DNA of 64,000 nucleotides from Daphnia pulex (Eukaryota; Arthropoda; Branchiopoda; Diplostraca; Daphniidae). Below are positions 1 to 64,000 of this stretch, one piece after another (within the stretch, counting starts at the first letter, position 1; the number at the start of each line of letters is the position of its first letter). A program made the translations under genes and the position numbers. The notes beneath the pieces are model-generated. The model searched no databases, was not told the DNA's origin, and saw only the letters and a list, made by a program, of their open reading frames with translations. The stretch spans positions 12,946,974 through 13,010,973 of the forward strand of contig NC_060024.1 of NCBI RefSeq assembly GCF_021134715.1, read 5' to 3'.

Positions 1-63
1 GGACGGACACAACTGATGTCATCATGACTATTTCAAATGTATTAACTCAATTTAAGCACACTT

Positions 64-1376
64 TCATGCTACAGCAGCTGACGCCGACCCTTCAGTAGGG
101 GTGACGGGTTGAACGACGGATTCAGTGACCGGCTCGACTTCAACAACGGGTTTTTGTTTAATGTAAGTTTTCTTTCCAGCTTCTCGCTCCGGCATCCAGT
201 CGGGAATGATCTTTTCGTGAATTCTCCACAATCCGTACACATTGGCCAAGTGTTTTTCGAAGACGACATATTCGAGAACGTCTTTGGCAACAACTTCGTT
301 ACCGTAGATCAAGCGACCGAATCGGTCGTAAACGGCTAATGTTTGCTGAGTGTGAAAGCGAACCGTTACCTGAAATTTCAAACGGGATAAGTTAAATTAA
401 TTAAATTTTAAGTGAAATTCAACGAGGCTATTGAACAAACCTGTGAGAAAATATTCTCCTTGTTGATAACTTCGGTGCACCTGGCGTGGACCACTCTTGG
501 AGGCTCAAGAGATTTCAGAAACTGCCAGCGTACAGTACATGACCGAAGATCGTCTGTCATCAAAGGGTAACAGAGCTCCGTTACACACTGATGTAAAGTA
601 TCATCATCTTTCCTTTATTGAAAAGCCATTTGTAATGAGAATACTTGTTGTAAAATAGTAAAACAGATAGTAGCTTACTCTGCAAGTGCTTTGTGTGCTT
701 TGAGGTAAATTTCTTGAGCCTCTTCTGGGAAATATTTGGTGCTAAAGTCTTCTTCAAAGCTTTTGATTTTTCTAACAGCCATCATGGACTTGCTCTTTTT
801 GGACAACAATTCCATACTTTGTTTGGCACCCTGTGCAATGCAAAATGTTATCTTGATGAGTAAAAAACACAAATTGAAAAGTAACTGAATTTACCCCAAG
901 CGTCAAGGCTGATAGCTTTCCATCACCCTCTGGAGGAACATATGCTTCAAACACAGATGATGTTGCAGAGACAAATACAGGCCGTTCCATCCAAGAACGG
1001 GGAGGTAGCATTCCTTGTTCCTTCATTCTTGCCCGTATCTGGTCTGGTGATAATTTTGAGGCATCTTGATCCTCACGAAAATTGGGCAGCTTTACTTTTT
1101 GAACCTATCCAGTGATCCAAAACATAAGGTAAAGTTTATATTCATAAATTCTAGTTTTCCAAGTTCACCTTCAATCTTCTCAGTTTCTTGAACTGGGGAA
1201 GCCAATGTTTAGCGATGTGTCGAACTTGAATTCCGGCACTCACCGCCGGAACATTGCGTACCTAGAACGGAGAAAACAAATGTTATTCAAAGAACTATTG
1301 CCTTATTAATTGTGGTTACATTTAACAGCGAAGGTGTCAGCAACGTCCTGAGACCAGTCCACTGTGATAAACTCAT
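64..1376 (-). CDS. mRpL45: Mitochondrial ribosomal protein L45 (mL45), six exons
   Basis: Structural protein of the mitochondrial large ribosomal subunit. The family carries a Tim44-like domain and is linked to anchoring the mitoribosome at the inner membrane. Exons on the minus strand: 1320-1376, 1169-1261, 895-1104, 679-830, 441-612 and 64-369. They join in frame to 329 aa. Seen directly: the block [10 protein letters not shown], then [12 protein letters not shown], then [13 protein letters not shown] followed by [17 protein letters not shown], all of which line up with animal MRPL45. The N-terminus ([19 protein letters not shown]) is short, uncharged and Leu/Thr-rich, fitting a mitochondrial leader. 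The family has a C-terminal tail of variable length; here it is Val/Glu-rich. The TGA stop is at 64-66. The family call is firm; the exact first exon is slightly less certain. Confidence 0.93.
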
Positions 1377-3541
1377 TGTCTACGATGATTTCCTCAAGTT
1401 TATTATAACAAACAAAATAAAATGTGTATTTAATCGTGCTCAGCAGACGACGTCAAGATGAAAATCAAATCTCTACCCAATACTGCCATCTAGCGGTAGA
1501 AACATCCAACTGCGATAGGGGTCGCTACTCCCAGCAGCCATCCATTCTTCCGTTTTGCTTCAGACGCTTCGTCTCAGTCGTTCAAGCGTTGAGGACCGAG
1601 GGTGTTTGTTGTCTACTGTTTTCCCACCTTGCATCATGAGAATCGAGTTCTTGTGATTCCACGAACTAAATCCAAGGGAGACTTGCAAACTTATTTGTGA
1701 GTGAATCATTCAAGTGTGTGCATTAACGACTGGCTCTCCCCCATTTTAAAACATAATTTCCCTCTGCTCAAAACGTGCTGTGTCTTTCAAAAAAGATTCG
1801 ACAAGAGTTTCCTGAACTTGACCTTTTTGTGTGAGCCAGTGTCTGTGTGTGTGTTGTGCCAGTGTGTGTGTGTGTGTGTCGCTGCAGAGGCGTTGTGTGA
1901 GTTATTTCCTTCATAACCATGTTCGGATAAAAAAAAGCTCCCTTTTTCTTTTCTCGTTGTATAAATGATGTTGCCTTTTCTGTCGGTCGGGCATCAACAC
2001 CTGCTGAAAAGTCGTCCCCCCTCTTGTCTGTTGTTGTTGGCTGTAAGCCATCTTGGAAAAAAAAATATTTGGCCGAAGCCTTGGAGAGTTGAATAACGTA
2101 CACACACACAGAATCAATTTCGGATGGGCCGTGTGTGTGATCGAGTGTGTACAACGGAAGATGGTTTTCGTGAATTGAACCCCATCAAGTTGATCCCTAG
2201 AAATGATTACACACTACGTGGTACGCGCTCGGCCTATTCTCTACTCCTGCTGCTGCTGCTGCTGTTACACTCGTGTTGTAGCCACTCACTGCAAAGGGGA
2301 TTGAAGGGGAAAATGGGGAAGGAAGGAAGGAAAGAGCCGGCAAAACTTTTTTGTGTACTTATTGATCGTGGTAGTAGTAGTACTACTACGTCTGTGAGAG
2401 CTGCCGTTTGCTCGACTGTTCCACGTCCAGCAGCAGCAGCAGGCAACAGTGAAACCGTCTGTTGCCCTTTGGTGTATAGTAGATGGCTCGTGTGTGTGCA
2501 TTCGTTGTTGATTAGAAATTTTGGGAGCAGTGAATATGTCGTCCGTTGTTGGAACAACAAACATGCCATCGACTTGATTAAAGACTCTGGCGATAGATCT
2601 CTTGGCTATAACGAATCGAGTATAGCTCCCCGTGCAAACAGATTTCTCCTTTGAAGCTCGTCGTCTTCCACTTTCTCAATTCCTCCACAACTGTCCAGTC
2701 AACCCCCCACCACCACTGTACGTACGTCCCCCCCCCCTCGCAGCCATTTTCCCTTTGTGTTATTATTCTCTTCTATATACTACCTGGAGAATGTTTCGAA
2801 AATCCCTAGCTGTGTGTGAAGCACAGCTGTTCCTCTTCTTATTTTCAAAAAGTTTTGATCCCCTTCAACTCAAAATGTGGAGGGGGGTTCCATAGGGAGG
2901 AGCTATTGAGATCCAGTGTGGGAGGGTGGAAAAAGTAACGGGTGCAATCAGATTCGATACTTATCTTTTTTGGGGTCCGTTTCAGTTTTGTTCATCAACG
3001 ATCGAACAAAAAAACCTTTTGATGATGGATCGATTCTCTTCCCTGGGCAATTTTCATTTTTCTCCTGCGCCGATCCACAGGTTTTTATTCCAAGGAAAAA
3101 AAAAATATTTTTTTGAGCATCATGCGATGTGACGTTTCCCGTCGTGTCTGATTTAGGGAGAAATGATTTCCCCCCGTAGAAATAATGCATATTTTATTTC
3201 TTCTTCTTCTTCCCTTTTTCATCAAGTCTACCTGAGGCTTTCGTGCCGTTCACATTCCCGGAATTTTCTCATTTTGTTTTTGTTGGGGGGACCGACATTC
3301 GATCGCATGTCTCTCTCTCTCTCCTATTTATGATGATATGCTGATGCCATAACTTTGTTCCAACGTTTGTTTCTCTAGTTGTTGTTGTTTAGTTGGTAAC
3401 CTAAACCTTGGTACTCTCCCCTCTCTCTCGACGTATTGTTTTCGATCCGTGTCTATTTTTTTTTTTAATTTCATTTGTTGATTTGTTTAGACGACAAACC
3501 GAAATCAAAAGGGGGCGAGGACCGCTACAGCACACACAAAC
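1377..3541. other. Intergenic / 5' region between divergent mRpL45 and Sema2
   Basis: No coding exon is supported here. The stretch lies between the mRpL45 start codon (minus strand) and the first Sema2 signal-peptide exon (plus strand), so it must hold the mRpL45 promoter and probably the distal Sema2 promoter and 5' UTR. It is rich in TG/CA dinucleotide runs (about 1846-1880), CTG and GTA triplet runs (about 2249-2265, 2371-2388) and poly-pyrimidine tracts. Open frames in it are low-complexity and show no family features. Confidence 0.5.
1483..1496 (-). promoter_or_regulatory. CTCF-like motif near mRpL45 promoter
   Basis: On the minus strand the sequence reads CCGCTAGATGGCAG, which fits the bilaterian CTCF core (CCNSYAGRKGGCRS). 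It lies about 107 bp upstream of the mRpL45 start codon, between two divergently arranged genes. The motif is seen directly; binding is inferred. Confidence 0.4.
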
Positions 3542-3644
3542 ATGACCGGAACTAGGAGGTGGCCGTGCCGGCCGGTGATGCTCTGCTGGCTCTCGCTGCT
3601 GGCCGCTGCTCATTTCATTTCCGCAATGGAGCAATTAAGCGCAG
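3542..3644 (+). CDS. Sema2 alternative first coding exon 1A (signal peptide)
   Basis: Short exon absent from any long open frame. An ATG in good context (CAAACATGA) opens 34 codons: a basic start (MTGTRRWPCRP), then a hydrophobic core (VMLCWLSLLAAAHFI), then SAMEQLSA. It ends in phase 1 at a strong donor, CAG|GTATGT. The next coding exon (16085) starts with AT and needs exactly one preceding G, which this exon supplies, giving an Asp codon and the junction LSA-D-HIKSF. Using it in place of exon 1B (9869-10064) would give a 711-aa Sema2 with a different signal peptide and N-terminus. Which exon is used, and when, cannot be told from sequence. Confidence 0.6.
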
Positions 3645-6600
3645 GTATGTGAAACACCTTCATATTTATTCCTTCACCAAGAAAACGTCCCGAGTAATTT
3701 AGTGGGGGTGAAGTCGTCGGCCTTCATCTTTTTCCAGTCTGGATGGAAATCGTTCAATTTCTTTTCTCCGGGTGTTGTTTCACCCCTCTCTTTTGGCCCT
3801 CCAGGTGCAAAATGTGTGTGCTATTGCTTCCAGGTGAATGAGAAAGAAAAGAAGGGGGCTGTGTGAGTGGGGGAAATGTCTTTAGTCGAGAAATAAAGAA
3901 AGAAAGAAGACATTATTTATATTCTTTCGGAGAAAACTCTACGGGGTTTTCGAAACAGAGTCTGCAGCCCTGGAGGCTACACACACATCAGGTTCTTTTT
4001 TTCTTTTATTTTTCTTCCATCTCTTTTATGGACGTCAGAGCGAGAGCCAAAAAAGAATTGAGATGTCGGCAATGGGCTATACGATGAGGATAAGCAAGCA
4101 CAGGGCAGGCAGCTTAAGCTATAAGATAGGAGAGCCCTAAGAGGCGGAGTAGGAAGAAGGAAAATAAGAAAAAAAAGAGCCTCTGCCCCAAAAGACCATG
4201 AACTTCGAGCTCTTTTTTGCCTGTAGCAGCCAAAGCGGTGGTGTGGACCTGTGCTGGTTGTTGCTTGTGCTGTTGTTTCCCTTTGCGCAGTATATATAAA
4301 ATAGACTCATCACGAAAGCAATGTTAAGTTCTTCCCCCCTCTTCTTCTTCTGGTAGAAGATTTTTCCCTCTTTGTTCGGCTGGCTCGGTTATTTTCTTTC
4401 TTTTTTCGGAGCACATTGAGATGTAACCCACGACGCCCATTTCGTGTCCGCCCTTCGTAACCCCCGCCAATTGGAAGAAACTGTGGTCTTCTTCTATTCT
4501 ATACAGAAGAGTCAATTACCCACTCCGCCCGCGCTCACGCACCCCAACAACACAGAAGAGGCTTCAATTCGTGATTGTGCGGCCGTGGTGTTGGGGCCTG
4601 TTGTGTAAGAACGGTCTCTAATATTTATATATTTCGGGCAGATGGCTAGTTTCCCCTTTACACACACACGCCGAATCATTTGCAAGGCTAATGAGATTTA
4701 AAGAAAAAGAAAACAAAATCTTTTTCTTTTTGGGGAGTTTAAATAGAGCGCTCCCGGTATGGGGAGGAGGGTTTTTGATACCTACCAGTTTTGAAACACA
4801 TCACCTCTCTTTTTTATCATTTTTGGCATAATTATATTTTTGCGTCGTTAAAAGAAAGACGATAGGATAGGAGGAGAACGAAATGACTTAATTGGCTCGA
4901 AACGATTCGAGTCGGGTGTTTACGACTAGAAAATGAGCCAACCAAATATTTTTTCAAACGTGAAAGGCAGAAGAAAGAAAAATAAATAAACATGTTTTTC
5001 TTGGAACTGGCGACGTAATGATCAGTAACCTAAAGAGGGGGATTAAGATAAAGAAGGAAAAGATTCTTCCACACACATATAAACTAGTATTTTCTTTTCT
5101 TATTTCTTCTTTTTTTGTCTTGTTGTTGTTGTTGTTGCTGGGCTTATTGTTTGGCTTTGAGATGAGCGCGGCAGAAGCGGTAAATAGCCCTGCGTGGATC
5201 ATTATTGATGGCCAGCACATACGCACAGCAGGTGGGGCTGGTCAGATGAGCCCCGAAAGGGTGGGAGTGGCCGACCAACTGCCGCGACTGCGGGAATGAT
5301 GAAGTTGTTTTGTGGCTCCTTTTGCACTCCACACAGGGGGAAACACACGGAGCCGACCGACATGATTGCATTTCACGTTCTAGCAGACCAGACTCGTATT
5401 ATTGCTACATAGATCGGGAGGGGGGAAGGGGATCGCTTTGAGTTACGCAGGGAATCACTGGACAGGGGCGGGCGGCATTTCGTCAGTTTTTTCTTTCTTT
5501 TTTCGGGGCGGCCTTTCTTATTTCTGTCCATTTCGAAAATCTCTCGAAATGTTTCGTTCGTTTTCTTGTGTTTTTTTAATAAACCTTGGCGCCTTAAATG
5601 GAAGTCGAGGGGTTGGAAAAAAATTCAAGAGTTTTATTCATCTCAACAACAACTGGTTTTTCTTTGGAAACAAAAATTTCGTCGGAACTTATTCAACCGT
5701 GTATAGAGAGCGGCCCTCCCAAGCGCTCGGTCTCGATTCGTTGTGGTCCTTTCCGTCAGAAATGTATGGGACTTGCGCCGGGGTTTGCTCTGCTCCACAT
5801 GGCTGGAGTTTGAGAACATCTTCTTCTTCTCGGTCCTCATCATCTTGTTGTTACATTGGGCGATAGCCATCGGTAGAGTTGTCGGGGAGAAAAGAGAGCC
5901 GTCTTCTTTTTTTATACTTATGTCCGCCAGGCATTCCGTCATCATCTTGCAGCTCGTTTGGGCCATTTGTTGCCCAGTCATCCTCTCGGCTGTACAGCGG
6001 GATCATCTTGAGAAAACAAACAATAGCCATAAGGCAACAACATATACTGCTGGAAGATATTATTTTGTTTTTTCTTCTTCCTTTCCCTCCTCCTCTCATC
6101 TTTATCCTTTGCTTCCATCATTCGGAAATGATGGATCTTCTTCTTCTTCTTGATGCGTCTATTGGTGGTGTCCTACAAGTCTCGGCAGTCGACGAAGAAA
6201 TAAAGAACTCTATTGTTGGGTCTGTAGGAGATCCATTAGCCGCAGAGAGGAAGAACATGTTCAATGGCTAGTCAATAAGATAAGAGAGGAGAAAATCTGG
6301 TCCAAGTCTCTCTCGTCAAAAAAAAGGAGGAACCAATCGAGGAGGACATAACGCAGATCTGACGTTTCCTCCCTCGTCGACTTTATTGGAGAATGTTGTG
6401 GTTGGTGGTGGTTACTTATAAGCCAGGGGGACACACTCTCTCTCTGTACGATTTTTCTTTTGATCAAGTCACAGTGTATAGAACTGCGCAAAGAAAAAAC
6501 CAACTGTTAATCATCGTCGCAGAGCGTCGAACGTCAAAGAAAATTCAAATTGAATGGACTAAATGGCGGGTCTTTTTCACGACTTCCTGGCTCGTCTTTT

Positions 6601-9600
6601 TTTGAAGATATAAATGCGGGAGAGAGGCGTGTATTTGAAACCTTTGATCTCCCGCTCCTTTTAAAAAATTTGAATTTGATTTTGTTTTTTCACGATTTTA
6701 GCGCGCGCTCGATTCAAATTCGATTTTGGGTGGTAGAAGTAGTAATAGTAGTAGCTGGAAATGGGATTACAAGTTCATTAGTCGGAATGCCGCTGTCGTG
6801 GTGGTTGGGATATTTGGTAGGTTGTTTGTCGGACATGAAATAGCTTTTAAGTTTTTTCAAAAAGACCGCGACGACGACGACAGACGGGACAGAAACAGAA
6901 AGAGATTTCAACACCAACTGTTTGTTTTCCTTGGGAATCTGTTAGAGACGACGACGCCGGACGAAAGTAAGAAATCTTCTCTCTCTCTCCTCGAGAAAAA
7001 GCTTTTAAAAACTCCACGTGTCTTGTTTGTGTGCAATATGGGTTGACTTGTTTGTATATTAAAAAACCCACCCGACCGACCAACCGGGCGCTTCTAAAAT
7101 TAGTTATAAATATACGTCGTATAGCCTGTCGTTAATGATTGGTAAACTTTACGGGGCGCTGATGCTCTTTTCGTTTTTCCCCCCTACCACCACCACCATT
7201 TCAAATGCAAAATGGTCGGACCCGAAAGTTATATTCAGTAGTCGTATATCTCTCGAAACTGTTGAATGCTCTTCTACGTCTTGTAACTTTGATGGGATGC
7301 GGCGGCACCCCGAAAAAACACACTCACTTTCTGGTCGTCGACGAAGGATTCCAGGACTAGTTGGTGTGTGTGTGCTAATGCATCCGATTACTTTATGAGA
7401 CACTCTCGCCCAGCTCTTTTTTTCTTTCCATCCATCCGTGCAGACGCATCCTTCGACGAGCTCTTTACCCTCCTACTGTAGTGATTATTGTGATGTATGC
7501 TGCTGCTGCTCTCACTGACTAGCTGCGACAGATTTTCTGTTTCTTTTTTAAATCCCCCCAAAAGAAACGACTGGCGGGGGCTGAGCGCGGGACTTGTTGT
7601 CTGTGAGTGCTTTTGCGTCTCGAGGATTTGTCAGGGGGGAGAGACCAGCACGCCACGTCGAGCGTGAATTCACGCTGTGGAAAGAAAAAGGAAATAAGAA
7701 CGTAGACTTTGAGGAGAGACTTGAAAAAAAGGAGTGAGGAAGAGATAAGGCGAGGGCTTATTTGGGAGACACTGTGTGTGCGGCTAGAGTTACTTTTCTG
7801 GCTCATGAATATACGCGTAGTAGACTGCATATGTACATTTCGAGTTAGATGGGAAAGGAACGATTTCACGTTGGTTTTGATCTCTGGTCCGCTCACCTGG
7901 AATTTGGGTTTGGCTAGGTCTAGCATTTTCGGAGTAGGTCTGTCCAATCTGGTGTCCTCCCTCTAGACCCTCGGCTCTTTTATTCTCGTTTGAAGTTTCA
8001 AATGAAACAGAAGAAAGTAAAGTAGAGAGAGAGAGAACAACCCCAAGAAAAGAATGAGAAGTAACAGCCAGATCTGTTTACTGTCAGCCTGAGAGGATTG
8101 ACCTGGTTAGACCTGCAAGTAAAGAGAGAGACACTCTGAAACAATTCCGGGGGGTTAGAAAACGCATGTTACCGAGACTGGAAAAAAAAGTTTGAAGAGG
8201 CCAGGAGGAAACCCAAATAGTGTGTTTAGTGTTTTGTTTCGCCCGTACAGTTGTTGTTGTTATAATTATTTATGACTAGTATTTTCAGAAGCCCCTTGTG
8301 TGCTCAAAACGCGTTCGTTTGTGTCTGTGTGTGTGTGTGTGGAAAAGAGGATTAACACTCGAGACTGCGTAATGAGTCAACCCTTTCAAACCAAAAACAT
8401 TTCGGGACTCTGAATGGACCCGGGGTTGGCTGGTTGTGGGTTTTATAGCAGGACTGGATCTGATACATCAGCCCAATCCTGCTGGTATCACGGAGAGTTA
8501 AATGATGATGGATCACCCCGTTATTTCTGTGTGGGTAGTATGTAAAGACTAAGAGAGAGAGAGAGAGGCTGGATGGTTGGTTCACGTAATTTGGATTTGT
8601 GGGCTGTTTGAATAAGAAGGAGGCACTGCTAAAGTTGGTTTTTTCGGTGGTGATGGATTCAAACGAGCGGATCGGCAAAGCTGGTGTCAAAATCGGCCGC
8701 CTTGGCGTTATTCGAGAAGAATTGCTCATTTTGGAATTTGTGTGCCTTTTCGACTACGCTGACGTTGGCGTAGACGGCCGTCTCTGTGTAATTATCATCC
8801 ATAGTCCAATGGAGTGTGTGCGCGTCTATCAGCACTGTTGACAGGCAGGACAAGAGGGGGGGAAATGATTGTCTAAGACTCTCTTTCATCTTTTGGAAAA
8901 ATGATTTCCCCCATCTCGGAATGTTCTTTCCCCCTGCTCATTTTGACGTGGACATCAATCGGATCTGAAAGCCAATGAGGGAAAAACAGGCGATACGATA
9001 GACTTGAGACTCAACTCTACACGTGTAATCACGTGTGTGTTTTTCTGTCTTGTACGTGTGTAGAGAAGCAGAGTCGAGTTGGGTCTCTCTGGCAGCTGTA
9101 TATAAATGATGCTACCCACACGGAAAAGCTGAAAAGGAGGAAAAACAAAAAACAACTGAAATCGAGTCAAAGTTGATTGGGTCTCTTGGCCATCACATGC
9201 GTGTGTGATGTCAGACTCGAGATTAGATGAAATCCAAGAAACTAACCTGGCCCCCTTTTTTTTCAAAGTTATAAATGCTTGGGTAAATATAACCGCCCAG
9301 GTGTGTGTGTAAGCAGAGAGAGAGAAATGGTTTACATTAATGGAACTTCAAAAGGAGAAAGAGATGGAGGGGTGTAGTCTAGTCAGATTGGACGTGTTGT
9401 TGATATTGATGTACACGTACGAGCATATTCGTTTATGTATGTATATCTTACGCCTGGGCTCAGCAGCGCATACAACATCATCCATTCGGATGTTGTGCTT
9501 TTTTCGGAGTTGTTTTTTTTTTTTTTTTACTCCGGCGTGTGTGTGTACGGAGATCCCGCCCACTTCTCTCCCCCCCCCCTCTTTTTCCCGAGGTGTGCCG

Positions 9601-9640
9601 TGTGGGTTGCGGTTTGTTGGACTTTGGAGCCGTGTGTGCA

Positions 9641-9680
9641 TATAAGAGAACCAGAATTGAGCGGCAGCTACTCCAGTCTT
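9641..9680 (+). promoter_or_regulatory. Candidate TATA/Inr promoter for Sema2 exon 1B
   Basis: TATAAGAG at 9641-9648 is followed about 30 bp later by CTCCAGTCTT (9671-9680), which resembles an arthropod initiator with the A at 9675. That would give a 5' UTR of roughly 190 bp before the ATG at 9869. The spacing is right for a TATA promoter, but short AT-rich matches are common in this region. Confidence 0.35.
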
Positions 9681-9868
9681 TTGCCTGGACCCGGCCAGTG
9701 ACAACCTCGTTCTCTTGTTGTTCAATTACAAATTTTTCAATCGACGAATCGCTTGTGAACGTGAACGAAACTGGGCGAATCGGGACTCTAAAAAACTCTG
9801 AACGGGAGTGTTGTAGTTTGACGTGCCTTGCAATCGTTTATTTTTGTTGGCTTTCGTGTTCTGTGGCG

Positions 9869-12800
9869 ATGATGATGATGATGCGGGTCGCTACCAGCAA
9901 CATGCTGTTGTTGTTGTTGTCGCTACCGTTGCTCTTGACGAGTGCGGCGAGCGGCACGGACCAACTTGTTCAACAACATCCGGCCACTCCGCCAGCAGCA
10001 GCAGCAGCATCGTCCAGTGATGTCGACTCTGATTGTTGTACTCACAGATCGGCACATCATAAAGGTATTAGACGATATTCTAAATTGACTCTCTTCTGTG
10101 CGCCCAGCTGCCGGACGGGAAATCGCCATCGTAAAAACAAGAAATCCGTATGGGGTGCCTGGGAGAGACCACACCAAATCGGTAGCCCCTTCCCATAGTC
10201 CTCCTGGGGGAGTCCCTGGGTTTTTCTTTTAATGGATATATTGACTGGGGGTGTCCGGTGTTTAGTTCTCGGACACGTGTTGTTTGTCCGCCGACCTTCC
10301 AAATGAACTGGAGATGAGATCCTAGTCCCTTTGGCCAAAGTTGTTTTTAAGGGGGGACTACACTACTAGGTAAACAACCGGGGCCGTCCATGGCCCCGTC
10401 TATAGAAACGGTCCGATATTATTCCGTTGGATGTGCGTTTATTAACCAAAACTGACTGGAGGGCTCGAATCGATCCTACTGGCAGTTTCATCCCCCCGTA
10501 TAGTTTTGAATAGAGTTCTCGCGTGTCTCATCACCAAGGCTGACTGGCAACTGGCGTGGTGGGGGCCTGGGCCGTCACCTAATCGCTTCGACTGGATCGC
10601 AACCTCTGACCTGGGCCTTTCATACAAAGTCAAGGGTTCTACTCCGCTCTCTTAACCCGAAATGTTTTTTTTTTTTCTTTTTCCTAGACAGAGAAACTAT
10701 CGAAGAAAGATGGGGGGGAAGCAGATGGTGTTTGGTTAAACGGAAAAAGAGTTCGCCATCTGGTTTGAACTTTGCAATGATGATGATGGCACTGCGACGC
10801 ATTGCAGAGTTTGTCGGCAAGGCTCGAACGCAATTGTACCAACAATCCGCCAAATCGATTGGCGTTTTTTTGTGAATCTCTTCCCTGGTCGTTTTCACAC
10901 ATTTTCTTTTTCTTTGAAGCCACTTTGTGAGTCTTTTTGGGGCTTCTTTTTTTGTTCTAGCGTCGTCCCGATTGGCTGGGAATCTCTGGCGTACGGATAT
11001 GGGTGGCACCGCCTATTAGTATCGATCCTGCCTCTCGTCAACTCGGAAGAAAAATAGGAGAAAGAATAAAAAAATCAAACTAGACATAATGAGGTGCTGT
11101 CGTTTCTTGGAAAGAAAAGAAGACTCAAAACTTTTTCTTCCCCTTTGGGGGCTAGAGAAGAAACGGATTTGATAACATCAAATCTTTTGGTGGGGGAATC
11201 ACATTAGAATCATGATAATAATATAATAAAAATGGAAAAAAAAAATATAAATGGAAGGGGGGAAATTTGATATCTAAACCAATCACCGGGGAAGGGGATT
11301 CTTTTTATGGTGATGACGGACACGAACTTTAAAAAACTAAATTCCTTTTTTATTTATTTTATTATTATTATTCTTTTTAAATATAAATATTTTTTCATCC
11401 TCCCCCTTTGGCCGAAACTTTGAAATCCGATTTGTTCAAGTCCTTGTTCACGTTCTTTCGTGACTCAATCGAGTCTTCAATGGGGGAAAATAACACACAC
11501 ACACGCGGGCCTTGCGAGTTCCTTTCACGATCTCCAATGACTTGTACATTTTTCGGTTCCCCTCACTGACTGCCGGCCCCTATAGAATCTTCCCGATCAT
11601 TTTTTTCGTTTTCCCGATATATTCGTGTGTAACTTTTTTTCCACCTCTCGTTGAAAGACGGATGGACTCGAGTTCATACGGCTTGTTATTCCTCTATTAA
11701 CTTTTTTCGACTCGCTGTGTCTAGTTCGACCTCGTCTCTTTTATTTTTGACTCTAACCGTTCATTCAATGTTTTTTTTTCTTCTTTCTTTACCACCGAAG
11801 GTTGTAGGTAATCGCTCCTCCCTTGAAAAACTCTTCTTTCTTTCTTTCTTTCTTCCTTCCTTGCTTGCCCGAATAATCTCTCGGCATGTGTACGAGAGAT
11901 TGTAACACGAAGAAAGAGGCCGCCATGTTTGGCGAGAATCGTTTACCGCACCAAACAACACAGCAAACGGCGCTGGCAACTGACGCCCTGCGTGAATAAA
12001 TAATCAGTCGCCGTAGAGAGAGAGAAGTTGGTTAGGTTGCAAGTCGACGGGGAAAAAAGAGAAGAAGCTTTAACTTGATAATGCAGTCGCTGTGGTGTCG
12101 GGGAGGAGGAGGCGAACGGCGATCATTCAAACCAGGAAAAAAAAAGGGAAAAAGGTTTCGCCTTTTACAAGGCACTCTTCATATCTATAAGCTATACACA
12201 CACACCACACACCGAAAGCTTGGGCTTTTTTATCCGCCATTTAAAACATGTTTCCATCTCCTATTTTTTTATTTTTGGCGGCCGAGAAAAGAATTGAAGA
12301 TGAAGACGAAGAAGAAGAAGTTATTTATTTTTATTTATTTCCTCTCACTCGAGTGCCAAGCGGCCTCCTAACGTCCTGTCAACCCTCTTTTGGGGATAGC
12401 AGATAACCTACACTTAAAAATGAAAAAAAGAAACTTGACTATCTTCTTCAACTTCAAAAACTTGTCTCGCTTAAAAAACGATATTAATAAACTTGGCAAA
12501 GTCGTTGAAACTCTCGAGGAGAGTCATTCAACATTTGAAAAAGAAAAGAAAAGACATTTTTGTGTTTCCCCTTTTTTTATTTTGTTTAACAATCCCGGCC
12601 GATTGACCAATAGAGAGTCCTTTAAAAAAACAACTCTTGCGAAGAGTCGGTCACGATAGGTTTTTTCTTCTTTTCGGACAGATGATGGAACCTTTTTATG
12701 ATGAAATTTTGTTATTTTTTTTTCTTTGGGTTATAGGTCTTTGGGTTTGAGTTGAGATTGAGAGACCTGTGTATAAACTTTGACTCATTTTCTTGTATTT

Positions 12801-15800
12801 AAAAGGGAATTCTACTGTTAGTTTGGGGGCCCCCCTATGGGGAGAGCGAATGGGGGGCTGCTGAGCGTGAGAGAGAGAGAGAAGATGCCTTCATAATCTA
12901 TTGATGACGATGTTTCGTGACGATCTATACTGTTGTTAGGTAGTAGTATACATTTCCCTATTCCCACCACCCCCCGTTCTTTGACTGTGTTCTCTTCCGT
13001 TTTTTATTCCCATTTTTATTAGTCGTTGATCGTTTCAAATTTTCTTTTCTTTTTCTTAACCATTTCTCCAATGCCGTGTCTTTGCGCATTTTATTTTTTT
13101 CGCTTGGCCATTTGAGTGCGAAATCAAATAAAAAAAAAGAAAAACGAAAAGGAAGAAGAAGAGAAAAATCAAATAGAAAAAAGAGAGTAGCCCCCGAGTC
13201 TGTCCCAGCAGCAGCAGCAGCTGCGAATTGCTGATTCGTTTGATTGCGTTTTATATTTATAGAAGGAGAAAACGGTTACGGGTCATTTGGGCTGTCGGTC
13301 CGTCCATCGCATTTTCACGAGTTTTGCCATGCGTGCGGTTGTTCTCCAGCTGCTTTCTTTGGCCATCATCGAATCAAAATGACTCTCATCTCACACACAC
13401 ACACACGCCAAACTGTTTCTTTTGGGATTGCGTCATCCTGGGTACACTATATTACTCTTATATTGATGCTGGCGCGTCTGTGAAGAAAAAAGGGGTTCGG
13501 AGAACCGGCCAGAAGAGGAAGAAAAAAACAGAAAAACTAAGAGAGAGAAATGTGAAATACAAGGTGCGTAGTGATTCATGCTGTCCCGTCGATATTCATC
13601 TTTATTGCCCATGAACAAGGAAGAGACTCACGGCCCGGGGAAGAACGACGATCTAGTGGGAAAAAAGAAACGGACGACTTGCGGACCCCGGTTGACGGCG
13701 ACTATCTATACTCTACCAAACTAGATAGATAGATATAGGTAGATAGACAGATAGATTGAATGATGTCTCTTTGTTTGGCTGCTACCCCCTCTTTCTCAAA
13801 AAAGTGCAGCCATAAAACATGCATCTTCTTCTTCTTCTGGGAGAGAGAGAGAAGCTCCGGGGGACTCTCCAACCGCTTCTTCCTTCTTTTGCAGTTAAGG
13901 AAATTTATTATTTTCTTAGATATGACTTGTTTCTATTGATTTACGATTCGGACAAAGATTCCTTCGACAATTTTTGATGATTTCGCCTTTTATTCATTGC
14001 CCTTTTTTCAAGATCAAATATTTGGGAGAATTGACGATTAGTTTTCTTTTTTTTTAATACGTGTTATTATTCCTGTATAGTCGGATCGGAGACCCAGCGG
14101 CCGAAATTGGCCGCCAGCTGTTGTGGACGAAGGACACACGAAAGTTGAGAATGTGGAAGGCGAAATAAGCTGGGGGGGGAACGTCAATAACATTCACACC
14201 GACACTCTCACAAAATGGGCGGCATTGAATTTGGGTCCGGGGGGGGGGGGAAATGGGGAAAACGAAATTTTCGTGACCGTCCGTCCGTCCGTCCCCCTTT
14301 GAGTCGGCAGGACGCATTCGATTTCCGAATTGCGGATTGAATATCCGGATGTATATGCGCTCGTGTGGATAGGGTGGGGGATATAATCCGCCTATTCTCG
14401 TCAGCCGTGCGTATACATAGACCATCGCACAACGTCCGTGTCGATAGAAGAAGAAGAATGGACAAATAGACTGGCCGTTGGCATGGCGATTCCTCCAGCT
14501 GGACATGTTGACCGACCCCTTTTTCTCGCTTTTGTCTGGAGGATATGATATGCGTGTCCGTTTTACTCCTCCTCACTCGGCCAAACTCAACAAAAGGAGA
14601 GTCTGTGGCTAAGCAGCCGGTTAATGCGACCTAGAGAAAATCTCAGGAAAATCTGGATCTCTTGTGTTTTCCGTTCGGCTTTTCCTTGCGGGGTCCGTAT
14701 TATCCGTTTGACAGAACAAGTCTGGCACAGTTCATCAAGAACTAATTGACAGGGGGGTGAGCTGGGCATGTCCTTCCATCCTTCTCTGCGATCCTCAGCC
14801 CTTCTTTCCATTAGTCTAATAACATTTTGGAGACTCTCGTCTGTTCAACGACAATCAGCTCGGCCTGTAGAGTTCTTGGTCGGCGACACTTATTCTATAC
14901 TAAAGAAAGCGAACCCAACGAGCATCTGGTTTTTAACGATGGTGATCCGATCTAGCCCCTTGTCGAGCGCTCCGACCTCATTCGTTATATATAGCCGGCC
15001 GATATCGAATCAGAGGAAATCCAAAAAATTAAAAAAAGGGAGAAAGAAACAATAAGGAAAAACAACAAAATTGAAAAAATGTCATTGACGAGTTTTCCCT
15101 TTTTTGAGCTTTCACTTTTGGGGTCCAGTGGCGGCGTGTACAGACACACACACACACACTTGTTTTTGTTTTTTCACGTGGTCACCCGGTCAAGAAAGAG
15201 AGAGAGAAGAGATCGTGTTGGTCACGTTCGAACGAATCCTCTTTTTTTCTTTCTGTGGATATTTCTAATTTAAAAAAAAAAAAAGAAAAGGAGGAACCGG
15301 GTAGAAAGAAATCCACTCGAGAGCTCAAAGACACACGCAGTGACACTCGACTAAAAAAAAAAGTTGTTTCACGTCTTTAATGGTCTCGTGTGCCTTTTGG
15401 TGAGTCTGTGTGAAATGCTCAAGAAGAAGAAGAAGAAGAAAAAAGAGTCCGCCTGTCTGACCTCATCAAAGCGTCCGTGAAAACGGCGAGACGCGTTCGT
15501 TTTTTGTTTCTTCTTCTTCACGGACGTGAAGCGTGCCCTCTCTTCAGCCAACGTGAAAAAATAATAAGAAAGAAAAAACTTGTCGACAAAACGAGAGTTG
15601 ACACGGACGACAGGCACCGGATAACCCACCCACAATCCTCCACATCACTCTCTCATCTTTTTCCTTCTTCTTTACACGCAGACAGGCACACACATAGACG
15701 CACACACCCCATTTTTTCCAAAGACGGAAAAGAAAAAGAAAGAAAGAAAAAAAGGGATAAGAAAATTGATGATTAGAAACGTGTTGTAAATCAAACAATG

Positions 15801-18800
15801 ACAATCCATCATCGCCTAGCCGTAAATTACCGGGAACACGGACGGACGGACGGGGAAAGAAAATCTTTTTCCTCCTCCTCCTTCTCCTCCTCCTCCCGAG
15901 AAAAGAGAAAATCAGCTGTTTCATTTGATTAGTATTGTTGTCATCGAGAATAGAATCTCATTTCTATTTCAGCCGAGTCATCATCATTCCCCCCGAAATG
16001 GTTTCTTTTTTATTTTATTTTATTTTTCTTTTCTAATCATTTTTTCTTATTTCTTTTTGATTTATTTGATTCTTTTTGGCATAGATCACATCAAGAGCTT
16101 CACGTGCGGGAAACTCTACTACCGGACGTCTTACCTCGATGCCAAACGGGATGTCCTCTACGTCGGCGCCATGTGAGTTATTTGTGTGTGACACACTCGA
16201 AACATTTTTCCATCTTCTTTTTTTTTGTTTGATTTATTTTCCCGATCCGCTTTTATTTTTATTTTGGAAAAAACAAGAAGCTTTTTTTGCGTGCGCCCCG
16301 GTCTTTCTCTATATCTAGTCCAACACATCACGTGTATGTAAGAGAAACGCAGATGCTACCCGTGACCGCTGGTGTTGACGCCGCTATTTGTGACGCCCAG
16401 CGTTGAAGGATCAAGTCACACGTTCGGGAACTCGTTTTGTTTTTTTATCCCCCCTCTAGCAGCTTTCAAATAGAAATAAAAAAACTTTCTTCTTCTTCTT
16501 CTTCTTCTTTTTTCGGCACACGGACAGTCCTTGATTGGACTGGTACCGAACAAAAAGAAAAAAGAAGGCGGAGGAGAGAGATCCAACTAACCGAAACGGA
16601 ATGCGGCGCACCACCACCACCATCGGCGCAATTCATTTTATTATTTTTTATTTCCTTGCCATATTTTTTTTTTGTTTGGCTCGTGCGTTTTTCTTTTGGT
16701 TACCAAATGAAAATGCGGCCATTATTTTCCTTATTTTTTTTTGTTGGTTTTTTTATTGTTTGCGGTGATGAAGAGCAGAGGACAATGTATAGAATGGCGA
16801 GAGTGGCGCAGGAGCTTGTTAGCGTTTGTAGGCGAGATGTTAATTAGATTGACGACACTGGCCAGTGGGTATCAGCCAAAAGGCTTTTTATACAACGCCC
16901 AGTGTTCTTTTTTTTATTTTTCCGCTGATTGTGCCAAAGACCATTTCGTCCTCTACCGGTTTCTACTGTCCATCTTTTTCCTGGTCGTGCGCAGTTGCTG
17001 TACTAGGTACCGCAGGGTAATATTTATTTATTTGAATGTTTTATCTTTTCCAGTGAGAGAGAGGGCGAGTAGAGTCATAATCATAAACAACGTTGTAGTA
17101 ATAGTGGAAAGATCGCGACGGGAGGAATGTCCGCCGAGCAGCCAGGAGATGCTCACCGCCGCCGCTCTAGTCACGTTCCCGCCGATGTCCCGATGCCGGC
17201 CGATAAATTGTTGCCGACTAGCTCGCGCAACAACATAGTCGAGTCAAAAAATAAAGAGAGAAAGATGAGATGAAGGTCTGCTGCTGCTAGAAGAGAGATA
17301 GATATATATTTTTAGGAGGGACTGTGTGTATTGCTGGCCGGCGTGTGAAATGAGGGCATCTGGACGTGAGCTCATTTCCCCCCACCCGTTGAATTATGAT
17401 GACTTGATCAACGCAGTTGGGTTTTATTTTTCTTTCTTTTTCTGGTATACAGCCACTCAGACAACCACACGCTTCTTTCTTTTTCTTGTGGTTAAAAAAA
17501 AACGGGGAGATAAAACAAAAGAATGCCGGCCCGTCCCAAAAGGCTATATATACACAGAGAGAAAGAAATAAGATTGCTAACGATTAGGAAACGGTACGGC
17601 CTCTTTGGCCGTCAACGTGATATTTTCATTTACGTCTAAAAGGGAAGAAAATAACAAACCATCAAGAGATACACGCACGGTGGGGGGAGGGGATATTCAA
17701 TAATAATAATAAACCTCTAATCGGTCAAAAGCAAAAAGGTTTTAGCTATCTTGGCTTCAAATTCCCTTTGGACAGATTTGTCTATTTTTGGGTGTAGAGT
17801 CATATTGGAAATGCGTGTCACACACAGACGAATCGAACCGGTAATGGACCTTTCATGTCCCCTTTAGAAATTTTTGTGTCTGGCCGGAGCTTTTTGGGAG
17901 GAAAAAGAAAATAGGTTTAAGACGGACCCTTCAAACTCATCAGTGGCTCGTAAAACAAACGATCGACTACACTCGGCAAAGTGTTTTGTTGTTTTTCCTT
18001 TCGTCGCTTGATCTTAGTGTGTGTGTGTGTGCACGCCGGGTGGAGAAAGTTTGAAACGGCCCGGGCTGGCCCGGTCGGCAATGTGTGTGTGGACTGTGGT
18101 GTCACTTTTGTCCTCCACCTACTCCGCCCGGTCCACCCCTCGGGTTTTTTGTCCGTGACGGGCGAAATAAGAATGTGTCAACTCATGGAGGGAGTCGGGA
18201 CAAAAAAGAAGGATCAATTCAACTTTTGAAAAGAGGATAGAGAGAACCTCTCGAGGTTTTCTGCAGCGTTGGAACGCAGCGGGTGTTGTCTCATCAACAG
18301 TGACGCAAGCGTTTTTTTCCCTAGCCTCCTCTTTTGCCACACCATGATGAAGAGACTTTGAAATAAGTCCCTCCCTTTTCACATGTGGCTGGAATTAAAT
18401 TTCGGTTTAAGATTTGTATTTTTAAATGTCGATGTTTGTTGGAAAAGCAACTGGGAATTTCATGGTTTTTGTTTCTTTTCGTGTTTTACAGGGATCGAGT
18501 CATCCGCATCAATCTCCACAACGTCAGCGACACCAACTGCGAGGTAAATGATTTTATTTGTTATTTTTTAAAGGTTCGTCCGTTTCGATTTATACGACCC
18601 GATGGGCATCGGTTCTCCGTTGTTTTATTTTTTCGCAATCAAATCGTCCGAGTCTTTTGTGGTTTTAAAAAACAAATTCCAACATAGTCGACTTGGGCCA
18701 AGGATTTTCCGAAGCTGTTGGCAGCGCGTATATCCATTGAAAAGGAATAAAAAACAGTCTTTAAAAAAAGCGAGGAATTAACGGTTTAGACCATGTTGAC

Positions 18801-21800
18801 AGACGGTGGGGGGAGAGAGAAGAGAAGGTATTTTATTATGAACAAACACAAAAGCCTCGACTGTCGGATCCTCGCACGATTTTCTGTTTTATTTTAGCTT
18901 TTTATTTTTATTATTATTCTTCGTCTTCTTCTCCCCTGTCCGTGTTTCAAGATGTATAAATTGCTCCGGTTCGTTCCTTTGTGTGTACTACACCGTGGAA
19001 GAAGGAGTAGTAGTAGTAGGAGAAGAAGAAGAAGAAAAATCCTTTTGATGGAATGGTTTGAGTGATGAGGGTTGGGCGCAAACCGGTCACGTTCCAGAAC
19101 GTGACGGGAATAGCAGCTGGGCTAATCAAGAATATCTCGTGTGTGTGCCGTGTAGGATCGCGCGCCAGTGTCGTAGTCGTCGTCCTAGTCGTAGTAGCAG
19201 TGGCTTAGTAGAAGAATGGAGGAGTTTTACCGATGCCTAGGGAGCGGACGGAAACGGGTTACACGAACGTGAAAGAAAAAAAAAAGAAATGAGCGAACGG
19301 GTTTCGTGTTGGAAGGCGAGAAATATGTTGGCGAATCAGTTGGTCAAACGCCAGGAGAAAGAAAGAAAGGAATAAAGGATAAGACATTCTTGCGTCATTT
19401 TATCGCCGCCTTTTGATCGCTCCATTCCGCTCCAACTATGTCTGTCATCTCAAGTCTTTTTGGGTTTATCAAACGGGAATGATGGCATCAAGTGACAATC
19501 TCGATTCGTGTCTATTCCATTCTTTCTTTCCTTCCTTCTTTTTTTTGTAAATGTATTAGTCTGGTTATATCATTGTTGTTATTATTCGTTGTGTGTTTCA
19601 AGGAAAAATGTTAATCCATTCTCTGTTTTCTTGTCTGGTTTCTTTTCCCATCTGATAGACGGATTCGTTGACCTTGGACCCCTCGCATGTAACCAACTGC
19701 ATCTCAAAGGGCAAGAGCGAGGTAAGTCGATCTTCTCTTAACTATTTTTTTTCTTTTACCCATTTGAGTCGTAACAGTTCCCTATAAGCTCCTCCGACAC
19801 GGGCCCCCCTTCTTCTTTTTCACCATCCACACGACAAATACCATTCACCCCCCCGTGTTTTTCAGACATTCTTTGTCGATGAATCATTCACAGGTGAGCG
19901 AACCTTTCACTTGACAACCCCCCCGAAAAAATAAAAGTCCGGATCAAGGAAATTCAAAAAAGAAACTAAGAATAAATAAGTGTGCAGCTAACAAATAAAA
20001 AATCTATCCCAGGGTCTTCTTTTCCCATCGTTCAATATTCATGGGGCACAACAACAAGATCTTCTTCTTATTTTTCATTTTATTTTATTTTATTTTTACC
20101 CCCGTGTTTCTTTTCACTGGAGAGAGAAAGTGAAAAAAATGGAATAGAATAGAATATCCGGCTCAAGTATCTGAAATTTTTTCTTTCCCCCACCATTTTT
20201 GTGTTCGTTCCTTTTCACTGTAAAGTGTCAAGGAGAGGAGGGGTGGGGATGGTGTCGGAGAAACCCAATCCCGACAATTTTTTTTTATTTTTTCTCCAAT
20301 CCAATATGTTGGGAGCATCGAAGCGGGTGCGCATCTATTGGCTGTTTGGGCGTCGCATCAGATGGCGACGACACAAACTCTGAACTTTTCGAGAACGAAA
20401 CGAGTTCGGCGAAACGCTCAACGAATTGGAAGAGACGGGCTATTGGGGGAGCAAAGAAAAAAAAGCTGGTTACGTAACAAGATTCATGGACTTTAATAGG
20501 AAACAAAAGGATCCCGTCTGCTATAGTAACGAACTCACGGAGGCCATTAACTAAACTTTCCTTTTTTATTTTTTTTTAAATTTGTATCGTCGCTGGAAAA
20601 ATGAGAAACGGACGGACGAAGAGAGAGAAAAGTTTGTGTTTCCTTCTTGACTGTAGTCGGCGAGTGCTGGGGCGAGGGGTCGTGTGCGAAATGATCAAAA
20701 GTTTCCTCATTAAATGCGCGGGACTTGCGTATTAGCAGCTATAGCGCAGGAGCGAGAGAGATGGGGAGAAAATCGAAGTTGATTCGGAGCTGTTCGTACC
20801 TACCCTGCGTTCGCAACTTGCACATTCTGTTCCAACCGACTCTCGGTCTGTTTCATGTTTTGTGTTCACCCCACCAAAAAGTCTCAGATGGTATATAGGA
20901 GATTCGGGCCGCTCTCCATGGAAACCTGTTCTTTCCGTCTCTCTCTCTCACTCTCTCTGCTGCTTCCCCTGGTTCCTTCATTCCTTTTTGCTACACCATT
21001 CGCTCCATAGTTGCCTCCCGATCGATAGCCCAGCCAGCACCGGCGGGGGGGTTTAGATGGGCGCCACAGTTATAATATAAAGCGAAGTTGTTGGGCTGCT
21101 CTCTCCCACTCTCTCTCTCCTGGTTTAATATCTCAAATTGTTTAAGCAAATAGGGAAATGGATGTTGAAGTCGCTACCGGGATTGAAACTGACACAACGG
21201 GATCGATTTCTCGACGCTTTGGTATATACAAGACAAACTCGTTGGACGATTCCATTCCAATTTTCACAACAAAACAAAAGAAAAGTGATCGTTAAAAAGT
21301 CAAAGGGAATTTGTGAAATATCCTCTGAACTCTGGTTTGTGCGCTTGCTTCCAATTATTCTTGTTAACTTTTTTCATAAAGTGAAAGGGGGGGGGGGAGG
21401 AGGTCAGGGGGAATAAGCGTAGGAGAGAGAGTCTGTGTAAACCATATGGGCGTGGGTGGGTGGGTTGTACTGGAGATGGCGAGCTCCTGGGCATTGAATT
21501 ACAGTAAGGGGGGACACACGACGTTTGTTGTTTGGTAAGATTGACATTTTGATGTGTATGGGTCGCAGCTTTCCCTTTTCTTGTCTCTTTTCTTTAGCTC
21601 CTTACGACCGTATAAATGTTGAAATGGAACGTCACGAATCCCCCCAGAGTTATGGACCACCTGAGCTCGCCCCATTTTTTATTTTTCCCCTGGAAAATGT
21701 CACCGGGAGCGAAACGAATTTTCGGTCGTTCCCCCGTTTTTCATCTTCGGAAATTCCAAAAAGAATAATAAGAAGAAACGAAATCCTCCTGGTTATACTC

Positions 21801-24800
21801 GTGCCGTGTTTCGCCCAGTCGCTCGGTGTTAAAAGGCAAATGGCACAGCGTGACCAAAGTGGCCTCTTCTTCTCTTTTCTTTCCCATCCATCCTCCCGAT
21901 CTCCTTTTCTTTTTGTGGGTCTGTACCCCCTCCTGTCTCTTTCTCTCTCCCGCTCCCCGTGGCGTCGAGCAAAGTAACGAGAACGAAACTTTTCTTCTTT
22001 TTCTTTTGATGCTTTGGTGTATATCAATGGTAGACAAGTAGTCGAATCTAGTCACCATGGCAACCGCCGAAAAGTTTCTTTCCATTTCCAATTCAATTTC
22101 CCCCCGACTTTTTCTTCTTTTTTTATCTGCCATCGTTTGTCATATTTCTTTTTTCGCTTGATCATTGATGTGTTTCTTTTTCTCCCGATGCAGTTTTACG
22201 ATTGTCGCAATCATGTTCGCGTCATCCAGCCCATGGGCGACGGATCCCGGCTCTACGTCTGCGGCACCAACGCCCACAACCCAAAGGACTGGGTCATCAA
22301 CGTGAGTCCAACCCCCTTCAATTCTTATTTTTTCTTCTAAGGGAAAAACTACCTACTATGTCCGCCACGTACAAGAAAGCGGAAGAGAAAAAGAATGAAA
22401 TTGATGTTTGTGCTGCTGCTGCACGTCAGGAAGGAAGACTTCCGGGAGCTAGCACAAGTCTCTTGCGGAAGTGTTTGGAAGGGGGCGGGGCTGGTGAAAA
22501 CAGACAACGATCTGCTAACCATTAAAAAGATAAAGAGAAAATGTTGTAGGGGGAACTGGAAAATAAAAAGGAAGAAGAAGTTGTTTTGGCAGACGTTTCT
22601 TAGCCATCCGCTTTGGCATTGTGTCGGCCTGCGTGCCGACCAGATGGGTGTGGGAGGTGCTGGAGGGTGGAAAACCCATCGGCACCGAAGAAAAAGAAGA
22701 AGAAGAAGGAAAGAATGAAAGAATGAAGGCTAATGATCCGTTCTCACCCGGTGGGCTTTCTCTCTTCAGCCCCAGAAAAAGAAAGAAAAAAGTTGTTTTT
22801 GTAACTTTGTGAGGATTGTGGATAATAATAACGCCGCCCACTTTCCCGCTCGGTCTTTGGAAGATGGCACGGCCACGCCCCTTAGCGACACCGTTTGTTA
22901 TTCCATTTTCTTTTCCTTTTGCCTAAATAACAACAACAACAACACGACTGCGAAAAGGTAAACTTGCTCCGTGACTCCCGTCTTTTCTGTTTCTTTTATG
23001 TTCACGCTCGGGTGGAGTCGGCCCAAGAAATAGAAGAAGAGTCTTGTACAGCGTCACAAAGATGCAACTTCAAGGGAAAATGGATATACAAACGACGGCG
23101 TTAGGTAAGCGGGCGGCAGCCGTGTCCCCAGGCGGGAGCAACTGCGGGAGCTTAAACACCTGTCGTCGTGCCGTCATAGGTAACGGCAATCGTCAAGATG
23201 TTTCAAGCGACTTGTGTGTCTGTTTTGGTGAACTTACCTTCACTTGCAGTCGAGAGGAATCCCGTCCATGTCCCTTATTTTTTTTAATGCCATCAGATTA
23301 TTATTATACGCCGGGAAATGGCGTTTCACGTCTCTCACACGTGCCGTGACGCAACCGACCGCTCCCGCCCAGCTCCAGCCATTTTTCCCCCCCTTTGTTG
23401 CCCTTTTTTGGCCAATTTTATATTTACGTTGATTAGGCATTTATTGGTCAGACAAACGAGCCGGTTGGTCGCACCACACAACATTTGCATATAGCGCTGC
23501 TGCGCTGATGTCGCCGGTGGATAATCAGCACGTGCTGCTGCTGCTGCTGCCGTCTGGCCCGCGCGCAGATTCTTGTCGCTATGAAAAAGAAAATAAGAAA
23601 CAACACGCGAATGACAAGATGGGGAATTCCTAATCGGGTAAAAAAGAAAAGAAAAAAAAAGAGTGGCCATGCCAAAATCTCACACACGGAGTCACACGTG
23701 AAAAGATCTTTGACTGTGGACGCTTCTCGCCGGAGTAATGGATTGACTTTTAGGGTCGTCTTTTCATTGGTCGAAAGGAATAAGAGAGTCGGGGGGGGCC
23801 ACCAGACACAACACGAAGAAACAACAGCAGACACACACATACACACACGGACGGGTTGACATGGAACAAACAACCTTTTTTTTTCCCCGGCCGGTCGTTT
23901 GTTTTTTGGCGCTCAGGAGTAGATGGCGGGAGCATTCGTCCTCTCTCTTGCTCGAACCCCAACGCTCACACACACAAAGGTCGTGTGTTGCTCCTTCCTA
24001 CTACAACAACAACTACCTAACACTTTGTCTTTGTCGTCTTGTTTCTTCCTTTTTCAGAAGAAGAAGAAGAAGAAGAATCTGATTCTTTTGGTTTCCCCCC
24101 AGCTATCCAATAGGAGGGAAAAGACATTCCTCAGTAGTTGGTCGGATGGATAGGCGAGTCGCAATAAATTAACTTGACACCGTTGATGCGTCGTCGATGG
24201 TTATCTCCGATAAGGTGGTAGCGTACACTACCGAAGAAAAAAAATAAAAGAAGATTTTTGTTTTTGTATGCCGACACGTGTGTAGCAGCAGCTGAGGAAT
24301 GGTTGTCTTTTGCTGTTCATTTCTTATCGGGTTGTTGCCATGACAACGACGCGCGACACAAGATAACTCGTTATATTCCTCAACCCCAGCGCTTGCGAGC
24401 GAGCGTTCAAGTTTGTTTTGTAATGGAAATTCATCCCCAATCATTTCTGTTTCGATAGGCACACCGTAGAACAGCCAAACAGGAACCGCGACACGAGAAA
24501 TAAATCACGGCGGGAAACGACGATTAGACGCGGTTGATTTAGTAAGAGATACCTCGCAGGGGCATCAACCCAGGTGGGGGGGTTTGATTGCAATACAAAC
24601 GAGTAGTACCTACTAACCACCACACTACTACGTTCATTTGAACAGATTTTCCGGATGGTTTAGGCAACGGGTCGTGTGTGGTTTTTCTTTTTCCCCCAGT
24701 GTTGGTGGTGGTGGTGGATCTATTACAGAGCCCCGCAGGTGTAACGATGCTCGGTCATGTCGTTAAAAATAAAAAAATACCGAAAAAAAGCCGCACATCA

Positions 24801-27800
24801 CGTTCTCTTCTTCCTCATCGTGAGCCGACCATCTTCTTCTTCTTTTGGCGTCTATAACACAAAAAGGAAAAAAAGAATAGTCGAAATTGATGGGGGGATG
24901 AGGTTCAATCTCTCATGCAACCGAATGATGGTGTTGTGACAGAAATGATGGCCCGGCCACTACTATCCGCTTCTTTTTACGATGGGCATGAGAGGAAATA
25001 CATAGCGCACCTCTGACAAACAGCTCCGATGTTGTCTACAGATATATATAGAGCCATAAAAACTTTTTCTTTCTGAAAGCAGAGGGGGATAAGAAAAGCT
25101 GCTGGTCGTGGAAGCTATTGGTGATGGCCATTCTTTTTCTCGTGTTACAACAACACCCGTGGCCACTGCCGGATGCGTCTAATAGCCGGCCCCGTTCGGT
25201 TAGACAAGAACCACCACCGTATAGCCTTGAGCTGGAGTTATACTGGGTGGGGTGGGTGGGGACTACGACAAGGAGGAGCTGGAAAAAAAAGCGGAAGTCT
25301 TGATTATTACCTGGATGGATGTGGTTGATGGGGTGGCCGGCGCAACTTGTTCTGCTTCTGCATAGTCAAACAACTCCCCTCTCTCGGGAGATTTTTGATG
25401 GCCCAAAAAAGAGACTTGAAAGATGGCGCATAACTCTTTCAAAGAAATAGAGAGAAATGAGAAGGTGAGCGGGGTGGAAACTAGGATCAAGATGTGGGGT
25501 AAGCACAAGAGTCTGGGTGGTCTCTTGTAGAACTGCCACCATCCTTCACAAGTTGTTTTTCTTTCTTCTGATGTTGGGATCACGAACGACTAGCTGCTCC
25601 CTCCCTACGAATGTTGGTAGAACCAATAACCGTCATTACCAGTGGCTTAGATAAGACCAGGCATTTGCTTTTAAATGGAAGAGAGAGAGAGAGTTTGGCG
25701 CTGAACTGCAATCTGGTGTGCTGTAGTCATTCATTTTCTTTTTTTTTTCTGGGTTGTTGTGTTTAGATTCCGGCGGATGAAGATGCCCTCCGCCTTTTCT
25801 TTGAAAAGTTTATTCTAGTTCGCTCGTTTTTTATTTTTTTATTATTTTTTCCCCATTTCATTTCTTGTATTTATGCCGTCTGTTGTGTAACGTCAGCCAC
25901 GCCCTCCATCTCTGGAGAGAGATCCTTTTGGCCGTTTGGTTAAATAAGTCAAGGCTAGAAAAAAAGGGGGGACCGTTGCAGTGGGCCCCTGGTGGACCAT
26001 AACGTAGCCTCAACTACGTCCATAATTTCACGAAATGAGAGACGTCTTGAGGATCTTTCCCGGTTGTGTTTGACACGGGTTGAAAATCCTCCCCTTTATC
26101 TTTTATTTTTCGTTCGTTTCGGGGAAGAAATGGGACCCATCGTCACGATTCCTCCGAGTTGTTGACAAGAGAAAACAACAGAAAAGAAAAATGAATAAGT
26201 CGAAATGAAGAAGAAGAAAACAAAAGGAAATACAAAAGAAGAAAAAAAAGACAGAAAAATGCCCCTGCTGTTTTTCATGAGGCCAAAGACCGCCCGACCC
26301 ACGACCGCTTTTTTAAAAACATTCGTCCTAAATGTTTTTCTTTTCGCCTACAAGAGAAGAAAGAAAGAAAGAAAAGAAATTTATTTTATATTTTTTTTTT
26401 GTTGTAAAGATGTCGGCGTCTATACATTACAGAGTTACTGGTTTACACACCAAGTCTACTGTATTGTATATATATGTATTGATGATTCCGATGTTGTAGC
26501 GCCGCTCCAGTAGTAGTAGTAGAAGCCATCTTTCTTTTTCGGAGAAAACCAGCCGAGGTCCCTGCCGCTATGCTACACCGAAATGTCTGCGAGATAATTA
26601 AATTGCGAATAGCGGCGTCAGCCTCTCCTCCGACGCCGCAACTGCCACACCACCAACGCAACCATCGATCGATCGATTCCCGTTTCTTTTCTTTCTCTTT
26701 TTCCATACCAGGCGGAATTGAATATCGCCTGATTTGATATTGATTTTCCATTTTTCTTCTTCTTTTTCCTTTTTCTTCGTGTATGCGTCTGTACTGTTAT
26801 GTGTGTGTGTGTGAAAGTGATTCTTTTCTTTCCCTCCACTTGATTGTTATCCATTCGGAAGAGGATGAACGGAATAGTATATTTTTTATTCTTTTCTTTT
26901 TGGGTTCGTCGTGCGTGTCTGAACGTTTAGCGTTTTTTTGGGGTCCTATCTTAAGGCCGGAGATTGGTGGGGGTCTTCCTTGAGGCGTATCAGGGCCACC
27001 TTGTGTTCTACAAAAAAGATAGAAAATAAGACTTTTTGGTTGTTGTTTTGTGTTTGGTGCATTCTTTTCTGTTGGCTGCTGTCCGTGGGTAGCGAGCACT
27101 ACAACACTTTGCGGTTCTCACAACGCGTGAATTTCCTCGGACGGCCAACATGAAAAGGAAGAATTTTTTCCCGACGTCAGCTCTTATTCTTTTTTTGTGT
27201 GTCCTCATTTCAAATATCCGTATACTATGTATTATAGGATATTTGTCAAAGAGTTTTTATTTTTATCTGAAGCGCACAGCAGCAGCAGCAAGGCTAAAGG
27301 GTAAAAAAAGAATCAAACGAACCTACCCACCCAAAAAAAAGACAATGGGGGGCTCGGATGTCGAGTGAAATCCGATGGGGCGCATCAACATCACACCAGC
27401 TTTTCTCTGTCTCTCTCTTGACTATTACTATCAAAAGCCTGAGCTATTGCCATTCAAAATCCGAGGCCAGCAATAGCAACGAGATAAGAAAAAATCCATC
27501 CAGTAAGAAGGCGTAAGGGATAAAGAGACAACCACTGGTGCCACGTTTGATGATGGCGAGTCTCAACACTCGAGGAGCTATTGATTCTTCATATCTCTCT
27601 CACTGATGTTGTTTTGTTTTTTCTTCTTTTGAATTCCGTCCGAATTGCAAGTCGTTTTGAAAGAAAAAAAGACAAAAGCTGATCAAAGATGAACGATGAG
27701 AGCGCCGGAAACTTCTTCTTCTCGACGGGAGTCTCTTTGGCAAGGAAGGATATCCACGGGGGTGTGGGCGCTAAGAGTCACGAGGATGTGGGACCCATTG

Positions 27801-30800
27801 GGGGAGAGTCACAGTTTGGAGACGTACAAAGTTTTGGGATCGGAAAGGAAAGAAAAAAAAAAGTAAACGCGTGGGAGCCGCTCTAGCCCGTCGATGAATA
27901 GTGGCCGGATCGTGCGTGACACTCGAATTATACGGGGAAATAAGAAGGAGCTTGTAGCCGCACAACATGGGCTCCCCTCCGTGATAGAGCGAGTCGAGCA
28001 ACAAATGTTTTATTCAGTTGCGTCACACTCAGCCGCCGCCATTTTCGGACTGGCCGGCCCGGAATGATGATAATAATAATAATAATAATGATTTATTTTG
28101 GTGAATCCAGGCCAACTTGACGCATTTGGGACGCAACGAGTACGTCCCCGGAGTTGGTATGGGCATTGCCAAGTGCCCGTTTGACCCGAGCGACAACTCG
28201 ACGGCCGTGTGGGTCGAGCGCGGCAATCCGGGCGACTTGCCGGCCCTCTATTCCGGCACCAACGCCGAGTTCACCAAAGCCGACGCCGTCATCTTCCGCA
28301 CCGATTTGTACAACTACACGACGGGCCGTCGCGAGTTCACGTTCAAGCGGACATTGAAATACGATTCCAAATGGCTGGACAGTAAGTTTTGCCCATGCGT
28401 TATTCAACGATTTCCTTTTCCCATTTATCTTCTTCTTTTTATATTTCGAAATGCTCAAATGTTTTCTTTTCTTTTGTATTTGATTTATTTATGAAAAAAT
28501 AGAGCCCAACTTTGTGGGATCGTACGACATTGGCGACTACGTCTACTTCTTCTTCCGCGAAACGGCCGTCGAGTACATCAACTGCGGCAAGAACGTCTAC
28601 TCGCGCGTGGCCAGGGTCTGCAAGAAGGACAACGGCGGCAAGAACATTCTCTCACAAAACTGGGCCACCTTCCTCAAAGCTCGACTCAACTGTTCCATCC
28701 CCGGAGAGTTCCCTTTCTATTTCAACGAAATCCGTACGTGATGTGTTTTCTTCTTCTTTTCTTTTGTTTGTTTCTCCTCCTTCTCTTCGTTTCTATTCTC
28801 TAAAACTTCCAAACTAAACAACAAAACAAAAAGACAAAACGGAATTCTATTCTTCCGACTCCCTCGCCCGTCCATTTCGGTTTCCCATACGCACAGGCCC
28901 GAAAGATGGGCGATTTTTTCGGCGATGGTGGGAAGCATTTTTTTGGCTGGCTTGTTTCCATGGAAATGAGGCTGCTAGCTGCTCCAATCGATTGCACCAG
29001 CAATGGCCGGGGCGTGCTAGCTCTAGTGTCTAATATACAAGCTTTTAGACGGGATATTCTTTTCTTTTTGTCCTTCTTCCATGAGAGCCTCGAAGGCATT
29101 TCTTCATTAAGGAGGGAGCGAGAACTGAACTGAACTGAACCGAACTCGTGTTGGAATGCTTTTGAAGAGATCTCCTTCGACCCTCCTTTTCTAATCTCCT
29201 CGGGATTCTTGTTTCCATTTATTTCTTGTCGACTGCTGTTGTTTGAATTTTGTTTTGTTTAATTTTATTTTTATTTTTATTTTTATTTTTTTTAAATTCC
29301 GCAGAGAGCGTTTACAAGGTGCCGGGCGACGACACGCGTTTTTACGCCGTCTTCACGACGTGCCAGAACGGACTGACGGGCTCGGCCATTTGCGTCTTCA
29401 CCACGGCCGACGTCCACACGGCCTTTTTGGGCAAATTCAAGGAGCAGGCCTCGTCCAGCTCGGCCTGGCTCCCCGTTCTCTCGTCCAAAGTGCCCGAGCC
29501 GAGACCGGGCCAGTGCGTCAACGACACTCAGACCCTGCCCGACACGGTCCTCAACTTCATCCGCAATCACCCGCTGATGGACGAGGCCGTTTCGCACGAG
29601 AGCGGCGTGCCCGTCTTCTTCAAGGGCGACGTCGCCTTCTCGTCGCTCGTCGTCGAACGACTCAAAGTCGAGGACCCCGTTGACGTTAAACACTACACAG
29701 TCTACTACGCCGGAACAAGTACGAAATCTTCGCCATCCATCATAAAAAATCGATCGGATCAAACGTTGCGCATCGAATTCCATTTTTGCAAATGTCAACA
29801 TTTGCTTTTCTTTTCTCTGCAGTCGATGGCAAGGTCTACAAAGTGGTTCAGTGGTTCGACAAGACCAGCCAACAGGGTAAATCGGAGCTGTTGGATATCT
29901 TTGAAGTCACATCACCCGAACCCATCCGCATGATGGAAATCTCGCCCAAAGTATGAATTTTCCATCAGTTATTTTGTGTATTTATTTGATTTCATTTTGT
30001 TTTTTCAATATTTTGACAACAGCACAAGTCGATTTACGCCACGTCGGATCACAGGATCCGCCAAGTCAACATGGTCATGTGCAACGGACGCTACGACAAC
30101 TGCCTCCGCTGCGTGCGCGATCCTTACTGCGGCTGGGATAAAGAGTCCAACTCTTGTAAACCATACGCATCTGGGTAATTGAATTTTCCGACAAGGACAC
30201 GGACCGGAATCCGAATCGGTCCCGAAGCATTTGAGACATCCGCTCACGTTTTTTCGTTTCATTTCTCTTGTTCTCTCTTTATAATTGGTGCGCCCACGAC
30301 GAAATCAATCGATAGATTGCTGCAAGACGTCTCGAGTTCTTCGCCCGGCATTTGCGACGCCTGCATCGCCAAGAAACGACTGCTGGTGACGTGGGGCCAG
30401 GCCGTCCATTTGTCTTGCGCCATCAAATTGCCCGAGCCCATGTCCTCAATGCCAGTCACTTGGTATTACTACAGCCGAGAGAAGGGCCAATACCAGCTGT
30501 CCTTCAGGTACATAATTTCATTTGTTCAATTAGTTGATGAGGCCCGGCCGTCTAACGCCCTTGTATTTTTATTTATTTTCTTTTTGCACAGGCCCGACAA
30601 GTACATCCAGACGGCCGAGCAAGGGATGGTGATTATGGGCGTGACGGAACAAGAGGCCGGACGCTACGACTGTCGGTTAGGAGCCGACACGTTGTGCAGT
30701 TACAACATCACGGTCGATACGCAGCGGTGCGCGGCGCCCAGCAAGTCACACGATTACCAGAAGGTCTACTCCGACTGGTGTCACGAATTCGAGAAATACA

Positions 30801-31086
30801 AAATGGCCATGAAAACGTGGGAGCGAAGGCAGCTGGTAAGAAATTGGGGGAAAAAAACAAACAAACCAACGAAAAAACAAAAATTTTGAAATTGCAATTC
30901 ATTCGTAAATGCGAAATGTCGATCTTTTCTGGTTGAATGCGGGGACTGACGGGAATGTACTCATTTTCTCTTTTGTTTTGTCGTGTTCCCCTACAGCAAT
31001 GCAACAGTCGGCAAACTAATGACAGTGCCAGCAGCAATCAGAACGCTCACCCCAACGAGATCTACCCACGGAGTCCTTTGGTCTGA
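9869..31086 (+). CDS. Sema2a: Class-2 secreted semaphorin (Sema2a/2b type), 13 coding exons
   Basis: Secreted axon-guidance ligand; in flies class-2 semaphorins signal through plexin B. Exons: 9869-10064, 16085-16172, 18492-18543, 19659-19721, 22194-22301, 28111-28381, 28503-28733, 29305-29718, 29823-29950, 30023-30174, 30316-30507, 30592-30835 and 30997-31086; 742 aa in frame. A five-Met start leads into a Leu-rich signal peptide. The Sema domain runs from about residue 70 to 525 (FTCGKLYYRT, NHVRVIQ, CGTNAHNPKDW, NAEFTKADAVIFRTDLYNY, FVGSYDIGDYVYFFFRETA). A PSI module follows (CNGRYDNCLRCVRDPYCGWD), then one Ig domain (VHLSCAI to AGRYDCRLG), then SDWCHEFEKYK and a short polar tail. There is no membrane segment, as expected for class 2. 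Sema2a and Sema2b cannot be separated without a tree. Signal-peptide exon 1A (3542-3644) is an alternative start. Confidence 0.93.
10065..16084 (+). other. Large Sema2 intron, low-complexity
   Basis: A 6-kb intron separates signal-peptide exon 1B from the first Sema-domain exon. It holds homopurine/homopyrimidine tracts, A-rich and T-rich runs, a GATA repeat near 13721-13757 and CA runs. I see no conserved protein block or structured RNA. Open frames here are composed of Ser/Phe/Lys/Arg runs and are not credible genes. Confidence 0.6.
13721..13757. repeat. GATA tetranucleotide microsatellite
   Basis: Interrupted GATA/GACA repeat inside a Sema2 intron, starting with CTAGATAGATAGATATAGG. It is probably a polymorphic simple repeat and has no evident role. 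Confidence 0.75.
16488..16510. repeat. CTT trinucleotide microsatellite
   Basis: About seven CTT units followed by a T-run within a Sema2 intron. It is one of many pyrimidine-rich simple repeats in the 2-32 kb region. Confidence 0.7.
19866..19893 (+). other. Candidate 28-nt cryptic or poison microexon in Sema2
   Basis: A 28-nt segment lies between TTTTTCAG and GTGAGC, both good splice signals, inside the intron between the exons at 19659-19721 and 22194-22301. Read in phase it would encode TFFVDESFT plus one base. Because 28 is not a multiple of three, inclusion shifts the frame, and a stop appears in the exon at 28111-28381. It is left out of the main model. It may be chance, or an exon whose inclusion triggers nonsense-mediated decay. 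Confidence 0.3.
22302..28110 (+). other. Large Sema2 intron, low-complexity
   Basis: A 5.8-kb intron between Sema-domain exons. It holds poly-pyrimidine and poly-purine runs, CAG/CTG runs near 23525-23550 and GAA runs near 24056-24075. No gene, RNA or transposon could be supported in it. Confidence 0.6.
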
Positions 31087-32955
31087 ACGAGATTAAAGGC
31101 GAGGGCGGGATGGAAACGGAGGTTCGACGGGAATGTTTTCAAAGTGCGCGTCCGGGTGACGTGCACACACAAGTTGGCTCAATGGCATCCCTTTCAACAC
31201 ACACACACACACTCGCAATCACAACTCTGACGAAAACATCCAATGGCGATGAACACACTGAAAAGAAAAGAGAACAAACAAAACAATAATGTGTGAGGAC
31301 CCACATCGAGTGTGTGTGTGTGTTTCCTTTTTCTATCTCTTCATCTCTCTTTGTGTGTTGTTTCTTTTTAATTTTTTCAATTTTTTGGATGTGTTCCTCT
31401 TTTTTTCTTTCTAAATCAATTATCCCTCCTTCTCGTCCTGCGCAGAATCCATTTCCCCCCATTTCCTTTCATTTGGTTTTAACGGGCAAACGAAACGAGT
31501 TTTCGTCATTTTTTTTTCACAAACGGACAACACAAAATTTAGAAGAAAAAGACACATTTAATTTCCCCTTTATTTTAGTCGACAGATCTGTTTTGCTGAA
31601 TCTCTCTTTTGGCCTCTTTTTCAAGTTTTGATCTGATTCTGACACCCTATTCGTTTCAAATTTACAAGAGAAGATAAGGAAAGAAACAGACCTCTATAAA
31701 AGAATAAGAAAAGACTCTCCAACCAATCATGTAAATATGAACCAACGATAAAGAAAATGCTGATGTTAACTGCGCTGTATCACAGATGATATGAAATTTA
31801 GCGGTTAGTGGAATCGTCGGCGTAGACTCGCCTGTCTGGGGTCGAACCAGTATTCTTTTTTTTAGTTAGCGTTTTGTGCGGAACAAGCGGGACTGGGCTT
31901 GAGGTTGGTCTAAATTCTTCTTTTTTTTTAAATTAAATTGAAAAAAAAAAAACAATTATGGTATAATTCGTTTTTGTTCTTGATCGAGCATCTGACCTTT
32001 CTACTGTCCTCCATCGATTCACTCGTGTCTCTTTCAAGTGGCCTCCTCCATCCTTTTTCGAATTTCTCACCTCCTCTTTTCTGTGTGTACATGTACAATG
32101 AATTTTTTTGCCAAGATGTTCCGACATTCCACTTCTTGCCGTTTTTCACCAGCTTTTTTGTTTTTCTTTTTCGAAACTGATCGCCATTCGTTTCTTGTTT
32201 TTTTCTCTCTTTATCTCGTTGCATCTTTGGTCCTTCCTCGAACAAGACAAAAGCCTAACTCCTCCTGGTTCTTTCATATCATCCGCCACGCCATTTTTGA
32301 TTTTTGATTTTTTTTTTCTCTTTTTAATTATCCTCTGTTCGCTTGAATGTGATCGACTTCATCATTTTGTACCTTTTCCTTTCCTACTGAAGGATCAGTG
32401 GATCACCCTGTGCGCCTCTTTTCACAATTGTCGACTATATTATACACTACCTGGCTGCTCCACCCACCTCACGATCCTACATTAATGACCACATCAAATG
32501 CCTCCCCTTTTCGTTTGATTACTTTAGCCATCGATCAAATAACACTGTCGAATTTGCCCCCCGTTCTGGATCTGAAAAATGTGTGACGAAATTTGTGCTT
32601 TTTTGTTTCTTCTCTCACTTTCTCTGTTTTAATTTAAGAATTTTTCTTGACTTGCGTGTTTTTGTGGTGAAAACGAGAAAAAAAAAACAAACAAAACTTT
32701 CTTCGAGCAACAACTTCACTCCTACGAAATGATTTTGATGATTTGGAGCTAAGGAAAACAATGTGCTCGTTGAAAATGGATCTATTTTATTTTGATCTTT
32801 ATCATTCATCTCATGTTCTTGTGCAGCTACTTTCCAATACAAAACGATCGAAAGAGTACATCGAGCATTTCTCGTTCCTTGACGTGATTGAACCTAAATT
32901 TCAGCGTAGGTGTAATTGCCATCCAAGGTAGTAATAAAACTAATTGATACCTGTG
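31087..32955 (+). other. Probable Sema2 3' UTR
   Basis: Non-coding DNA after the Sema2 stop codon (TGA 31084-31086). The first canonical AATAAA on this strand that I find is at 32933-32938, which would give a 3' UTR of about 1.85 kb. An earlier non-canonical site is possible. The region is T-rich and contains a Pumilio-type element at 31730-31737. Confidence 0.45.
31730..31737 (+). promoter_or_regulatory. Pumilio response element in Sema2 3' UTR
   Basis: TGTAAATA exactly matches the Pumilio (PUF) RNA-binding consensus UGUANAUA and lies about 650 nt after the Sema2 stop codon. A single 8-mer match could occur by chance. Confidence 0.35.
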
Positions 32956-33179
32956 TTTCAGCTTTCAGGTTCTAATCATAACAAATTTAATTTGGACAAA
33001 AACATATGCTGGTGCTAGGCTACTGCTGGGCTATTTTGATTTTAAATGGAAAAAAATCACAGCAGCCCTTCGGGTAGCCTACCTTGCTAACGCAGGTAGC
33101 TGACAATCCATCCGTTCCGTGCGTCCAGCCGTCCGTGGACGTGGATGCTAAGGGCTATCACTAGTGGTTAAAATTAAGT

Positions 33180-33193
33180 CCACTAGACGGCGC
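33180..33193 (+). promoter_or_regulatory. CTCF-like motif downstream of Sema2
   Basis: CCACTAGACGGCGC closely fits the CTCF core CCACTAGRKGGCGC. A second, weaker match on the minus strand (CCGCTAGATAGCG, 33211-33223) lies about 18 bp away. Both are just past the possible Sema2 polyadenylation site, so they could mark a domain boundary. Confidence 0.4.
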
Positions 33194-33216
33194 GGGAAGT
33201 TTCGCCACAACGCTAT

Positions 33217-33537
33217 CTAGCGGTCAAATATAGAACTGCATGCAAAATGCAAAATTCCCTTTTCTTGCCCCAAAACGCGAAATTTTCTTCGCTTATTATA
33301 TTCGTCAGAAACGTGAGAAGTTGTAACATCTGATAAGTCAACAATCATCGTTAAGCTAGCTTCGAAAATTACCAATGATTCATAGGTAAACTCGAGTGAT
33401 TTCGTCTGTAATAACTTGTCGGTGATGTGTTCTATCCCGTGTATATGTTGGATAACCTTAATGTTTTTCATCAACTCACAGTCAGAGTAAACGTGAAAGT
33501 CATGCAACCTACCGTCAACTATTTTGTTCAAACTCAT
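33217..33537 (-). CDS. Unassigned 106-aa ORF
   Basis: An uninterrupted frame from an ATG at 33537 to a TAG. It lies outside low-complexity DNA and has mixed composition (starts MSLNKIVDGRLHDFHVYSD; later FEASLTMIVDLSDV). I recognise no family, signal peptide or membrane segment. The stop codon overlaps a CTCF-like match. It could be a small single-exon gene, one exon of a larger gene, or a chance ORF. Confidence 0.25.
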   Translation of the reverse strand: MSLNKIVDGRLHDFHVYSDCELMKNIKVIQHIHGIEHITDKLLQTKSLEFTYESLVIFEASLTMIVDLSDVTTSHVSDEYNKRRKFRVLGQEKGILHFACSSIFDR

Positions 33538-33649
33538 TGTATTCTACTGAATGTGTCATCGAAATGGTACAGGTAAAAACCAACACTAGCTTTATTTCAT
33601 GCTAAAACATATATTCTTCTCATGTTTTATTAGGATTAATCTTAATTTT

Positions 33650-34620
33650 CAGATGTTTCTATTGAACTTGCTAGATCACCGACCCCAGCATGTAACAATC
33701 TCTCATTCAACAATCTTATAGAGAATCTTGGATAACTGATTTGTGGTTTCATGTGTATAAAATTCACTTGTCATGTTACTGAACTTCATTAATTGCAGTC
33801 TAATATGAATTTTTGTTTCATTTACAGGTTTCTAAATTGGCATGACTGACTATATGAGAAGTTATGTCCTTCCAAGAAAAGGACTTACAGTCAACAAGAT
33901 TCCTTGTTTGCTAACCCGTTATTGGCTGCTACCCTTGAATCTCTCTATTTGTCAACAACAAAAAAAGAGGTTAAATATTGTGATCATGCTATCATAATTG
34001 TAAGTTGTGTTTACATTGAATTTAGAGAAGTTGTCATACTAATAGCAATTTTAACGATTGTTTGGTTTCTTATTTAGATGTTGCCTATAAGACCAAATGT
34101 GGGGCATCTGGTTATCCCTCCGAAATAAGGCAATGACCACACGTTCAACGCGGATGTCATCGAACTTGACTCATTCCATCTTCTGGATTGCTTAGGAAAG
34201 CTGATTGGTGTTACCTGTGTAACTTCATTGTCATGTCACTGAATTTAAATTTTATTTACATTTTGTTTCTTGATTTAGCCATTTAGGTAATGACCGAGAA
34301 GATGCGGCCTACATGAACATCATTTAGGCGGCCAGCATCATTCGACTACCCAAACCCTGGCTGTTCGCGATGTGTGATGGCGTTTCCTTGGACGAGATGA
34401 TGATTTTGGCGAGAAAAATATTGCGTGAGTATATACTTAAAACTGCTTAATTATTCTTTTACTTATTTTTTTAATGTTTTTTTTTTCATTAAAGTTCCTA
34501 AATTTGCATGACAGACTTTATGAAAAGTAATATTCTTTCAAGAAAGTAAACAAGGTCCCTTGTTTGCTAACCCAATGGCAGCTACCCTTGAATCTCCCTA
34601 TTTAGCTCCTTACACAGTCT
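33650..34620 (+). repeat. Diverged direct duplication with hairpin-forming segments
   Basis: The segment 33835-33960 recurs in diverged form at about 34503-34615. Shared blocks include CTTGTTTGCTAACCC and AGCTACCCTTGAATCTC-like strings. Flanking parts (33655-33800 versus 34155-34245) also look related. The first copy folds into a hairpin with an outer stem GACTG/CAGTC, an internal bubble and an inner stem GTCCTT/AAGGAC, followed by ACAAGA, an H-box-like string. This suggests tandem copies of a structured RNA such as an H/ACA snoRNA, but no second hairpin was found. Confidence 0.35.
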
Positions 34621-35102
34621 GACACAGTCCCTCTTGATTTGAGGTATTGTTTTTTGTCGCTACAATCTTATTGAAAATTATTGTCATCCAAATCAATGTT
34701 CATTCTGCTTACAGGGTAATCCTTCGCTACTGATCATGGACTCCATTGGTGAAACTGAAAATCGACGAGAGAATGCTGTAATCAAAGACTGATAAACTGT
34801 GTAGTTAGATTAAATTACAAGTGCATTTCTGGGCTCCCTTCTTTTCTGTGGCCCCGTTTCCCTAACTAACCACTAACCAACGCCCGCCGGTGGTCACTCA
34901 CCCGCTGTGAAACCAGGAGGAGGGGAGGGCTCTGGTTGAACGGGGACTTGGAAGGCGCATGATCCGACGAAAACTTTTAGAGAGTCATGAGTCTAACCCG
35001 GAAACCTATTATGACTAATCGCTCCCCAGTAAAACTTGCCTCGCACTCTTCTCTCTTCTTCCATTTCCAGGTAATCTCCCTGGATCTACGCCGACACTGC
35101 AT

Positions 35103-35621
35103 GTGCGAGTTTTAGCAAGCAATCCGCCACCCAATTTGACAAAGAGTGATAGTTTGTTTTCACGGAAATTTCGTCAGACGGTTACAAAATTTCTAATTCA
35201 ACAATCTCATGTAGAAATTTGCATTTAGTCTACTGGTACAAATTGTGATTCTTTAAGCTTCATTAATTTAGGTGATGTGTTAAAAGCAACTGTGGTTAGC
35301 TAAACAATTGAACTAATCCACTTTTTCTGAATATTTTGGTTTTCGATCACTTTGTTGTTTTTAGATTTTCTTGTGATCTATCTTCAAAATATTCTGAAAA
35401 AGCGAATTAGTTCATTTTGTTGGCTACTCACAATTTTTTTAACACATCTCCTAAATAATCAAGCTTAAAGAATTGCAATTTGCACCAGTAGACTAGATGC
35501 AAATTTCTACATGAGATTGTTGAAATAGAAATTTTGTAACCGTCTGACGCAATTTCCGTGAAAACAAACTATCACTTTTTGTCAAATTGGGTGGCGAATT
35601 GCTTGCTAAAAAGCCTCGCAC
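35103..35621. mobile_element. 519-bp fold-back palindromic element (MITE-like)
   Basis: The two halves are inverted copies of each other. The left half starts GTGCGAG...AGCAAGC and the right half ends GCTTGCT...CTCGCAC. Matching interior blocks include CAATTTGACAAA with its reverse complement and ACTAATCC...AATATTTT with AAAATATT...GAATTAGT. The centre is close to 35360, with GATCAC/GTGATC at the tip. The arms are about 250 bp and the loop about 20 bp. There is no coding capacity. This is typical of a non-autonomous fold-back or MITE-type DNA element, or of a snapback duplication. I could not identify a clear target-site duplication. Confidence 0.6.
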
Positions 35622-35773
35622 AAAAAAAAATTGTCTTGAACCGGAGGCTCTGTTTAATGAATTGTTTATTTTGTAAATGTTCCCTTATAAAAATGAGTTT
35701 TTAATATTATACAGGATGTTTATTTATTCAACAATTACTTTTATATAGTACATATAATTGTGGGGAAATGGGG

Positions 35774-35860
35774 GTTTAAGGAATGGATGTTGGTGGAAGT
35801 TATGAGGTTTATCGTTTAAGGAATAGATGTTGGTGGAAGTTATGGGGTTTGAGGAATAGA
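35774..35860. repeat. Two-copy tandem repeat, about 43 bp
   Basis: The string TTTAAGGAAT(G/A)GATGTTGGTGGAAG followed by TTATG.GGTTT occurs twice in tandem, with a partial third copy (GAGGAATAGATGTGG). No coding or structural role is visible. Confidence 0.6.
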
Positions 35861-36068
35861 TGTGGTTATATAGGTAGGTATATGGATGTGATAGACAAAG
35901 GATTTCATTTCTACCTTATTTTAAAACAAATCACGACTTCTTCTAGTTAATGAAAATCAATTGCCCCCCCCCCAATCTCCTCCTCGCTGGTTTCCCAATC
36001 GCGAAGGCATGTTTATTATTTGTTCAACGTAAAAGTTCCCCGTATTACTATTTTTTTTTTCATTCTCA

Positions 36069-36280
36069 ACATATAAACGGTTAACTTAATAGACGCAAAT
36101 AGCAATTAAACTAAATACTGGATGTAACTTATGTAGCACAACACCAGCGATTCAACACCAAGGAACTTTTCTGTTCCTTTTCCACATATAAACGGTTAAC
36201 TGCATAGACACAAATAACAATTTAAACTGGATGTAACTTTTGTGCACAACACCAGCAGTCCGGCACCAAGGAACAGCAAC
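36069..36280. repeat. Two-copy tandem repeat, about 110 bp
   Basis: Two adjacent copies share ACATATAAACGGTTAACT, then AACTGGATGTAACTT (interrupted in copy one), then CACAACACCAGC and CACCAAGGAAC. Copy one is about 36069-36165 and copy two about 36184-36280. They look like a recent local duplication with indels. Confidence 0.55.
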
Positions 36281-37509
36281 AGCATAACTCGATGCAAAAA
36301 ATCTTTCACCAGTATAGGCTGCAACAACATGCCATATTGGACAGCAACATCACTGCTACGTAAACATAAAACTATGACCAAAATGAAATTAATGTTTGAT
36401 CAATGGAAATTTTGTGTAAAATTAAAAAAAATCACTTCAAATGGAGTTCACCCAAATATTCTTTGGCAACACTATCTGATAACTAAAGTTTAAACAAAAA
36501 TTTACATGAAACTAGATTACTCATTTGAGATTTCAATACAAATTCATTTGAAATTTGTAGTGCTCTGCAGCGAAACAAAAACATTCTTCTACAGTATCTG
36601 CCTATCTTGTTAACCAATTCCCCTTAAACAATCCATAACTCAATTAATTTACATATGATCAAAGGAAAGAGCTGTTGACATGATGAAATCCCCAAATGTT
36701 AAAATTAAACAATGTAAGCAATTATAGTAGCCCAAGCATGATACTTCCCAAGTTAGAACTTATAATTTTTATCAAATTACCATTTCATGGAGTCTTCTTG
36801 CAGTTCTACTAGATGTCCAACATTTCAGCAACCACAATGCAGCATGATCCAGCGTCAACTCAGATATGACTGATCCCAGAAGACTTGAAGCATGGGACTC
36901 TCCCACACTCCAGGACAACATCAGCACCGAAGACTGCATGCAACAGCTCAATTTAATCACACCTTTCACTGGATGACTGCAACAAATCCATGCACACATT
37001 AGACTGCAACAAAGAAGCGCAGACTTCACCTGGCTATTGAAAAACAAAAACAAGTTACTAACAAGGAACAGAATCTCATGTGACATAACAAATCGACAGA
37101 AGTATGAAGTTAAACTATACAATCTCTCAGAATTACCTTGATAAATCTTACAAAGGAATTTGTAGTTGTCAAGTTTTCCAACTTGAAAATAACAAATGTA
37201 ATCCACATTTCAATAATGGTCTTAACTCATAATTGCAACAGAGAAGCAAAGGGGTCTACTCTCTAGTCATTAACTAAATCTGTAGCGATCAACTATCAGT
37301 TCACATTTGGCCAAGTGAAATTATATGCCAGATTGCCTGAAATTCAGACAGAGACGTCAAAGATTAATTAAATTTAAGAAATCCAAACTAGCATTACCAA
37401 TTACATTTAATGGCTAAAACTGTAGATCGACACCAATCAACTTGGAAGACACGTTCAAGTCAGCGTCTCGGAAACAAATGGCAAATATTTCTTCCTCACG
37501 AAGACACTC

Positions 37510-37523
37510 GCGCCACCTGGCGG
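37510..37523 (-). promoter_or_regulatory. CTCF-like motif beside the 16-bp repeat array
   Basis: On the minus strand the sequence reads CCGCCAGGTGGCGC, a very close fit to the animal CTCF core. It sits about 26 bp before an array of dispersed 16-bp repeats. Occupancy is inferred only. Confidence 0.45.
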
Positions 37524-37548
37524 ATGGGAGGACAATCCGCCGTTATGG

Positions 37549-37774
37549 CGACCGTAGAACTCCACCGACAATAGAACCCCAATATTTTAAATTTTAAAAA
37601 ATTTCTTTGTATGCGACAGTAGAACTGCAAAGACATAAGATGATAAGAACTCCTTTTTTAAATATTATTAAAAATACCCGACAATATCCAGTGCCCGACA
37701 GTAGAACTCCACTACGCGACAATAGAACTCCAATAAATTCTTTAATTATTTTCATGTTCGACAGTAGAACTCTA
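37549..37774. repeat. Dispersed 16-bp repeat array, consensus CGACARTAGAACTCCA
   Basis: At least six near-copies of CGACAGTAGAACTCCA lie at 37549-37564, 37566-37581, 37614-37629, 37696-37711, 37717-37732 and 37759-37774, with a partial copy near 37679. Spacing is irregular (1 to 67 bp) and the DNA between copies is AT-rich and unrelated. The copies are conserved more than their spacers, which differs from an ordinary minisatellite. Confidence 0.65.
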
Positions 37775-38709
37775 TTGAATTTTACAATTTATGCACGGCA
37801 GAATTTCTTGTGACTTTAATTTATAGTTTAATTACTTGATTAAGCATTTGCCCAGGTATGAATTGATTTACTTTGGGGGACAAATCAGAATACACCCATG
37901 TGAACGATTTAGATAAGGAGTCAACGCAGTCAAGTCAGTTTGGTTCGGACCGTCCCTGCTTGTTTCATTAGGGGTGTAGTATTTTTGTAAATTGTAATCT
38001 TTTCAGTTTTGAACACAAAAGTTTTCTTGGGGTACAGGACTGCCTTTGTTCAAACACGGGATATTTTCTGGGTCAAAGTACGTACTGCCAGCGTTTGTCA
38101 CACATGTTTGTCTTGCGCTCGATTGTTGCCAGTTCAGGCGGCAGTCTGTGATGTGTATTTGTTGAATCAAATTCAAGTTTATCGAAGTCGAATCCAAAAA
38201 AAATTAACAAGTAATTAATATCAAAATTTGGTCACACAAAAAACAGAAAGGAATGAAATTCCTTAGGTCCATTATAGATCAAAATGAGCACCACTTTTAA
38301 AATTAAATGCTGATGCGTAATCAGGCCTCAAATTGACGTGGTCTACGTGCCTGTCCCTCCCCGTCCACGAATCAATGCCATTTCGTTCACCTCAGAAGTC
38401 AGCTTTTGTCACGCCACCGACAAATACCGACACAAACATTACATCATTAGCGGAACTACAATAAGCGTCATTCATATGACCAGCATTATGATTAGTTAAA
38501 AAAACCGTTTCTATAAGCCACCGATTTAGCAGATTAAAACAGAAGAACGAAAGTTTAAAAGTTTCTAAACTTTGGACTGGTAATTCCTGACACATCGTCC
38601 ACTAAAATAAAAATTAATATTTTAAACAATGCCTCTGTTGTCACTGGATCAATTCAAATATTCAATACAGTACATGCTGTAAGGTATGCTGCATCTTTCC
38701 TGCTTCTTG

Positions 38710-38717
38710 TATAAAAG
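38710..38717 (+). promoter_or_regulatory. TATA box of Reeler gene A
   Basis: TATAAAAG lies 89 bp upstream of the Reeler gene A start codon. An initiator-like TCACACT follows about 30 bp later, near 38739. The other Reeler genes of the cluster with visible promoters (B and C) have the same arrangement. Confidence 0.6.
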
Positions 38718-38798
38718 CAGGGGATGCCAAACGTATTGTCACACTTTGACTATTAGATTCATTGGAGACGATTGTTTTCCTAAAGTAAATCCTTCGAA

Positions 38799-39611
38799 AT
38801 GAATTGTCGAATCAACTTACTACTTGCATTAAGTGTGCAATTCGTGTGTCTCGTTTCTGTTCTGGAAGCCTATTCAAATGGAGATTTGACTGCCGCCTGC
38901 TCCACCATGGCTCCCGTGCACGACGGGACTGCTCCTAGTACCGATCCTTGCCCTTATGAAACGGTCCCATCACAGGTAAATTATACCACATCAATCATTT
39001 ATTATAAATAATAACAACAATCTTTGCTATGCATTTCCAGACGACGATCGTTCAAGGAGGAAGTCTCACCATCACATTACGAAATATCACAACAACTTCC
39101 TTCAAAGGTGAACTGTATATGGAAACAAAATTTCATTACTCTAATTGCACTAACTTTCAGTGGTATGATTAAGGTTACATGACAATGGCCTTCGATGCCT
39201 CCAAATCGGACGAAGCTGGACCAGTCGGAACGTTTGATATGCCAACTGACGGCCAGATATTGAGCTGCCCCGATGGTGTAAATGTATGTCTGAATTTCAC
39301 TGCATGCGTTCCTGTATTTAATTTCTAAAGCAAATAATTTGGGTTACACAGAATACTATTTCTCACCAAGACAACAACAGTATCAAGAAGTTCGTGCAGG
39401 CCATCTGGACGGCACCGGTTGATTTTGTCGGCTCTGTCGTCTTCAAGTAAAATTAACTTTAAATTATTCACAGTTAAAGAGAGAGGGGGAGTCAAATGCA
39501 TGTTATTTAAACAAATTTAATTGTAATTTTAGGACGACATTTGTGCGAGGAGAAGCTATATACTGGGTGAAGGAACCATCAACGGAAAATGTCGCAGTAA
39601 CGACTTTTTAG
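38799..39611 (+). CDS. Reeler-domain secreted protein A (putative defense protein), 5 exons
   Basis: Secreted single-domain Reeler protein of the Hdd11/noduler-like group, implicated in insect immunity; the role here is inferred. Exons: 38799-38975, 39041-39107, 39174-39283, 39352-39446 and 39533-39611; 175 aa. Seen: signal peptide (NLLLALSVQFVCLVSVLEA-type core, residues 1-24), then AACSTMAPVHDG, the PCPYETVPSQ turn, GYMTMAFDA, GPVGTFDMP...LSCPD, then WTAPVDFVGSVVFK and a C-terminal FVREAIYWVK strand. These are the ordered Reeler blocks. It is the only plus-strand member of the cluster and keeps a third Cys (PCPY) that genes B and C lack. No anchor follows the domain, so it is soluble. Confidence 0.88.
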
Positions 39612-40970
39612 TTTAGTTGTTAACACTTTGACTGAGTTTTGACAATTTTGTAGTTGGCATATTGCACATGCTTTAGTGTAATCAAACTTAACGAAAGCTT
39701 ACTAGGGAATAATACATTACAAAGTGCTATTCGAAACGTTCTAAGTGCTTTTTTAAAACAACGGCTACTGTTAATTGTGAATTGCATTGCATTGGGATTT
39801 GATGGTGATTGGCAACAAGTACCTGCTGTTTCGTATTCAAGGTACACATTGTGAAGATTCGAATCGAAGAAGGGGCTATATTCGCTGTGCAGGCTTCAAC
39901 AAAGGATTCTTAACTGAACTACAAGTAACTCTGAGGATTGCGATTAAATTTTCGGGACATTACGTAGCACAGCATCTACTACATGTTTTATCTTTTATTC
40001 TTTTTGCCCTAGATGGAACACAGACTAACGTCGGAAGAGTTCCCATTTTGAGCATGGAGCACTTTCTTTAGTTGTTGCAAATGCTGCAAATAACAGTTGG
40101 CAGTTTGACAGTTAATTTATAATTGTAAACCAAAGGGCACATCCCAAGAGCTCAATTAGATATAGGTAGGTAGTTAGGATAATGAAATGTAAGTGAATGA
40201 AGCCTAACCTGTTTCATGACTCATCGGTGGCATTTGTCGGTTCCTAATCAAGAGCAACTTGCATAAATTGAGATCTGTAAAACACGGAAGGATACCGATC
40301 GCAGAAGCTCAGCGCCGAAGAATAAGTCCCACGTTAGGACCTCATACCTCTTGCCTGCGAAAGTTTTCTTATTTACGATCGCTAAAAAGAAAGACGTAAC
40401 AAGTTATAATAACAAGCACCTTTTTAGGTAATTAAGCAAGAATATTAGCTGAAGATAACGATAACTACCTGAAAGTAATATCATTAGGAAGAAACATACA
40501 ATAAATAATACATTACATTTACAAGACTCTCTCTAGCGGTAAGCTAAATGGTCCTCGACTTGTTTGTCTGAAGGTCACCTAAGTTATTTTTGGAAGAAAA
40601 ACTTAGTTAGTAGCTGTAGTTCACCTGTCTATTATTTGGATGACACTCCAATTCAAAGTTCACATGTCCACACAAAGTTCCATTACAATGCAATACAGAA
40701 ATCCTGTCAAAGAAAAATCTATTCCAGCATCATAATAAAGCCAGTTTGCTTTTTCGATTGATACATTCTGGTAAGGCTAAGTCCTTCGAGGAGTTGGCCC
40801 AGTTAAAAAATAAAAAAAAAATACATTCTGGTAAAAAAAACTTAATTACATTAGGTCACTTCAAATTTTGCAAAATGTGATGCTTAATAAATCATGCGTC
40901 AATGCAATTGAGGTGAACAGTTAACGGATTTTTGGGGTGACATTTTCAACTCAGTTTCCATTACAAAGTA
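39612..40970. other. Intergenic region between Reeler A and the ACE-like gene
   Basis: Convergent 3' ends meet here, Reeler A from the left and ACE from the right. The stretch contains duplicated block copy 1 (39856-40460). Nothing else is recognisable. The short frames in it lack family features. Confidence 0.5.
39856..40460. repeat. Duplicated block, copy 1 (pair with 44556-45135)
   Basis: Copy 1 opens with CGAATCGAAGAAGGGGCTAT and matches copy 2 in order over about 0.6 kb. Shared blocks include TTTGCCCT, TTGAGCA/GAGGAAAGTACTTTCTTT..GTTGTTG and AGATCTGTAAAA. The two copies have the same orientation and flank the ACE-like gene, and both have many substitutions and small indels, so the duplication is old. 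No coding frame survives in both copies. Confidence 0.65.
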
Positions 40971-43561
40971 TTACTGATCTGAATCCCATCCGACAGGTTC
41001 GCCAAGTTCCTTGTTCTTGGCTATCAGCCACACCTCCAGGGGCTTAAAATATTCACGGAAAGCGCTGGCGTCCATGCGATCTTGTCCCGTGACGGCTCGC
41101 ATCGCTTCTGGCCAAGGTCGGGAAGCTCCCATAGCCAACATCGTTCTTGTATTTTTGAGCAGAAGAGGTAATATTGAGAATCAGTTAGAAGGGAAGAGAA
41201 AAATGTACCCTAATTTGGCTCCTGCTTCTTTGTTCCTGTAGAAGTCGCACTCGTGAAGTGGTTGGGATGGATTGTGCGGATCATATTGTCCGGCTGTCAT
41301 GCACAGGGATTTGTAAAACTGGAACTGGATAACGAAGCTCACAAAATACCTGCACTCAAGGATTTAAAACAAAACTAATTACTAGAACCCTAGTCTTCTT
41401 AATAGAAAATTGCTGAAATTAACACAATACCTAATGTACTCGACGTTGGCTGCAATATGATACTTTGCTCCGGGATCGAAATCATTTTCGGATCTTGTTA
41501 CTGGCGATCTGATGCCTTGGTACTTCTCACTTTATTAAAGAGGAGATTTAAAAGCAATTACAAAAAAAAAATAAAAAAATAAACTAACCGAAGCTTCCAC
41601 CAATGACCATTGTAATCGGTCGATTTAACGGACCCGTCAAACACATCCCAGCGCCACTTGTCCATGATGTACGCAAATGGGAAAAAGGCGATTTTTTCCA
41701 AAGCTGTCGACAATAGGTAATTGATGGTCGCTTCGTGATCTTGGGGTGTTGATTTGTCTAATAATCCGATTTCCTTAAGACTGAAAGAAACGAAGGTTAA
41801 TCATTTATTCGTCTTGGGACAATGGGATCAAACCTTACTGTTTGGTGGTCTGGACAGAGAGGGCTAGAGAATCGCCTACAGCTTCGTGAAAACCTGTCAA
41901 ATAATAAGTTGTATTTTAAAAATTCAAAAATCTATGAAAATGAGAAAATTTACCAGAATTGGCTCCGTCCCTGTAGACTAGCGGAAGATTTTTGTACTGT
42001 AAAAAGTACTGGATGTGTCCCATTTCGTGATGGACGACAATAAAGTCTTCCATGGTGACCTTGGTGCATTGCTTGATCCTGAAATCCTTGCCGTTGCAAA
42101 AGTCCCAAGCAGAAGCGTGACACACCATTTCCTTACCCACCAGTTTCTCGATGATGGATCCGCTCCAAAATTCGGGCGGAGTCGGCAGCAAACCCATCGA
42201 GGTGAAGAATTCTTCCGACATTTCAAACATTTTCTTTGGGGTGTAACCCTAAGTGAAAAACAACGTTTTGTAGCTTTGCTTTCTCTTGAATATTCAACGA
42301 GGACCCTTACTTGCTTCAACATCTCAGGAGTGACATCGATGGAAGTTTTCCCTGGATATGGCGTAACCAAGTCGTCGATATTCCCCCAGGATTGGGCCCA
42401 CATATTGCCCAGAAGATGTGCGGGTATGGGTTGATTTTTGGGGACCTTGTCTTCTCCGTAATGAGCTCGGAGTTTGGCCCGGACGTAGGCGTGAAGTTGA
42501 AGGTAAAACGGTCTGATGGTCTGCCACAGTCCCTCGATATCTTCCTTGAATGTGTCCGACTCGTAATTCCGTAGCCAATAAGCTCCCGTGTCGCTGAAAT
42601 CTGTAAGCAAAAAGTATAAAGCATTGGCGACAATAACAAATAACATTTGAACATATGTACTATTCATTCGAGCGGCTTCGTTGCTGAGTTCGACGAATTT
42701 TTCGTAATGATCCCGCATTTTACCGCCACTCTGTTCGTGCCACTGCTGCCAAACATGTTTCAACTCGTCAAAGTTACGACTTTTGCTCATTTTCTCCGTA
42801 ATTTCTAAAAAATGGCAAAGGGGGAAGTTTTTAATCGCTGTGCTCTACTTACTTAACCTATGTCTAGATACCAGGATCGAGATTCATTCCGCAATCGCCC
42901 GGATTAGTGAAGGAACAGATTTTGGCCGTGCTGTAAATCTTCTCCATGGCGTCAATTGTTTTGCGGTACTAGTGAAACCAAAACGATGACCTCCAATCAA
43001 TAAATAAAATTTGTTTTGAAGAGCCAATTTTACCTGCGTTAGTTTACCCTCTGGGAGGGCAGAAGGGCCCAAAACGGATAAGAGTTTAAATTTGCGTTTC
43101 AAATCGGGGTCAGTGAACGGTTTCCAATTGAAACTGGTGATATTCTTCCAAGCTTCTTTCTCAAAACGAGCGGCAACTAAACTTTGCTCCAACTGCGGCA
43201 TCAATAGAAAAGTATTACGTAAAGTCGGGATTCATTAGCGAAATGAAGAAATACTTTGAGTCGTTCGTTCTCGTCGGTGATGTCCGAAGCGAATCTCCAC
43301 TCCGCAACGTTAGTATTGTAACACATTTCGGAAGATTTTACATTGTGGGCTGACAGGAACTCCCTAGCAAGGGCTTCGTCTTCCACGATTGACCTTTTCG
43401 ACCGTAGCACCGCATACTCACCAGTCCTAGAACAAAAATACCGTCCAACTTAAACTACTCGTTATTAAATCAAAATCGACTTACAGTTGGTCTGTCTTGA
43501 GATCACGGGCATAATTAAAACTGGCACAGCAGCAAATGACGACGAACGCAGTGAAACGCAT
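40971..43561 (-). CDS. Ance: Angiotensin-converting enzyme-like peptidyl-dipeptidase (M2 family), 12 exons
   Basis: Zinc metallopeptidase that removes C-terminal dipeptides from peptides; insect single-domain ACEs are secreted and act in haemolymph, gut or reproductive tract. Minus-strand exons: 43485-43561, 43255-43426, 43034-43192, 42872-42968, 42661-42804, 42311-42600, 41954-42248, 41839-41893, 41589-41780, 41431-41529, 41209-41349 and 40971-41145; 631 aa in frame. Signal peptide [18 protein letters not shown]. Catalytic HEMGH lies at residues 387-391 within [11 protein letters not shown]. The third zinc ligand, Glu415, is in GFHEAVGDS, 24 residues on as usual. Other family blocks: [56 protein letters not shown], and SRPWPEAM near the end. 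There is no C-terminal membrane anchor. All key residues are present, so it should be active. Confidence 0.95.
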
Positions 43562-44555
43562 TCTGGCGACTGACCACCAGTAAACTAAGAACGAAATGGA
43601 ACAAACTGTCGACTTAAGTAATGGCGAATATTGTTAACGGTACTACTACCAGTTCAAACGTGAATCAGCACAGTAACAGACAGGTTTCCAAATGAGAAGA
43701 AAATGGTTTTGGGATGCTACGGAGCGGGTCATCGCCGTGATATTGGGAAAAACTATTGATAATTAGTAGCCCTCGGGCGATTTCAAAAACGCCCCTGTCA
43801 CGATAATGTTCCTAGATAGCCTGCTTGGGGATGGTTCATTTCAAGTTCAGCAGTTCAGCAACCTCACAAATAGATCTCCTTGCCATAAACACTCAGGGAA
43901 CGAGAATGAACTGGTGAACACACGGGAAGGAGGAAATGTACCGTCAACATCACAAAATCTTGTTGCTATACGCCAAACTGACTATTAATTCAAAGTAAAA
44001 CAGACGCCCGGTTTTGAAGGTGGTAACACACCAGCAGTTGTTTGAATAGCACACATAAAAATATAATTTAACAAAAGATAATAGGAAAGAAAAGGTTGCG
44101 TGACGCGATCTTACCTAAAGAAGGGGTATAACCATTCACCTGCGGGCACGTTACTACAAAAAATAATGCTCTTCTGTCTTTATTTTAAAAGAATAAACTT
44201 GCTGTTTTGATATACGTTACGTTACAAGCAGTCTTTAAACGAAGACCTCGCCATCTGGTCCGCTCGGTAGATATTGTTGGTGCATCGGCAGGGAAACGTC
44301 CGATCGGAATTAAATGAAATTGTTATCCTCCATTGACTTAGGCATAATTGAAATAGCCTTAAGAGATAATTAATACCGAAATCAATTTAATTTTTGTGTG
44401 GGGAATTCGGGATTACCTTGTAAGAAATTAGAAAATTGAGTTCAAATTACCGTTAATTCTGAATTTTCCGGTTTTTCTTGTGTTTCCAATTTTTCCGGTT
44501 TACCCTTCCAAACCTGCAATATAAACAAACGGCACTTTTTTAAGCTATTGAACGA
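43562..44555. other. Upstream region of the ACE-like gene
   Basis: About 1 kb with no supported gene. It should contain the ACE promoter, but no clear TATA box was seen. A CTCF-like string (minus strand CCAGATGGCGAGG, about 44246-44258) is present but weak. Confidence 0.4.
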
Positions 44556-45135
44556 ATCGAAGAAGGGGCTATATGTGCTTCGCTAGCTTCAACATAGATT
44601 TCTTAAGTTAACGTACAGTAACTCTGATTTTCGTAACTCTGACGATTCAGATGAAATTGTCGGGTGTTTGATCTTTTTTTCTCTTTGCCCTTGTTGGAAC
44701 ACAGACCTACGTAGAAAGAGTTCCCTTTTTGAGGAAAGTACTTTCTTTGGTTGTTGACAGCCAGTTTAACACCCAATTTGAAATAGTAAACAAAAGAGCA
44801 CACCCCAAGATCTCAATAGATACAGATAGATAGTTAGGAGCTATTAAATCAAATAAGAAGCAAAGTGAAACGGAACGTGAGTTTGTGAAACACAAATGTG
44901 AGTGAATGAGTCTTCACCTGTTACTTGACTAATCGTTGGTATTGTCTTCCACATCAAGAACAACTTGCGTTTCTAAAGATCTGTAAAAGACAGTACCAAT
45001 CGCAGATGCTCCGCTTGCCGAAAAATAAATGTCTAAGACTTCATTCCTCTAGAGCTCGCCAAGGATTTATAATTTTTATGACAGCTAAAAGACGTACCAA
45101 GTTAGCAAGAGTATTTACTAAGGATATGTTAACTA
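44556..45135. repeat. Duplicated block, copy 2 (pair with 39856-40460)
   Basis: The second copy of the 0.6-kb block begins at the same CGAATCGAAGAAGGGGCTAT string. It lies directly beside the kelch pseudogene, whereas copy 1 lies beside Reeler gene A. The shared orientation suggests duplication in tandem around, or together with, the ACE locus. Confidence 0.65.
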
Positions 45136-45159
45136 CTTAAATACAAAATGGGGAAGGAC

Positions 45160-45623
45160 CACCTTGCTCTCCGGCTTTCAACAGCTGGTGGTACTCCGAC
45201 ACGAGCTATTTTCATAGCTGCAACCAGTTCCTATGAATCTCTTTCAGGATTATAGCGTTCGACAATGTCCAAATTCATTTTGGCAGAAGCTCCTCCAAGG
45301 CCTTAAAGATAGCCGTCCATGACTGCTAAACCAGCCCCTGTTTGAAGTAAATTGGCACGCGAATGGCCGAATGCCAAGTGCTCGTAACAGGATCGTAAGC
45401 GTTTACATAGCCACTATGACCCAACGCGTCGGAACTATTTTCTCGTCCACCAACGGCATACAACATTCCACCTATTTAAAAATGACAGTTGATATTTTCG
45501 GCGAATTTAAATTGTTTGTTTTTTCTTACGTAGAGAACCTCCTCTCATGCCCGAAAGAGATTTAGGTAAAGGTGGGAGTGTTAGCCACTTGTTTTCGCTG
45601 ACTGAGAAGGAAATGGGGCCATC
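45160..45623 (-). pseudogene. Keap1-like kelch-repeat pseudogene fragment
   Basis: Kelch repeats in the order found in Keap1-type BTB-kelch proteins (adaptors of Cul3 E3 ligases; the family role is known, but this copy is dead). On the minus strand, exon remnant 45530-45623 reads ENKWLTLPPLPKS and GMRGG to a donor. After a ~58-bp intron, the remnant 45471 to 45160 reads GGMLYAVGGRENSSDALG, then NAYDPVTSTWHS. A frameshift follows, then LAVMDGYL with a stop in place of Tyr, then NLDIVERYNPERDS with a stop where Trp is expected, then ELVAAMKIARVGV. The retained intron means gene duplication, not retrocopying. No BTB or BACK domain is found nearby. Confidence 0.8.
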
Positions 45624-47284
45624 CGACCGCAATTATCGGTTATAGAGGCGGAACGAATTCCATAATCATGACATAAAAGAATAATTAGAAAGTTATAAGT
45701 GTACATGAATTCTCGCAATCCTTACTTGTTTTTCACAACTGGATTCTTCTTCAGGTGGGGGTATTACACTGCATTTCCAAGGCTTGCTGTTTTGGAACTC
45801 GGTGACAGTATAACATTGCCTTGGCATAGACATGTAGAAGCACATTTTCTGACGTCAACCATTCCTTTTTCAGCATACGCTGACTGACTGACAAGCTAAT
45901 GCAGACTGTGAAACACTCCAGGCCTCTTCTTTTAGCACAGAGATTGAAAATCCAAGACAGGCGAAATAATCGGTGAAATAATCCATCCATCCACACTTCT
46001 TCTACCGGCGTAATCTGGGCATCCTGGGCTTTTCAATATTACTCCTTTGTTCCAACCACGTGTTGGGACGACACCCCATAAATAACACAAGGTACTACGA
46101 TTGGGAAATAGACATTTAAAATTTCGCACGAACGCACTAGTTTGGCAAATGCCCATTACAATCAAACTATGAATAAAATTGCTTTAACATTTGTACAGCG
46201 CTGTGCTATGCAACCTCAACCATGAAGTCTCAACGACGAGGAAGGTGCTGGATGGATGGCTGCTCTCTTTCTCTCAACTCATCTCACGATCTCAGCTGAT
46301 CTCAGTGTCAGCGATCCTAGCAGTGCAGACGAACTTCCGTGAAAAGTGGTAGTAAGCAGCGTTGCAAATTTTAGAAAGGTTGACGGCGCCTGAAAGTAAA
46401 AGAAACCGAAGGAGAAAGAAAACAAAGAATGTTACAAATTTTATCATATATTGACAGCCTGATGCTTGAATCACTAATCAACCCGGATGTCTGATTTTAA
46501 TAAGAGAAAAAGAAAATGTGCAGGGATGTAGCAGCAAGCTAAGTTTTTGTGAAGAATTTGTTTTGTCATGCTTACTTGCTTAGTTTTCTGCTAATGGATA
46601 TATCGTTATCGTCTAATAATAGAGAAGAGAACGTTACAAAGTCCCATTCTATTTGCAGCTCTCATGCTAATAATATAGCTGTGAATTAATGGCGCGTTAT
46701 CTACTTGCCTCCTAAAGTCAATATGGTAATCTACGTCCCAATCACTCAAACAACGTATTCTTTTGGTGCAAATAATTAATGCGTTACACCTCTAACCATA
46801 TTTTGTTTTGAAATTTTTTTCTTACACGAAAATATGCTGGTAGCTGGTAGTTCTAGTTGCTATAGCAAAAGCGGGAGCAAAAGCGACTGTCTCGAACATT
46901 GCAATGCAAAGCTCCAGCATCAGGTAGAATCCAAACGAATTATTGGGCATTTATCACACAAGGACGACTATGAAAAATATAATTCAATGCGCATGGGATG
47001 TTGCCATGGGAGAAAAATGTTTTACGAAAAAAGAAACGTTAGATTACAATATAGTAAATTTATACTGATAATAACCACCCCAACAAAACTAAAGTAAAAA
47101 AAATATGACTATGTTAATTGATTTTAATACAGAGTTTAATACAACAAGTTGCAACCAGATAGTGATGGATCGATGATCTGGTTTGATAACTAAACGATTA
47201 ATACGTGTTTGGTAATTAACCCATAAAAATATCGCATCTTTTCACATGAAAGAAATATGAGAGTGTTCAGCTTTAAAAATGGAA
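45624..47284. other. Intergenic region, nothing assigned
   Basis: No supported gene. A short exon-like frame at about 45730-45832 (minus; MPRQCYTVTEFQNS... ending EEESSCEKQ before GTAAGG) lies upstream of the kelch pseudogene and could be a further remnant of it, but it matches no kelch block. The rest is AT-rich. Confidence 0.4.
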
Positions 47285-47290
47285 TTTATT
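47285..47290 (-). terminator. Polyadenylation signal of Reeler gene B
   Basis: AATAAA on the minus strand, about 56 nt past the TAA stop of Reeler gene B, the usual distance for a short 3' UTR. Confidence 0.55.
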
Positions 47291-47345
47291 TTCTCTCAAG
47301 GGCACTTTCAAACTTTGACACCGACAACTAAATAACTGTACGTAT

Positions 47346-48173
47346 TTAGGCGACAGTAATCAGGGCCGATTCAGTAGCGACCCAGAAAGTGGCAACGTCT
47401 TGCACAAAGGAGGTCCTGCAAATAAAAGCAAATATACTGTGTTACACCAAGAACAATAACGCGAATGGATTAGAAAAATCTTATTATACTTGATCAAAAC
47501 GGTTCCGACGAATCCGGCAGGTGCGGTCCAGTCCATAGTCACGGTAGTCTTGTCAAGATTGTCGATGTGAGTTGCAGCGTTCTGTTTGAAACGCGCATTA
47601 TCAGTCACCGCAAATGTTTTCAAAACCATCAATCGAATTTGAGTCATTTTGATTATGGTTTACAAAAAGAATTCTCGGTTCTTACCATGGGTGTGGCTCC
47701 AGTTCGGCAATCGAGGGTTTGGCCGGAGCTAACGGCTGAGAAGGCGCCGATGGGTCCTGCTGCTTGGTTGGCGTTGTCGAAGGCAATAACAAGGAAACCT
47801 TTGAATGGACCTGAGCCGGTCAGCGTCAAAGTAATGGTAGAGCCTTGAGCAATTGAAGTCTGTCCGCCAACAGGGAAATTATAGAAAGACAAGACATTTT
47901 CTTTAGCTTGGAAGTATAACAATGGAAGTCAGCATAATAGGATTATAATTATATCAAATCAATTGCAACAGAATGACGAATGGCGTCATAAATGAAAATA
48001 CGAACCGATGAAGGTGTAGTGCCAAAGGGAGAGGCGCTGGTCTGGGCTTCGACACCGTGTTGCGGTGTCATGTCTGCGCAGGCAACAAGAGGAGCGCCGG
48101 TGGGTGTTCCTTGAACGAGGTTACCGTTCAGGGCCAGGAAAAGACTCAGCGACAAGCAAACGTACTTGAACAT
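47346..48173 (-). CDS. Reeler-domain secreted protein B, 4 exons
   Basis: Secreted single-domain Reeler protein (Hdd11/noduler-like; immune role inferred). Minus-strand exons: 48006-48173, 47686-47859, 47490-47581 and 47346-47415; 167 aa. Signal peptide MFKYVCLSLSLFLALNGNLVQG, then ACADMTPQHG, QTSASPFG, the strands STITLTLTG and FKGFLVIAFDNANQ, AAGPIGAF, TLDCRTG, VTMDWTAPAGFVGTVLIK and the end FVQDVATFWVATES. Compared with genes A, C and D, the second and third exons are fused (one intron lost). Only two of the domain cysteines remain. A TATA box lies at 48255-48262. The neighbour upstream is the LTR retrotransposon, inserted about 300 bp from the start codon. Confidence 0.9.
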
Positions 48174-48254
48174 GTTTGAAGCAGATAGTTTCGATGGAGA
48201 ACAATCAAGTTGAAAGGCTGGAAGAGGGAGTAGAGGATAGACAGCTGGAATGGT

Positions 48255-48262
48255 CTTTTATA
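48255..48262 (-). promoter_or_regulatory. TATA box of Reeler gene B
   Basis: TATAAAAG on the minus strand, 82 bp upstream of the gene B start codon. The position matches that in gene A and is similar to gene C. Confidence 0.6.
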
Positions 48263-48470
48263 GAGGCTAATGACGCGCAGGCTAAGATTTAGTACACGGT
48301 CTATCTCTGATTAAGGCGTCAACTTACGTCTGTTTGAATTTCCCATGTGACGGATCAAATAAATACTCTGTGTGTGTCACACTTTGAACCACATGAAAAT
48401 AGGTTCCCTATGTCATTGAGGCCAGCATTGAGGCCAGCAGAACGCTTTATCGGCCAGTTCGTGCCTGGAC

Positions 48471-48475
48471 ATTAC
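48471..48475. repeat. Target-site duplication ATTAC, left copy
   Basis: ATTAC immediately precedes the left LTR and recurs immediately after the right LTR at 52650-52654. A 5-bp duplication is the usual footprint of LTR-retroelement integrase. Confidence 0.85.
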
Positions 48476-48762
48476 TGTTGGAAATGGAACTCTTGTTGGC
48501 GGTGTCGACCGTTCAACTTCCAAGATTGAGATAAGAGATGACACCTTTGTTGTTGCTAGTTCGTCCTTATATTTCACACTGCCGTATAATACAGCATTTT
48601 GGTATTTCAATAGTTGGTTTAGGGTTGAGTAGGGTAGGGAACAATAGATTGAATGGGAAGAGAGGGTAAAATCGGGGCCCTCTGTTGAGGTCCCTACAAA
48701 TTACACAGAATTAACAGTAGCAATAATGTCGATCACTGTTGGGATGCAATAAATTCCCAACA
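48476..48762 (-). repeat. LTR (3' LTR in element orientation)
   Basis: 287 bp, TGTTGG...CCAACA, same sequence as 52363-52649 as far as can be read. Target duplication ATTAC flanks its outer edge. Confidence 0.92.
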
Positions 48763-48905
48763 CACTCCCCAGTAGAGCCCGTTCAATTGGCTCGACATCC
48801 TGATCGACTTGATATCCGTTGGATTAGAGATCTGAGAATGCGGTTGAAGAAGGATGGCCGGATGGCCTGGATTACGAGGAGCTGTTTCGTTGACTGGCTA
48901 CGGAT

Positions 48906-50897
48906 TCAGTTAATTGTCCATTCCATTTGATTCCGATTGAGAGTTGGCTGACTCTTTGGAAGTTTGCCACCAGGATCCCATACCGATTGGTGTGTGTTGG
49001 AATCTTCTTCAATGTCCTTTAACACAAGAATATTTTTTAGAAGATGTGAAACGATTTTGTTTGGTACCTGGGTTAACGAATAAGAGAACAGCAACTGGTT
49101 GATGAGATGTTCTTCTATACTTGGTAACCTTGAGATGCGTTTAGGAGCTGGTTTTACTGGCTCCAAGCGCTTCCGTTTCATTGAGTTTTGTTGATTGGCC
49201 AATTCCGGAAGAATTGCTGCTTGACTGCACGGCGATCTGAACTTCGGAATGATTTCTTGGTTGCTTTCTACGTTTGTTGAATTGACAAATGCAGCGGCTT
49301 CTTGAGGATTTTCTTTCGAAGCTTCCTGGATTTCTGGCGACGATGATAAATTTCCAGAAGAAGAGAAGTTGGTTTGTTTAAGTTGACTCGGAAAAGAGTT
49401 AAGTGTTTCCAGCGATGCAGCTGGCCTTCCCGAGGGGAAAAAAAGAAAGGTAGGAATATCCTTTTCTTTGGAGCCGGCTGGCGGAATCCTAATAATTGAA
49501 TCTTTAGTTTTTAGACAATTGAATGTGTCAGGAACTTCTGCTTGATAAGTAGGAGTTTCTTGATGACTAAGAGAGTGAGGAGCTTCTGCCGGATTGGCTG
49601 GAGCTTTTTGAAGATTGAGAGTACCAGGAGCTTCTGCCGGAGTAGCTGGAGCTTCTAGAATAATGAGAGGACGAGGAGCTTCTGCCGGAGTAGCTGGAGC
49701 TTCTTGAATAATGAGTGTGCAAGCAGTTTTTTCGTTGCTAGAGGAGCTCAAGAGATTTTTGGACTCCACTGCATCTACACCATCTAAGTTTGCAAATTTG
49801 AGGTTAGTTGCTTTCAGCTCGTCTTCAAACCTTTTTTCGTCTTTGTTTCCACTGGATTTGACCGGAATATCTGAGATTGATAGCCCTTTTTTTGGTCGTT
49901 GTTGGAGACTGGCTGTTCCAGGCTCCTTTTCCATCGGGACTTCTTTTGACTGGGCTGATTTGACGTTTTGGTCGCTGTAGCAACTTTTCGCGTTCGATGA
50001 TGGGATTTTTTCTGCTCCTTCCAGATTTGCTGAGTTTTCTAACTTTGAAACAAAGGAATTATTTTCTTTTATTTCGTTCCTTTCAAACCTTTTTTTGTCG
50101 GGATATCCGTCTGGCCCATCCGGAGAATCCGAGAGTGAGTCTCCTTTTTTCGGTGGGTGAGGGAGACTGGCCGTTCCAGTCTCTTTTTCTTCCGTCTGGA
50201 TATTTTCTTTTGACTGGTATGAAGGGGTGTTTTGAAAACTACAGCTTGTTGTCGTAAGCGACGACACTTCTAGTGGAGTTGGGTTTGGCACTAATACTGC
50301 TGCAAATTGAGATGTTGAGAGGGTTTTGAGAATTGACTCTATTACTGGATTTGTTTGAGAAGCTGGCTCCTGAGAAGCTGTTGGTGATAAGTTGACATCT
50401 CCTGGAGCGACGGGCACTGAAAAGGCTGTTGAGATGGCTGCGATCACCTGACTGATTATGTCCCGATTGAGTTGTGCTTGGGTTGCTGCCTGGTTTGCTG
50501 CCTGGGTTGCTGCCTGATGTTGGAGAATTTGGAGCATTCTTTCTCTGTCCTTCTCCCATTCTTCGTCATCTGCTTCCTTTTCGAGTTTGTCTAACCATTC
50601 TCTTCGTTTTTTCTTTAAGATGTGAATTTTGGCGACAATAACATCGTCCATTGTTTGGTACATGGTGTCGATGTCTGCATTGATCTCTTCTTGGTCTTCG
50701 CCTTCTTTGTACATTTCAGCCTGGACCCTTTTTGAGAATATCTCATAAGTTTTGTAGAATCCATCTAGCTTTTTTTCTAATTTTTCGACTTCGATAAACG
50801 CTTCCAACGTCATTTCTGTTGATTTGTACGTTTCGACGAGGTTAATGATACGGGTGATATGCTTTTTAATTAAAGTTCTTGCGTAATTTGGAGCCAT
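48906..50897 (-). CDS. Gag-like protein of the non-autonomous LTR element (663 aa)
   Basis: The only long ORF of the retroelement. Residues 1-130 form a charged helical, coiled-coil-like region (IKKHITRIINLVETYKS, then LEAFIEVEKLEKKLDGFY), reminiscent of the N-terminus of BEL/Pao gag proteins. A Gln/Ala run follows (about 128-143). The middle is disordered and repetitive: an ~80-residue unit occurs twice (about 228-312 and 316-390; shared GTASL, PKKG, KRFE), and a 16-residue unit with APATPAEAP occurs four times (about 397-460). No CCHC zinc knuckle, protease or polymerase motif is seen. The frame is intact, which suggests that the protein is or was recently made. The gag assignment is by position and N-terminal resemblance only. 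Confidence 0.7.
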   Translation of the reverse strand: MAPNYARTLIKKHITRIINLVETYKSTEMTLEAFIEVEKLEKKLDGFYKTYEIFSKRVQAEMYKEGEDQEEINADIDTMYQTMDDVIVAKIHILKKKRREWLDKLEKEADDEEWEKDRERMLQILQHQAATQAANQAATQAQLNRDIISQVIAAISTAFSVPVAPGDVNLSPTASQEPASQTNPVIESILKTLSTSQFAAVLVPNPTPLEVSSLTTTSCSFQNTPSYQSKENIQTEEKETGTASLPHPPKKGDSLSDSPDGPDGYPDKKRFERNEIKENNSFVSKLENSANLEGAEKIPSSNAKSCYSDQNVKSAQSKEVPMEKEPGTASLQQRPKKGLSISDIPVKSSGNKDEKRFEDELKATNLKFANLDGVDAVESKNLLSSSSNEKTACTLIIQEAPATPAEAPRPLIILEAPATPAEAPGTLNLQKAPANPAEAPHSLSHQETPTYQAEVPDTFNCLKTKDSIIRIPPAGSKEKDIPTFLFFPSGRPAASLETLNSFPSQLKQTNFSSSGNLSSSPEIQEASKENPQEAAAFVNSTNVESNQEIIPKFRSPCSQAAILPELANQQNSMKRKRLEPVKPAPKRISRLPSIEEHLINQLLFSYSLTQVPNKIVSHLLKNILVLKDIEEDSNTHQSVWDPGGKLPKSQPTLNRNQMEWTIN

Positions 50898-51384
50898 TGT
50901 GAGTTGGAGGTGGCTCCTAAGGAGCTGCTGAGAGTACGAAAAGAAGATAATTAGTTTAAATTAATGTTTTGATTAAGTTGATTAGCCTTTTTGTTTGTTG
51001 TTCTGCTCGGTCTTCGGAGATTCGTGGTGCCGAATTAAATTCTGCTGTCTTTTCCACTTTCTTTGAATTCCTTTATGTGAAGATATCTGCAAAAACTGAA
51101 TGATTTTGGAGCTAGGGTAATTTTCTAGCTCCTTACAATCCCACAAACGGCATAATAACAATTTTTAGGAAAGAGAATTTAAAGAGTTTTTGCCGCAAGA
51201 CGGCGGTTTCTAATTCCCAATTTTGTGCTCAGAGGGCGCTTTGTGCCTTCTCAGAAAAAGAGAAAGATTTCCCTTTAAGCAAACAAAAAATGCAAGAGCG
51301 TAAGAGCGCGAGATTTGTTTCGAAATGGCGGAAGGCCTTTGTAAATAGAGAGAGAGAAAAAAAATTCAAGTTTTAATCACCCTA

Positions 51385-51990
51385 AGGCGCACACGAGGCG
51401 AACGCGTTGAAAGGGTAGAGAATTTTCCCGCGTTTTTTCCAGTTTAAAGGGGAAACCGGCCTAGCCCCCCAAAAAAGAGAATATTTTTCTGTCGTATTTA
51501 GAGAGATCGTTGTGCCTTCTGAGACAGAGAGAGATTTACCCAAATGATTGAATAACAAACAATGCAAATTAATTCAAAAAATGAGAGAGATTTGTTTTCG
51601 GGAAATGGTCTAAGGCCATAGCAAAGAGAGCGATAATTTATTTAAGTCTTTTCACCCTGGGGCTCACACGAGGCGAACTCATTGAAGGGTTAGAGAAGTT
51701 CCCGCGTTTTCCCAATCTAAGAGGTAGGGAAGCAAGCCCCCCCAAAAAAAAATTCTTGAAAGGAAAGAGATTCCCGCGTTATCCCATTTTTAAAGAACGG
51801 GCAGTGAACCCAATCAGCTGAGATTCGTTTTTACAATGCCGGGAGGCGTATCAAGAGATAGAGAGGGAATTTAACCTAAGGCTCACACGAGGTGAACACG
51901 TTAAAGAGGTAGGGAAGTTCCCAAGTTTGCCCAATCTTAGATATTGGAAAGCAATATCCCCCCAAAAAAAAAAATTTGTTGAAAGGGAAG
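51385..51990 (-). repeat. Three diverged repeats in the retroelement leader
   Basis: A module containing CACACGAGG(C/T)GAAC, then a purine-rich stretch ending in a run of C followed by a run of A, occurs three times, starting near 51390, 51664 and 51882. It lies in the untranslated leader between the primer-binding site and the ORF, where packaging or translation signals usually sit. Confidence 0.5.
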
Positions 51991-52345
51991 AGAGAATAAT
52001 CAACTTAGGCGATGATAATTTACGTGACAAAAAAAGAAATCCCCCTTCAAAAATGATTTAGGAATCCTATTTTAATTTTAAGAAACTTTGAGGAAATATT
52101 TTAGCTTTAATTCAAGAGAGAGAAGAAAAATAATTTACTGTTTAGAGGGATCTATTTGCTTACTAGACCCCTGAGAACAAGTTAAACTCAGAGAGAGAGA
52201 AAAAGATTCTAATAAATGACTGACCTGCCATAATTAAACACAATTTTCTTTGATAAATGGCGGCAATGATTAAGCAAAAGGAGATAACGAGAGAAAGATT
52301 TGAGTGTGATAGAGCGAAACTAACTTAACACTGGTTGGAGAAAAC

Positions 52346-52362
52346 TCCGGTTCGAAGGACCA
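52346..52362 (-). other. Primer-binding-site-like sequence of the LTR element
   Basis: TGGTCCTTCGAACCGGA starts directly at the inner edge of the 5' LTR on the minus strand. The leading TGG is what a primer tRNA CCA end would pair with. The TTCGAA string resembles a T-loop but is too close to the end for a normal tRNA 3' terminus, so the primer is not assigned. Confidence 0.55.
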
Positions 52363-52649
52363 TGTTGGAAATGGAACTCTTGTTGGCGGTGTCGACCGTT
52401 CAACTTCCAAGATTGAGATAAGAGATGACACCTTTGTTGTTGCTAGTTCGTCCTTATATTTCACACTGCCGTATAATACAGCATTTTGGTATTTCAATAG
52501 TTGGTTTAGGGTTGAGTAGGGTAGGGAACAATAGATTGAATGGGAAGAGAGGGTAAAATCGGGGCCCTCTGTTGAGGTCCCTACAAATTACACAGAATTA
52601 ACAGTAGCAATAATGTCGATCACTGTTGGGATGCAATAAATTCCCAACA
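52363..52649 (-). repeat. LTR (5' LTR in element orientation)
   Basis: 287 bp and apparently identical to 48476-48762. It should contain the promoter of the element. The right target duplication ATTAC follows at 52650-52654. Confidence 0.92.
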
Positions 52650-52654
52650 ATTAC
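52650..52654. repeat. Target-site duplication ATTAC, right copy
   Basis: Direct repeat of 48471-48475 at the outer edge of the right LTR. Confidence 0.85.
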
Positions 52655-52875
52655 ATTGTGTGCACAAACAACAAGACAGCTTGAATGTTGATCCAAGCTG
52701 TATAAGATTATTTACCATCAAATTTTAAAGATAACAAACGTATCTACAAGCGGATTCAGAACCCCGGATTTTGGGTACAATTGTAATTTTATGATATGAA
52801 TGAAACAAAATACAATACTGCTGTTTGAAGCTAACGATGTTATTCTATTATAGAATCTCTTAGTACTTTTTTGTC

Positions 52876-52975
52876 TGCCTCCTGAGAGGATTGAACTCTC
52901 GACCTTTGGTTATCTTGATTTATCTTGATTTAATTTTAATACGAGACCAACGCTCTACCACTGAGCTAAGAAGGC
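52876..52975 (-). tRNA. tRNA-Thr (anticodon CGU) with a 28-nt intron
   Basis: A complete cloverleaf on the minus strand. The acceptor stem GCCTTCT/AGGAGGC pairs with one G-U, the D stem is GCTC/GAGC, the anticodon stem TTGGT/ACCAA and the T stem GAGAG/CTCTC with loop TTCAATC; the discriminator base is A. The anticodon loop CTCGTA-A gives anticodon CGU, which reads ACG (Thr). Apart from the intron it closely resembles insect tRNA-Thr(CGU). The intron (52912-52939) sits in the canonical place, between positions 37 and 38. It is AT-rich and contains a 10-nt direct repeat, AAATCAAGAT, twice. Internal A and B boxes are intact, so it should be transcribed. Confidence 0.92.
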
Positions 52976-53112
52976 GTCGATGTGACGTAAGTAAGTGTTA
53001 ATAAAAATCAGAAACTAATATACGAATTGAAAATTAAACAATAGATTACTGTTCATTTATAAAATTATAGAAAGCTGTATTTTTTTTCCTGCATAAAACC
53101 AACAGATATCAA

Positions 53113-53944
53113 TTAAACGAAGGTGACGGGGGCCGACGGAGTAGCTACCCAAAAGATACCACCATTTTGAGCATAGGTTGTCCTGTGTAAAAATCAATAA
53201 GGACAAAGGTTATTTTTACTCCGATAAGCTAAACGAAATATCAAGTGAGAATCCATTAATATACTTGAATAAAACAGTTCCGACGAATTGCGCAGGCGCG
53301 GTCCAGTCCACAGTTACGGAAGTCTTGTTGTTGCCATTGCTATGAGTGGCAGCGTTCTGTCGACAATATATGAGCATTAAAGAAAAATTTCTAATGACCC
53401 TTTTTAAATACTTCTGTACCTTTGGAGACCCTCCTGGGCAGTCAATAATTTGTCCATTGCTGATTGACGAAAAGGATCCAATGGGTCCTTCTGTATGATT
53501 GGCGTTGTTAAAGCCCATGATAAGAAAACCTTTAAAAGATAAATAATTTCAATGTGCGCGTGTTAAAAAGTAAAATGTCTCTCGCATTTCAGATAAAACT
53601 TTCACCTTTGAATGCGATGCCTGGACTGACCGAAGCCAACGTCAATGTAATTGTGGAATCATTACCAGCTGAAGTCTATTCATTAGAAAGCAAAATCAAA
53701 ACATTTAATCAAGAATTTTAAAATGAAATTCAAAGTGAAAAATACCAACCACTGAGGGTTTCGTCACGAAGGGGGAAGCACTGGTCTGAGCATCGACGTG
53801 ATGGTCGGGCACCATATCAGCACAGGCCTGCACAGGTGAGCCACTCGAAGATCCGTGGACGGCGATTTTGTTTCCGTTCAGATTCAAGAAAAGAACCAAA
53901 GTCGTCAGACAGATGCGCTTGAAAATCTTCTGGGAATCCGACAT
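53113..53944 (-). CDS. Reeler-domain secreted protein C, 5 exons
   Basis: Secreted single-domain Reeler protein, closest in sequence to gene B (immune role inferred). Minus-strand exons: 53750-53944, 53606-53675, 53420-53529, 53265-53356 and 53113-53182; 178 aa. An N-terminal hydrophobic stretch (ICLTTLVLFLNLNGN) acts as a signal peptide, followed by QACADMVPDHHVDAQTSASPF, FKGFLIMGFNNANH, EGPIGSFSSISNGQIIDCPGG, VTVDWTAPAQFVGTVLFK and a short final strand ending APVTFV. ATG 53944 was chosen over in-frame ATG 54034 because the TATA box at 54044-54051 puts transcription start close to or past 54034. Exon 1 donor use (GTG|GTTGGT) is supported by alignment with gene B. Confidence 0.88.
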
Positions 53945-54043
53945 TTCGGTGAGTGTATAGATTCGATTGAGCACCGACTTGTCGAAGCGACAACAGCAGA
54001 GGATGGAGGAGAACTCGTTGTTTTGCCAAGCCAACGCTCGGGG

Positions 54044-54051
54044 TTTTTATA
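54044..54051 (-). promoter_or_regulatory. TATA box of Reeler gene C
   Basis: TATAAAAA on the minus strand, 100 bp upstream of the gene C start codon, followed by a short 5' UTR. Confidence 0.6.
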
Positions 54052-54739
54052 GTTCAACGCGGAAGAATTATTCCAGCGCGCGACCCACTTTCCAGCAGCC
54101 AATCCATATTCATGCACAGTGAGAAAGCGAAATCGGTCTCGCCTAGTCATCCACTCCCAGCACCGACAAGCAATTGGCCCGAGGTGATGGCGCAATCCAA
54201 GTGAAATTGAAATTCTAAACAACGCTTTCACGCTTCCGCATTGTCATTTTTCATGGAAGTCGAATTTGATGAGTGTTCTTGAAACTGCATTATGAGATGC
54301 CGGTATACATGTGTTATTGGGGGGCTATTAAATTTATTGTTGTTGTTAATGGCAATATAGCTTAAGGGCGAAATGAGTTGCCTCCGCGCGATACAATCAA
54401 TCTGCAACTGATAGGTGCTATGTAGATGGCCATGGTTTTGTAATGGATGGATATAATACAATTCGGAGACCTTGGTGGTGGTCCTGAGTCATTGAGTGCG
54501 ACAGCATTTACATACCGGAAGTAATTTACTTCTTCCGGTGTCTTGTTCAACCTCGCAGTCTAAGGATTTATTATGCAAAAAAAAACAATTTCTATTTTTA
54601 GGATTCGTTATATTTGGTTGGCCATGACTTAAATTTGAATTCAAAATATTTCTTGATAAAAGAAAAACATAACTAAAATTAAATTAAATTGTTTGATGGA
54701 GAAGGAATAAACATCACGATCAGCTAAATAGATTAAATA

Positions 54740-54830
54740 ACAAAACTCCGCCAAAGGATCCAGCTGGCGGTTCAATCCACAGTCGATTGGCGTCTTGCTA
54801 TATCTCATGTGGGTTGCGGTGTTGATAATG
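54740..54830 (-). pseudogene. Reeler pseudo-exon
   Basis: On the minus strand a fragment reads NTATHMRYSKTPI, matching the gene B and C exon that begins NAATH...KT.VT. A 1-bp frame change follows, and in the new frame VD-stop-TA matches VDWTAPA with Trp changed to a stop. No other Reeler exons are seen beside it, so it is a relic of a lost fifth member between genes C and D. Confidence 0.65.
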
Positions 54831-55748
54831 GTTAGCTTTCTCCGTGTTAGATAATAATTGAGTGCGTATAGACAGCATTGCGACATCTATACGTGCATTT
54901 ACCAACACGTTGAAACACTCAGATTTATCAAAATCTGAGTTGAACTGATCGTTTTTTCAACTCGAAAGATATATAAAGTCGAAATGAATCCGATTTTGTG
55001 TTGAAGTCATTCGGACCGTGCCAAGATTTTTGATTTGATTTGATTCGTTCAGTACTCTCGCCCAGTAAGCCTGAACTAGTGTCTACTGTCTAGTATATAG
55101 TTTTATCAATTATAACCCGATTAATTAGGCTATCACCAGTTATTTTTAAGTCTCACTGTGGCCTAATGTTCATTTTAAAGACTATTTATCTTACCGACAG
55201 CTGTTGTTGTAAACCAGAGGCGCCCAGACACTCACTTTCCCGCAGGTCTTGTTTATTTTTGATCACGTTATTGCCGTCTTTGATTAGGTGGTACACGTCT
55301 TCAAGGTCTCGATTAGACTTGACGTACAAAGCCAATCGTTATCGACCCCAAGTGGAAAACACCGGTCCTGTTTGAACTAGTAATCAAATGGAAGACACTG
55401 CTAGTCGCCTGTCAAGACAGACACATCAGACATGTTGGCCTGTATCAACAAGCTTGGCGCCGGTGCTCATTTCCACATCAGACTTGACAAGTCCCGGCCC
55501 GGTTGGTTATTTTATCTTCAGTCTATCCGACCCGGTGCTGCCGCGGTATACAAATACATGGGCCATATAGAGACGAAAACAAGAGAGCAATTGCGAAACT
55601 ATTTGGGTAAAAATATACCCCATAAACTTCTTAGGTAATATTAGAGGGGAATAAGAACGTGTACATGTATTGAAGACGTCTACATTCAGGAAAATCAACG
55701 TGTGTATAAGGGGATTGAAGCACAGGAGAAATGCCAATGCTATTAACT
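54831..55748. other. Intergenic region between Reeler pseudo-exon and gene D
   Basis: No supported gene. Short frames on both strands (for example 55388-55570 plus) have no family features. Part of it is presumably the 3' UTR of Reeler gene D. Confidence 0.4.
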
Positions 55749-57057
55749 TTAGACTAGGAAAGGCGTCGATGCCAAGGCGATGGCAAAAAGGGTCATCATC
55801 CAACTTCCACTCAAGTGTCCGGCCGAGGCTGGCGTCGTAGGCACCGTCTAGAAATTCAATCGGGAAAAACGTGATGTGTTATTCGATTTCATTTCAAGTG
55901 AATGAACTGATTGTTCAAACAAATTTTGCGGGGAACACCAATCTTTTTATTTATTTTTATTGGTGATGTACTTACGACGGTGGTCGGAGTCGGTGTAGTA
56001 GTCGTGGCCGGTGTAGTAGTGGTGGTCGGTGTAGTAGTAGTGGTCGGTGTAGTAGTCGTGATCGGTGTAGTAGTAGTGGTCGGTGTAGTAGTCGTTGTTG
56101 TCTCTTGCTCTGTTGTTGTCTCTGACGCCTTTCTAACGTGAACGATGTCTGACGGCACTTTAGCCCATATCGTGGCAATATTCATACTGAAGGAACCCCT
56201 GTAATGTGTATAATGAGTGCCAGTGATGGTATAAACTATCGTTGGTAATTCCGTTGATTTTAAAGTTGCTGAGATGTTATATTTGTTACCTGAAAATGAC
56301 AGATCCCTCCCAATCCTCGGGAGGTGTCCACACTACCTCGACGGTTGGCTTATAATTAGGGTTGACGTGTGTGACGGCACTCTATAGACGCATAACCAAG
56401 TGCGCACGCATACAAGATTATAGACAGCTGAAATAGCAATTTAGAATTATTTCTAATGTTCGACCTTTGTCAAATCGAAGCAATCCAGGAATTGTCCTTT
56501 GGCAGGATTGACTTCCGTAAAATAACCGATCGGTCCGGCAGTCTTGTTGTCGGCATCGAACGCCATCAAGAGGAAACCTGTTATCAGAGAACCGCGTTGA
56601 TGAAGTTAAAAGGACACGATTCAAACTCCGCTTCATATTCAAATCAGCTAAATACCTGTAAAATGTCCAGGTATTTGAGGGCCGCGTTTAACTTCAGTGT
56701 CTAGAAAGCCTGGCTTGGCTGCCAGAGTAACAGTGAGGCTTTCGTCATTCGTTATCTCCATCTGCGTTATGATCAAATCAATTTATTTTGACGTCTAATT
56801 AACAGGTTGACAAAGCTTCGATTTAATTATTAATCTAATAGATATAAAAATTAGTTTGCCTGATCAAAAGTGATGCCGAAGGGACAAGTCTCCACTGGCT
56901 GGGCCGGGAAAACGGCGTGAATGGCTCCCATGTCTTGGCAAGAGGACAGCGGAGCGCCGTGCGAGTCTGCGTCCACTCCGCCCATGGCCCATGTCGCCAT
57001 GATAGCAACGACAGCAACGACGAAAACGGCTCGATTTTTCAATTGATTCCGTTCCAT
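55749..57057 (-). CDS. Reeler-domain protein D with mucin-like stalk and probable GPI anchor, 6 exons
   Basis: A Reeler protein that is probably tethered to the cell surface. Minus-strand exons: 56860-57057, 56656-56761, 56465-56577, 56290-56381, 55976-56198 and 55749-55847; 276 aa. Signal peptide (VFVVAVVAIMATWAMGG), then SSCQDMGAIH, ETCPFGITFDQ, GFLLMAFDADNKTAGPIGYF, FLDCFDL, VVWTPPEDWEGSVIFR and IATIWAKVPSD. After the domain, exon 5 encodes a Thr/Pro minisatellite (repeats of TTTTTP) suited to O-glycosylation. The last exon ends in a hydrophobic tail, WMMTLFAIALASTPFLV, directly at the stop, as in GPI-anchor signals. Intron 1 needs a GC donor (CAG|GCAAAC); a GT donor at this position is absent. 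Genes A-C lack the stalk. Confidence 0.85.
55979..56110. repeat. Coding Thr/Pro minisatellite in Reeler gene D
   Basis: About six units of an 18-bp repeat (plus strand GTAGTAGTGGTCGGT-like) encode TTTTTP on the minus strand. Nearly identical units imply frequent length change and probable length polymorphism of the stalk. Confidence 0.75.
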
Positions 57058-58284
57058 ATTTCAAAGAGTGTAATAATTGTGGCTGGACGAAGATCAGACA
57101 GTTCTCAAGCTGGGCCCCCGACTGATGGAGTCTTCTCACACAATGTTAAGTCATATAGTTGATTGTCATCTGCTGATTATTATCCGACATGTACGATCAG
57201 ATCGATATTTTCCCGTACCAATCGCTATAAAGCTTGTGCTTGTTATTTGCTTTTCCAAAAGCGTCGACTGGCAAATGGCGTTCGTCCCTTTTCATTTTCA
57301 ATTTATCACCCAGCAAGGAATAAAGATGATGGGAAAAGGGGGCGACTCCCGGCGACTCCCAAATGTACATAGAAAGAAAACAACAACAAGTGTCGTCTCT
57401 ATTATATCTCTATTATTATCGTTATGGGTAGACGGGGAATGAAGACCAAATCCAAATTCAAACAAAATGTTGTTAGCTTTTTAAATTTTATCTCACAATA
57501 CAGTACGTAAATCCAACTTGATCAGACGTCTGCACGAAATGAAAAGACGTCTCAACTTTTATCTTATGAAAATACATTAATAATAACACCTTGTGACGCA
57601 TTAGCGAGGCAAAATAAGAGACTGTTGCCGGGATGTCTGTGGCCCATTCAAATCGCTGCATCAATTATTATAAAGCGGCACATAGTCAAATATCTACATA
57701 AGGTCTAAGTAGTCTACATCACTTATCTCCATTTTAGTCAAGACTCAGACTGTTTATACTTATAGCCAGTGGTAGTCTTTTAAAATTGACTATTTAAGGA
57801 TGCAGTCTGGCTGTCCTAAGAGACTTGACTGATTGCTTGTTTACACCAACTGGTTTCAGATAAAAATGCCCCGTCTGTTTGGTTTCCACGTGCACAGCAT
57901 CAAACGAGCATCATGCAAGATAAACGGATTGGACGACTGATTTGGTCGCGTCCATATTTCTTCACCGCAAAATTCAATTCAAATTGGGCCAGTTATTTTT
58001 ATAAAACAAAGATCTTCACCAGGCCCAGTCTCTTTCCACTTGTTCAAAGGAGGTTATTAGGCCCTAGACATTTCATTGTTTGATCTCATGTGTATTTTAT
58101 TTCCAATTCCATCTATTGAACTACATTTATCTGTTAATGTGAATAAGTATATAAATATTAATTTAATATGTCATTTTGCTGATTAACTTTCAATTGAAAT
58201 GAAAAACCATATTATAGCGTCCTGCATTCCAACCGCAACGACATTTTTAGAAATTGGGTTACAGCCGAAAAAGAACGCGTGAAA
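57058..58284. other. Intergenic region, nothing assigned
   Basis: Upstream DNA of Reeler gene D and downstream DNA of the Thr/Val-rich gene. AT-rich, with no credible ORF, tRNA or repeat. No TATA box was found for gene D. Confidence 0.45.
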
Positions 58285-58980
58285 TTAACCGCAAGTGCGG
58301 AAAGCGGAAGTGCTACTGCAAATGGCGACGAGAACGGAAGTCGAGGTGGAAGTCGAGGTGGCCGTGACGGTTGAAGTGGCGAACGCCATCAAGAATCGGC
58401 CGCCACGTACGTCCTCGGGCGCATTGAATCCGGGCTCGATCACAACCGGAACGGCCGTCATTTGACGAGCGACACGGGCCGGTTCCACTGGATGCTCGAT
58501 CCTATATCATTCCATTTCAAAGGTAAATTATAATTTTGTTTACATTATTCCTGATTGAATTGTGATTTCATACTCTTTAGGTTTTGGCAGAAATGCTGTG
58601 CCTTCTTCGCTTTCCGGCTCGTTGTCGTCGTAATAAAGTCCACGTCCGGGTTTGTCGACTTCCAGGAAAATGTCACGACGGCGTCGTCCTGGAACGCAGG
58701 CCAACAGTGCGGCCGTTGTGGTGGTGCAGGTCGTCACGGTTACTGCCACCGAGGTTGCAGTCACGGTGGAGAGGGTCAGCGTGACGGTGGCGATGAAGAA
58801 ACGGCCGTCGACGTCTTCCGGTCCTATTACCTGCTCGGCCATCGACGGATAAGGATATCCGCCACTGCTGCGGAAGTAAGTCGGGCTGAGATAGTTGTAA
58901 TTATAGTAAGGCTCAGGCTCGGCCAGAACGGCGGCCGACCAGCAACAGGACAGCAACAGAGCGACGATTGCCAAGCGCAT
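58285..58980 (-). CDS. Unknown secreted protein with duplicated Thr/Val-rich module, 2 exons
   Basis: Function unknown. Minus-strand exons 58544-58980 and 58285-58501; 217 aa. Signal peptide MRLAIVALLLSCCWSAAVLA, then a Tyr-rich segment (EPYYNYNY). A module PEDVDGRFF (residues 54-62) leads into a long Thr/Val/Ser stretch with one Cys in its middle and one at its end (to residue 95). A furin-like GRRRRD site (99-103) and an acidic linker follow. Exon 2 repeats the module: PEDVRGGRFLMAF (174-186), again followed by TVTATSTSTS and paired Cys up to the C-terminus. The two halves clearly arose by internal duplication. Start 58980 was preferred over 59028 because the signal peptide follows directly. 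TATA at 59071-59078. Possibly a cuticle or mucus component, but this is a guess. Confidence 0.75.
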
Positions 58981-59070
58981 CTTTGTTGAATTTCTCTGTA
59001 GAACTTTGAGGATATCGCTCAATGGCAATGGAACAAGTTGGAGTGCAGAAAATCCAATGGAGCCTCTTCC

Positions 59071-59078
59071 TTTTTATA
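59071..59078 (-). promoter_or_regulatory. TATA box of the Thr/Val-rich secreted protein gene
   Basis: TATAAAAA on the minus strand, about 91 bp upstream of the chosen ATG at 58980. An in-frame ATG at 59028 would leave only a very short 5' UTR. Confidence 0.55.
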
Positions 59079-60370
59079 CGGAATTCGGATAAAGCTGGAT
59101 AAAAGACTGCTGCATCCTCGACAGCCTCTGGACGATTGATTTCTGTCACTCTTGATGATGGGCAGTTGTGCTACCGACGTAATTGCTATGCACTTTGACG
59201 TGTTAGCGTGCAAGCGCATTCGTATGCAACTACGAAGGGAACATGCTATTTGATCACGCAGCCTCCAGCACTTCTTCTTCGATACAAATTAACTCGTTTC
59301 ATCTGCATTTTTCCAAGAGAGAAGATGAAGACGGTGAACTGGTCATCCCGTGAGAAAAAATCATCGTGAACTCTACAGCAGAGACAGAATGCCGCGGAAT
59401 CAAAAGATGACACGAAACGACCGCCCATTCATGTCAACGACAAGACATCGGAGCCAGAAGGCATTTGAAATTAAATTTCCCGCCTTCTTTTTCCCCAATT
59501 TTTTTTTATCATTATTTATTCAGCACATTTGGAAATTCAAATTACATTTTTGCTATCGTGAGAAATGGGATGAAACACAATTTCATTTAGTTCTGTCAAA
59601 AGCTGAGATCTCTCGCTCTTGCACGCACGTCAAGTTTCTTTTGCCTTTATTATTATTGTTCCAACTTGTCTTCACGTTAACATTTGTCGTTTTTCTATAC
59701 CATTTTAGTCCAGCAGATTTAAAATGCTGAATCATGGTTGCTGGGTAAACCTACCTAAGTATCAATGACTGACTGGATTTTACCATTATTTATTTCCCCC
59801 ATGCTGATAAAATCAATTCTAAACCAAACATTGAAATATCAGGATTTGCGTCGTGCAGTCTAAACAGTTGATATAGTCACGTCAACCGAATCGAACCACA
59901 TATTAATCCCGTATTTGTATAAATAAAAGATTCGAGAGCATTTTTGTTTGAGATGAGATAGAGAATTCAGTCAAATAATCCCTTTAAGTTTGCCATCAGG
60001 ACAACAATACTCGTCATAGATAAAGGAAACTAAAAATCACATGTGACCTGCAGGGGTCTAATCAGATGAGGACGAGTTTTCTAAGCCCCCCAGTTATCAC
60101 CTCCAGTAAGTTTTAAAAATAATCATCATCATCTTGTTGACAAATGTGTCTGATGATTACGTACATTTACTTTTTTTTTGTGGTTACGGAATAATTTTAA
60201 ATTTAAATCGGTTGACTAGAAAAGTCCGCTAAAGTAGCACAAGCACTTGTGGTACGCAACAGCGCCTTGCCTGGCAACAGCTCGAGGACGAGAAATTCTA
60301 TCGCATTTTGAATGCGCGCCATTTTTAAACATTCAATTTTGCCTCCACATTCAAAATTACCAGGATAATT
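59079..60370. other. Intergenic region, nothing assigned
   Basis: No supported gene or repeat. The longest frame (59350-59730 plus) has a hydrophobic, low-information sequence and no splice context. Confidence 0.45.
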
Positions 60371-60376
60371 TTTATT
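60371..60376 (-). terminator. Polyadenylation signal of the 893-aa orphan gene
   Basis: AATAAA on the minus strand, about 115 nt past the TGA stop at 60489-60491. Confidence 0.45.
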
Positions 60377-60488
60377 AGACGTATAGCTACAGGTATGCAT
60401 GCTCTACTTTCACACTTAAACTCTAAACAGCAACGTGAACACACTAAAAAGATAAAATAAGCATTGAGTTAACAAACAGTCGTTTGAT

Positions 60489-63372
60489 TCAGGCACACAC
60501 AAAAGACTTGAGAAAGTAGCGTTCGCAACCTCTTTCGCGAATGCAATCCTTGATATCTTTCCTGCCTACTTTGGGCTCGAAAGAGCAGTGCTCGTTCCCA
60601 TTGTCAGGTTGGCGTACTTTTTCGTGCTCCGTCAATTTGACAATCATCTGATGTTTGGCCTCTTTCATCAGCTCAGCGATCGATTCCGCTTCTCGTCGGC
60701 CGACCTCAACGATCTCGCGGCGCTTTTCCTTCAAGTCTTGGGCGCTCAACGGATGATCTAAAGCCATGATCTCATCCGCATTGATAGTCTGAGGTGTCAG
60801 GTGACGAGTGGAGACTCTCAGGTAGACGCTGTTGGTTTCATGGAGAAGGTAAACGGCCCGACTGACTTTGGCTGCCTGGCTGATTATGCGATGAATCAGC
60901 GGCAGGGCAGGCGATTCGCTGTCCCATCCCGCCTCATGTCGTTGGGTTGCCAATTGCACGCTCCACTCCACCAAATATTGGAAAGCTTCCAGCTCGGGAA
61001 TGACGAGTTCTTTGACGGTTCGCGTTACGATGCGCACGGACGCAATTAAATTCTGCCAGCCGTCGATCATCTGTTGAATGCCATTAAAATTGATCAAGCT
61101 ATCCGGAATTTCGTCCTTGTTTACGTTATTATTTTCTGCCTTCACCGTCGACGAACATGGATTGGACGTAATACGGCGCCGTTCTTTCCAGGTTATTGAA
61201 GCTCCGTCGAGTTGCGTAGCGAAGTCTACAAGCTTTTGAAAGGTGTTTTCGATTTCAAGCGATCGGTTGCGAAAAGTTTCCGACGCCATCGCCAAAGTGT
61301 TGTTGAGTTGGAGAGAAATGAGTTGCGTGATCTCCGGTGAGGGTTCCGTAGGATTTTTCGGATTGCCCAGCAGGGCACGAAGTAAAATGATGGTCGTTTT
61401 GAGGGAATCGGGCAAGGTGAGCGACATTATTTGCAGTTGGGACAGCCAAGATTGATGTTGGACCAACGCACTGTACTGCAAATGGCTTATCCGGTTCAGA
61501 ATATTACGGAAGCTCTCCGGTCCACTCTTATTTGTGCTGTGCTGCTTCTTCGGGTTGAAGGATCGAGTTCGTGTTAGGACAATATCGGGAGTCGAAAAGG
61601 CCAGCAAAATCAGATCGCTCAAAACTGCCGTGCCGGTCGCTGTCGCTGAAAACAGTTGGTCCCACTGAAAATCATCGGGATCGGTCATCACCTTGCGGAA
61701 CGTTTGATAGACTCCAGAAATGTTCATTAACATTTGATCGCCAGTCTCGATGTCACTGTCGCTTACACCAACGGCGCGCTTTCGTCGAAAAGGATCGGTT
61801 TCATCGACTGCGAGCCCGACGGATAAATAATTACAGTCGGGGCAATCTGAGGATTCTACTGCAAAGGATTCTGCTAACTCCGCCTCTCTCGACGACCGAA
61901 TCAAGCGGCGAAAATCGTGGGCAGTTTCCTTTGCAACCAACGTCTCAGTGATTGCGTCTGCTCCTGATTTTTCATCCTTTTCGAAATATTCGAGAATGTC
62001 GTTGACGTTGATGGCTTTGATAATATCCTTCGGGGTTTGACTGACGGTGAAGTCCTGAAGCACCTTCAACTTCCCGTGCAGTGACGTCAAGAAAGTGGTG
62101 ACCTTTTTCATCTTGACTCCGTCGTTAATAGACGCTCCCAAATCCGCCTTAGTCTGGGTCAGGGTGCTGTTGGTCTGTAGTTGTTCAGCCGAAACTCTTT
62201 GGGCCAGTGTTTCGGTCTCTTCGTAGTCTTTCAGCAAAGAATCCAACTCTTTTTGCAGCTTGGTTAAATGCGCTTCAGATAGTTTGACTTCGGCCACAAG
62301 ATCTCGAATTTTGTACTCGGCTGTTTCGGCATCTTCAATTAACGCCAGCACATCCCAACTCAAAACGCAGCACATCACTGAAAAAGAGCGTTTGAAAATT
62401 GTTATGCAGTTACGGAGACGAACTTTGATTATATAAAATTTAAGTAAACATTAGAAATGAGATTTACGTCCAAGAAAATTTTTTTCCTTGGCTTGGCTCT
62501 TCTGTAATTTATGCAAATTATCAAGTACGGCGACTTGTTGATTTTTTGTGTCGTTCAATTTGGAAAGCGACGCGGCGACTTTTACTTTTTCGGTTTCCAT
62601 CTGACGTAATGTTAGCTTCCTGTTGCTGTTTATGCTCTGGCTGTCTATGAATTCCTTTCCAAGACTGAAGGATTTCTCTTCCAGATAGGAAACAAAAGCC
62701 ACGATGATTGGGACAGATTTACGGTACTTTGCAATGTGATTTTCAGCTTCTGTAACTGCCCCTGAAATTGAAATGAGTGAATCGTTGACGAACGGCAAGA
62801 TATCGGAATTATTGTAGCGATCCTGAAAATAGCTGATCATCTGAGATGTACTAAGGCCTTTGAGGTCCGTGGTAACAGCTGCGTCAAAGCTAGACCAATC
62901 GCCATCAGATAAATTATCTTCAAGGGGATCGCCACTGGTGTAGTCTTTGACGCAACGCTGATCTTTCTCATTATTCCGGCAACTGCTGCTGTCATTCATT
63001 TTGAATATATCGACCAATAAATGACTGAAATGCGTCAAGGTTTCGTTGAATGGCCAGCTAACGTCTTTCAACATATTTTTTATTGACGGCCGCTCAAGCT
63101 CGTGATAGTTGAAGTCTTCGTAAAATTCGTCAAATGATTGGTTCGTATCGTCGGTTAGACCTGATTAAACAAAAATAAATGGATAATCGACCGAAAATTG
63201 ACATGAAACTTAAACAAAAATAATTCACAAAAATTAACAAAATTATTGAGATCGTTGTAAATGCAGGCCTACCGTTGTGTAGAATCATTGACAAAATTGC
63301 AAAGGCACACCAAAAAGACAAGTAAAACATTGACCGATTTGGCATTGATTTTTTAACCCGTTGATTTGCCAT
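60489..63372 (-). CDS. Unknown 893-aa secreted or membrane coiled-coil protein, 3 exons
   Basis: Not recognised. Minus-strand exons: 63273-63372, 62468-63160 and 60489-62377, joining in frame. A basic start and hydrophobic stretch (MFYLSFWCAFAILSMIL, residues 15-31) look like a signal peptide or signal anchor. A mostly helical body follows, with coiled-coil-like segments around residues 190-260 and 275-345 (for example LTKLQKELDSLLKDYEE). Further on are several N-glycosylation sequons, a CPDC pair, and an RRKRA furin-like site at about 462-466. The C-terminal end has three cysteines (CIRERGC, then FVCA at the stop). The sequons and furin site support passage through the secretory pathway. TATA-like TATAAAT lies at 63457-63463, about 85 bp upstream of the ATG. 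Probably a lineage-restricted family. Confidence 0.75.
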
Positions 63373-63456
63373 AGTTACCAACCTAAAACCTATAGTGATG
63401 ATTTTTAACGACTCCCGACAAAACAAGAGTGCTCTCACTCAAAACTACGCATCGAC

Positions 63457-63463
63457 ATTTATA
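63457..63463 (-). promoter_or_regulatory. TATA box of the 893-aa orphan gene
   Basis: TATAAAT on the minus strand, 85 bp upstream of the chosen start codon at 63372, the same layout as in neighbouring TATA-driven genes. Confidence 0.45.
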
Positions 63464-63759
63464 CGTTTTTTACAAAGAAGTTAAAAAATCTGTTAAATTC
63501 TCTGGCCCATGCAAAGAGTTCAAAGAGGTTCACATTCAGATTTCATCAAGGGTTTTCCCAAAAAAAAAAAAACTTTATCTTTCTGTATGACGCTAAAAGT
63601 AACAGACATGCAGTAATTCAAGAAGAGTTAATAATTTCGCAATTCAGCAGTAGTTATCTGAATGAACCCGAACTCAGAGTGTATACAAAACACAGTCCTT
63701 GAGAATGAGTTATTTCTAAACAAGTCCATGAAATTATCCAATATCTGAACATATGTTTA

Positions 63760-64000
63760 TTAAGACACAAACATCCACTGTTGACCTAAAACACCGGGAA
63801 CGCAGCTCATGGCCCACACTTCAACTCCGTCGGCCACGGAATCTTGCGACACCGTCAGACACTTTTTCCAGTCGTTCTCCAGACGGCCTCGATTCAACTT
63901 CCACTTCTGGCCGGCGCCCTGTTGGCCGTTCTTTTTTTCTGACTGAACGAGGCGAATGTTGGCGACCGTGTTGAACGGTGCCGTGATGCATTTGTTCCAG
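63760..64000 (-). CDS. C-terminal part of a ricin-B-type beta-trefoil protein (partial, runs off the right edge)
   Basis: A minus-strand frame from the window edge to a TAA at 63760-63762, 79 residues visible. It reads WNKCITAPFN, NIRLVQSEKKNG, then GQKWKLNRGR, WKKCLTVSQDS, EVWAMSC and GQQWMFVS at the stop. The two Q-x-W strings (QKW, QQW), each preceded by a K-C-L/I-T strand, are the signature of ricin-B-like beta-trefoil repeats, which usually bind sugars. The rest of the protein lies outside the window, so the overall function is unknown; a lectin-like role is inferred. Confidence 0.65.
   Translation of the reverse strand, partial: WNKCITAPFNTVANIRLVQSEKKNGQQGAGQKWKLNRGRLENDWKKCLTVSQDSVADGVEVWAMSCVPGVLGQQWMFVS

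What the first reader, a model, noticed from the sequence alone, without database searches (positions are those of the whole stretch)
48476..52649. Recently active gag-only LTR retrotransposon
Two apparently identical 287-bp LTRs, a clean ATTAC target duplication, a primer-binding-type site and an intact 663-aa ORF show a young insertion, yet no polymerase is encoded. This is a non-autonomous element that keeps a gag-like protein, comparable to the gag-only class known mainly from plants. The retained ORF implies that the protein matters for its own mobilisation or for hijacking a partner element.
Basis: partly seen in the sequence, partly recalled or inferred. Interest (0 to 1): 0.7.

Follow-up and report, generated by a model that had tools for sequence, protein, structure and literature searches.

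The report
Crustacean jumping gene lacking its polymerase
This is a very young, multiplying retrotransposon that carries no enzymes of its own yet keeps an open protein gene and, probably, a removable intron, so it looks like a specialised parasite of a related, fully equipped element in the same genome.

Summary
In detail: 48476-52649 is a 4.17-kb LTR element on the minus strand, with 287-bp LTRs (0 differences), ATTAC duplications, a tRNA-Tyr primer site and a 663-aa ORF. At least 36 full-length copies, this one included, lie in the assembly. All 36 ORFs are open and all 36 copies are too short for pol: an active non-autonomous family, not one truncated copy.

"Gag-only" is half right. Only residues 7-152 match BEL/Pao Gag (its N-terminus); the capsid domain is missing. 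Two copies of a pol spacer and a C-terminal domain found only in this lineage follow. The closest enzyme-bearing relative is a young BEL family (2,078-2,098-aa ORF) sharing primer site, polypurine block, faint LTR homology and a leader hairpin.

Against an older subfamily the frame is kept (12 of 14 ORF indels are multiples of three, 5 of 25 in the leader). Residue-level purifying selection was not significant, and one relative with identical LTRs has a broken ORF.

Unexpectedly, one copy lacks exactly a GT...AG stretch of 1,229 nt, as if copied from spliced RNA; that stretch holds all five upstream ATGs.

Likely mechanism: enzymes borrowed from BEL; the protein acts as an assembly adaptor (inferred).

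The parts
48471..48475 (.). target-site duplication ATTAC (left)
   Evidence: 5-bp duplications in 14 of 15 copies examined
48476..48762 (-). 3' LTR, 287 bp, TGTTGG...CCAACA
   Evidence: 100% identical to the other LTR; 40 LTRs (20 pairs) at 99-100% identity
48763..48799 (-). polypurine-type block (..GATGTCGAGCC..ACGGGCTCT..GGGGAGTG) shared with the autonomous BEL relative, 82% of 38 aligned positions
   Evidence: 38 exact matches to the PPT/LTR junction pattern in the genome
48906..50897 (-). ORF, 663 aa
   Evidence: 36 of 36 full-length copies open
50442..50879 (-). residues 7-152: match to the N-terminus of BEL Gag upstream of DUF1759 (31% identity, E 3e-16 against six pieces of the relative)
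   Evidence: genome-wide 37-38%, E 4e-21 to 5e-18 over residues 6-182
49992..50375 (-). residues 175-302: first copy of the autonomous element's pol spacer upstream of RT (37%)
49755..50024 (-). residues 292-381: second copy of that pol spacer (43%)
   Evidence: internal duplication D6
49578..49715 (-). 48-bp tandem repeat coding (EAPATPAEAP...)-type units, 2.9 copies
48963..49190 (-). residues 570-645: conserved C-terminal domain (KRKRLEP...VWDPGGK), found only in this lineage and in a far relative at C3:5505485 (46%)
51096..52324 (-). probable intron of 1,229 nt, GTTAGT...TTCAG, holding all 5 upstream ATGs of the leader
   Evidence: missing exactly in copy L055; ATG count; 0.19% of possible leader deletions of 200 nt or more are GT..AG
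51108..51132 (-). hairpin GGAGCTAG/CTAGCTCC near the 3' splice site, counterpart in the autonomous relative
   Evidence: z -2.7 and -3.1
51377..51922 (-). three diverged leader repeats (51377-51428, 51652-51703, 51871-51922)
   Evidence: family D3; its CTCGTGTG motif occurs in the older relatives' leaders, not in the autonomous leader
52345..52362 (-). primer-binding site TGGTCCTTCGAACCGGAG (tRNA-Tyr)
52363..52649 (-). 5' LTR, 287 bp, TATA-like ATATAAG at LTR position 191
52650..52654 (.). target-site duplication ATTAC (right)

Best explanation
It is a copy of a young, multi-copy, non-autonomous LTR retrotransposon of the BEL/Pao lineage. Shown: structure, copy number, youth, absence of room for pol in every full-length copy found, and a reading frame kept between two subfamilies. 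Strongly suggested: an intron in the 5' leader that is sometimes removed before reverse transcription. Inferred: (1) transcription starts in the LTR. (2) Unspliced RNA, with five upstream ATGs, serves as the genome; spliced RNA, with none, is translated. (3) Reverse transcriptase, RNase H, integrase and capsid come from an autonomous BEL element, most likely the 2,078-2,098-aa family that shares primer tRNA, polypurine block and leader hairpin. (4) The element's own protein keeps Gag's N-terminal region as a docking or oligomerisation part and carries its own C-terminal domain (basic KRKR..PAPKR stretch, WDPGGK motif). It acts as an adaptor that brings its own RNA into the partner's particles or its DNA to the nucleus, favouring the RNA it was made from. 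Preference for its own RNA would explain why broken ORFs are rare.
For: 36 of 36 PBS-to-PPT pairs are 2.36-3.60 kb apart, and 36 of 36 full-length ORFs are open. LTR pairs differ at 0 positions in 15 of 15 read. ORFs of 30 copies (window's own included) differ by 0-3 nt from the window, in at least two LTR/UTR groups. Gag N-terminus and pol spacer match the autonomous BEL, with DUF1759, RT, Peptidase_A17 and integrase domains in that relative only. Both families share the first 13 nt of the primer site including the mismatch to tRNA-Tyr. LTR global score z = 6.2 against the relative (single-base shuffles). Frame kept, window against L064: 12 of 14 ORF indels are multiples of 3 against 5 of 25 in the leader, p = 1.2e-4; about 20 stop hits expected without constraint, none in the two open ORFs. 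C-terminal domain conserved in a far relative. Exact GT..AG loss in copy L055, with identical LTRs and a CTCTT duplication.
Against: dN/dS (0.68) lies within the neutral simulation that only forbids stops (26-64 of 300 simulations as low, by transition share; 59-115 for the L063 value). L065 has identical LTRs but a shifted frame, so the protein may be supplied in trans, or the frame broke after insertion. The frame-keeping contrast is weaker against the older, broken L066 (7 of 10 ORF indels, 6 of 17 leader indels). No copy or autonomous element was found to share the LTR closely, so the partner is not proven. The splice inference rests on one copy, and its acceptor has a poor pyrimidine tract. 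No structure, RNA or protein data; helical periodicity of residues 1-125 was not above shuffles.
Confidence: 0.55

Rival explanations
1. A plain deletion derivative: the ORF is a passive remnant, and the element moves wholly by enzymes and Gag of a partner in trans.
For: dN/dS not distinguishable from neutral once stops are barred. ORF and leader diverge equally (79.7% and 78.6% identity to L064). L065 has a broken ORF but identical LTRs and a 5-bp duplication.
Against: Frame-keeping indels 12/14 against 5/25. No stops in two open lineages where about 20 are expected. The C-terminal domain has no match in the autonomous relative and is kept in a far relative. 36 of 36 ORFs are open, although these copies are too young to inform much.
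Confidence: 0.25
2. The protein is a restrictor or competitor of the autonomous BEL element: a Gag fragment that lowers partner assembly, analogous in effect to the Ty1 p22/p18 Gag fragment (recalled).
For: It keeps the Gag N-terminus without the capsid domain. Among exact primer-site junctions its lineage outnumbers the autonomous family, 40 to 19.
Against: Restricting the likely enzyme source would limit its own spread. The lineage-specific C-terminus is not explained. No functional data.
Confidence: 0.1
3. The true partner is another BEL family with a tRNA-Tyr primer site, or one now decayed or absent from this assembly.
For: 23 of 82 exact junctions belong to neither group, and I read only 7 of those 23. 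C10:8528405 has a PPT/LTR junction 2 mismatches from this element's, 2.6 kb after a Peptidase_A17 hit with a stop; two more near-matches, C10:9289799 and C9:4833479, were not followed.
Against: In the search with the whole ORF, the enzyme-bearing matches are the 2,078-2,098-aa family and close kin (67 of 126 candidates scored). Of the 7 other LTRs read, the two that resemble that family's score z 5.5 and 4.1, the other five (two of them near-identical to each other) 2.6 or less.
Confidence: 0.3
4. The 1,229-nt gap in copy L055 is an ordinary deletion or template switch, not splicing.
For: Only one place in the genome carries the joined sequence, and the reversed control pattern also had one match. 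Weak acceptor tract; donor one of eleven among 49 GT sites with 6 or more of 9 consensus matches. Another copy, L046, has a 193-nt leader gap that is not GT..AG, so plain deletions occur.
Against: The gap is exactly GT..AG with no ambiguity, a 0.19% chance among leader deletions of 200 nt or more. It removes all five upstream ATGs and leaves none in 236 nt. A block around the acceptor is conserved even in the autonomous relative.
Confidence: 0.15

Closest known systems
BEL/Pao LTR retrotransposons of Daphnia pulex (Rho et al. 2010, PMC2996953; abstract and passages read)
   Same: BEL-type Gag N-terminus; LTR ends TGT...ACA and short target duplications as in most elements of that survey, which reports 66 intact BEL elements in 26 families
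   Different: That survey counted only elements encoding gag and pol domains; the words nonautonomous and non-autonomous do not occur in its held text. This element lacks all enzymes.
TR-GAG elements of plants (passages read in PMC8704663 and PMC9784723)
   Same: two LTRs and one ORF, no pol, with a possible autonomous donor in the same genome; one Arabidopsis TR-GAG was seen to transpose
   Different: TR-GAGs are described as encoding a GAG protein; this protein has only Gag's N-terminus, a pol spacer and a new C-terminus. Superfamily is BEL/Pao, whereas the Arabidopsis case is copia. Leader GT-AG stretch.
BARE-2 / BARE-1 (named in a passage of PMC8704663; details recalled)
   Same: non-autonomous partner relying on a related autonomous element
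   Different: BARE-2 has a defective gag and keeps pol (recalled); here pol is lost
Drosophila HeT-A (recalled)
   Same: an element keeping only a Gag-type ORF and borrowing reverse transcriptase
   Different: non-LTR telomeric element; unrelated machinery

Membership tests
BEL/Pao superfamily (as a lineage) | LTRs with TG..CA ends and 5-bp target duplication | tested here: met
   (14 of 15 copies read); not specific to BEL/Pao
BEL/Pao superfamily (as a lineage) | Gag homologous to BEL Gag | tested here: inconclusive
   only the N-terminus, residues 7-152, E 3e-16; DUF1759 absent
BEL/Pao superfamily (as a lineage) | PR-RT-RH-IN with Peptidase_A17 (BEL/Pao hallmark, recalled) | tested here: not met
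   no room in 36 of 36 copies; present in the relative. Hence filed as a derivative of the lineage, not an autonomous member
TR-GAG | two LTRs flanking a single ORF, no pol | tested here: met
TR-GAG | ORF encodes a GAG protein with its GAG domain | tested here: not met
   no Gag domain in Pfam for the window ORF or two relatives; only the N-terminal region matches
TR-GAG | direct observation of transposition (seen for one plant member) | not testable with these tools
   youth of copies is indirect
LARD/TRIM (definitions recalled) | no coding capacity | tested here: not met
   663-aa ORF, open in 36 of 36 full-length copies

The most novel reading that the evidence does not exclude
A long-lived lineage of satellite LTR elements in an animal that has replaced the capsid and enzyme parts of a BEL element by its own adaptor protein (borrowed Gag docking end, duplicated pol spacer, private C-terminal domain). 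It uses a leader intron to switch between genome RNA and protein-making RNA, and it spreads faster than the autonomous element it exploits.
Probability: 0.3. Interest if true: 0.7.

Novelty: new variant of a known kind. Interest (0 to 1): 0.5.

Why it matters
Why enzyme-less retroelements keep a protein is an open question. This genome holds intact copies in at least two near-identical groups, older subfamilies, a far relative with the same C-terminal domain and a young candidate partner, so the question could be tested. If the leader intron is real, it would be a splice switch in a non-autonomous BEL-type element. My seven answered library searches (listings and a few passages only) turned up no account of such an element, which is not proof that none exists.

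Tried and rejected
Pfam on the ORF and two relatives gave nothing above cut-offs, and a PDB sequence search gave nothing. Structure prediction was asked for twelve times and never ran because the queue was full. ARAGORN in bacterial mode reported no tRNA-Tyr in the three loci given, so the intron-bearing gene was read directly; two of those three genes look damaged. A first per-copy comparison used wrong strands for half the loci and was redone (replaced by 46). dN/dS as proof of selection was rejected after simulation. Hydrophobic periodicity of residues 1-125 was not significant, so no coiled coil is claimed. C-terminus against the autonomous relative: no match. L063 was misplaced in the leader alignment (wrong slice); its correct block was read.

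Limits of counts: the genome search scored only part of its candidates (40 of 88 LTR, 67 of 126 ORF, 150 of 229 A17), so copy numbers are lower bounds. The A17 list used was a typed copy of the stronger rows, without the weakest ones and with one mistyped extra entry; the pol-free statement therefore rests, which pairs exact junctions only. LTR pairs were read for 15 of at least 36 copies plus L055, ORF DNA for 30 of 36 (the window's own counted in both).
Full report
1. What is there. The window lies at G000:C8:12946974-13010973 of a 133.19-Mb assembly in 13 contigs. Size and BEL content suggest Daphnia pulex, but the species is my inference and was not shown. The element is as described: LTRs 287/287 identical, ATTAC on both sides, one 663-aa ORF on the minus strand. 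In element order: 5' LTR 52649-52363, primer site 52362-52345, leader of 1,465 nt, ORF 50897-48906, polypurine-type block, 3' LTR 48762-48476.

2. Primer. The site begins TGGTCCTTCGA, complementary to the last 11 nt of tRNA-Tyr with CCA. The intron-bearing tRNA-Tyr gene read in L072 and all 31 matches to a 3'-end pattern end ..CCGGCTCGAAGGA; the tRNA name rests on the recalled 5' sequence used as a pattern (37 matches), since ARAGORN did not report the gene. Base 12 is a mismatch that the autonomous relative shares.

3. Copies (the window's own counted). An LTR search returned 40 LTRs (20 pairs) at 99-100% identity (40 of 88 candidates scored). An ORF search returned 36 full-length open ORFs (67 of 126 candidates scored). 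Pairing exact primer-site junctions with exact PPT/LTR junctions gave 36 pairs, all 2.36-3.60 kb apart, so none has room for pol. The two unpaired exact 3' junctions are an older copy (C9) and a part-copy in a tandem chain on C11. Six further 3' junctions had 1-2 mismatches; two belong to the C2 relatives, one lies at the outer end of the C10:3549165 copy, and three (C10:9289799, C9:4833479, C10:8528405) were not followed. Of 15 copies whose two LTRs I read, 15 had 0 differences and 14 a perfect 5-bp duplication; the exception is that C11 chain. Over the ORF, 30 copies differ from the window by 0-3 nt and fall into at least two groups by LTR and 3' UTR. Four further copies share a shorter ORF (open frame 676 instead of 684). 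So at least two or three lineages have multiplied very recently.

4. The protein. Residues 7-152 match the N-terminus of Gag of an autonomous BEL element (31%, E 3e-16 in a small comparison; 37-38% with E 4e-21 to 5e-18 genome-wide). Residues 175-302 and 292-381 both match one spacer of its pol region upstream of RT (37% and 43%). The relative's DUF1759, Peptidase_A17, RT and integrase zinc-binding domains pass their cut-offs (rve below its cut-off) and have no counterpart in the ORF; zinc knuckles, seen by eye in the relative, are also absent. The C-terminal 167 residues match only this lineage (43 matches, 47 of 47 candidates scored), including one far relative at C3:5505485. That stretch lies 2.7 kb after a tRNA-Tyr primer junction and has its own proline/serine-rich repeats and the same WDPGGK motif (46%); I read only 1,261 nt of it, so that it is a third pol-free family is likely, not shown. 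The ORF is thus a patchwork, not a truncated Gag.

5. Is the ORF kept? Four older relatives have the same layout without pol. L063, L064 and L065 have identical LTRs (the single BLAST mismatch in L063 lies just outside the LTR) and 5-bp duplications; L066 has 93% LTR identity, no clear duplication and a broken ORF; L065 has a shifted frame; L063 and L064 are open. Indels that are multiples of three, ORF against leader: L064 12 of 14 and 5 of 25 (p = 1.2e-4); L063 12 of 14 and 4 of 25; L065 13 of 16 and 5 of 28; L066 7 of 10 and 6 of 17; L063-L065 are close kin, so these are not independent. Under unconstrained change about 20 stop hits are expected and the window and L064 ORFs have none. NG86 dN/dS is 0.68 (bootstrap 0.53-0.90), but simulated neutral ORFs that merely avoid stops average 0.76-0.81, and 26-64 of 300 are as low. 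Third positions differ slightly more than first and second (window-L064: p = 0.037 overall, 0.034 N-terminus, 0.16 C-terminus; against the far relative 0.014 for the window and 0.13 for L064). My reading: the open frame is selected, while residue-level constraint is weak or unproven.

6. The partner. The enzyme-bearing matches to the ORF belong to a BEL family with ORFs of 2,078-2,098 aa and close kin. The copy at C5:483897-492579 has identical 290-bp LTRs and a CCTTT duplication. It shares with our element the first 13 nt of the primer site, a polypurine block (82% of 38), a leader block (74% of 77) with a hairpin, and weak but in-register LTR similarity (z 6.2 against single-base shuffles). 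Of seven other Tyr-primed LTRs read, two that resemble this family's score 5.5 and 4.1, and five score 2.6 or less, two of these being near-identical. Of 82 exact primer-site junctions, 40 belong to the gag-only lineage, 19 to this family and 23 to neither. The pairing is the best candidate, not proven.

7. Probable intron. One copy, L055 (C4), has a 236-nt leader. What is missing is exactly leader positions 39-1267, beginning GTTAGT and ending TTCAG, with no ambiguity; its LTRs are identical and CTCTT flanks it. Of all possible leader deletions of 200 nt or more, 0.19% are GT..AG. The missing part holds all five upstream ATGs and the 236-nt leader has none (3.6% of shuffles have none); in L063-L066 no ATG lies after the hairpin. 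A genome search for the joined sequence with up to 2 mismatches found only this copy; the reversed control pattern also had one match. Another copy, L046, has a 193-nt gap that is not GT..AG. The acceptor's pyrimidine tract is poor and the donor is one of several fair ones, so I put splicing at about 85%.

8. Mechanism and rivals. The model is given in Best explanation: unspliced RNA as genome, spliced RNA as message, borrowed enzymes and capsid, own adaptor protein. Steps after transcription are inferred. The chief rival is a passive remnant moved wholly in trans; L065 and the dN/dS result speak for it, frame conservation and the private C-terminal domain against it.

9. Known kinds. Plant TR-GAGs are the nearest in design (passages of PMC8704663 and PMC9784723), but they are described as encoding a GAG protein. 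A 2010 survey of D. pulex LTR elements counted only elements with gag and pol domains (PMC2996953, abstract and passages). The listings showed nothing on a BEL-type element of this build.

Noticed in passing
G000:C2:10994201-10997482 and C2:11188201-11191482: Two copies of a gag-only relative lie exactly 194,000 bases apart at every landmark seen; a large recent duplication or an assembly effect. Only the first was read.
   Followed up: no
G000:C10:9823423-9880994: Array of tRNA-Tyr-type genes mostly at steps of about 1.42 kb, with tRNA-Leu, -Pro, -Arg and -Gln genes in the loci read.
   Followed up: no
L061:1143-1928: The autonomous BEL relative has a 261-codon open frame (GTG start) in its leader, rich in P, E, S and A repeats, upstream of gag.
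   Followed up: no
G000:C10:8528405: A PPT/LTR junction two mismatches from this element's, 2.6 kb after a Peptidase_A17 hit whose frame holds a stop: perhaps a decayed autonomous element with a similar LTR; the letters could not be fetched.
   Followed up: partly
G000:C11:335506-340596: LTR-inside-LTR-inside-LTR chain: a part-copy followed by a full copy sharing an LTR.
   Followed up: partly
window 29247-29930 (+) and 41981-42844 (-): Host gene pieces: a Sema domain and an angiotensin-converting-enzyme (Peptidase_M2) domain.
   Followed up: no
window 60489-63164 (-): Two long adjoining open frames (653 and 237 codons) with no Pfam match at E 0.001.
   Followed up: no
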